Below, piece after piece: positions 1-36,009 of a DNA stretch of 36,009 bases. The stretch lies in the NCBI GenBank assembly GCA_016874795.1, contig VGTG01000048.1, forward strand, positions 1-36,009, written 5' to 3'. The notes beneath the pieces are model-generated. The model saw only the letters and a program-made list of their open reading frames with translations. It was not told the origin of the DNA and ran no database searches. The stretch comes from Deltaproteobacteria bacterium. Lineage in GTDB: Bacteria > Desulfobacterota > Binatia > UBA12015. The translations under genes were made by a program, and so were the position numbers. The stretch's first letter is position 1, and the number at the start of each line of letters is the position of its first letter.

Positions 1-565
1 AGCTGATCCGTCCTACACTCCGTCCGCTCCACCCCGCTCCTCCTGTTGGACGTTTTGTTTGTAGCGAACAGAGTTTAGCAGGAGTCGAGCGGGGTGGGCG
101 ATTCCTCCGGTGAGAGAAACGGGCTAGCTTCGCGTACAGACCCCAATCCATCGGAGACTCCCGAATCTCCTCGAGCAGCGTCGCACGCGCGGCTTCCCAG
201 TCTCCGCGCGCAATCTGCTCGTCGGCTTTCGGGGACTCGCCGGCGGACGCGTACGCGGCGTTGACGAGTCGATCCAGATCCGCTCCCTCGCGCTCCGGCG
301 GTCCGCCGGACGCTCCCTCGCCCCCGCGACGCAGCGACTCGGTCCCGCGGAGCTCTGCGAGGCGATGTCCCAGATGCTCGGCGAGCAACGCGTAGAGCTC
401 GTAGACGCGAAAGGACGAGAGACGGCGATGCCAGCGCTCCCAGAAGCCGAGCGTCCCGCGGCGATCGTTGATGCCCATCATCGCGACGACGATCTGAGGA
501 TCGTAGTGCTCGAGATGCTCTTCGAGATGCTCGAGGCGGTCCTCGGTCTCCTCGTCGTCGCCGTG
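1..565 (-). CDS. SGNH-hydrolase-like protein with TPR-like tail, partial
   Basis: The minus frame read from about 565 to 100 gives a natural protein with an acidic helix (EETEDRLEHLEEHLEHY), then DPQIVVAMMGINDRRG and SSFRVYELYALLAEHL. The VAMMGIND motif and the following 'fRvYeL' segment are typical of SGNH/GDSL-like domains found in TPR proteins of environmental Proteobacteria. The end (GDWEAARATLLEEI, then LYAKLARFSHRRNRP) looks like a TPR helix pair. No start codon with a plausible N-terminus is visible: the frame stays open to about 778 but overlaps a plus-strand glycosyltransferase tail. Left of about 100 the frame stays open to the window edge but no longer looks like protein. Both ends therefore look cut. 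The coordinates are approximate and the enzyme activity is an inference from two motifs. Confidence 0.55.
29..97. repeat. Imperfect inverted repeat near the left edge
   Basis: Arm 29-45 (CCACCCCGCTC followed by CTCCTG) is complementary to 79-97 (CAGGAG, a 2-nt bulge at 85-86, then GAGCGGGGTGG). The 33-nt spacer is distinctly AT-richer than the rest of the window. The minus-strand coding frame to its right loses protein-like composition at about position 100, so this may mark an element end, a terminator-like hairpin or an assembly join. I cannot tell which. Confidence 0.5.
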
Positions 566-745
566 CACGTGCTCGCGGGCATCGCGGTCGGCGGAGGCGG
601 CTTCCGCGACCTGCTCGCTCTCGCCATCGCGCCGGCCTACGTCGCATGGAAGGTCGCGCTCGCTCCGGCGATCGCGCGCGCTTCGCGACGCGGCGCCGAG
701 TGGGTGCGGACCGAGCGGCGCGAGGAAGCGAAGGGCCGCCCGTGA
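529..745 (+). pseudogene. C-terminal remnant of a membrane glycosyltransferase
   Basis: The plus frame ending at TGA 743-745 encodes a hydrophobic stretch (LGLLVVAVHVLAGIAVGGGG, then RDLLALAIAPAYVAWKVALAP) and the basic tail RRGAEWVRTERREE. This 'YVAWKlaL...WVRTER' ending is characteristic of membrane-anchored processive GT2 enzymes. The stop overlaps the GTG of the next glycosyltransferase (GTGA at 742-745), as expected in an operon. Upstream of about 530 the plus frame is only the antisense of the SGNH-like gene, so the catalytic part is missing. Either the gene was truncated by rearrangement or the contig is joined wrongly here. An ATG at 365 opens this frame, but I do not believe the first part is real protein. 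Confidence 0.5.
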
Positions 746-1737
746 GCGCGCTCGACGTCTCCGTCGTCGTCGTGTCCTTCAACACGCGGGATCTCCTGCG
801 CGAATGCCTCGCGACCCTCGAGGAGGATGCGGCGGCGAGCGGCTTCTCGCACGAGACCGTCGTCGTCGACAACGCCTCTCGAGACGGCTCCGCGGACATG
901 GTCGAGGCGGAGTTCCCCGCAGCGAAGCTCGTGCGGAGCGACGTCAATCTCGGATTCGCCGGTGCGAACAACCGCGCCTTCGCCGTCGCACGAGGGCGGC
1001 ACGTCGTGCTCCTCAACTCGGACGCGTTCCTCCGTCCCGACGCTCTCGCCCTCGCGATCGCGCGCATGGACGCGGAGCCGGAGGTCGGCCTCGCCGGCGG
1101 ACGCCTCGTCGGACGCGACGGCGCCTGGCAACCGTCGGCGCGGATGTTTCCGTCCTTGACGAACGAGCTCCTGACGCTCTCGGGCCTGAGCGCGCGCTAT
1201 CCGCACTCCCGCTTCTTCGGACGCCCCGATCGCACGTGGGCCGACCCTCTCGAGGAGGCGGAGGTCGACTGGGTGCCGGGCGCGTTCAGCATCCTCCGGC
1301 GCGAGGCGCTCGAGCGCGTCGGCGCCTTCGACGAGCGATTCTTCCTCTACTACGAGGAGGTCGATCTCTGCCGGCGGATCCACGAGGCCGGCTATCATGT
1401 GCGCTACTGGCCGGAGATCGTCGTCGTGCACGTCGGCGGCGAGTCCGCGCGCACGGTCGACGGCGCCGGCGGCGTCTCGGAGTCGGGCGCGCAGCTCACG
1501 CTGTGGCGCTTGCGGAGCGCGCTGCTCTATCACCGGAAGCACCACGGATGGACCGGTGCGCTCGCCGCCGCCGCGGGCGAGTCCGTCTGGCATCGGGCGC
1601 GCGCGTGGAAGAACGCGGCCGCGGACGATCCGGAGAGCCGCGCGAAGGCCGACGAGTCGCGAAGGATCGCGGCGCTGCTGCGACGCGCATGGCGCGAGAC
1701 GGACGGCGGCAGGATCTCTCCCCCGCAGCCCTGGTGA
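742..1737 (+). CDS. Family 2 glycosyltransferase, rhamnosyltransferase-like
   Basis: A 331-residue GT-A enzyme that should transfer a sugar from an NDP-sugar to a growing exopolysaccharide at the cytoplasmic membrane face. Visible motifs are DVSVVVVSFNTRDLL at the N-terminus, VVDNASRDGS (about 41-50, nucleotide binding), NLGFAGANNRAF, the DXD-like LLNSDAFLRP (about 90-99), VDWVPGAFSILRREAL, and FFLYYEEVDLCRRIHEAGY near residue 200. This pattern matches WbbL/RfbN-type rhamnosyltransferases. The GTG start at 742 overlaps the upstream stop and begins directly with the first beta strand; the ATG at 646 would add an unrelated basic extension. The C-terminal 60 residues are charged and alanine-rich. 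The acceptor and donor sugars cannot be read from the sequence. Confidence 0.88.
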   Translation: MSALDVSVVVVSFNTRDLLRECLATLEEDAAASGFSHETVVVDNASRDGSADMVEAEFPAAKLVRSDVNLGFAGANNRAFAVARGRHVVLLNSDAFLRPDALALAIARMDAEPEVGLAGGRLVGRDGAWQPSARMFPSLTNELLTLSGLSARYPHSRFFGRPDRTWADPLEEAEVDWVPGAFSILRREALERVGAFDERFFLYYEEVDLCRRIHEAGYHVRYWPEIVVVHVGGESARTVDGAGGVSESGAQLTLWRLRSALLYHRKHHGWTGALAAAAGESVWHRARAWKNAAADDPESRAKADESRRIAALLRRAWRETDGGRISPPQPW

Positions 1738-1800
1738 ATCCGCCTCGCCGCGGCCCGAGCGCGCTTCAGATCCGCGCGCGTTCGGACGATTCCACACGCA

Positions 1801-2355
1801 GTGCCGCTCTTCGAGAACCTGCGCGAGGACTGGGAGACCTACGACCGCGATCCGTGGCGGCAAGGGCTCTGGGTCATGGTCGCGTATCGCTTCGGGCGCT
1901 GGCGCTATGGCGTCCGCCCGCGCCTCGTCCGCGCGCCGCTCTCGTTCCTCTACCGGCTCCTGAAGGTCGGAACGCAGATCCTGACGGGCATCGACCTGCC
2001 GTGCGAGACGAGAATCGGCCGACGGCTCGTCATCGAGCACTTCGGCGACATCATCGTCAGCGGCGACGCCGTCCTCGGCGACGACGTCGTGCTCCGGAAC
2101 GGCGTGACGATCGGCCTCCGGCGCACGGGAACGCGCGGCGCGCCGCGCCTCGGAAATCGCGTCGACGTCGGCGCGGGAGCGAAGCTCCTCGGGCCGATCA
2201 CGATCGGCGACGACGTCGCGATCGGCGCGAATGCGGTCGTCCTCACCGACGTCCCTTCGAGCTCGATCGCCGTCGGCGTGCCCGCTCGCATCCGTCCGCG
2301 CGTCGCGAAGGCGCGCGCGCAGGTTCACTCGATCGCGGAGGCGGCGAGCGCATGA
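1801..2355 (+). CDS. Serine acetyltransferase-like hexapeptide transferase
   Basis: A 184-residue left-handed beta-helix acyltransferase. The start LFENLREDWETYDRDPWRQG and the later hexapeptide rungs (GDIIVSGDAVLGDDVVLRNG, GVTIG, GNRVDVGAGAKLLGPITIGD, VAIGANAVVLTDVP) follow the CysE layout. In a polysaccharide operon such proteins usually O-acetylate a sugar rather than serine, so I favour a polysaccharide-modifying acetyltransferase; serine acetylation stays possible. The start is GTG at 1801, 63 bp after the glycosyltransferase stop, with no convincing ribosome binding site. The stop overlaps the next start by ATGA (2352-2355). Confidence 0.82.
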   Translation: MPLFENLREDWETYDRDPWRQGLWVMVAYRFGRWRYGVRPRLVRAPLSFLYRLLKVGTQILTGIDLPCETRIGRRLVIEHFGDIIVSGDAVLGDDVVLRNGVTIGLRRTGTRGAPRLGNRVDVGAGAKLLGPITIGDDVAIGANAVVLTDVPSSSIAVGVPARIRPRVAKARAQVHSIAEAASA

Positions 2356-3704
2356 ACGGCTCCCGCTTCTCGATCGACGTCCTGACTCCGGTCGAGCGGA
2401 GACCGCGGCGGCTGCGCCTCAGGTGGGTGCGGAGTGCCTCGGGCCTCGCGAGCGTCTTTGCCGAGCTCGTGCGCCGCGCGCTCGACGTCGTTCTCGCGGC
2501 AGCCGCGCTGCTCCTCCTCTCTCCCGCGCTCGTGCTCCGCGCGGCGCTCGCCTGGCGGGAGACCGGACGGATCCTCGAGCGGAAGGTTCGCATCGGACGA
2601 TTCCGCGAGCCGTTCCGAAGGCTCTCGTTCGCCGGCACCGCGCCGGGCCGCTCCTTGCCGATGTTCCTGAACGTCCTTCGCGGCGATCTCTCCCTCGCCG
2701 GACCGCGTCCGCTGACGGAGGCCGAGGCCGCCGCGATTCCGCCCGACGGGTTCGAGCGCTTCGGCGTGCGTCCGGGGCTCGTCTCGGCGCACACGCTGCG
2801 CGCGCGCACGGGCATCTCGTACGAAGGCGAGGTCGCGACGGATCGCGATCACTACTACGGACAGACGCTGCGCGGCGACCTCGGGCTCGTCGCGCGCTTC
2901 GTTCCGGTGCGCCTGCTCGGCGGACGGAGCGGTACGCCCGCACCGCCCGTTCTCGACTTCTTCGGCGTCTCGATCGTCAACGGCACGATGGACGAGGCGG
3001 TCGATTGGATCCTCGAGCGCGCGCGGGAGCGTCCGGCGAAGCCGGCGCTTCTCGCCTTCGTCAATCCGGACTGCCTGAACGTCGCGTGGGGAGACGCCGA
3101 CTACCGGCGCGCGCTGCAGGAAGCATCTCGCGTCCTTCCCGACGGGATCGGCATCCACCTCGGCTGTCGCGTCCTCGGCACGGCGCTCCGGGCGAACGTC
3201 AACGGGACGGATCTCTTCCCGCGCCTGTGCGAGCGCCTCGCCGGCACGAACGACTCGATCTACCTCCTCGGAGCGCGTCCCGGCGTCGCGGCGGAAGCGG
3301 CCTCGGCGATGCAGAAGCGCTTCCCCGGCCTCGCCGTCGCGGGCACGCGGGACGGCTACTTCGCGCCCGACGAGGAAGAAGCGGTGATCGAGGCGATCCA
3401 CGCGTCCGGTGCTTCGGTGCTCCTCGTCGCCTTCGGCGCACCGAAGCAGGAGCTCTGGCTCGCCGCGAATCGCGAGCGCCTCCGCGTCCCGGTCGCGGTC
3501 GGGGTCGGCGGCCTCTTCGACTTCTACTCCGGGCGCGTCGCGCGCGCGCCGCACTGGCTGCGCGAGCTCGGCCTCGAGTGGTCGTGGCGCCTTCTTCAGG
3601 AGCCGCGCCGCATGTGGCGCCGCTATCTGATCGGCAACTGGGTGTTCCTCTACCGCGTCTGGAAGCAGTCGCGCGTGCCGCAGACGAGCGGAGCGGCGTC
3701 ATGA
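2352..3704 (+). CDS. Sugar transferase fused to WecG/TagA/CpsF glycosyltransferase
   Basis: A 450-residue two-domain protein. Residues about 35-200 resemble the bacterial sugar transferase (PGT) family: one hydrophobic helix (RALDVVLAAAALLLLSPAL) followed by MFLNVLRGDLSLAGPRPLT and FGVRPGLVSAHTLRARTGIS. Residues about 205-440 are a GT26 (WecG/TagA/CpsF) domain, seen in FFGVSIVNGTMDEAVDWI, AFVNPDCLNVAW, LPDGIGIHLGCRVLG, VNGTDLFPRLCERL and VAFGAPKQELWLA. The first domain would start or modify a polyprenyl-linked saccharide and the second would add the next sugar, so one polypeptide may carry two consecutive steps. The PGT domain is degenerate: its phosphate-binding segment is shorter than in the next gene, so it may be structural only. 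It overlaps both neighbours by ATGA. Confidence 0.83.
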   Translation: MNGSRFSIDVLTPVERRPRRLRLRWVRSASGLASVFAELVRRALDVVLAAAALLLLSPALVLRAALAWRETGRILERKVRIGRFREPFRRLSFAGTAPGRSLPMFLNVLRGDLSLAGPRPLTEAEAAAIPPDGFERFGVRPGLVSAHTLRARTGISYEGEVATDRDHYYGQTLRGDLGLVARFVPVRLLGGRSGTPAPPVLDFFGVSIVNGTMDEAVDWILERARERPAKPALLAFVNPDCLNVAWGDADYRRALQEASRVLPDGIGIHLGCRVLGTALRANVNGTDLFPRLCERLAGTNDSIYLLGARPGVAAEAASAMQKRFPGLAVAGTRDGYFAPDEEEAVIEAIHASGASVLLVAFGAPKQELWLAANRERLRVPVAVGVGGLFDFYSGRVARAPHWLRELGLEWSWRLLQEPRRMWRRYLIGNWVFLYRVWKQSRVPQTSGAAS

Positions 3705-4453
3705 GCCAGGCCTCGATCAGCGGACGCCGCGCTTCGAGCGCCTCGATGCGCGACGAGATCCTCGAGCGCTACTCCGGCGACGGCTCGCCCGCGAGCTGGT
3801 GGCGGGTCCGCCTCCTCGTCAAGCGGCTCGCGTGGGTGACGGTCGTGACCGCGACGCGGTTGCTGAAGCGCCTCCTCGACGTCGGCGGCGCAATCGCGCT
3901 CCTGATCGTGCTGCTGCCGTTCTTCGGGCTCGTCGCGCTCCTCATCCGGCTCGACTCGCCGGGCGCGGTCCTCTTCGAGCAGCAGCGCGTCGGCCGCCAC
4001 GGACGACTCTTCCGCATGTACAAGTTCCGCTCGATGTACGTCGACGCCGAAGCGCGCAAGGCGGCGCTCGCGACCGACAACGAGATGCAGGGCGGCGTCA
4101 CGTTCAAGATGAAGGCGGATCCGCGGATCACGCGCGTCGGGCGATTCATCCGCCGCGGCTCGATCGATGAGCTTCCGCAGCTCTGGAACGTGCTGCGCGG
4201 GGAGATGTCGCTCGTCGGCCCGCGGCCGCCGCTTCCCTCCGAGGTCGCCGAGTACTCGATCGAGGATCGCCGCAGGCTCGACGTCGTGCCCGGGATCACG
4301 TGCATCTGGCAGGTCTCGGGCCGCTCCGAAATTCCGTTCGAGCGTCAAGTCGAGCTCGACGTCGCATACATCGAATCGCAGTCGATCCGCCTCGATCTGC
4401 TCTTGTTGCTCAAGACCGTGCCGGCCGTCCTCCTGGGCCGGGGAGCCTACTAG
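3701..4453 (+). CDS. Polyprenyl-phosphate sugar-1-phosphate transferase
   Basis: A 250-residue monotopic PGT-family protein, the likely initiating enzyme of this exopolysaccharide pathway. It should move a sugar-1-phosphate from an NDP-sugar to undecaprenyl phosphate at the inner membrane. It has the re-entrant helix (LKRLLDVGGAIALLIVLLPF), the FEQQRVGRHGRLFRMYKFRSM segment, DPRITRVGRFIRRGSIDELP with the catalytic Asp-Glu pair, and QLWNVLRGEMSLVGPRPPLP plus PGITCIWQVSGRSEI. All core motifs look intact, unlike in the genes on either side. The N-terminal 55 residues are a cytoplasmic extension. The ATG overlaps the previous stop (ATGA, 3701-3704). Confidence 0.9.
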   Translation: MSQASISGRRASSASMRDEILERYSGDGSPASWWRVRLLVKRLAWVTVVTATRLLKRLLDVGGAIALLIVLLPFFGLVALLIRLDSPGAVLFEQQRVGRHGRLFRMYKFRSMYVDAEARKAALATDNEMQGGVTFKMKADPRITRVGRFIRRGSIDELPQLWNVLRGEMSLVGPRPPLPSEVAEYSIEDRRRLDVVPGITCIWQVSGRSEIPFERQVELDVAYIESQSIRLDLLLLLKTVPAVLLGRGAY

Positions 4454-4455
4454 CC

Positions 4456-5934
4456 ATGCAGGTCCTCCTCTTCGCCGACCGCACCGGCCCTGCGCTCGCG
4501 CCGTTCACCCGTCGCACGTGCGTCGCGCTGCTGCCCGTCGTCGGGAAGCCGCTCGTCGTGCACGCCCTCGAGTCGATCGCACGCGTCTCGCCGACGCGCG
4601 TCTTCGTCGTCGTCTCGCCGCACGCGGACGCCGTCGAATCCGAGCTCGGCGACGGACGTCGCTGGGGTCTCTCCCTCGAGTACGTCCTGACGCGCGGCGA
4701 CGAGACGCCCGACGCGATCGTCGAGCGTCTCCGCCCGCGGCTCGCCGGCGACTTCCTGATCGTCCGCGGCGACGTGCTCGTGAGCCCGTGCCTTCCCGAA
4801 TTTCTGGAGCGCGCTGCGGCCGTCGCCGGGACGAGCGTTTCGGCGACCGTCGGCGCGCACCCGACCGGCATCCGCCTCGTCCGCCGCGGTGCTCCGACGC
4901 CTCTCGGCCTGCCGAGCGATCCGGAGAAGGCGCCGGAGTGGCGCGAGGAGTCGGCGAGCGTCGAGATCCCCGCCGCGCGCTTCTCGGGCATCGAGTCGCT
5001 CGCCGCATTCCATCGCGCGAACCTCGACGCCGTCGCGGGCCGCTTCGGTGCGCTGATCGTGCCGGGGCGCGCGGTCCAGCCAGGCGTCTTCGTCGGCCGG
5101 CAGACGCGCCTCTCCCTCGAGAGCGTGCAGGAAGGGCCGGTGTTCGTCGGCAGCCGCTGCGACGTGAAGAGCGGCGTCGAGCTGCAGGGCGAGGTCGTCG
5201 TCTCGGACGACGTCGTGATCGATCACCGCGCGACGATCCGCTTCGCGGTGATCCTGCCGCACACCTACGTCGGCGAGATGGTCGACGTCTCGAACGCGAT
5301 CGTCTGGAGCAACGACCTCGTGCACGTCGACAGCGGCGGAGTCGCGCGCGTCACCGACGAGTTCCTCCTCGCCGACCTCGGCGCCACGGCGCTCGAGGAG
5401 GGAGCGGCAAACGTTCTGCATCGAATCGCGGGGGCGCTGCTCTTCCTGCTCTCGCTGCCGCTCTGGCCGGTGCTGTTCCTCGCTTCGCTTCTCGCCGATC
5501 CGGTCCGCCCGTTCCGGATCGTCGATCTGGTCGGCAATCACACGGAGATCGGCCGCGACGGGCGTCGCGTACGCCAGTCGTTCCGCGCCCTCGAGGCGGC
5601 GACGCGCATCCCGATCCTGCGTTCCCTTCCGCTTCTCCTTCCCGTCGTCCGCGGCGATCTTCGGCTCGTCGGCGTCTCGCCGATGACGCCCGAGAGCACG
5701 GCGCGGCACAGGGAGGATTGGGAGAAGCTTCGCGATCGTGCCCCGGCGGGGCTTCTCGGCCCGGCCCAGCTCAGCCTCTCCGGCGACGCTCCGGAGGAGG
5801 AGCGGCTCGTCCTCGAGGCCTACTATGCGCAGACGCGCACCGGGACGAGCGACCTCGTCTGGCTCGCGCGCAGCGCGAGCGCGCTGTTCAGCAGCCGTGC
5901 CTGGGGTCTCGAGGCGCGGCCCGGTCCCTCTTGA
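4456..5934 (+). CDS. Nucleotidyltransferase fused to degenerate sugar transferase
   Basis: A 492-residue protein in three parts. Residues 1-220 have a sugar-nucleotidyltransferase fold (VALLPVVGKPLVVHALESIA, FLIVRGDVLVSP), but the usual G-G-T-R-L nucleotide loop is replaced by FADRTGPALAPFTRRT, so catalysis is doubtful. Residues about 225-310 form hexapeptide-like rungs (VFVGRQTRLS, PVFVGSRCDVKSGVELQGEV, VVSDDVVIDHRATI). Residues about 320-492 carry a strong hydrophobic helix (LLFLLSLPLWPVLFLASLLA) followed by LLPVVRGDLRLVGVSPMTPE, which aligns with the 'vlRGemSLVGPRPp' segment of the preceding PGT but lacks its catalytic residues. The two-base gap after the previous stop points to co-translation. 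It could be a sugar-nucleotide supplier anchored to the transferases, or a regulatory pseudoenzyme. Confidence 0.72.
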   Translation: MQVLLFADRTGPALAPFTRRTCVALLPVVGKPLVVHALESIARVSPTRVFVVVSPHADAVESELGDGRRWGLSLEYVLTRGDETPDAIVERLRPRLAGDFLIVRGDVLVSPCLPEFLERAAAVAGTSVSATVGAHPTGIRLVRRGAPTPLGLPSDPEKAPEWREESASVEIPAARFSGIESLAAFHRANLDAVAGRFGALIVPGRAVQPGVFVGRQTRLSLESVQEGPVFVGSRCDVKSGVELQGEVVVSDDVVIDHRATIRFAVILPHTYVGEMVDVSNAIVWSNDLVHVDSGGVARVTDEFLLADLGATALEEGAANVLHRIAGALLFLLSLPLWPVLFLASLLADPVRPFRIVDLVGNHTEIGRDGRRVRQSFRALEAATRIPILRSLPLLLPVVRGDLRLVGVSPMTPESTARHREDWEKLRDRAPAGLLGPAQLSLSGDAPEEERLVLEAYYAQTRTGTSDLVWLARSASALFSSRAWGLEARPGPS

Positions 5935-5951
5935 GGGGAGGCCATCGAACG

Positions 5952-7061
5952 ATGTCTCGACCGATCACGGCGACTCCGGGTTTCTCGCGTGCCGATCTGC
6001 ACGTTCACACGAGCTACAGCGACGGCACCGCGGCGCCGGAGGACGTGCTGAACTACTACGCGCTCCACTCCGACGTGAGCGTGTTCGCGATCACGGACCA
6101 CAATACGATCGACGGCGCGCTGCACGCTTCTCGGTTCGCGGCGGAGCACGAGGACCTCTTCGGACACCTCGACGTGATCGTCGGCGAGGAGATCTCGACG
6201 AAGGAAGGGCACGTCGTCGGCATCTTCCTGTCCGAGTGGATCCCGCCGGGCCTCTCCGCCGGTGACACCGTCGACGCGATCCACGCGCAGGGCGGCCTCG
6301 CGATCGCGGCGCATCCATACACGAGCTGGATGAAGTTCTCGGGCCTGGTCGGCGTCGGCGACCTGATCCAGAAGCTGCCGTTCGACGCGGTCGAGACCGT
6401 CAACTCAAACTTCACGGAGGTCTTCGCGAACCGGAAGGCGGCGCGCCGCGCCGGCAAGCTCGCGCGCGTCGGCTCCTCGGACGCCCACTTCCTGCACGCG
6501 ATCGGCTGCGCCTACACGGAGTTCCCGGGAAGCGGCGCGGAGGGCCTCCGCACCGCGGTGCGGGAAGCGACGACGGTCGCAGGCGGCGCCTGCTACGGCG
6601 CGGCCACGCTCGCACGCTTCTGCGTCGACCGTCTCCGGAATGGAAAGTGGATCATCCCGCGCCGCCATCGCGTGCGCCGCGAGTCGCAGGCGGGCGAGCT
6701 CGAAATCCGCATCCACGAGGACTCGTCGCTCGACGCGGCGGTGCTCGCTCCGGTCGGGCGAATCGACGCGGCTTCGATGCCCGAGCTGAAGCAGACGCTG
6801 ACGCTCCTCACGAGCGCGCGCGTCAGCGTGATCCTCGACCTCTCGGGCGTGCACTTCCTCGGCTCGCCGGGCGTGACCGCGCTCGTCGCGGGGCTGAAGG
6901 GCGCGCGTCAGGCGGGCGTCGGGTTCTGTCTCGCGAAGCTGTCGACGCCGTGCATCCAGACGCTGTCCGCGGCACGGCTGCTGTCGGTGTTCCCGCGCGC
7001 GCGCGACGTGGGCCAGGCGCGGAAGCAGCTCGGCGCGGACATGGCGGCTGCGGCGGGGTAG
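5952..7061 (+). CDS. PHP-domain phosphoesterase fused to STAS domain
   Basis: A 369-residue protein, last of the exopolysaccharide operon. Residues about 10-240 are a PHP domain with its metal-binding motifs: ADLHVHTSYSDG, FAITDHNTIDG, VIVGEEISTKEGHVVGIF, GLAIAAHPYTSWMK and RVGSSDAHFL. Residues about 265-365 are a STAS domain (APVGRIDAASMPELKQTLTL, VILDLSGVHFLGSPGVTAL). Its FLGSPG stands where FIDSSG carries the phospho-serine of SpoIIAA-type anti-sigma antagonists, and that Ser is kept. PHP enzymes cleave phosphoesters; some are tyrosine phosphatases acting on polysaccharide kinases. The STAS part implies control by a partner kinase or sensing of a ligand. A good Shine-Dalgarno (GAGGGGAGG, 5933-5941) precedes ATG 5952 by 10 nt. 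Confidence 0.83.
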   Translation: MSRPITATPGFSRADLHVHTSYSDGTAAPEDVLNYYALHSDVSVFAITDHNTIDGALHASRFAAEHEDLFGHLDVIVGEEISTKEGHVVGIFLSEWIPPGLSAGDTVDAIHAQGGLAIAAHPYTSWMKFSGLVGVGDLIQKLPFDAVETVNSNFTEVFANRKAARRAGKLARVGSSDAHFLHAIGCAYTEFPGSGAEGLRTAVREATTVAGGACYGAATLARFCVDRLRNGKWIIPRRHRVRRESQAGELEIRIHEDSSLDAAVLAPVGRIDAASMPELKQTLTLLTSARVSVILDLSGVHFLGSPGVTALVAGLKGARQAGVGFCLAKLSTPCIQTLSAARLLSVFPRARDVGQARKQLGADMAAAAG

Positions 7062-7106
7062 TCCGGGCAGCGCCTGTCTCGAAGGGGACCTTCCACCGCT
7101 TGTGTT

Positions 7107-7135
7107 GTCGGCAGATTTCGACGTAATCTGCCGAC
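7107..7135. promoter_or_regulatory. Perfect palindrome abutting the first DUF4143 gene
   Basis: GTCGGCAGATT (7107-7117) and AATCTGCCGAC (7125-7135) are exact reverse complements with a 7-nt spacer. The right arm ends at the base before the GTG start at 7136, leaving no room for a normal ribosome binding site. It looks like an operator, possibly for the winged-helix part of the encoded ATPase itself, or a start-site hairpin. A similar structure precedes the second AAA/DUF4143 gene. Confidence 0.7.
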
Positions 7136-8287
7136 GTGCCTGGCGACCTATCTCGCCTCTTCGTCCCCCCGCGAGGCTCGTACTTTCTCTTCGGTCCGCG
7201 CGGCAGCGGGAAGAGCACGTGGCTTCGTCACCTCCATCCGGACGCGTACTGGGTCGATTTGCTCGACGAAGGTCGTTACCAGCGCTACCTCGTCGATCCC
7301 TCGCTTTTCTCTGCGGAGCTCGATGCGCTACCCCGAGGGGCGTTCGTCGTGGTCGACGAGGTCCAGCGCCTCCCCGGGCTCCTGAACGTCATCCATCAGA
7401 AGCTCGAGACGCGGCGGTTGCGCTTCGCGCTGTCTGGATCGAGCGCGCGGAAGCTTCGCCGCTCCGGAGTGAACCTGCTCGCGGGTCGCGCCGTTCGCAG
7501 GTCGCTCCATCCCTTCGTTCCCGAGGAGCTCGAAGGCTCGTTCTCGCTCGCCCGGACGCTCGAGTGGGGCGCGCTCCCGATCGTTTGGGCGGCTCCGGAC
7601 AAGCAGGACGCGCTCGAAGCCTACGTGCAGATGTACCTGAAGGAGGAGATCCAGGCTGAAGCGGCGACCCGGAACCTACCGGGTTTCGCCCGGTTCCTGC
7701 CGATCGCGGGACTCTTCCACGGTCAAACGCTGAACGTCTCCGCGCTCGCGCGCGACGCCGGCGTCGCGCGTACGACCGTCCAAGGGTATCTCGAGATCCT
7801 CGAGGACACGCTGTTCACCTTTCAGCTGCCCGCATACGAGGCCCGGCTCCGCGTACGCGAACGTCGCCATCCGAAGCTCTATTGGGTCGATCCCGGTCTC
7901 GCGCGTGCCGTCATCGGCGATCGTGACGCGCCCGACGCCGGCTCGAGGGGCCGTCTCCTCGAGGGATGGATCGCACAGCTCCTCCGCGCGTATCGCGACT
8001 ATCGAGGCATCTGCGACGAGATCGCCTATTGGGCGCCGGCGGAGAGCAAGACCACCGAGGTCGACTTTCTCCTGCGGCGCGGCCGGAGGCTCCTCGCGCT
8101 CGAGGTAAAGGCCTCACGGCGTTGGAAGACGGAATTCACGAAGGGACTGCGAGCCATCGAGGGCTTGTCCGGCCTCGAGCGCCGGATCGTCGTCTACCTC
8201 GGCGAGGAACGCCTCCGTCCGGAGAAAGGCATCGAGGCACTGCCGCTTGGCGACTTTCTCAGCGAGCTGGCGCGCGGTCTCGGGTGA
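7136..8287 (+). CDS. AAA-family ATPase with DUF4143 domain
   Basis: A 383-residue member of the widespread AAA_14/DUF4143 family. It shows Walker A GPRGSGKST (residues about 20-28), Walker B GAFVVVDEVQR, a sensor-like FALSGSSARKLRRSGVNLL, and ELEGSF. A winged-helix region follows (NVSALARDAGVARTTVQGYLEIL), then the C-terminal DUF4143 nuclease-like core (AYWAPAESKTTEVDFLLRRG, then LALEVKAS), where E-V-D and E-V-K resemble the D-ExK pattern of restriction-like nucleases. Family function is unproven; copies are often mobile and sometimes discussed as defence or toxin-like genes. The GTG start is set by the palindrome boundary and by homology of the MPGDLSRLF start. A second, divergent member lies at 21152-22318. 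Confidence 0.88.
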   Translation: MPGDLSRLFVPPRGSYFLFGPRGSGKSTWLRHLHPDAYWVDLLDEGRYQRYLVDPSLFSAELDALPRGAFVVVDEVQRLPGLLNVIHQKLETRRLRFALSGSSARKLRRSGVNLLAGRAVRRSLHPFVPEELEGSFSLARTLEWGALPIVWAAPDKQDALEAYVQMYLKEEIQAEAATRNLPGFARFLPIAGLFHGQTLNVSALARDAGVARTTVQGYLEILEDTLFTFQLPAYEARLRVRERRHPKLYWVDPGLARAVIGDRDAPDAGSRGRLLEGWIAQLLRAYRDYRGICDEIAYWAPAESKTTEVDFLLRRGRRLLALEVKASRRWKTEFTKGLRAIEGLSGLERRIVVYLGEERLRPEKGIEALPLGDFLSELARGLG

Positions 8288-8459
8288 GGGATGGGGGCGG
8301 GGTCGAGTCGAGCGTCGTCGTCCGGAAGCGTCCCTCCGGCGTCGTGTCGGTGATCGCACGGGTCAAGCTCGTCCGGGTCCAAGGCTAGCCGAGTGGCGCT
8401 TCACGGCCGCTTCCGTCCCCGGCTTCCGATCTCGTTCGGGCCTCGAACCATCGATCTCA

Positions 8460-8603
8460 CTCTTCAGATTCGTGGCCTTCACGCGCGCATCGAGATCCTC
8501 GTAGATCACCAGCGCCTCGGCGAGACCTCGCCTCCTCGTACTCGAGCTGCCCGAAGTGCTCCTCGGCCCTTCGAAGGAGATCCTCGATGCCCTCCACCGT
8601 CAT
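8460..8603 (-). pseudogene. Possible short gene fragment, frameshifted
   Basis: In the 404-bp gap 8288-8691 I find no intact gene. A minus-strand ATG at 8603 opens 47 residues starting MTVEGIEDLLRRAEEHFGQL. Near 8525 protein-like composition moves to another frame (ALVIYEDLDARVKATNLK, then EIDG), which suggests a frameshifted remnant of a small helical protein. The remainder, 8288-8400, has no clear coding signal on either strand. I do not recognise the family. Confidence 0.3.
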
Positions 8604-8691
8604 GCTGATTTCTCTAGGCGTTTGGCGGAGCTAGAGATACGACGGTCGAAACGGGAGGCCCCGAGCAAGCGGGCTCGAGCAAGGAGCAGCG

Positions 8692-9066
8692 ATGACGGCA
8701 CGGACCCCGGAGGATTGCGACCGCCTGTTCGGCGAGGGGATCAACGCGGGCGACGCCGCATCGGTCGCAGCACTCTACGAGGAGAACGGAGGTCTGGTGC
8801 TCGAAACCGGCGACGTCGCGACCGGACCGGCGATCCGCGGCTTCCTCGACGCTTTCGTCGCGATGAAGCCGCGCCTCGAGATGAACGTGTGGCGCGTCGT
8901 CCGGGCCGGCGACGACATCGCGGTCCTGTACAACGACTGGCGGCTGACGCTGCCGGGAGGCGACGGCGCTGCGGTCGTCTCCGACGGCAAGGCGATCGAG
9001 ATCGTCCGGCGCCAGGCCGACGGGACCTGGAAGTTCGTGCTCGACGATCCTCGAGCGCGGGGCTGA
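8692..9066 (+). CDS. SnoaL/NTF2-like protein
   Basis: A 124-residue single-domain protein of the cone-shaped NTF2/SnoaL (DUF4440-like) fold. Visible are CDRLFGEGINAGDAASVAAL and YEENGGLVLETGDVATGPAI, the 'IRGFLDAFVAMKPRLEM' helix, and closing strands VLYNDWRLTLPG and IEIVRRQADGTWKFVLDDP. Members bind or turn over small hydrophobic molecules or act as ketosteroid-isomerase-like enzymes; the sequence does not fix a substrate. AAGGAG about 8 nt upstream of the ATG supports the start. It lies 36 bp before the GMC oxidoreductase and probably shares its transcript. Confidence 0.82.
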   Translation: MTARTPEDCDRLFGEGINAGDAASVAALYEENGGLVLETGDVATGPAIRGFLDAFVAMKPRLEMNVWRVVRAGDDIAVLYNDWRLTLPGGDGAAVVSDGKAIEIVRRQADGTWKFVLDDPRARG

Positions 9067-9102
9067 CAGACGGCCTCGGCGCGCTCCGTCGTCACGCTGC
9101 GG

Positions 9103-10290
9103 ATGCCCACGTCGTCGGAGCTCCGAGCCGCAGACGCGATCGTCGTCGGCAGCGGCCCCGTCGGTGTCGTCACCGCGCGACGGCTCGCCGAGTCGGGACG
9201 CCGCGTCCTCGTCCTCGAGCAGGGCGTCGCGATCTCCGACCCGCCGGGGAGCCATCTCCGCAACGCCGAGCCTCTGCAGCGCGAGCCCGACGCGTTCTTC
9301 GCATCGGCCGATCCGCACTTCGACTACTTCGATCGTGCTGCAGCACCCGCCGGTCTCCCCGGAGCGTGCACCACCGCGGCCGTCGGCGGACAGGGCGTCC
9401 TCTGGACGAACAACTGCCCGCGCGCCGTGCGCGGGCTCGAGCGGCCCGACCTCCTCGCGGACGAGGAATGGGGGCGCTGCTACGGCGTCGCGGAAGCGTA
9501 CCTCGGCGTCCACGCGGACGCGTTCGCGGGCTCGGTCCGCCAACGTCGGATCGCCGAGCGACTCGCCGCGGTGCTCGCGCCGCACGGAAGAAGCGTAATC
9601 CCGCAGGCGTTCGCGGGTCGCGTGCTCGGAGCCGGTCGCATCCACTACGGGGCACCGGCGGACGTGCTCGCTGCCGCCCCGCGCGACGTGACGGGGCGCA
9701 TCGAGATCGCGCACGGGCCCGCCCTGCGGATCGCGGACGGCGTATGCGAGCTCGCGGACGGTCGTCACCTCCGAGCCGATGCGATCGTCGTCGCGGCGGG
9801 CGCCTTCGACACGCCGCGCCTGCTGCACCGGTCGGGCATCCGCCCCGCCGCGCTCGGGCGCGGGCTGACGTATCACCCGGTCGCGTTCGCGCAGCTCGTG
9901 CTCGACGACGCCCTCGTCGCCGGCGTCGACGAAGCCGACCTCCCGCCGCGCCTGCAGGTCCCTCCGACCGCTTCGCATCCGTGGAACGTCATGGTGCTCC
10001 GGGACACGAACCCGCTCGCGGAAGCCGCGTCCGAGCGCGACGTGGCGATCCGCCGGCTCGTCGAGATCCAGTGCTTCTGCCCGCTCGAGCCCGATCCCGC
10101 GCGAGCGATGCGGATCTCCGAGGACGGCTCGGTCTCCTTCGACGTCCCGTTCTCGGCGCAGGAAACCGAGCGCATGGCGGCGGTCGTCGACGACATGCAC
10201 GCGGTCGCGGCGGCACTCGGCCGGTTTCGCTCGGGCTGCGAGCCGAGGTGGCTCGAGCTCGGCTTCGCGCACGTCTCGAGCGCTTCGCGC
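9103..10290 (+). pseudogene. GMC oxidoreductase lacking its C-terminal domain end
   Basis: An FAD-dependent alcohol/sugar oxidase of the GMC (pyranose-oxidase-like) type. The N-terminal dinucleotide fold is intact (DAIVVGSGPVGVVTARRLAE, LVLEQG), followed by AVGGQGVLWTNNCPR (flavin loop) and AIVVAAGAFDTPRLL. The family should end with a catalytic His motif and 'NPTLT' FAD-binding tail. Here the protein diverges just after CEPRWLELGFAH near 10265, and the frame runs on antisense through the next gene to 10875. None of the three frames restores the missing ~90 residues. Catalytic His/Asn are absent, so the product is probably inactive. The listed end is where resemblance stops. Truncation by rearrangement at about 10265-10390 is the simplest reading. 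Confidence 0.7.
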
Positions 10291-10390
10291 ACGCTCGATA
10301 GCTGCGACGCACTACCCAAGAGATTCGCCGCGCGATTCGAAGACGACCGCTCGCGCGAGACGAAGGTCGCGAGCCGCGACGAGGCCGTCC

Positions 10391-12715
10391 TCAGAGCGGG
10401 ATCGTGTGCTTGCCGGCGCCGAAGCGCTTCCCCGCGTGCTGGAACGGCACCGGGCTCACAACGACGAGGGACTTCTTCTCGGCGTTCGCTTCGACCTCGA
10501 TCGATCCCGCCGCGCACGGCGCCGAGCCGCGCGCCCACGCGAGGTCGCCGAGCGCCGGATCGATGCGCGCGACCGCGAACCCCGGCTCCGCCGGCTCGAT
10601 GCCGAGGACGCGCGTCGTCAAGTCACGCGTCGGCGTCGACGACCAGCCGTGGCTCACCGTACCGCCGTACCACGTCTCGGTCCACGACGTCGGACAGCGC
10701 TCGAGCGCGATCTTCCAGTCGCGACAGAGTGCCGCGATGCGATCGGCGCGGCCTGCCGCGACGACCGCGTCGTGCACGACGTAGCGGAAGAACGGCTGCG
10801 CGCGGACGATCTGACGCTCGGCGTCCCACCACGGCTCCGGATGTCCACGGCCGAGGTACTCGCCGCCGACCATGACCTCCGTGTTCGGCTCCGTCGGGCC
10901 GTCCGTGATGCTGAACGAAGCGTGCACGAGGTTCGGCTCGTCGAGCATCACCTCGAGGAGCCGCGGCCAGCGGGCCTGCGGCGCAAGGCGCCCGACGATC
11001 GCCGCGGCTTGCCCGTGCTGCGAAGCCATCGGACGAAGCGTTTCGCCGACGAGCGAGTCGGCATAGCGCCGCCGCGCCGGATCCCAGAGCTTCTCGAACG
11101 CCGCCGCGAGACGCGCGTGCGTCGCGCGGGCCCAAGCGGCGCGATGGGCATCGCCGAGCCACTGCGCCATCTCCGCAAGCTCGAGCAGAGCGCGTCCCCA
11201 GAGTCCGCAGAGCGGCGCACAAGCGCCCTCCGTGTACACGGAGGCCCAGTCGATGATCACCCAGCCGAAGACGTCGCGCGGCAAGCCGTCGTCCCCGCAG
11301 AAGGGGGCGAACCAGCGCACGACGCCCTCGACGACGGGAAGGAGCTCGGCGATCTCCTCGCGATCCCCGACCCAGCGGTAGAGGTTCCACACCGAGTGCA
11401 CCCAGTGCAGAGCCCAGTCGGGGATGATCGTGAAGTCCGCCTGCTCGATGTCGCCGGCGACCGCCATCGGCAGCATTCCGTCGGGACGCGGCGAGGCGGT
11501 GAGCTTCGGATGCCAGCGCGCGAGCTCCCGGTCGGCGTTGGTCGCGAGATCGACCATCTGATGCACGACCGCATCGCCCGTCCACGCACGCTGCTCCCGC
11601 GTCGGACAGTCGACGTAGGAGTCGAGCGAGCAGAGGCTCACGGTACGACGACCGACTTGCCAGATGCGGTCGAGGTCGGGATCGGAGCACGCGAAGGAAG
11701 CGGAGCCGGCGACCGGGTACACGCGCTCGCGCACCGTCAAGCCATGAACGGTCGTGCCCGCGGGCGCTTCGACGCGGATGCCGCGGAGCCCGTAGAGGTC
11801 GAACGACTCGAGCGTCCGGCGCGTGCCGTCGCCCGTGAAGACGAGCCCCGTGTCGTGCTCGCTCGGCGCCGGTGCGCCGCTCGCGTCGAGGAACTCGGAA
11901 GGCTGCAGCGAGACCTGTGCACCGGCGGGGATCTCCGCGTCGAGCACGACCGTGCCGACGACGATCCGCTCCGTCGTGAAATCGCTCGCCGCGTCGCCGA
12001 CGCGGCGGAGATCGACGGGCTTCGGCACGGGCCAGCTCGTGGCGCGCGCGTGAAGGGGACCGATCGGGAACGTCGGCGGCTCCGGTCTACCCGCCTCGCC
12101 CGTCGTGTGCGCGCGCCGCACGATCGCCGCGGGCCATCGCGTCGCGCCGGCGACCGTCTCGAGCCAGCCGTCGGGGAGCGCACGCGCATCCACGAGCTCG
12201 GGGCCTCTTCCCGAGATCAATCCGGCCGAGGCGGCAGCGCCCCAGCCTGTGAGGACGCTCGCCTGCCAGCTCGCGTCACTGACGAGCCACTCGTCCGCGT
12301 CCTCGCCGTCGCGCTCACCTTCGCCGAGCCGCGCCTCGAAGACGAAGCCGCCCGCACCGACGTCGTTCGCGTACGGCAGCGGCAGCCACCACGGCGTCGC
12401 GTCCTTGTAGAAGCACGCGAGCGCCGCGACGACATTCTCGCCCACGACGAGAAGCGGGGCGAGATCGACCACGTCGTACGGCTGCCGCCGCGGGTTCGAG
12501 CGAAGCGGGCCGCGCGCGACCTCGACGCCGTTCACGAAGAGGACGTAGCGCGAGACGGCGCAGATCCGCGCCGGTGCGGTCGGCGGCACGCTCGAAAGGG
12601 AGAACGCGCGCCGCACGCCGATGACGTGCCGTCCGTGCGGTGGCGCGTCGCCCGCAGTGCTCGCTTCGGCCCAGATCCAGCGTGCGCGCCACCGCCCCGG
12701 CGGGAACGTCGCCAT
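10391..12715 (-). CDS. GH78 alpha-L-rhamnosidase
   Basis: A 774-residue glycosidase releasing terminal L-rhamnose by inversion. N-terminal beta domains (RWRARWIWAEAS, then RYVLFVNGVEVARGPLRSNP) are followed by the (alpha/alpha)6 catalytic region with VDCPTREQRAWTGDAVVHQM, where D and E match the family's substrate-binding and acid residues. FTIIPDWALHWVHSVWNLYR, then WTETWYGGTVSHGWSSTPTR, form the later barrel helices. No signal peptide is evident, so it is probably cytoplasmic. It follows purL by 12 bp and presumably shares its transcript. Rhamnose-linked turnover may connect with the exopolysaccharide locus on the left, but that is inference. Confidence 0.88.
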   Translation of the reverse strand: MATFPPGRWRARWIWAEASTAGDAPPHGRHVIGVRRAFSLSSVPPTAPARICAVSRYVLFVNGVEVARGPLRSNPRRQPYDVVDLAPLLVVGENVVAALACFYKDATPWWLPLPYANDVGAGGFVFEARLGEGERDGEDADEWLVSDASWQASVLTGWGAAASAGLISGRGPELVDARALPDGWLETVAGATRWPAAIVRRAHTTGEAGRPEPPTFPIGPLHARATSWPVPKPVDLRRVGDAASDFTTERIVVGTVVLDAEIPAGAQVSLQPSEFLDASGAPAPSEHDTGLVFTGDGTRRTLESFDLYGLRGIRVEAPAGTTVHGLTVRERVYPVAGSASFACSDPDLDRIWQVGRRTVSLCSLDSYVDCPTREQRAWTGDAVVHQMVDLATNADRELARWHPKLTASPRPDGMLPMAVAGDIEQADFTIIPDWALHWVHSVWNLYRWVGDREEIAELLPVVEGVVRWFAPFCGDDGLPRDVFGWVIIDWASVYTEGACAPLCGLWGRALLELAEMAQWLGDAHRAAWARATHARLAAAFEKLWDPARRRYADSLVGETLRPMASQHGQAAAIVGRLAPQARWPRLLEVMLDEPNLVHASFSITDGPTEPNTEVMVGGEYLGRGHPEPWWDAERQIVRAQPFFRYVVHDAVVAAGRADRIAALCRDWKIALERCPTSWTETWYGGTVSHGWSSTPTRDLTTRVLGIEPAEPGFAVARIDPALGDLAWARGSAPCAAGSIEVEANAEKKSLVVVSPVPFQHAGKRFGAGKHTIPL

Positions 12716-12727
12716 CGCGATCGCGCC

Positions 12728-15700
12728 CTACCCCACCCAGGCGCGGGCGTTCCGGAAGAAGCGCATCCACGGACCGTCCTCGCCCCAGTCGTCCGGATGC
12801 CACGAGTGCTGCACGGTGCGGAACGTGCGCTCGGGGTGCGGCATCAGGATCGTCGCGCGGCCGTCCGCGGTCGTCAGCCCGGCGATGCCCGCGGGCGAGC
12901 CGTTCGGATTCGACGGATACTGCTCGCTGACGTCGCCGCGATTGTCGACGTACCGTGCGGAGACGAGACCGGCCTGCGTCAAGCGCCTCTCGCCGGCTTC
13001 GTCGCGGAACTCCGCTCGTCCCTCGCCGTGCGCGACCGCGACCGGAAGCCGCGCGCCCTGCATGCCGCGGAAGAAGATCGAAGGGCTCTCGTCGATCCGC
13101 ACGAGGACGAGGCGCGCCTCGAACTGCTCGGAGCGGTTCCGCACGAAGCGCGGCCAGTCCTCCGCCCCGGGGATCAGCTCGTACAGCGCCGAGAGCATCT
13201 GGCAGCCGTTGCAGATGCCGAGCGAGAACGCGTCTGGCCGCGCGAAGAAGTCCGTGAACTGCGCGCGCAGCTTCGGCTGGAACAGGATCGACTTCGCCCA
13301 GCCCTCGCCGGCGCCGAGCACGTCGCCGTACGAGAAGCCGCCGCAGGCGATCGCGCCGCGGTAGCGCTCGAGCGAGTCGCGTCCCGCGAAGAGGTCGCTC
13401 ATGTGCACGTCGACCGCTTCGAAGCCCGCGCGGTCGAGCGCCGCCGCCATCTCGACCTGCCCGTTGACGCCCTGCTCGCGCAGGACGGCGACGCACGGAC
13501 GCGCGCCCGCGCCGCGGAGACGTGCCTCGTGACCGCCCGGGACGAGATCGAAGGGCACGTGCGCGTGCAGGCCCGGATCGCTCGGATCGAGACGGCGCGC
13601 GTGCTCCTCCTCGGTCGAGGTCGGATCGTCGCGCAGGGCCTGCAAGCGACGCGTCGTCTCGGACCAGGCGTCGCGCAGCGCCGTGCGGCTCTCGTCGAGG
13701 AGGACGCGGCCGCCGGCGCGGATCACGACGCGATCGTCGTCGCGCAGACCGCCGATCGAGCGCGTGAGCGGGATAAGGCCGTGCGCGCGCAGCACGCCGA
13801 GGACCGCATCGCGAGCCGCGCTTCGCACCTGCACGACGGCACCGAGCTCCTCCGCGAAGAGTGCGGCGATCGCGTCGCCGCTCGAGCGCGCGCTCGCGCC
13901 GTCCCGTGCGAGATCGATTTCGATCCCCGTCCGCCCGGCGAACGCCAGCTCGACGAGCGTCGCGAGCAGCCCGCCGTCGGAGCGGTCGTGATACGCGAGC
14001 ACGAGGCCGTCTCGCACGAGCCTCGAGATCGCCTCGACGAAGCCTCGCAGCAGGACCGGGTCGTCGACGTCGGGCGGCTCCGTGCCGACCGCGCCGTACA
14101 CCTGCGCGAGCGCCGATCCGCCGAGCCGGCTCTTCCCGGCGCCGAGGTCGATGAGGAGCAGCTCCGTCGCTCCGAGGTCGCCGCCGCTGCGAAGCTGCGG
14201 CGTGCACGCGCGCCGCACGTCCGGCACGCGCGCGAAGGCCGAGACGACGAGCGAGAGCGGCGCGGTCACGCTTCGCTCCTCGCCGCCCTCGCGCCACACC
14301 GTCCGCATCGACATCGAGTCCTTGCCGACGGGCACCGCGATGCCGAGCGCGGGACAGAGCTCGAGCCCGACCGCGCGTACGGCGTCGTAGAGGCCCGCGT
14401 CCTCTCCGGGATGCCCCGCAGGCGCCATCCAGTTCGCGGAGAGCTTGACGTCTTCGATCGTCGCGAGCCCGACCGAGGCGATGTTCGTCAGGGCCTCGGC
14501 GACCGCCATCCGCGCGGAGGCCGCGGGTCCGCTCGGACCGGCGAGCGCGATCGGCGCACGCTCCGCCATCGCCATCGCCTCGCCCGCGTAGCCGTCGTAA
14601 TCGCTGACGGTCACCGCCGCGTCGGCGACCGGAACCTGCCACGGTCCGACCATCGGATCGCGCACGATCTGCCCGCCGACCGTGCGATCGCCGATCGTGA
14701 CGAGGAACGTCTTGTCTCCGACCGAAGGGAGCCGCAGCACGCGCAGCGCCGCCTCCCGCACGTCGATCCCCGCGGTGGAGAACGTCTCGCCCGAAAACGG
14801 ACGATGCTCCGCGAAGCGCTGCATGCGCGGCGGCTTCCCGAGGATCAACGAGAGCGGCAGGTCGATCGGTCGGCTCGCGAAGAGGCGATCGTGCAGCTCG
14901 AGCCGGTCGTCCGTGACCGCTTCGCCGACGACCGCCCACGGTGCGCGCTCGCGCGTGCAGAGCGCCGCGAACTCTTCGAGGCGGTCGCGCTCGATCGCGA
15001 GCACGTAGCGCTCCTGCGCCTCGTTGCACCAGACCTCGAGCGGCGACATCCCGGGCTCGTCGTTCGGCACGTCGCGGAGCTCGAAGACGCCGCCACGATC
15101 GCTTCCGTGCACGAGCTCCGGAAACGCGTTCGAGAGCCCGCCCGCGCCGACGTCGTGCACGGAGAGAATCGGGTTCGCGTCGCCGAGAGCCCAGCAGCGG
15201 TCGATCACCTCCTGACAGCGACGCTGCATCTCGGCGTTGTCCCGCTGCACCGAGGCGAAATCGAGGTCCTCCTCGCTCGTGCCCGCGGCCATCGACGAAG
15301 CGGCGCCGCCGCCGAGGCCGATGCGCAGAGCCGGTCCGCCGAGGAGGATCAGTGGCGAGCCCGCGGGAATCTCGCGCTTCTCGACGTGTCCCGCGCGAAT
15401 GTTGCCGAGCCCGCCCGCGATCATGATCGGCTTGTGATAGCCGCGCACCTCGACGCCGTTCGGTCCGGCGACGCGCTCCTCGAACGTGCGGAAGTAGCCG
15501 AGGATCGCGGGACGACCGAACTCGTTGTTGAAGGCGGCGCCGCCGATCGGGCCCTCGAGCATGATGTCGAGCGCGGACGCAATGCGCGCCGGACGGCCGT
15601 GGTCCTTCTCCCACGGCTGCTCCGCGCCGGGGATGCGCAGGTTCGAGACGGAGAACCCGGTGAGCCCCGCCTTCGGCTTCGCGCCACGTCCCGTCGCACC

Positions 15701-16657
15701 CTCGTCGCGGATCTCGCCGCCGGACCCCGTCGCGGCGCCGGGATACGGCGAGATCGCGGTCGGGTGGTTGTGCGTCTCGACCTTCATCACGAAGTGGACC
15801 GGCTCCTCGTGCGCGCGATAGACGCGCGTCTTCGGGTCCGCGAAGAAGCGCCGCGCCTTCGCGCCCTCGGCGACCGCCGCGTTGTCGCGATACGCGGAGA
15901 GGACACCCGCGGGCGAGCGCTCGGTCGTGTTGCGGATCATCGCGAAGAGCGAGCCCTCCTGCGCGCGTCCGTCGATGATCCAGCTCGCGTTGAAGATCTT
16001 GTGGCGGCAGTGCTCGGAGTTCGCCTGCGCGAACATCATCAGCTCGACGTCGGCAGGGTCGCGGCCGAGCTTCCGGAAGCTCGCGTCGAGGTAGTCGATC
16101 TCGTCCTCGGCGAGCGCCAGGCCGAGCTCGCGGTTCGCACGGACCAGCGCTTCGCGGCCTTCGGCGAGGAGCGGCACGCGCGAGAACGTGCGCGGCTCGG
16201 CGACGGCGAAGAGCCGCTCGGCCTCGGCCGGCGCGGCGAGCGCCGTCTGCGTCATGCGGTCGTGCAGAAGCGGAGCCGCGAGTCTCCGGAGGACGTCTTC
16301 GGACGCTTCGCCCGCGATCCGATACTCGATGCCGCGCTCGAGTCGGCGCACCTTCTCGAGCCCGCAGGCGTGCGCGATGTCCGTCGCCTTCGAGGACCAG
16401 GGCGAGATCGTACCGAGGCGCGGGACGACGAGGAGAAGCGCGCCGTCGACGTCCGCTTTCGCTCCCGCCGCGGGGCCGTAGCGAAGGAGCCGCTCGAGGA
16501 TGCCGTGCTCCCGGTCGTCGAGGGCACCCGCGACATCCGCGAGGTGGACGAAATCCGCGGCCAGTCCGCGGATGCGACCGTCGGAGGCGCGAAGGCGCGC
16601 GAGGATCCGCTCGAGCCGCGCCGGCGAGTGAGCGGGACCTCCGCGCAGGATCAGCAT
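12728..16657 (-). CDS. purL: Phosphoribosylformylglycinamidine synthase, large single-chain
   Basis: A 1309-residue FGAM synthase catalysing the ATP- and glutamine-dependent fourth step of purine synthesis. The length and order match the Proteobacterial/eukaryotic single-chain form: an N-terminal domain, linker, two AIR-synthase-like halves ([20 protein letters not shown] and [10 protein letters not shown]-type loops; [12 protein letters not shown] in the second half), then a C-terminal glutaminase. The glutaminase has [17 protein letters not shown], the nucleophile Cys in [12 protein letters not shown], and His/Glu in MPHPERTFR. The ATG at 16657 begins [10 protein letters not shown] as in other members. 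It lies between a sulfatase-family gene and a rhamnosidase, an unusual neighbourhood for a purine gene. Confidence 0.97.
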
Positions 16658-16794
16658 GGCGCCGCGTCGGAAGCGTGCGCGCGCGCGAAGCCGGCTTCAC
16701 CTGCATTCGTCGCGGCGCGGAGTGCGGCCATGCCTGCAGGAGGAACTACCAGACGACGACGCAACCGCCAGGTCGCGGTTCCACGAGCGACGTG

Positions 16795-16866
16795 TCAGGG
16801 ATCGACTCAGGGATCGACTCAGGGATCGACTCAGGGATCGACTCAGGGATCGACTCAGGGATCGAC
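16795..16866. repeat. Six tandem copies of a 12-bp unit at a stop codon
   Basis: TCAGGGATCGAC is repeated exactly six times with no variation. On the minus strand each unit reads Val-Asp-Pro-stop. The unit at 16855-16866 is the authentic last four codons of the sulfatase-family gene; five further copies follow in the 197-bp gap before purL. The rest of that gap (16658-16794) shows no gene. Perfect identity suggests recent slippage or a maintained element. Confidence 0.95.
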
Positions 16867-18396
16867 GTAGCCGAGCGCCTTCAGACGCGCGCGATCCTCG
16901 GCCGCGATCGAAGGCAAAGGCGAAGCGCCCGCGCTCGCGCCCGTCGCGTCTGCGGCCGCTTCCTGCACGCGCGGCGGCGGCTCCGGCCGCGCCGCGAGCG
17001 GCGTGAGCTTCTCGACCACGTCGGGACGACTCGAAGCGAGGTCGTGCTTCTCGTCCGGATCCGCGCGCACGTCGTAGAGCTCGGTCTTCCCGTCCGATCC
17101 CTGGATCAGCTTCAAGCCGTCCTTCTCGACCGCGACGAGCGCTCGATCGAACTCCGCGAGCTTCGGCGAGCCGTGGCGGCGGAGCTGATCGAGGTGGACC
17201 TCGTGCGGCACGGTGTACTCGGTGAGCGCGCGCTCGCGGCGCTCCGACGCTGCCGCGCGGAGCGACGCTTCGACGGGCGCCGGAGCACTCTCCCCCGTCA
17301 GCTCCAGGAGCAGGCGGAAGAGCTCTGCCGTGGAGATCGTCTCCGCGACGCGCGCGGGCGGGATCGCCTTCGGGAAGACGACGATCAGCGGCACGTGCGA
17401 GATCGCGCCGTGCACGTTGAACTGGTGGCCCATGCGGCCGTGCTCGCCGAGGGACTCGCCGTGGTCCGACGTGATGACGACGATCGTGTTCTCGAGGACG
17501 CCGCGCCGCTCGAGGTCCTCGAGGAGACCGCCGACGGCAGCGTCCCAGTCATAGAGGGACGCGTCGTAGAGCGCGACGAGCGCTTCGAGGTCCTCGGGCT
17601 CCCAGCGGTACGCTCCGGCCATCCACGCCATGTTCGCGCTCTGCAGCACCCTCCGGGAGCGCGCGTCGAGCTTCGGTCCCATCACGCGCTCACGCGCTTC
17701 CCGTGACGGCAGCCAGATCGTGTGCGCCTCCATGTAGTTGATGAAGGCGAGGAACGGTCTGCCGGGCTTCCGCTGCTCGAGCCACGAGACGAGCGCCTGA
17801 TGCGCGGTCTCGCCGGCGACCTGATAGGCCCAGAGCGCCTCTCGATCGATCTTGCCCTTCGCCGTCGCGGCGTTGACGTCGTCCTCGACGATGCGAGAGC
17901 GGATCGTCTCGGCGATGCGCTCCCGCCAGCGCGGATCCCAGGCATGCTCGACGACGGCGAAGCCCTGCGTGAGCCCGGTGCGCTCCGTCAGGAATGGATT
18001 CGCCGCGAACGCGAAGGTGTCGTAGCCTGCGGCGGAGAACACCTCGGCGATCGTCGTCTCCTCTTCGGCGAGCCGGCTCGCGGGCCGGTCGACGCCGTGC
18101 GCGCTCACGTCGCGACCGGTGAAGAGGCTCGCGTGCGCCGGCAGAGTCCAGGCCCCGGGCGAGATCGCGCGGTCGTACACACGGCCGCGCGCGCCGAACG
18201 CGTCGATCCGCGGGGTCGTCGTGCGCTCGTAGCCGTAGGTGCTCATGTGGTCGGCACGCACGGTGTCGCCGAGCAGGATCAGGACGTTCGGCGGAGCTTC
18301 CGCTTCGGGCACGAGCGCGCCGCCTCGGTCGCACGCGAGAACGAGGAGAGCGCACCACAGCGCGCCGCGCGCGGGGCGCAGGAACCTGCGAAGCAT
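16855..18396 (-). CDS. Sulfatase-fold lipoprotein (alkaline phosphatase superfamily)
   Basis: A 513-residue secreted protein. The N-terminus (RGALWCALLVLACDRG) has a lipobox, so it is probably anchored in a membrane as a lipoprotein. The metal site is intact: VLILLGDTVRADHMSTYGYE, then the nucleophile region ISPGAWTLPAHASLFTGRD, and VVITSDHGESLGEHGRMGHQ. The C-X-P-X-R formylglycine motif is missing; T-L-P-A-H takes its place, so the nucleophile would be Thr as in LtaS-type enzymes. It is therefore better seen as a phospho- or phosphoglycerol-type hydrolase/transferase than a sulfatase. The Pro/Ala-rich tail before KALGYVDP is low complexity. The last codons are part of the 12-bp tandem repeat. 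Confidence 0.85.
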   Translation of the reverse strand: MLRRFLRPARGALWCALLVLACDRGGALVPEAEAPPNVLILLGDTVRADHMSTYGYERTTTPRIDAFGARGRVYDRAISPGAWTLPAHASLFTGRDVSAHGVDRPASRLAEEETTIAEVFSAAGYDTFAFAANPFLTERTGLTQGFAVVEHAWDPRWRERIAETIRSRIVEDDVNAATAKGKIDREALWAYQVAGETAHQALVSWLEQRKPGRPFLAFINYMEAHTIWLPSREARERVMGPKLDARSRRVLQSANMAWMAGAYRWEPEDLEALVALYDASLYDWDAAVGGLLEDLERRGVLENTIVVITSDHGESLGEHGRMGHQFNVHGAISHVPLIVVFPKAIPPARVAETISTAELFRLLLELTGESAPAPVEASLRAAASERRERALTEYTVPHEVHLDQLRRHGSPKLAEFDRALVAVEKDGLKLIQGSDGKTELYDVRADPDEKHDLASSRPDVVEKLTPLAARPEPPPRVQEAAADATGASAGASPLPSIAAEDRARLKALGYVDP

Positions 18397-18445
18397 CGAA
18401 GCGACGATCCTACTCCGGCCACGCCGCTCCGGCCACTGGGGTCAG

Positions 18446-18859
18446 GCGAAGCTCTCCGGGACAGAAGAGATTGCCGGCGGGCGGCGCTACTGCGTGATCG
18501 GTGGCGCGGCGCTCGCCGCTCACGGATACGCTCGATACACGGTCGACGTGGATCTTCTCACCATGGATGCGCGCGCGCTGAGCGACGAGCTCTGGCGCGG
18601 AGCCGCTCGCAACGTCGAGATTCGACTCGGGGATGCGACCGATCCGCTGGCGGGGCTGGTCCGTTGGCGCACCGATCCTCCGCACGATCTTCTCGTCGGT
18701 CGCGGATTCGCGATGTCGACCGCAATCGATTCCGCGGTTTTCGAGGCGACGCTGGGCGCCCCTGTCGCCAGCGGCCGCCACCTCGAGAGGTCGATCCGAA
18801 CCGGGTACCTCTGCGCCTACGAGCCCGATTCCGGGGATCCCGCCACGTGGAAATTCTGA
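18446..18859 (+). pseudogene. Decayed nucleotidyltransferase (AbiEii/MNT-like)
   Basis: The plus frame shows YCVIGGAALAAHGYARYTVD followed by VDLL, the GG...D-x-D signature of polymerase-beta-like nucleotidyltransferases. VEIRLGDATDPLAGLVRW and HDLLVGRGFAMSTAIDSAVF follow, as in uncharacterised members of that superfamily. There is no start codon with a plausible N-terminus, and after GAPVAS (about 18770) the expected 'edLvllKLyAGgpqD' segment is absent in every frame. I call it a remnant cut at both ends. A 10-bp direct repeat CTCCGGCCAC (18413-18422, 18427-18436) lies at its left boundary. Confidence 0.6.
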
Positions 18860-18905
18860 GCCGCTGCGAGGCTCGCCGGTCTCACGTGTGTGCTAGTCTC
18901 CCGGC

Positions 18906-19667
18906 TTGATCGAACGCATCCAGGAGCTCGAATCCGCGGCGTTCGACGCGTGGCCGGCCGACGAGGTCTTGACGCTCGGCGGCTGGCGCCTGCGCTTCAA
19001 TCACGGCGTCACGAATCGCGCGAACTCGGTCTGGACGATCGCGTGGGACGGAACTTTCCCGCTGGATCGCGTGCTCGACCGCGTCGAAACCATGTACGCG
19101 GAGCGCGGCTTGCCGGCGCAGCTCCAGATCACCGCGGCCGCACTTCCGGCGAGCCTCGACGACGCGCTCGCGCATCGTGGCTACGAGGCGCGTCTCGGCA
19201 CCGAGGTGTGGACGACGCCGCTCTCGCGGCTCGCCCCCGATGAAGCGCCGCGCGAGATCGAGGTGCGCTGCTCGACGGACCTCGACGAGGAATGGTTCGA
19301 TCTCTCCGGACGGCGCGGGCGGTTCCGGGGCGAGGAGATTCCGGTCTATCGCCGCATGATGGAACGCCTCGTCGGCCGCGCCGGCTTCGTAATCGCCCGG
19401 CGGGACGGCGTGCCCGCGGCAACGGGGCTCGTCGTCGCGAGCGTCGGGCGCGTCGGGGTGTTCGCGATGCGGACGCTCGAGGAGCACCGCCAGCAGGGCC
19501 TCGCGCGCGCCGTTCTCGCGGCGATCGGCTCCTTCGCCGCCGCGCGGGATGCTGCCGAGCTCTATCTCCAGGTCGAGACGGACAACGAGCCCGCGCTCGC
19601 GCTCTACGCGCAGTGCGGCTTCCGGCGCGAGTACGGGTATCACTACCGCCGCGCGCCGACGCGGTGA
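18906..19667 (+). CDS. GNAT-family N-acetyltransferase
   Basis: A 253-residue acetyl-CoA-dependent acyltransferase. The C-terminal half has the acetyl-CoA site: VFAMRTLEEHRQQGLARAVL (motif A with Q-x-x-G-x-A), ELYLQVETDNEPALALYAQC, then GFRREYGYHYR (motif B). The N-terminal half (AAFDAWPADEVLTLGGWRLR, then FNHGVTNRANSV) fits two-lobed GNAT proteins of unknown substrate. The start is TTG at 18906, because no ATG or GTG lies between the previous remnant and the conserved MIERIQELE start. Its stop codon's last base begins a 12-bp repeat. Confidence 0.85.
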   Translation: MIERIQELESAAFDAWPADEVLTLGGWRLRFNHGVTNRANSVWTIAWDGTFPLDRVLDRVETMYAERGLPAQLQITAAALPASLDDALAHRGYEARLGTEVWTTPLSRLAPDEAPREIEVRCSTDLDEEWFDLSGRRGRFRGEEIPVYRRMMERLVGRAGFVIARRDGVPAATGLVVASVGRVGVFAMRTLEEHRQQGLARAVLAAIGSFAAARDAAELYLQVETDNEPALALYAQCGFRREYGYHYRRAPTR

Positions 19668-19701
19668 TTCCGGTCCACATTCCGGTCCACATCCGGTCTG
19701 G
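19667..19701. repeat. 12-bp tandem repeat right after the GNAT stop
   Basis: ATTCCGGTCCAC occurs at 19667-19678 and 19679-19690, followed by a degenerate third copy (ATCCGGTCTGG). The first base of the array is the final A of the GNAT stop codon, the same placement as the array at the sulfatase stop. Confidence 0.85.
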
Positions 19702-20014
19702 ACTTACGGCGCATGCGAATGCGATGACCGGGACCGGCAATGCGACGGCGCGGTGGATTCGGAACGGCGGCATCGACACGCTGCGCCTCGGGGCCGGTTC
19801 CGGCCGGGCTGTCGAGTGTGCTCGTCACGGGCGAGGGAGCGGCGTTGACCGATCGTCCCGACGGGTTACCGGCGCCGCCCCTGCCGACGCCGCTTCGCGT
19901 GCAGCTCCGGAACGACGTCGGGACGTGCTGTAAGGCGCGGTTCGGTTCGGTGCGCCGCGGAAGAACAAGCCGGGGGTGTTCGAGGCGAAGTCGGCGTAGA
20001 GCGGGCTGCCGCGC
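19702..20014. other. Gap without a convincing gene
   Basis: No start-to-stop frame here looks like protein over any length. A short minus-strand stretch near 19945-20010 (LYADFASNTPGLFFRG) is protein-like but has no start or continuation; it may be a gene scrap. I see no terminator hairpin or tRNA. Confidence 0.5.
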
Positions 20015-20062
20015 GTGGCCGAGGGGATGGCCGAGGGAGTGACCGAGGGGATGAACGAGCGC
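20015..20062 (+). repeat. 12-bp repeats carrying start codons
   Basis: GTGGCCGAGGGG, ATGGCCGAGGGA, GTGACCGAGGGG and a degraded ATGAACGAGCGC lie in tandem. Every unit begins with a start codon in the same frame, and the first three end in a Shine-Dalgarno-like GAGGGG/A. The glycosidase therefore has four possible starts (20015, 20027, 20039, 20051), each giving an MAEG-type repeat in the protein. Confidence 0.85.
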
Positions 20063-21097
20063 TGGAGCGAGGAGCGAGCCTGGGCGTGGCATGCGGCGCA
20101 GCCGTGGCGCTTCGGCTGCAACTTCATCCCGAGCAACGCGATCAACCAGCTCGAGATGTGGCAGGCGGAGACGTTCGACCCGGAGACGATCGACCGCGAG
20201 CTCGGCTGGGCCGCTGCGATCGGCATGAACGCGGTGCGCGTCTACCTGCACGATCTCCTCTGGCGCGGCGACGCGGCGGGGTTTCTCGCGCGCATCGACC
20301 GCTTCCTCGCGATCGCGGACCGGCACGGTATCGCGACGATGCTCGTCCTCTTCGACGGCGTGTGGGATCCGTTTCCACGCCTCGGCCCGCAGCGTGCGCC
20401 GCGACCGCGCGTGCACAACTCGGGGTGGGTGCAATCGCCGGGCGTCGAGATCCTCTCCGATCCCGCGCGGCACGGCGAGCTCGAGGCGTATGTGCGCGGT
20501 ATCGCGAAGCGCTTTCGGGACGACTCGCGCATCCTGGTGTGGGACGTGATGAACGAGCCCGACAACCCGAATCCGGTGAGCTACGCCGCACACGAGCCGA
20601 AGGAGAAGGCTTCTCTTGCCTTGACGTTGCTCCAGCGCGCGTACGGCTGGCTCCGCGTGGAGGGCGTGTCGCAGCCGTTGACGTCAGCGGTATGGCAGGG
20701 GGACTGGAGAGACCCGGCGAAGCTCGGGCCGCTCGATCGGTTTCTCCTCGGCGCCTCGGACGTCGCGAGCTTCCACTGCTACCTCTCGGCGCCGCAACTG
20801 CGCCGCCGCATCGAAGCGCTCGCGCCGTATGGGCGACCGCTCGTGTGCTCGGAGTTCCTCGCGCGCTCGCTCGGGAGCACGTTCGCGGAGTGCTTGCCCG
20901 TGTTCGCGGAGACGGGGATCGGCGCGTTCTGCTGGGGGCTCGTCGCGGGGAAGACGCAGACGATCTACTCGTGGGACTCGTGGGTGCGAAGGTACGAGGA
21001 CGAGCCAGAGGAGTGGTTCCACGACGTGCTGCGGCCGGACGGCACGGCGTACCGGCGGGAGGAGGTGGAGGTGATACGGGCGAATCGCGGGGGTTGA
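20015..21097 (+). CDS. GH5-like (clan A) glycoside hydrolase
   Basis: A TIM-barrel glycosidase of 348-360 residues, depending on which repeat unit supplies the start. Diagnostic segments are WRFGCNFIPSNAIN, MNAVRVYLHDLLW, ATMLVLFDGVWDPFPRLGPQ, the acid/base Glu in LVWDVMNEPDNPNP, FHCYLSAP, and the nucleophile Glu in PLVCSEFLARS. AFCWGLVAGKTQTIYSW follows. This matches clan A retaining glycosidases near families 5 and 2, often annotated as 1,4-beta-xylanase or cellulase; the substrate is not readable. No signal peptide is visible, so it may act in the cytoplasm on oligosaccharides. I list the longest form; 20051 is the start if the repeats are not translated. Confidence 0.82.
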   Translation: MAEGMAEGVTEGMNERWSEERAWAWHAAQPWRFGCNFIPSNAINQLEMWQAETFDPETIDRELGWAAAIGMNAVRVYLHDLLWRGDAAGFLARIDRFLAIADRHGIATMLVLFDGVWDPFPRLGPQRAPRPRVHNSGWVQSPGVEILSDPARHGELEAYVRGIAKRFRDDSRILVWDVMNEPDNPNPVSYAAHEPKEKASLALTLLQRAYGWLRVEGVSQPLTSAVWQGDWRDPAKLGPLDRFLLGASDVASFHCYLSAPQLRRRIEALAPYGRPLVCSEFLARSLGSTFAECLPVFAETGIGAFCWGLVAGKTQTIYSWDSWVRRYEDEPEEWFHDVLRPDGTAYRREEVEVIRANRGG

Positions 21098-21151
21098 CGA
21101 CGCGCGCTAGTAAGACCGCGGCCCATTCGCGCTGGAGGAAGGTGAACTGGC

Positions 21152-22318
21152 TCATGCCGACGAGAGCTCCTCGCACAGGTCGACGAGCGGTACCCCTTCC
21201 ACGCCTTCGGCGAGGGGGAACCGTTCGGTGCCTCCATACACGACGAGGCGGCGATCCGGGCGCACCGTTTCGCAGGCGAGCTGGAAGCCGCGCTCGATCC
21301 TCGGCGCGAGGCCACGCTTGATCTCGATCGCCCACGGCTTGCGCCGGCCAGGGAGCTTCAGCAGCAGGTCGATCTCCGCTCCGACCGCCGTGCGAAAGAA
21401 GTGCGCGTCGGTGTCGGAAGGCGCTGCCGCGATGAGGGACTCGATCGCGAGGCCTTCCCAGCTCCCGCCCGACACCGGGTGCGAGAGCAGCGCCTCGCGG
21501 TCGCCGATGCCGAGCAGCGCGTGGACCAGTCCACTGTCGCGCACGTAGACCTTGGGCGACTTGACGAGTCTCTTGCGGACGTTGGCTTGCCAGGGCGTCA
21601 AGCGTCGCACGAGCAGCAGGTCCACGAGGAGGTCGAGGTAGGACGCAATCGTCTTTCCGTCGACCGCCAGCGCCCGCGCGAGCGCGGCGGCATTCAGGAG
21701 ACCGCCCTGCTGGTGCGCGAGCATCGTCCAGAGCCGGCGCAGCGTCTCCGCGGGGATGCGCGGCCCGAGCTGCGGGATGTCGCGCTCCAGGTACGTGCGG
21801 GTGAAGTCCGTGCGCCAGCGAAGACTCGCGGCGTCGGAGGCGGCGAGCAGGCTTTCGGGGAAGCCGCCGCGCAGCCAGAGCGCGTCGAGGCGCTTGCGAC
21901 CGACCTCGCCCGCGTCGAGCGGGCCGAGCTCCAGATGGCGGATGCGTCCCGCGAGCGACTCGCTGGATTGCTTGAGGAGATCGATCGACGCCGAGCCGAG
22001 GACGAGGAAACGGCCCTTCCCGCGCCCGCTGCGCCGGCCCTTGTCGATGAGCCCACGGAGGCTCCGGAAGAGTTGCGGGGTGCGCTGGATCTCATCGAGG
22101 ATGACGAGCTCGTCCTCGTGCTGGGAGAGATAGAGCTCCGGCTCGGAGAGCTTCGCGCGGTCGCTCTCGGATTCGAGATCGAGGTAGAGGGACGGGCGGG
22201 TCTTGGCGACCTCCAGGGCGAGCGTGGTCTTGCCAGCCTGCCGCGGGCCGAGCAGCGCTACGGCCGGGGCTTCGGCGAGGGCGGTGCCCAGGTCCGCGAG
22301 GAGGCGGCGGGGGATCAC
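21152..22318 (-). CDS. Second AAA-family ATPase with DUF4143 domain
   Basis: A 388-residue homologue of the protein at 7136-8287 but clearly divergent. Walker A is LLGPRQAGKTTLAL, Walker B is ELVILDEIQRTPQLF, and FLVLGSASIDLLKQSSESLA plays the sensor role. GGLLNAAALARALAVDGKTI, then ASYLDLL, is the winged-helix part. The DUF4143 core ends with AVGAEIDLLLKLPG and WAIEIKRG, keeping E-I-D and E-I-K. The start is GTG at 22318, three bases from an upstream palindrome. It lies convergent to the glycosidase gene. Two divergent family members with palindromes in one window suggest separate acquisitions rather than duplication. Confidence 0.88.
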   Translation of the reverse strand: MIPRRLLADLGTALAEAPAVALLGPRQAGKTTLALEVAKTRPSLYLDLESESDRAKLSEPELYLSQHEDELVILDEIQRTPQLFRSLRGLIDKGRRSGRGKGRFLVLGSASIDLLKQSSESLAGRIRHLELGPLDAGEVGRKRLDALWLRGGFPESLLAASDAASLRWRTDFTRTYLERDIPQLGPRIPAETLRRLWTMLAHQQGGLLNAAALARALAVDGKTIASYLDLLVDLLLVRRLTPWQANVRKRLVKSPKVYVRDSGLVHALLGIGDREALLSHPVSGGSWEGLAIESLIAAAPSDTDAHFFRTAVGAEIDLLLKLPGRRKPWAIEIKRGLAPRIERGFQLACETVRPDRRLVVYGGTERFPLAEGVEGVPLVDLCEELSSA

Positions 22319-22321
22319 GTG

Positions 22322-22352
22322 TGCAATTATGGATCTTTGCTCCAGAACTGCA
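22322..22352. promoter_or_regulatory. Imperfect palindrome before the second DUF4143 gene
   Basis: TGCAATTATGGA (22322-22333) pairs with TCCAGAACTGCA (22341-22352) at 10 of 12 positions, with a 7-nt spacer. It begins 3 bp upstream of the GTG start. Arm length, 7-nt spacer and position match the palindrome at 7107-7135, while the base sequence differs. It is likely an operator or start-site hairpin. Confidence 0.6.
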
Positions 22353-22355
22353 AGA

Positions 22356-22511
22356 ATGCTGCGCCCAGCCCAGGTTGTCCGTGGATCGGTGTGGACCGCC
22401 GCTTCCGCATTGGACGCCGGACACGAAAGCCTCGACTGGACGGCGCTCGGCGAAGCGCTTCCGCTCGAAGTCGAGCGGCTCGTTCTCGGCGAGGGCGACG
22501 AGGCAGGGTGA
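22356..22511 (+). pseudogene. Short possible gene fragment
   Basis: In the 240-bp gap before the next gene, the plus frame from ATG 22356 gives 51 residues, ending HESLDWTALGEALPLEVERL. It is protein-like, but the ATG overlaps the palindrome region and no family is recognised. It could be the C-terminal scrap of a lost gene. Confidence 0.25.
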
Positions 22512-22558
22512 TGCAGAGGAGTTTTTAGGGATGCCGTTAGACGGAACGATCGCGCTCG

Positions 22559-23905
22559 CTATCGATTGTGGCAGTAGGCGCAGTTCCCCGCGCCGCCGAG
22601 ATCGGTGAAGGCCGGGTCGTTGGCGGGATCGTCGTCCTGATAGAGCGCCGCGCGTGCGGGGGCCTCTTGGACGAGCTGGCGCGCGCGCTCGAGGAACTCG
22701 GGCTTCCAGCCGCTCGACTCACCGAAACCGACGGCGGTCTCATACGCAGAGACGGCGTCCTCCACACGGCCGGCCTTGGTGTAGAGATCGCCGAACAGGA
22801 CGAACGTCCCCTCGAGGTTGTGCGGCGCGAGGCCCTCGTTGAAGCAGATCTCGGGCTGCATGAAACACTCTTCGAACAGGGTCGGGAAGACGTCGTCGAG
22901 CAGATGGAGGATCGTCGCATAGTCGGGGCTCGTGGGCGCCGCGATCGGAGCGAAGCCGAACGGGATGAAGCCGTTGAAGAGGGCATCCACTTCGGCGGCA
23001 TCCTCCATCATGCGGCGGCCGCGCTCGGTCGTCCGGCTCTCGCCGAACGCGACGCCCTTCTTGTAGATCGCCGCGCCGGCGAAGCCCGGCACTCGGCTGT
23101 CGTCGGCAAGCCCACCCAAGCGGAGCGGCAGCGCTCGCTCCATCGCAGAGGTACTGGCGAGGATCTCGCGCTTGCCCGCAAGAGATACCCGGCGCTGGTC
23201 GGGCTCCATGCGCTCGAATCGGTAGAGACGCATCATGCCGGTCAAGAAGTGGGCGCGGCCGTCGTAGGGGTTCCGCGACGTGGCGCGCGCGAGCGCAGTG
23301 AGCGCGCCGTCGCTGTCCGCGACGTCGCCGAGCATCGTGTCCCAGAACGCCGCTTCCGCCGCGGCAGACGCGCGGCTCGCACGCGGGCTCACGACGGCGG
23401 CGGCGCCGTTTCGCGAGAACGTGTGAAAGCGAACGAAGAACTGCTGATCGTCGACCGAGAAGCGGACGTGGGCGAATCCAATCGGGCCCGTTACCGGCGT
23501 ATGCCCGGGAGCCGCTGCTTCGATCTGCAGACCGTCCGGCCCGAAGCGGACGGTGCGGATGCCCGCGACGGCGCCGCTCGAGTCGCGATAGACGAAGCCG
23601 CGAGCGGTCTTCGTCCAGCTCTCGCACGGCAGCGCCGCCTCGGCGTCGCCGACGAAGCGGCTGTCGCGGTAGGACGAGATCCGCACCCGCGACACGGCCG
23701 GGCAGCGCGGATCGCGCGGCGCCTGCAGCGCGCGATCCGCCCCGACCCGGATCCGGGCGTATCCCTCCGGACCCGAGACGAACGTCGCCTCCTTGTCGAC
23801 CTCGAGGAGCGCAAAGCAGCTCGCAACCGACGGGACGGACAGGAAGAGAGCGACGAGAAACGCAGTCAGGGGAGCGTGCACGGACGTCCCGCCTAACACG
23901 GCCAC
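22559..23905 (-). CDS. Secreted protein with C-terminal CXXCH motif
   Basis: A 448-residue protein I do not recognise. The N-terminus (HAPLTAFLVALFLSVPSVAS) is a signal peptide; GTG at 23881 is a good alternative to ATG 23905 because it puts the hydrophobic core nearer the start. The middle is helical and rich in Arg/Ala, with TPR-like segments (GTFVLFGDLYTKAGRVEDAV, SAYETAV). The last eight residues are NCAYCHNR, a c-type heme attachment motif (C-A-Y-C-H), directly before the stop. A periplasmic heme protein is possible, but one CXXCH at the very end is an odd place for a cytochrome domain. It lies 15 bp downstream of the CoA-transferase stop on the same strand. Confidence 0.75.
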   Translation of the reverse strand: MAVLGGTSVHAPLTAFLVALFLSVPSVASCFALLEVDKEATFVSGPEGYARIRVGADRALQAPRDPRCPAVSRVRISSYRDSRFVGDAEAALPCESWTKTARGFVYRDSSGAVAGIRTVRFGPDGLQIEAAAPGHTPVTGPIGFAHVRFSVDDQQFFVRFHTFSRNGAAAVVSPRASRASAAAEAAFWDTMLGDVADSDGALTALARATSRNPYDGRAHFLTGMMRLYRFERMEPDQRRVSLAGKREILASTSAMERALPLRLGGLADDSRVPGFAGAAIYKKGVAFGESRTTERGRRMMEDAAEVDALFNGFIPFGFAPIAAPTSPDYATILHLLDDVFPTLFEECFMQPEICFNEGLAPHNLEGTFVLFGDLYTKAGRVEDAVSAYETAVGFGESSGWKPEFLERARQLVQEAPARAALYQDDDPANDPAFTDLGGAGNCAYCHNR

Positions 23906-23920
23906 CCGATGCGTGCGAGA

Positions 23921-25135
23921 TCACTTCTTTCCGATCATGCCGGAGGCAGCGAGAGCTTCGATCTCGTCCGCGGAGAGGCCGAGCCAGCCGCCGTACACCG
24001 AAGCGTTGTCGGCGCCGAGCGCGCGACCGAGGTGACGCACGCGACCGGCGTCTCGCGAGCGACGCGGCAGCGGCGCTGCCAGCAGCATCGCACCTGCCTC
24101 GGTATCCTCCATCTCGACCAGGCTGCCACGCGCACGGAAGTGCGGGTTCCGCGACACGCGCAAGGGGCCCTCGATCGCGGCGACGGAGACGCGCTCGCGC
24201 TGGAAGGCCTCGACGACTTCCGCGCAAGGGCGCGCGGCGATCCACTCCGCGACGAGCCGGTCGAGCGCTTCCGCGTTCTCGACGCGAGCGCGGCTCGTCG
24301 CGAAGCGCGGATCCGAGGCGAGCTCCGGACGCCCGATCACCGCGAGCGTGCGGTGCGCGAGGTCGTCGGTGCCGGCCGTGAGCGCGACCCACTCGCCGTC
24401 CTCCGTCGCATACGCGTTCCGCGGCGCCATCGTCGGGAAGCGGTTGCCGTGACGGCCGGGATCGACTCCCGTCCGCGCCGCCTGCGTGATGCGCGCGCCG
24501 AGGAGTGCCAGGACCGGCTCGTACATCGCGACGTCGAAGAGCTCCCCCTCGCCGCCGGTCTCGCGCGAGCCGCGCGAGCTGCTCGCGTCGCGCGCGTACA
24601 ATCCGAGGAGCGCCGCGATGACCCCCTGCAGGACCCCGAGCACGTCGCCGAGCCCGACGGGGGAGAGTCCCGGAGGACCATCCTCCTCGCCGGTCAGCGC
24701 GGCGAGACCCGCGGCCGCTTCCGCGAGCGTGCCCGAGCCGACGCGCTCCGCCCACGGCCCCTCGATCCCCCAAGCCGTCAAGTTGACGGCGACGAGGCGC
24801 GGATGTCGCTCGCGCAGCGAGGCCGCGTCGATCCCGAAGCGAACCAGTCGGTCCAGCGAGTGCGCGCTGACGAGCACGTCCGCACGGCCGAGCAAGCGAT
24901 GCAGCACGTCGAGCCCCGCCGGGTCCGTCAGATCGAGCGTCACGCACTCCTTGTTGCGATTGACGAGCTTCCACTGCAGCGCGACGCCGTCCTCCGTGAC
25001 GAGCCGGCGCAAGGGATCGCCGCGCGGCGGCTCGACCTTGATCACGCGCGCGCCGAAGTCGCCGAAGAACGCCGCTATCTGCGGAGCCGCGGCGAGCGTG
25101 GCGACGTCGACGACCGTGAGCCGCGAGAACGGCAT
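23921..25135 (-). CDS. Family III (CaiB/BaiF-type) CoA-transferase
   Basis: A 404-residue enzyme moving CoA between carboxylic acids. The N-terminus SRLTVVDVATLAAAPQIAAF, then FGDFGARVIKVEPPRGDPLR, is the family signature; NRNKECVTLDLTDPAGLDVL follows, and LSPVGLGDVLGVLQGV holds an Asp where the family's catalytic Asp lies. GELFDVAMYEPVLALLGARI and HGNRFPTMAPRNAYATEDGE are later conserved blocks. The acids used cannot be told from sequence. It sits 32 bp downstream of the YdjC-GNAT gene and may be the tail of that operon. Confidence 0.88.
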   Translation of the reverse strand: MPFSRLTVVDVATLAAAPQIAAFFGDFGARVIKVEPPRGDPLRRLVTEDGVALQWKLVNRNKECVTLDLTDPAGLDVLHRLLGRADVLVSAHSLDRLVRFGIDAASLRERHPRLVAVNLTAWGIEGPWAERVGSGTLAEAAAGLAALTGEEDGPPGLSPVGLGDVLGVLQGVIAALLGLYARDASSSRGSRETGGEGELFDVAMYEPVLALLGARITQAARTGVDPGRHGNRFPTMAPRNAYATEDGEWVALTAGTDDLAHRTLAVIGRPELASDPRFATSRARVENAEALDRLVAEWIAARPCAEVVEAFQRERVSVAAIEGPLRVSRNPHFRARGSLVEMEDTEAGAMLLAAPLPRRSRDAGRVRHLGRALGADNASVYGGWLGLSADEIEALAASGMIGKK

Positions 25136-25167
25136 CGCTCACCGGCTATCCGCGCCGGCGGATCGTT

Positions 25168-26574
25168 TCAAGACGCCTGCGACCGGGAAGCGCGGTCGAG
25201 CGCGTAGTAGGGCGTCTGCATCCCGTTCACCTCGAGGTGCTGCAGGTACCGCATGCCGAGGCGCTCGAGCACGCGGCGCGAGCCGAGGTTCGGCTCGTCG
25301 AACCCGCCGTGGATGCGCTCGAGCCCGAGCACCTCGAAGCCGTAGGTCAGGACCGCGCGCCCCGCCTCGGTCGCGAGCCCCTGTCCCCACTGCGTGCGAT
25401 CGAGGCTGTAGAGGATCTCGACCCGGTCCGTTCCCGGCACGTTCCGCAGGCCGCACACGCCGACGAGATCGCGCGAGCCGGCGCGGCGCAGGCCCCAGAG
25501 CGCGAAGCCCTTCTCGGCGTGGTCCTTCCGGCTCTGCGCCGCGACCTCTGCGACGGTCTCGAGCGGCACGGGGAGGTCGTCCCAGAGGTAGAGGCGGACG
25601 TCGGGCGCGTTCCAGTGACGGTAGAGCGCGGGCACGTCGCTCTTCCCGATCGGCTCGTACGAGAGGCGCGCGCTCCGCGGCGAAGCGACGCCGCCCGGCA
25701 CGACATCGGCGTGGCGGACGAGCTCGATCCCCTGCTCTTCCACGAGCCTTCGGATCGCGGGCGACGTGAGCGCCGCGAGCTCGCCCGCGTGATCGTAGCC
25801 CGGCATGCGGCGCCGCATCTCGGGCGTCGCGGACTCCGCGGGATGGCAGTAGAGCTCGCTCGTCCCGCGCGGCAACGTCGGAAACAGTGCGCGCAGATAC
25901 CGCTCGTCGCAGTGCCCCGTCTGGTGCAGACCGAACACCGGCTCGATCGTGACGACGCCGATCTCCGCGAGTCGCCTCTTCGCCCGCGCCGCGAGCGCGC
26001 GGAACACCGCCGCCTCGAGCCCCTTCCGCACGCGATGCCGGCGATCGTACGCGAGGTTCTGCAGGAGCGGATCGTGCGTCGAGCGGATCACGCGAATGCC
26101 GAGCTCGCCCGCGAGGTCCGCGAGCACGTCGAGCACGGTCGGATGGAGGTGCACGTTCAGATGCCCGTCGACGTGGTCGAGCGGCAGCCCCGTCGCACGG
26201 AACGCTTCGAGCTGCGCGCGGATCTCCGCGACGAGCGCGCGCCGGAACGACGAGCGGAAGAAGTACTCCATCCCGGCGAGGATCGGGTCGTCACGAAAGC
26301 GCCGATCGGGGAGGACGAGGCCCGCGGCAGTCGCCGGATCGGAGAGCGCGCTTCCCTGCACGAGCACGAGATGGAGACCGACGCCGAGACGCGGCTCGTC
26401 CTTCGCGAGCGCCACCGCCTCGGAGGCGTGCATCTCGGCGATCATCAAGCTCGTCGTCGTGAGGATGCCGTCGCGGTGCGCGCGGACGATCGCGCGGTTC
26501 ACCTCGGGAGCGAGCCCGAAATCGTCGCCGTTCACGACGAGCCGACGGCCGGCTCGTCCCGGCGCCGTGCTCAT
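25168..26574 (-). CDS. YdjC/HpnK-family deacetylase fused to GNAT
   Basis: A 468-residue fusion. Residues about 10-295 are a YdjC/ChbG/HpnK carbohydrate deacetylase with LVVNGDDFGLAPEVNRAIVR (metal-binding Asp), GVGLHLVLVQ and HVDGHLNVHLHPTVLD (metal-binding His). Residues about 305-465 are a RimJ/RimL-type acetyltransferase (LSYEPIGKSDVPALYRHWN, WGQGLATEAGRAVLTYGFEV, GGFDEPNLGSRRVLERLGM). An N-deacetylase joined to an N-acetyltransferase suggests swapping the acyl group on one amino sugar. No stop or frameshift separates the parts. The ATG overlaps the stop of the PntC-like gene (ATGA, 26571-26574), so it belongs to the phosphonate-type operon. Confidence 0.85.
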   Translation of the reverse strand: MSTAPGRAGRRLVVNGDDFGLAPEVNRAIVRAHRDGILTTTSLMIAEMHASEAVALAKDEPRLGVGLHLVLVQGSALSDPATAAGLVLPDRRFRDDPILAGMEYFFRSSFRRALVAEIRAQLEAFRATGLPLDHVDGHLNVHLHPTVLDVLADLAGELGIRVIRSTHDPLLQNLAYDRRHRVRKGLEAAVFRALAARAKRRLAEIGVVTIEPVFGLHQTGHCDERYLRALFPTLPRGTSELYCHPAESATPEMRRRMPGYDHAGELAALTSPAIRRLVEEQGIELVRHADVVPGGVASPRSARLSYEPIGKSDVPALYRHWNAPDVRLYLWDDLPVPLETVAEVAAQSRKDHAEKGFALWGLRRAGSRDLVGVCGLRNVPGTDRVEILYSLDRTQWGQGLATEAGRAVLTYGFEVLGLERIHGGFDEPNLGSRRVLERLGMRYLQHLEVNGMQTPYYALDRASRSQAS

Positions 26575-27299
26575 GCCTCTTCGGTCCCCACGGCGAGCGC
26601 GCGAGCGCGCTCCAGGTCCTCGGGGAAGTCGATCTCCGTCCACGCGAGGTCGTCGGCGGGCTCGAAGCCGACCTCGACGCGCGCGAGAAGCTCCGGATAG
26701 ACCTCCTCGTGCTCGAGGTCGACGTCGCCGCGCTCGACGCGCTCCGCGAGAAGACCGAGGAGCACGCGGCTCGCTTCGGCGGAAAGACGAAGGAAGCCGA
26801 TGGACTCGCCGAGCTGGTCGTACGCGCCGCGCGGAACGCGTGCGATGTCGACGACGCGCTCGCCGCGCACCATGAGCATCTGCTCCTCGCCGGTCGCTTC
26901 CGCGCTGCCGTCGAGCAGGAAGCAGCTCTCGTGCGCCGAGCCGACGAGCCGCGCGATCATCTCGTCCGGCCCGAAGACGTCTGCGTCCATCACGAGGACG
27001 GGGCGATCCGCTTCGAGATGCTTGCGCGCCGTCCAGAGCGACAGGATCGCGCCGCGCCGGTAATCGGGATTCCGCAGGATCTCGACGCCCGCCGCGCCGG
27101 CGAAGAGCGCTTCGATGTGCTCCGCGCCCCAGCCGACGACGATCACGATTCGCTCGACACCGGTCGCGCGGAGCTGGCGGACGAGCCGGCCGAGGAGCGT
27201 CTCGCTGCGGACCTGGAGAAGGGCCTTCGGACGCTCTCCGAGCTCGGCGCCGAAGCGCCTGCCGACGCCGGCAGCGAGAATGATCGCGGTGGGCTTCAC
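26571..27299 (-). CDS. PntC-like (aminoethylphosphonate) cytidylyltransferase
   Basis: A 242-residue nucleotidyltransferase. AIILAAGVGRRFGAELGERP, then KALLQV, is the nucleotide loop; VEILRNPDYRRGAILSLWTA, PVLVMDADVFGP (catalytic Asp) and LGESIGFLRLS follow, and it ends with WTEIDFPEDLERARAL. This pattern is that of the phosphocholine/2-aminoethylphosphonate cytidylyltransferase (LicC/PntC) group. Next to phnW, CTP plus aminoethylphosphonate to CMP-aminoethylphosphonate is the best guess. I use GTG 27299 because the fold starts at once; a GTG at 27368 overlaps the lipoprotein stop as GTGA and would add 23 unrelated residues. A general sugar nucleotidyltransferase cannot be excluded. Confidence 0.72.
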   Translation of the reverse strand: MKPTAIILAAGVGRRFGAELGERPKALLQVRSETLLGRLVRQLRATGVERIVIVVGWGAEHIEALFAGAAGVEILRNPDYRRGAILSLWTARKHLEADRPVLVMDADVFGPDEMIARLVGSAHESCFLLDGSAEATGEEQMLMVRGERVVDIARVPRGAYDQLGESIGFLRLSAEASRVLLGLLAERVERGDVDLEHEEVYPELLARVEVGFEPADDLAWTEIDFPEDLERARALAVGTEEA

Positions 27300-27364
27300 G
27301 CAAGCACACGATCGCGGTGACGGAGTGCGCTCGCAAGCGTGCCACGCCGCTTCCCCCGCCTTCG

Positions 27365-27475
27365 TCACGGGTTGGTCGCCTCTGCATGTTCAATTGAATG
27401 GCCTTTCACCGCGTGGCAGCCTGCCCCCGTCAAGGACAGAACGAGCGCGAGTCCGATGAGCGCCCCGGCGCGCAA
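27365..27475 (-). CDS. Small entericidin-like lipoprotein
   Basis: A 36-residue reading frame in the gap between phnW and the cytidylyltransferase. It starts at TTG 27475, two bases after the phnW stop, and encodes RAGALIGLALVLSLTGAGC followed by HAVKGHSIEHAE. LTGAGC is a canonical lipobox, and the short hydrophilic remainder with V-K-G resembles entericidin-type peptides. No Shine-Dalgarno is visible, so expression would rely on coupling to phnW. A perfect TTCAATTGAA palindrome lies inside it (27389-27398). Confidence 0.5.
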   Translation of the reverse strand: MRAGALIGLALVLSLTGAGCHAVKGHSIEHAEATNP

Positions 27476-27477
27476 GC

Positions 27478-28548
27478 TCAGCCGATCGCGCGCGCCAGCG
27501 CCCCGAGGAACCGCTCGAAGTCCGAGCGCTGGAGGGCACCCATGTTCGCGACGCGGAAGATCTCCCGTCCGAGCGCCCCCTGCCCTTCGTAGATCACGAA
27601 GCCCTCGGCCTTCAGGCGATCGTGCAGCGTCTCGTAGACGACCCCGCCCGGCAACCGGAGCGACGTGATCGAGCTCGAGCGGAGCGGCTCGGGCAGGAGC
27701 ATCTCGAGCCCGAGCGCCTCGAAGCCGGCGCGAAGCTGCCCCGCCGCGCGCGCGTAGCGCTCGACGCGCGCCGCGACCGTCTCCTCGAGGAGCTCGCTCA
27801 GCGCCTCGTCGAGCGCGTAGAGGATCTGCACCGCGGCCGTGAACGCGACGCTCCGGCGTGCGTGCGCGGCGTGATGTCGCGGCAGGTGCAGGTACACGGT
27901 CCGCTGCGGGAGCGCGGCCATGCGCTCCATCTCGCTCCGTCGCGCAAGGACGAAGCCGATTCCCGGAAGCCCCTGGACGCACTTGTTCGCGACGCCGACG
28001 CAGATCCCGACGCCCCACGCGTCGAGCTCGATCGGATCGCCCGCGAGCCCGCTGATCGAGTCGACGAGGAGGACGCGGCCCGCGTCGCGCACGACGCGCC
28101 CGACCTCCTGCACCGGATTGACGAGCCCCGTCGTCGTCTCGTGGTGCACGAGCGCCACGACCTCGATCGCCGGATCCGCCGCGAGCGCACGCGCGATCGC
28201 CTGCGGATCGGGACGCTCCGTCCAGGCACACGCGAGCGAGACCACCTCGATGGCGTGCGCCTCCGCCATCTCGCGGATGCGCTCTCCGTAGACGCCGTTC
28301 ACGACGACGAGGAGCTTCCTCCCGGGCGTCACCGCGGAGCTGACGGCCGCCTCGAGCGCGAGCGTGCCCGACCCGGTGAGCGGCACCGCGACCCAGTCCG
28401 CGTCCGGCGCAAACGCTCGAACGAGCTTCGTGCAGACCGAGTCGAGCAGATCCGAAAACTCGGGCTCGCGATGGCAGAGATCGCCGCGTGCGAGCGCCGC
28501 GGTGACGCGCGGGCTCACGTTGACGGGACCCGGATTGAGGAGGATCAA
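27478..28548 (-). CDS. phnW: 2-aminoethylphosphonate-pyruvate transaminase
   Basis: A 356-residue class V PLP enzyme. The start LILLNPGPVNVSPRVTAALA, then CHREPEFSDLLDSV, is close to the PhnW signature. VALVHHETTTGLVNP, VDSISGLAGDPIEL (PLP-ring Asp) and GVANKCVQGLPGIGFVLAR (Schiff-base Lys) complete the site. In this operon it would make 2-aminoethylphosphonate from phosphonoacetaldehyde and alanine, running in the biosynthetic direction. The start is TTG 28548, overlapping the TGA of the decarboxylase beta gene as TTGA; no ATG or GTG lies near the conserved N-terminus. A taurine-type transaminase acting on sulfoacetaldehyde is the main alternative. Confidence 0.82.
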   Translation of the reverse strand: MILLNPGPVNVSPRVTAALARGDLCHREPEFSDLLDSVCTKLVRAFAPDADWVAVPLTGSGTLALEAAVSSAVTPGRKLLVVVNGVYGERIREMAEAHAIEVVSLACAWTERPDPQAIARALAADPAIEVVALVHHETTTGLVNPVQEVGRVVRDAGRVLLVDSISGLAGDPIELDAWGVGICVGVANKCVQGLPGIGFVLARRSEMERMAALPQRTVYLHLPRHHAAHARRSVAFTAAVQILYALDEALSELLEETVAARVERYARAAGQLRAGFEALGLEMLLPEPLRSSSITSLRLPGGVVYETLHDRLKAEGFVIYEGQGALGREIFRVANMGALQRSDFERFLGALARAIG

Positions 28549-29123
28549 CGTCGGCTCGCGAGCGCACCGCGCATGCGCGCGGTCATCTCCTCGGGCGTGA
28601 ACGGGATGCGCGGCGCGGGCGCGCCCGACTCCGGCTCCGTCTCGACGAGGAGGAAGCCCGGTCCGTCGGCCGCGGCGAACGCGGCGAGCTCGCGCTCGAT
28701 CGCACTCGCGTCGCGCACGCGCTCGACGCGCCGATAGCCCGAAGCGGCCGCGATCTCCTCGAGCGCGACGCGGCCGGAGATCGTCGGCTGGTTCCCCGTG
28801 CTCGCGTAGACGCCGTTGTCGACCACGACGTGCACGAAGCGGCGCGGTGCCGCGACCGCGATCATCGGGAGCGATCCGAGGTTCATCAGCACGTTGCCGT
28901 CGCCGTCGAGCACCGCGACCGGCTGCTCCGGCTTCGCGAGCGCGATCCCGAGCCCGATCGACGAGGCGAGCCCCATCGAGCCGATCATGTAGAAGCACTC
29001 CGGCCGGTCGCCGAGCGCGCACGCCCAGCGCGAGAGGAAGCCGTTCGCGCAAACGAGCGCGTGGCCCGAGAGAGGGGGCAGGATCGCGCGGACTGCGGCC
29101 TCGGTGGTGAGCTTGGTCGTCAC
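28545..29123 (-). CDS. Phosphonopyruvate/sulfopyruvate decarboxylase, beta chain
   Basis: A 192-residue TPP-binding half-enzyme. ALVCANGFLSRWACALGDRP, then CFYMIGSMGLASSIGLGIAL, leads to the TPP motif AVLDGDGNVLMNLGSL, and VVVDNGVYASTGNQPTIS follows. These are typical of the C-terminal domain of phosphonopyruvate decarboxylase and of ComE. GTG 29123 overlaps the alpha-chain stop (GTGA), which fixes the start and implies coupled translation in equal amounts. Confidence 0.82.
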   Translation of the reverse strand: MTTKLTTEAAVRAILPPLSGHALVCANGFLSRWACALGDRPECFYMIGSMGLASSIGLGIALAKPEQPVAVLDGDGNVLMNLGSLPMIAVAAPRRFVHVVVDNGVYASTGNQPTISGRVALEEIAAASGYRRVERVRDASAIERELAAFAAADGPGFLLVETEPESGAPAPRIPFTPEEMTARMRGALASRR

Positions 29124-29626
29124 GCGAAGACTCCCGGGGGAACGACGAGCGCGACGGGCCGGCCCGTCTCGTCGAAGCGCTCGCGCGCCCATGCGACGTC
29201 GGCGTCGAGCTCTCGCTCGCCGAGCGTGCGCCAGGGAATCTGGTACGCGTCGAGGATCGTCGGCATCACGCGTCCCATCACGAGGTGCTCAGGCGCGTCC
29301 GTTCCGCCCTGCCCTCGCCACGTGATCACGAGCAAGCACGGCATCTCGTAGATCTGCTGCAGCGAGCCGAGGGCGTTCAGCGACACGCCGAAGCCGGAGT
29401 TCTGCATCAGGACGACCGGGCGCTTTCCCGCGAGCGCCGCGCCGGCCGCCAGGCCGAGTGCGGCGTCCTCGCGCGTCTCGGGGACGTAGCCGTCCGCTTC
29501 GAGCGCGCGGAGGACCGAGGCGATGAGCGAGCACGGAACGCCGGTGAAGAAATCGAAGCCGGCGGCACGGAGCGAAGCTGCGAAGTCCGCTCCCGCGAAG
29601 CGTGCGTTCGAGGACGGCGCGCTCAT
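29120..29626 (-). CDS. Phosphonopyruvate/sulfopyruvate decarboxylase, alpha chain
   Basis: A 168-residue protein matching the N-terminal (pyrimidine-binding) domain of phosphonopyruvate decarboxylase or ComD. Visible are AAGFDFFTGVPCSLIASVLR, TREDAALGLAAGAALAGKRP with the TPP-activating Glu, LMQNSGFGVSLNALGSLQQI and PCLLVITWRGQGGTDAPEHL. With the beta chain it would turn phosphonopyruvate into phosphonoacetaldehyde, or sulfopyruvate into sulfoacetaldehyde. Bacterial phosphonate pathways usually have one fused chain of about 380 residues; here the two domains are separate genes. ATG 29626 overlaps the Rieske stop (ATGA). Confidence 0.82.
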   Translation of the reverse strand: MSAPSSNARFAGADFAASLRAAGFDFFTGVPCSLIASVLRALEADGYVPETREDAALGLAAGAALAGKRPVVLMQNSGFGVSLNALGSLQQIYEMPCLLVITWRGQGGTDAPEHLVMGRVMPTILDAYQIPWRTLGERELDADVAWARERFDETGRPVALVVPPGVFA

Positions 29627-29937
29627 GCCTCCGCCTCGACGTCGATCGAAACGACGTCGCCCTCCACGCAGACCGCATAAACCGTCGCGCGTCCGGGGCG
29701 CGCGCTCTCTCCCGTGGCGAGAGAGAACGACCAGCCGTGCATCGGGCAGCGCACGACCGGCCCCGCTTCGGTCTCCTGAAGCGTGCCGCGGATCAGCGGC
29801 CCGCCGCGGTGCGGGCAGCGGTTCCCGAGCGCGTAGATGCGCCCGTCCACGTTGAAGACGGCGATCTCGAGGTCGCCCGCCTCGACGAGACGGCGCGCCC
29901 CGGCGGGCAGGCTCGCGAAATCGATCTCGATCGGCAT
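29623..29937 (-). CDS. Rieske-type [2Fe-2S] ferredoxin
   Basis: A 104-residue single Rieske domain. Both cluster ligands are present: NRCPHRGGPLIRG (C-x-H) and VVRCPMHGWSFSLATGE (C-x-x-H). It starts MPIEIDFASLPAGARRL and ends with a strand YAVCVEGDVVSIDV. No signal peptide or membrane segment is visible, so it is a soluble electron carrier. As first gene of the minus-strand operon it may feed electrons to an oxygenase that modifies the phosphonate, though no oxygenase is seen nearby. The operon promoter should lie within 29938-30185. Confidence 0.88.
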   Translation of the reverse strand: MPIEIDFASLPAGARRLVEAGDLEIAVFNVDGRIYALGNRCPHRGGPLIRGTLQETEAGPVVRCPMHGWSFSLATGESARPGRATVYAVCVEGDVVSIDVEAEA

Positions 29938-30185
29938 GTCTCCTCGCGACGATCGCGGTGGCAGCGCCCGGGCGCAAGCATCCCAAGATCTTGCGACTTC
30001 CCCGCACGTGCGGTCCCGGAAGATCATGTCTCGAGAGCCATGTCGGCTTCGCTCGCTTGCTCGACCAATCTCCATCTTGCCCGCCCCCGGGGGCCCCTCT
30101 ACCGTGGCGGGGTCTCGTCTGCCCGAGCAGGCTGCCCGGCGGCTTCTTCTCCATCGATCACAGTCCCCGTCACGGAAGCTGAGCC
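29938..30185. promoter_or_regulatory. Divergent intergenic region
   Basis: This 248-bp stretch separates the minus-strand phosphonate-type operon from the plus-strand beta-helix gene and must hold both promoters. I cannot pick out convincing -35/-10 pairs in this base composition. Near 30085-30120 there are G/C runs (CCCGCCCCCGGGGGCCCC) able to form a hairpin. No gene is seen. Confidence 0.5.
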
Positions 30186-30889
30186 GTGAATCGAACGCAT
30201 CGCCCCTGGTTTCGCGCGACGTGCTTGATCCTGAGCTACCTGCTCTACTTCGATCTGCTCGCGTCGTCGGCGCTCCAGTGGGTCGAGCGACGAGGCTTCT
30301 CCGGTGCCGACGCCTCCGCCAGCGCGTCGGCTTCCCCCGAGGAACCAAGTGCTCCAGAACGCGTCGCGGAAGCGTCGCGGACGATCTTCGTCAGCGCGAC
30401 CGATCCCACCTGCGGCGGTCGATCTCCGTGCTTTGCGCAGATCCAGAAGGCGATCGACGCCGCGATCCCAGGCGACCACATCGTCGTCTTCCCCGGCCTC
30501 TACCCGGAGCGCCTGCGCATCATCGAGAAGAACCGGCACGCGGCCGCCTCGGAAGCCGACCGGATCAAGCTCTACGCCGATCCGCTGGCACCCGTCGGCA
30601 GCGTCGTCGTCGGACCGGCCGAGGACCAGCCGTGCTCGCTGCGTCCCGCTCTCGAGGTCCTGCGCTCGAAGTTCGTCACCATCGAGGGCTTCGACTTCCG
30701 CGACGCCGGCGCGCGCGGCGTGGTCCTCCGCGGCGAGGGCGGGACGAACCAGGGCATCCACGTCCTGCGGAACCGCATCCACGGCGAGCGCGACGTGCGG
30801 TGCAGCGGCGGCGTCACCGTGTGGCAGGGCAACGCCGACGCGGTGATCGCGAACAACCTGATCTACGCGAACCGCGGCGAAGGAATTCC
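30186..30889 (+). pseudogene. Parallel beta-helix protein, 5' part, split by insertion
   Basis: A GTG start at 30186 gives a membrane or signal helix (ATCLILSYLLYFDLLASSAL), a Ser/Ala-rich linker, then a right-handed parallel beta-helix: FVSATDPTCGGRSPCFAQIQ, KAIDAAIPGDHIVVFPGLYP, FVTIEGFDFRDAGARGVVLR and AVIANNLIYANRGEGI. Such proteins are usually secreted polysaccharide lyases or binders. The frame is broken after GEGI at GGAATTCC (30882-30889), where the ISL3-type element starts; the element supplies a false tail and a stop at 30927-30929. The remainder of the gene lies at 35646-35895 in the matching frame. Confidence 0.88.
30882..30889. repeat. Left target-site duplication
   Basis: GGAATTCC directly precedes the left inverted repeat. 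The right-hand copy at 35646-35653 is GGAATTCG, a 7 of 8 match. Eight base pairs is the usual duplication length for ISL3 elements. Confidence 0.75.
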
Positions 30890-30917
30890 GGCTCTTCTCG
30901 GAAGAGTGTGGGTCGAA
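30890..30917 (+). repeat. Left terminal inverted repeat (IRL)
   Basis: GGCTCTTCTCGG, then AAGA, then GTGTGGGTCGAA. It matches the right end at 22 of 28 positions. The GGCTCTT-type tip is typical of ISL3 ends. It lies about 110 bp before the transposase start. Confidence 0.8.
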
Positions 30918-31002
30918 GGCGGGCCCTGAGCGCCCGGAAACCCGCGCCAGGAGCGAACGAACGCGCGGTTGAACCCCACCGAAAACCTGGCACGATTCCG
31001 CG

Positions 31003-32228
31003 ATGCGGCGAAGAGGGGCTGGGCGGCTGTCAGATACGTATCGATTCCCCGGGTTCCGCCCGCTCGCGAGGGTGGTAGGGATCTTCGGGAAACCAAGGGC
31101 GCGGGTCGTGACCCTCGTCCGGCGCTCAAAAAAACTCGCTGCGGTGCCTGCGGTCGGGCGCGGCGCGGATTCTACGACCGGACGATGCGCCGCGTCCGCG
31201 ACCTCTCCTGTGGCGACGCGCACGTGTTCCTCGAGTTCGAGGTTCGGCGCGTAGCCTGCCCGGCCTGCCGCGCCGTGAAGCGGGAGCGCCTGCCTTTCCT
31301 TGCTGCGAATCCGTTCTACACCAAGCGCTTCGCCTTCTATGTCGGGGCGCGCTGTCGCTCATCCTCCATCAAGGACGTCGCCGCCGAGCTCGGTCTGCAC
31401 TGGGCGGCCGTGAAGGAACTCGAGAAGGAGTACATGCGCGAGCAGCTCCGCCGGGTCGGCACGCCGGCACCGAGGATCATCGGCATCGACGAGGTGTCGA
31501 TCCGGAAAGGAAAGGTGTTCCGCATCGTGGTGAGCGATCTCGTCCGACATCGTCCGATCTGGTTTGGAGGGAGGGACCGCACCGAGCCGAGCCTCGAGGA
31601 GTTCTTTGCTCGGCTTGGACCGAAGAAGGCTGCTCGCATCCGCCTCGTCGTGATGGACATGTGGCGTCCGTTCTACAACGCGGCGCAGAACTGCGTGCCG
31701 CATGCCGCGATCCTCTTCGGCAAGTTCCACGTGATGCGTCAGCTCGGCGAGGCGCTCGATGAGGTGCGGCGCAGCGAGTACCGCCGGGTCTCGGGCGGCG
31801 AGCGGCGGTTCATCAAGGGGCAGCGCTACAACCTGCTCGCACACCGGGAGAATCTCACGCTCGACGGTCGCAAGGCGCTCAGGACCCTGCTCGCCGCGAA
31901 CAAGCGCCTGAACACGGCCTACCTGCTCAAGGAGTCCTTCGGGCAACTCTGGGACTACCGCCGCGAGGTGTGGGCGAGGCGGTTCTTCGAGAATTGGCGC
32001 GCCGCGCTTCGCTGGCAGCGCCTCCAGCCCTTCGAGAAGTTCGCCGCGATGATCGAGCGCCATTGGGATGGGATCGCGGCCTACTGCGATCCCGAGAACA
32101 AGGTCTCGCTCGGCTTCGTCGAGGGCCTGAACAACAAGATCCGGGTCATCCAGCGACGCGCCTACGGCCTCCGCGACGAGGAATACCTCCGGCTGAAGGT
32201 GCTGACGGCGACGCTTCCGAAGAGATAG
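31003..32228 (+). CDS. ISL3-family transposase, probable -1 frameshift product
   Basis: A DDE-type transposase. From ATG 31003 the frame reads RLSDTYRFPGFRPLARVVGI and VVTLVRRSKK, then meets A7 at 31128-31134 (codons TCA AAA AAA, the A-AAA-AAA slip site). A -1 slip continues as TRCGACGRARRGF, the start of the zinc ribbon (CGAC...CPAC), and the long frame to 32228, giving about 408 residues. Catalytic segments are IIGIDEVSIRKG and VVMDMWRPFYNA; FGKFHVMRQLGEALDEVRRS, NLTLDGRKALRTLLAANKRL and FVEGLNNKIRVIQRRAYGLR are hallmarks of this ISL3 subgroup. Without slipping, the first frame ends at 31254. The long frame alone could start at TTG 30969, but that gives an N-terminus unlike a transposase. 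Confidence 0.88.
31128..31134 (+). promoter_or_regulatory. A7 slippery site for -1 frameshifting
   Basis: Seven adenines in an otherwise GC-rich gene, phased as A-AAA-AAA in the frame of ATG 31003. The frame on the left looks like protein before the site and the -1 frame after it. A GC-rich segment follows that could fold as a stimulator. A simple frameshift mutation or read error in the A run is the alternative. Confidence 0.6.
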
Positions 32229-32236
32229 CGCTCGCG

Positions 32237-32575
32237 TCATCGCAAGCCGCTGGGTCCTGTTCTCGGCACTCGGTCGACGGCGGGGACGAGCACGCGGACC
32301 ACGCGACGGCTCCGACAACGACAGGCTGGCCACGGCGGTCGCGACCGGACCTCCGCCACGGCAATGCCTTGCGCCAGCGCTCGCGATGCGAAGGACGGTG
32401 CCAGAAAACGCGGAGAGCCGGCAGCGAAGGCGAAGCCGCCACGTGGCAGGCGAGCGGCGCGCAGCCCGAGCGCGTCTTCGGCGAGGAGCCGTTGGCGGCC
32501 GCGGAACTCGATGAACCGGCCGACGGGGCAGAAGACCAGCACGCGATTGCCGGCGTACCGGGTCAGCTCGCGGTA
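32237..32575 (-). pseudogene. MutS-like (MSL) domain cut off from the RT by an amber codon
   Basis: Immediately after the RT stop (TAG 32576-32578), in the same frame, the sequence continues for 112 codons: YRELTRYAGNRVLVFCPVGR, FIEFRGRQRLLAEDALGLRA and GGFAFAAGSPRFLAPSFASR. The 'vlvF.vGrFiEf.g....a...LGLr' pattern resembles MutS domain I modules reported with DGR reverse transcriptases. A single C-to-T change (CAG to TAG) would explain the break. A GTG at 32542 could still start a shortened separate protein. It ends at TGA 32237-32239, 8 bp past the convergent transposase stop. Confidence 0.6.
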
Positions 32576-33823
32576 CTACGCCGCGAAGGTCGGCGCTCGG
32601 GCGAGGCGGACCGAAGACCACCGCGGCACGGGTCGCCAGGTCTCGTCCCGCGAGAAGAGCGCAGCGAGCCATGGCTCGCTGGACCAAACGGTCGTCCAGT
32701 CGCGCCGCGAAGCGCCGTGGCAGAGGTGGCCGGCGTAGGGGGCGAGTCGTGACCGGAGTCCCTCCATGCTCGCCTTTCCAGCGGAGCGTAGCTCGAGGAC
32801 TGTCGCGTTGCTCGGCCTGCTTGGCGACCGCGCTGCCGATGCCCACTCGTGCACCGTCCGGCGCAGGCGCCCGATGGTCGAATGGCGCGGCAGGCGATGG
32901 CTCCGGAACGTTCGCCAGCCGACGAAGTCGGCACCGCGCCCTGCGGGCTCGGGCTCGTGGGTGCCGGCCCGTAGAGCCAGGTGCAGGCGCTCGGCGAGGA
33001 ATCCCTCGATCTGCACGCGCCACTCTGCAAGCTCGCTCCGGTCCGGAGAGAGCAGCACGAGGTCGTCCACGTATCGGACGTAGGACTTCACGCGGAGCCG
33101 TCGCTTGACGAAGTGGTCGAGCTCGTTCAGGTAAACGTTTCCCCAGAACTGGCTCGTCAGGTTGCCGATCGGGAGCCCGCGCTGGTTCTCTTTGCCGAAG
33201 AGGCTCTTGCGGTCGGGCACGGGGTAGCCCGGCTCGCCGGGGCGACCTGCCGCGCGCGCCGCTCCGGGGCCGCGGGTGCGAAACACGTAGTCCCGCGTCG
33301 GATCGTGGAAGAGGATCGTGCGGGTGAGCCAGCGCACTTCCGGGTGGCGGCACGCGCGCGCGAGGATCTCGTAGAGCGTCTCCTTGTGAATGGAGGCAAA
33401 GAAGCTCGCCACGTCGAGCTTGAGCGCCCACGCCGGGCGGCGTCCGTTCGCCGTGACCTTGCGCAGGAGGTCCATCAGCCGGTCGCTCGCGGCGAGCGTG
33501 CCCTTGCCCTCGCGGCAGGCATAGGAGTCGTGGATGAACCGGCGCTCGAAGAGCGGCTCCTGCCAGGAGACCAGCAGGTGGTGCACGACCCGGTCACGGA
33601 AGCCCGCCGCGAAGACCTCGCGTGGCTTCGGGCCGTCGGTCACGAAGCAGACCGAGCGCCCTGGCCGGTAGGTGTGCTCGCGCAGCTCCTTCTGCAGCGC
33701 GAGCAGGTTCGCCTCGGCGTCGACCTCGAAGCGAAGCGCGTTGATCGTATTGCGCTTGCCCCGGCGACAGCGGCGGTACTGCCGCCAGAGCTCCGCGAAG
33801 GAGTACGGGTCGGGGCCGATCAC
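32576..33823 (-). CDS. DGR reverse transcriptase
   Basis: A 415-residue reverse transcriptase that copies the template repeat RNA into cDNA with errors at adenines. N-terminal PYSFAELWRQYRRCRRGKRN, then ELREHTYRPG, is typical of DGR enzymes. Motif A is WALKLDVASFFASI (Asp about 137), the DGR-specific motif 4 is GLPIGNLTSQFWGNVYLNEL (about 216-235), and the active-site YVDD is at about 251-254 in YVRYVDDLVLLS. It lacks the maturase and endonuclease parts of group II introns. The GTG start at 33823 overlaps the TGA closing the template-repeat frame (GTGA). The C-terminal 110 residues are Arg/Ser-rich, and a MutS-like domain follows after an amber codon. Confidence 0.93.
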   Translation of the reverse strand: MIGPDPYSFAELWRQYRRCRRGKRNTINALRFEVDAEANLLALQKELREHTYRPGRSVCFVTDGPKPREVFAAGFRDRVVHHLLVSWQEPLFERRFIHDSYACREGKGTLAASDRLMDLLRKVTANGRRPAWALKLDVASFFASIHKETLYEILARACRHPEVRWLTRTILFHDPTRDYVFRTRGPGAARAAGRPGEPGYPVPDRKSLFGKENQRGLPIGNLTSQFWGNVYLNELDHFVKRRLRVKSYVRYVDDLVLLSPDRSELAEWRVQIEGFLAERLHLALRAGTHEPEPAGRGADFVGWRTFRSHRLPRHSTIGRLRRTVHEWASAARSPSRPSNATVLELRSAGKASMEGLRSRLAPYAGHLCHGASRRDWTTVWSSEPWLAALFSRDETWRPVPRWSSVRLARAPTFAA

Positions 33824-33961
33824 GAGCCGCCGCGCACCGCACGGACGTAGTTGTCGTTGCTCTTGTTGTCGTTGTTCACGTTGCCGTCGTTGAAGTTCAC
33901 GTTCCAGGCGTTGTCCGGGTCGTTGGAGTTGGTAGACGACGACCAGTAGAACGACGACACG
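33820..33961 (-). ncRNA. DGR template repeat (TR)
   Basis: This 142-bp segment aligns without gaps to the variable repeat 34641-34782. On the minus strand it is rich in AAC and GAC codons; read in the target's frame it gives SSTNSNDPDNAWNVNFNDGN and NNDNKSNDNYV, the usual adenine-loaded template. Of 24 differences from the variable repeat, 20 are at template adenines. The 3' 28 bp (33820-33847) are identical and GC-rich, as expected for the initiation-of-mutagenic-homing segment. It lies between avd and the RT gene, the classic place, and would be transcribed as part of the structured template RNA. Confidence 0.93.
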
Positions 33962-34131
33962 CTCGCCCCCTCCACTTGCTCCCGCGGGGCTTCCACCACC
34001 TGGATGGGCCGTCCGCGGACCCGGGCGGCTGGCCCCGCCGAGACGGGGGAAGCACGCCCTTGTGCCTTCGCCCCTTCGAGGGCTCCGGCGCCGTCGCCCG
34101 AACCCGGGCGGGAGGAGGACCTCGTGATCAT
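33820..34131 (-). other. Open frame spanning the template repeat
   Basis: A 103-codon frame starts at ATG 34131, overlapping the avd stop (ATGA), and ends at TGA overlapping the RT GTG (GTGA). Its first 57 codons are Arg/Gly/Pro-rich spacer; the rest is the template repeat in the target frame. It may simply carry ribosomes from avd to RT (translational coupling through the template), or it may be chance. No domain other than the repeat is seen. Confidence 0.5.
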
Positions 34132-34532
34132 GGCGCGCTCGGTTCCGCTATCCCGCCGGGAATCGCGGGCCGACTCTGGCCATGCCCGCCGCGCTGATGG
34201 CGGAGCCAGCCCTCGTTCTGCCGGGCGATCTCCACCACCAGCGTGACCGCGTGCTGAAAGCTCGAGAGCTTCTGGAAGGCTTGCCCATCGTGGGCCAGCC
34301 GCAGCAGTGCCTTCAGCTCCTCCAGCTCCTCACGCAGCTCGAGCAGCACCGGAGCCCTCTCCCGGCGCGAGTTCGCGCGCACGACGAGCCTCAAGCTCCG
34401 CCGTGCCGCCTCGCGCAGATCCGCGCCGAGAGAGTACTTGTGGTAGCGGGGAAAGCCGCGCACGACCTGGTCCAGGTAGAGACAGAGATCGTAGGTGGCC
34501 TTGTAGATGGGAAGATGCTCGCTCTGCGCCAT
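34128..34532 (-). CDS. avd: DGR accessory variability determinant Avd
   Basis: A 134-residue four-helix-bundle protein that forms a barrel-like pentamer and binds the RT and template RNA in characterised DGRs. The start MAQSEHLPIYKATYDLCLYL is diagnostic; HKYSLGADLREAARRSLRLV, RANSRRERAPVLLELREELE and LLRLAHDGQAFQKLSSFQHA form the remaining helices, rich in Arg/Lys as needed for RNA binding. ATG 34532 has a GGGGGAAG run 4 nt upstream; an in-frame GTG at 34562 would add 10 residues. The last 20 residues (SRPAIPGGIAEPSAP end) are unstructured. Confidence 0.9.
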   Translation of the reverse strand: MAQSEHLPIYKATYDLCLYLDQVVRGFPRYHKYSLGADLREAARRSLRLVVRANSRRERAPVLLELREELEELKALLRLAHDGQAFQKLSSFQHAVTLVVEIARQNEGWLRHQRGGHGQSRPAIPGGIAEPSAP

Positions 34533-34565
34533 CGCTTCCCCCACCCCGGTGGCCTTCGCCACGCG

Positions 34566-34668
34566 AGAATCGCGACCGGCCGGCGCTCACGCGCCGGCCG
34601 GAATCAAAGGATCAACAGACGAAGGATCAAAGGGTCAAGCTCACGAGCCGCCGCGCACCGCACGGACG
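34566..34668. repeat. 103-bp direct repeat, copy 1
   Basis: Identical to 35896-35998 (offset 1330). It contains the DGR hairpin, the AAGGATCAA direct repeats and the conserved end of the variable repeat. Confidence 0.95.
34576..34601. repeat. DGR hairpin downstream of variable repeat 1
   Basis: CCGGCCGGCGC, loop TCAC, GCGCCGGCCGG: an exact 11-bp stem with a 4-nt loop, located about 40 nt past the target gene's stop. Short-stem, tetraloop hairpins in this position are known to aid target recognition in DGRs. Between stop and hairpin lie direct repeats AAGGATCAA (twice) and AGGGTCAAG. Confidence 0.88.
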
Positions 34669-34782
34669 GGGCCGGCGGTGCTCTTGTTGTTGTAGCCCAC
34701 GAAGCCGTCGTAGAAGCCCACGCCCCAGGCTTGGCCCGGGACGCTGGAGATGGTAGACGACGACCAGTACAACGACGACACG
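34641..34782 (-). repeat. DGR variable repeat 1 (VR1)
   Basis: 142 bp at the 3' end of the target gene, aligned to the template repeat without gaps. Twenty of 24 differences are at template adenines, changing mainly AAC/GAC codons (N to I, S, G, Y, F, T; D to V, G, A). The four other differences are at template positions 33849, 33870, 33910 and 33949. The final 28 bp are unchanged. Confidence 0.93.
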
Positions 34783-35363
34783 GTAAATCCTGGAATCGAC
34801 GTGCACGGGTTCATGGTGCAGCTCCCGTGCTGCGCGTCCAGCACCGATCGCAGCTCGCCGATCGTCGGCAGTCGCCAGTCGCACTTGCCCGCAAAGCAGC
34901 CCGTCGTCGTGCTACCGTCCGCCGATACGCCTCCGTTGAGCGTCCCGAGGAACGCCGTGAACGCGGTCCCGTTCGGCGTCGTCCCGCCGGACACAGTGTT
35001 CCAGGTGTACTCGTTGTCCTTGTCGTGCACGCTCGCGTCGTCGGTCTTCAACTCCCACTGAAGCCCGTTGTTCAGGTCGGTCGCAGTGCCGTCGGTGTTG
35101 TCGAGCCAGCGGCACGATGTGCTCTTCTTCGCCGCCGCCGCGTCCGCCTTTGTGATCGACTTGTCGAACTTCTCCTCGCACGTCGCCACGTCCGGCGTCT
35201 TGCCGAGGACCTCTTTGCGCCGCTCGCCCTCGATGCAGAAGGCCCGCTTGCGCAGCGCGTTCAGCTTCGCTGCCTGGCACTCCTCCTCGGCGGTCGGCGC
35301 GGCTCCCGCCGCGCTCGCCAGCGCCAGTGACAAGACCAGGGTCCAGATCGTCGTTCGCATCAT
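34641..35363 (-). CDS. DGR target: secreted DUF1566 (Lcl-type) protein
   Basis: A 240-residue exported protein. The signal peptide is MRTTIWTLVLSLALASAAGA. A helical region with CQAAKLNALRKRAFCIEGER and CEEKFDKSITKADAAAAKKS follows. The rest is a DUF1566 (Lcl C-terminal-like) domain: NGLQWELKTD, CDWRLPTIGELRSVLDAQHG and SSLYWSSSTISSVPGQAWGV. The last 46 residues are the variable repeat, ending VRAVRGGS, and should form the changeable ligand-binding face. AAGGAGAAC lies 4 nt before ATG 35363. Surface-exposed DUF1566 proteins are known DGR targets. Four Cys outside the repeat suggest disulfides. Confidence 0.92.
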   Translation of the reverse strand: MMRTTIWTLVLSLALASAAGAAPTAEEECQAAKLNALRKRAFCIEGERRKEVLGKTPDVATCEEKFDKSITKADAAAAKKSTSCRWLDNTDGTATDLNNGLQWELKTDDASVHDKDNEYTWNTVSGGTTPNGTAFTAFLGTLNGGVSADGSTTTGCFAGKCDWRLPTIGELRSVLDAQHGSCTMNPCTSIPGFTVSSLYWSSSTISSVPGQAWGVGFYDGFVGYNNKSTAGPVRAVRGGS

Positions 35364-35617
35364 CCAGTTCTCCTTTCACCCGGCTCGAATCGTGGGTCCG
35401 TACTTCTATCGCTACGGCACCGTGCCGGGGAAGTCATGAAATGAACTGAACCCTCGAACGTCGCACCGCGCTGGCCGGGGTTGAGACGAAGCCCGGCGAG
35501 TCAAGTGCACGGTGCCCAGGAGATTCGACGCTCGAGCGCGGTCCCGACCGTGGCTCGGCGAGTCCAAGCAGCCTCCCGGCGCGGACCCCAGCGCCAGTGG
35601 GACGAATTTCGCGCCGA
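35364..35617. other. Right end of the element, no gene seen
   Basis: About 250 bp between the target gene start and the right inverted repeat. It must hold the promoter of the minus-strand DGR operon, though no clear -35/-10 pair stands out. The target's Shine-Dalgarno lies at 35367-35376. Confidence 0.5.
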
Positions 35618-35645
35618 TTCCACCCACACAAACCCGAGAAGACCC
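35618..35645 (-). repeat. Right terminal inverted repeat (IRR)
   Basis: On the minus strand it reads GGGTCTTCTCGG, GTTT, GTGTGGGTGGAA, matching the left end at 22 of 28 positions. It is followed on the plus strand by the duplicated GGAATTCG. Confidence 0.8.
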
Positions 35646-35653
35646 GGAATTCG
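35646..35653. repeat. Right target-site duplication
   Basis: GGAATTCG, matching the left copy GGAATTCC (30882-30889) at 7 of 8 bases. Confidence 0.75.
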
Positions 35654-35895
35654 CATCAAGGACGGCGGGACGGGAACGCACTACGTCGTCTCGAACACGA
35701 TCTTCGGGAACCGCCGCGGCGGCATCGAGCTGACGCGCAACCACGCCGTCTCCCTACGGTGGTGGTCCCGCCGCCTTTCCGGTTGCTCGGGACGCCGCAC
35801 GCGGGATAGACGATCCGGTGGGATCGCTCGGCTGTCCGGGCTCCAACTTCCGCGAGCGCATTCTGACAAATCGGCCGTTCATGGTGACTACGCTC
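35646..35895 (+). pseudogene. Parallel beta-helix protein, 3' part
   Basis: Continues the gene broken at 30889. Joined at GGA ATT, the frame reads ANRGEGI, then RIKDGGTGTHYVVSNTIFGN and RRGGIELTRNHAV, a normal succession of beta-helix rungs. Near 35754 protein-like sequence moves to another frame (YGGGPAAFPVARDAARGIDD, then GSLGCPGSNFRERIL), so a frameshift or small deletion has also accumulated. It then runs into the second DGR repeat at 35896. Confidence 0.78.
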
Positions 35896-35998
35896 AGAAT
35901 CGCGACCGGCCGGCGCTCACGCGCCGGCCGGAATCAAAGGATCAACAGACGAAGGATCAAAGGGTCAAGCTCACGAGCCGCCGCGCACCGCACGGACG
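35896..35998. repeat. 103-bp direct repeat, copy 2
   Basis: Identical to 34566-34668. It lies outside the right inverted repeat of the element, so it is not explained by the single insertion. Confidence 0.95.
35906..35931. repeat. DGR hairpin downstream of variable repeat 2
   Basis: Same 11-bp stem and TCAC loop as at 34576-34601, standing the same distance past a VRAVRGGS stop on the minus strand. Confidence 0.88.
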
Positions 35999-36009
35999 TA
36001 GTTGACTTC
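35971..36009 (-). CDS. Second DGR target gene, 3' end only (VR2)
   Basis: The minus strand from the right edge reads EVNYVRAVRGGS and stop. The 39 bp align to the template repeat 33820-33858 with three differences, two of them at template adenines. VR2 is closer to the template than VR1 at 33848-33853, so it is an independently diversified copy. Most of the gene lies beyond the window. Confidence 0.8.
   Translation of the reverse strand, partial: EVNYVRAVRGGS

Follow-up and report, generated by a model that had tools for sequence, protein, structure and literature searches.

The window analysed here, a stretch of 36,009 nucleotides, corresponds to the full length of C48, one of the 360 contigs of a draft genome of 6.27 Mb. 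It contains a unit of 4756 bp (30890-35645) in which an inverted repeat of the ISL3 type and an ISL3 transposase gene are followed by a complete diversity-generating retroelement (DGR) and then by a second inverted repeat, the whole lying between two parts of a beta-helix-like gene (Table 1). The DGR runs on the strand opposite to the transposase and comprises a target gene, a hairpin, a bAvd gene, a template repeat (TR) and a reverse transcriptase (RT) gene.

Table 1. Features of the 4756-bp unit and of the gene that it interrupts (positions in the window)
Feature	Position	Strand	Evidence or remark
Host gene, left part (right-handed beta-helix-like protein)	30186-30889	+	Pfam Beta_helix E 0.00084, below cut-off
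Left 8-bp direct repeat GGAATTCC	30882-30889		7/8 vs right copy
Left ISL3-type inverted repeat	30890-30917	+	22/28 vs right repeat
ISL3 transposase	31003-32228	+	DDE_Tnp_ISL3, HTH_Tnp_ISL3, Zn_ribbon_ISL3
Small ORF	32237-32542	-	Downstream of RT, convergent with transposase, ends 9 bp from transposase stop
DGR reverse transcriptase, 415 aa	32576-33823	-	RVT_1 E 7.8e-13
Template repeat TR	33820-33961	-	142-nt match to VR
bAvd accessory gene, 144 aa	34128-34562	-	Pfam bAvd E 1.2e-15
GC-rich hairpin, 11-bp stem	34576-34601		Inverted repeat, downstream of VR
Variable region VR1 of target	34641-34782	-	Match to TR
Target gene, 240 aa	34641-35363	-	C-terminal Lcl_C domain E 3.3e-21
Right-end IS segment	35444-35645	+	Recurs at C98 and, outer part, C69
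Right ISL3-type inverted repeat	35618-35645	-	22/28 vs left repeat
Right 8-bp direct repeat GGAATTCG	35646-35653		7/8 vs left copy
Host gene, right part	35646-35755	+	Continued by contig C127, overlap 35656-35755

The transposase is a DDE enzyme of the ISL3 family, with a DDE_Tnp_ISL3 match at E 9.8e-67 and a score of 225.7 bits against PF01610 (cut-off 23) that covers profile positions 1-239 of 240. Its N-terminus lies in the frame of 31003, an A7 run occupies 31128-31134, and the main DDE part is in the frame of the program-made ORF at 30969-32228. The start of that ORF at 30969 is improbable, and the conserved N-terminus probably begins in the other frame, from 31003. All six copies examined share this two-frame layout and have a run of six or seven A, and the protein is probably produced by a -1 frameshift at the A7 run.

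The translation of the RT gene contains both LPIGNLTSQFWGN and YVDD, which we take to be motifs of DGR-type RTs. The assignment to this type is based on the RVT_1 match, the SQ and YVDD motifs, and the grouping of the protein with RTs from loci that also have Avd and a target; the SQ dipeptide of DGR RTs is named in the available part of PMC3521204. In a tree of 31 rows, the window RT fell within a clade of 11, made up of ten rows from its own class (itself included) and one metagenome-assembled genome labelled Gammaproteobacteria, with support of 82/59 at the fork nearest to it, a placement that argues clearly neither for nor against a recent transfer. Over the 142 nt of TR and VR there are 24 mismatches, and 20 of these are at TR adenines (hypergeometric P 4e-11), which is the pattern that marks a TR/VR pair. 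The accessory gene is of the Avd type by its Pfam match. The hairpin had a folding z score of -6.09, equalled by none of 200 shuffles, and the N-terminus of the target is signal-peptide-like by eye. A search of positions 30000-36009 against Rfam returned no match.

The DGR also resembles related loci in its gene order. Target, Avd, RT and the small ORF follow one another on one strand at eight of the ten near DGR loci; the remaining two (L046 and L091) have no target match, and in them the contig starts close to the Avd match. The small ORF, tentatively labelled MutS-like ('MSL'), had no Pfam match at 0.01. By tblastn, it was matched at all ten near loci, and among 21 RT loci it was found just at L046, one of the near ten, and in none of the 20 more distant ones. 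An 'MSL' match in genome G004 (L064:6630-6821) was considered as a further DGR and rejected, as no RT match lies beside it.

The two terminal repeats of the unit begin with GG.TCTTC, a start common to other ISL3 ends, and both are thus short inverted repeats of the family type. When the whole window was scanned with the left and right 28-mers, no further site reached at least 18/28. In 60 random first-order Markov sequences of 36 kb each, the best match to the left end averaged 18.5 and reached 21 at most, compared with the 22 observed, and the match between the repeats, taken alone, is therefore only just beyond chance. Further window matches were obtained with the ends of other ISL3 copies as probes, at the chance level of 18-19/28. 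The right end also resembles independent ISL3 ends, matching a right end from G004 at 22/28 and the left end of another IS in its own genome (C170/C127) at 23/28, so that the left and right ends do not clearly appear to be a private pair. The direct repeats GGAATTCC and GGAATTCG agree at seven of eight positions, and the frame of the host gene is restored when one copy is kept, as would be the case for an 8-bp target duplication. Five complete relatives of the IS showed no 8-bp direct repeat (1 to 4 of 8 positions match in each), and the reading of the window repeat as a duplication therefore depends on the host gene.

The reconstruction of this gene is stronger evidence for a bracketed insertion than either the inverted repeats or the direct repeat. 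When the left flank is joined through one 8-bp copy to the right flank, and this in turn to contig C127, where the gene continues, no stop interrupts the frame in the 902 codons fetched. The joined gene is collinear with homologues of 44-49% identity in the sister genomes G010 and G011 (L077, L078 and L074), the junction being gap-free in these three alignments. If both 8-bp copies are retained, the host frame is lost. The right part of the gene is just 110 bp long in the window, where a dispersed repeat begins at about 35751-35756. Since the host gene is restored across the junction, these two ends bracket one insertion. In the first-pass annotation, it had been proposed that a single pair of ISL3 ends encloses the transposase and a complete DGR, that a 7/8-matching duplication of 8 bp bounds the unit, and that the insertion lies in a reconstructable host gene; the inverted-repeat search, the Pfam matches and the TR/VR comparison agree with the first of these, and the direct repeats and the 902-codon frame with its gap-free homologue alignments bear out the other two.

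Whether the DGR is really inside the IS depends on where the right end of this IS copy lies. Six ISL3 end probes were applied to positions 32201-32650, and the best right-type match after the transposase stop at 32228 was 14-15/28, a chance level, since 28 to 291 sites of the window score as high. An intact ISL3 copy of about 1.5 kb ending just after 32228, named in the first-pass annotation as the finding that would speak against it, was not recognised with these six probes for the window copy. The five complete relatives, all found in other genomes, are free of passengers and, at 1367-1479 bp, too short to hold any of this kind; their right end is 44-153 bp past the last matched transposase codon. 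Related ISL3 elements on five contigs of the same genome likewise have a right inverted repeat soon after the stop, and at the 3' end of the transposase they are 84-90% identical to the window copy, over 87-200 bp. The sole right end of the window copy is at 35645, which gives the length of 4756 bp, and the DGR lies within 32229-35443 with no inner right end recognised, the arrangement of a transporter IS. The arrangement of a composite transposon, with two complete IS copies around the cargo, is not found here, as there is one transposase gene and the right side consists of no more than about 200 bp of IS end.

This end segment is found elsewhere in the genome. It recurs at C98 with 99% identity over 202 bp, with a different left neighbour and no transposase adjoining, and its outer part recurs at the end of C69, within an exact match of 99 bp after which the flank differs. 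As the right end occurs in the window, C69 and C98 with different flanks, an IS of this type has been at three sites and has probably moved. The C69 and C98 right ends have no DGR in view, and searches of the genome for a second copy of the left end, the transposase or the RT found none beyond shorter ISL3 matches (scoring covered 40 of 268 and 40 of 314 first-look candidates). Thus, the search for further copies with the same ends, as suggested in the first-pass annotation, yielded the right end twice more and neither a second whole unit nor a second left end. Whether the C98 copy proves that a module boundary lies at 35444 was considered; this argument was set aside, since C98 may be truncated there and one truncation would be enough. 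The gene to the left of the C98 segment is PQQ-type dehydrogenase-like by eye.

The association of the two elements was then compared across other genomes. Of the 148 class genomes searched, nine have RT relatives (E <=1e-60), seven have transposase relatives (E <=1e-100) and three have both; on one contig, the two were found in two of those three, namely the window genome and G012. In 395 genomes sampled evenly from the phylum, RT relatives were found in six and transposase relatives in nine (E <=1e-60), and in none of the 16 new loci of this sample, with flanks of about 1.5 kb or less, did RT and transposase occur together. None of 17 RT loci in a species-genome collection, several of them ended by contig ends, had the transposase. 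Pattern-based scans of viral contigs revealed no relative of the RT or transposase. Among plasmids, the best transposase relative (66%; best 10 of 4296 records) was on a Candidatus Manganitrophus plasmid, with no DGR among the 6 annotated features shown for it, and the best-ranked RT match was 37% identical, all 75 records being below 60% (best 15 of 75 listed). An inverted repeat-to-inverted repeat copy with a DGR was found once only among the 148 class genomes and the 395 phylum-sampled genomes. On this evidence, the unit is a single case, and the related DGRs seen in other genomes of the class lie outside this IS.

The locus in G012, a genome of the same family as the host genome, is informative for two other explanations. 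There, an ordinary ISL3 element of a related group has its right end 2 bp before the start codon of a DGR target, and the DGR, outside the IS ends, is 87-93% identical to one in G013 that has no IS at that place. The window could accordingly be imagined as an ISL3 element that landed beside a resident DGR, with an accidental repeat on the right. This is very improbable, being largely refuted by the presence of the same host gene on both outer sides; moreover, the right-hand repeat is no accident, as the genome has this IS end again at C69 and C98. A second explanation is that the DGR once lay between two ISL3 copies in the same orientation, and that deletions left the left end with its transposase, the DGR and a solo right end of 202 bp, in a form that may or may not still move. 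The C98 copy of segment 35444-35645 without an adjoining transposase, the ends that are not a unique pair, and the ISL3 element directly upstream of the G012 target, which indicates that such neighbours arise, all fit a relic of this kind. It is nevertheless improbable, as the direct repeat and the restored host gene show that one insertion is bracketed by exactly these two ends, though a composite could also insert by its outer ends, and nothing recognisable is left of an inner right end.

A wrongly joined assembly was the remaining alternative, in which the DGR and the right end of the IS, or the host flank, would be brought together artificially. The genome is a draft, and the contig-end overlaps in the pairs checked were 99 bp (C69), 100 bp (C127), 127, 128 and 175 bp, which suggests a short-read graph with more than one k. 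An exact repeat of 103 bp occurs inside the DGR (34566-34668) and at the contig end (35896-35998), and the right-end junction is a branch point that C69 has in common with the window. No such exact repeat was found from the left junction to the avd gene. On the one hand, the draft state, this repeat and the 99- and 100-bp overlaps on the right would allow a false join. On the other hand, the left junction, the transposase and the RT were without a second copy among the genome candidates scored, the order of the DGR is that of related loci, and both flanks belong to one gene, in frame; in addition, the contig pairs that share 127, 128 and 175 bp may mean that the final k was above 103. Misassembly is thus unlikely, and such an artefact was given a low probability, below that of the composite relic.

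Taken together, the locus is probably best explained as an ISL3-family transporter IS that carries a whole DGR as its passenger, an explanation that the structure supports well through the anatomy, the ends, the direct repeat, the restored host frame, the adenine bias of the TR/VR differences and the absence of a recognisable inner IS end. The left end and the transposase are followed by the DGR on the opposite strand, where an IS of this kind usually has a short 3' non-coding end, and then by the right end. The transposase would bind both ends, move the 4.76-kb unit and create an 8-bp target duplication, and at the present site the unit interrupts the beta-helix-like gene. The mechanism of DGRs is established knowledge; inside the unit, the TR RNA would be copied by the RT with Avd, with errors at adenines, and the cDNA would take the place of the VR in the linked lectin-like target, with the hairpin and the conserved 3' end of the VR as guides. 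We infer transposition as a unit, frameshifting, present activity and the manner in which the DGR was captured, and mobility as a unit appears plausible. Several observations count against a transporter IS, including the single whole copy, the left end found once in the genome, the draft state of the assembly, the 103-bp repeat inside, the C69 branch at the right junction, the near-chance match of the inverted repeats, ends that are not clearly private, the lack of a direct repeat in the five relatives, and a piece of DGR (the target 3' tail and hairpin) beyond the right end. The first-pass annotation had regarded the unit as an immediate way for a mutagenesis cassette to move; this is plausible from the structure, and with one copy in the genomes searched it goes no further than inference. 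A stronger reading, in which the ISL3 unit itself moves the DGR with its own target and perhaps seeds target 3' tails beside the insertion site, is doubtful at present.

ISPpu12 is an example of an ISL3 element with passenger genes. ISPst2a/b is another ISL3 element, of 2985 bp with two passenger genes (PMC6305408, Table 3), and according to the available part of that source it resembles the window unit in having an ISL3 transposase and passengers between short inverted repeats starting with GG, with 8-bp direct repeats. The passengers of ISPst2 and of the other ISL3 elements described there are a putative permease and an ArsR-family regulator, whereas that of the window unit is a full DGR. 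A paper of 2012 (PMC3521204, in part) already describes how DGRs are 'hitchhiking' with phages, plasmids and transposons. It includes a DGR of Vibrio sp. RC586 at the cargo position of Tn7-type sequences, a place comparable to that of the DGR in the window. Tn7, however, is a multi-gene transposon, and what is reported is a vicinity to Tn7-type sequences, whereas the window unit is an IS with one transposase and both of its ends, and it interrupts a gene. The hankyphage, a Mu-like transposable Bacteroides phage, is similar in that the DGR is within an element with a MuA-like transposase, and different in being a phage rather than an IS, with a tail fibre as the DGR target (PMC12135933, in part). 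IS and MITE-like repeats near DGRs in Thiohalocapsa PB-PSB1 and cyanobacteria, and a lone RT flanked by transposase genes in Anabaena sp. 90, have also been reported, and the translocation of DGR parts as cargo has been discussed by the authors; an intact DGR inside one inverted-repeat pair is not described in the portions of these papers available (PMC10907252, PMC7517822). The G012 locus likewise has a related DGR and an adjacent ISL3 element, yet the DGR is outside the ends, and an ordinary right end precedes the target.

In the open-licence literature, to which this comparison refers, a DGR together with an ISL3 element was not found (subscription papers and other wordings being outside this scope), and no such unit was described in the available parts of the open-licence papers on DGRs, insertion sequences and passengers. 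The suggestion in the first-pass annotation that a DGR as passenger of a simple DDE transposon is unreported therefore stands for a simple IS within this literature and fails for DDE elements in general, given the Tn7-type and Mu-like precedents. The travel of DGRs between genomes has so far been argued mostly from neighbourhood, the vectors put forward being phages, plasmids and transposons (PMC3521204 and PMC10907252, in part). The present unit, in which a single pair of IS ends encloses a DGR and its own target at a reconstructable site, is a directly testable minimal vector with two ends and one transposase in 4.8 kb, and it would give targeted mutagenesis a compact natural carrier. If the unit does move itself, each jump would relocate an autonomous protein-diversifying system; if it is immobile, it still documents the capture of a DGR by an IS.

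The sequence to the right of the unit shows some additional features. The 110 bp of the host gene are followed by a dispersed repeat (R, 35751-35895, about 146 bp, whose ends are constant and whose flanks differ from copy to copy), an exact 103-bp copy of the target 3' tail with its hairpin, a second VR-like start and the contig end. Repeat R was considered as part of an integron and rejected, as it lies beside ordinary-looking genes in five contigs and its ends, compared by eye with the attC motif, did not look attC-like. Contig C127 continues the host gene without R, and there are therefore probably two versions of the right flank in the population. The second target tail, outside the right end, may belong to another DGR target.

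The transposase of the ISL3-type element is encoded in two frames, one for the N-terminus and one for the main part, which meet at a short A run, and the same layout, with six or seven A in the run, was found in all six ISL3 copies examined. This layout points to transcript slippage or -1 programmed frameshifting in the ISL3 subgroup to which this transposase belongs.

Features of the transposase and of the right flank of the element
Feature	Position	Remark
ISL3 transposase N-terminus	31003-31254	frame differs from main part
A run joining the two transposase frames	31128-31134	seven A
Dispersed repeat, ~146 bp	35751-35895	ends constant, flanks variable
Copy of target 3' tail and hairpin, then VR-like start	35896-36009	outside the IS

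Beyond the IS, near the contig end, the 3' tail of the DGR target and its hairpin recur as an exact 103-bp second copy, followed at the contig end by a second VR-like start, and the two together could represent a second DGR target. In related DGR loci, further partial target matches between Avd and RT (L070, L092, L093, and L094) are probably the TR, and those away from this interval (L092 and L095) are possible extra targets.

In G012, a genome of the same family as the host genome, a DGR target has an ordinary ISL3 right end (6480-6530 of L063, contig C258) 2 bp upstream of its start codon, and this end might affect the target's expression; the DGR of G013, 87-93% identical, has no ISL3 end at that place.

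For the dispersed repeat, 25 further matches, some of them partial, were listed in the genome, and its first bases, TCCCT, are the same as the host bases at the junction. One copy begins just after a weak Avd-like stretch (31% identity) at L032:9-362 (G000:C224). Elsewhere in the window, the genes at 26571-29678 encode domains of an NTP transferase, a class-V aminotransferase, and a split TPP enzyme, a set that resembles a 2-aminoethylphosphonate pathway.
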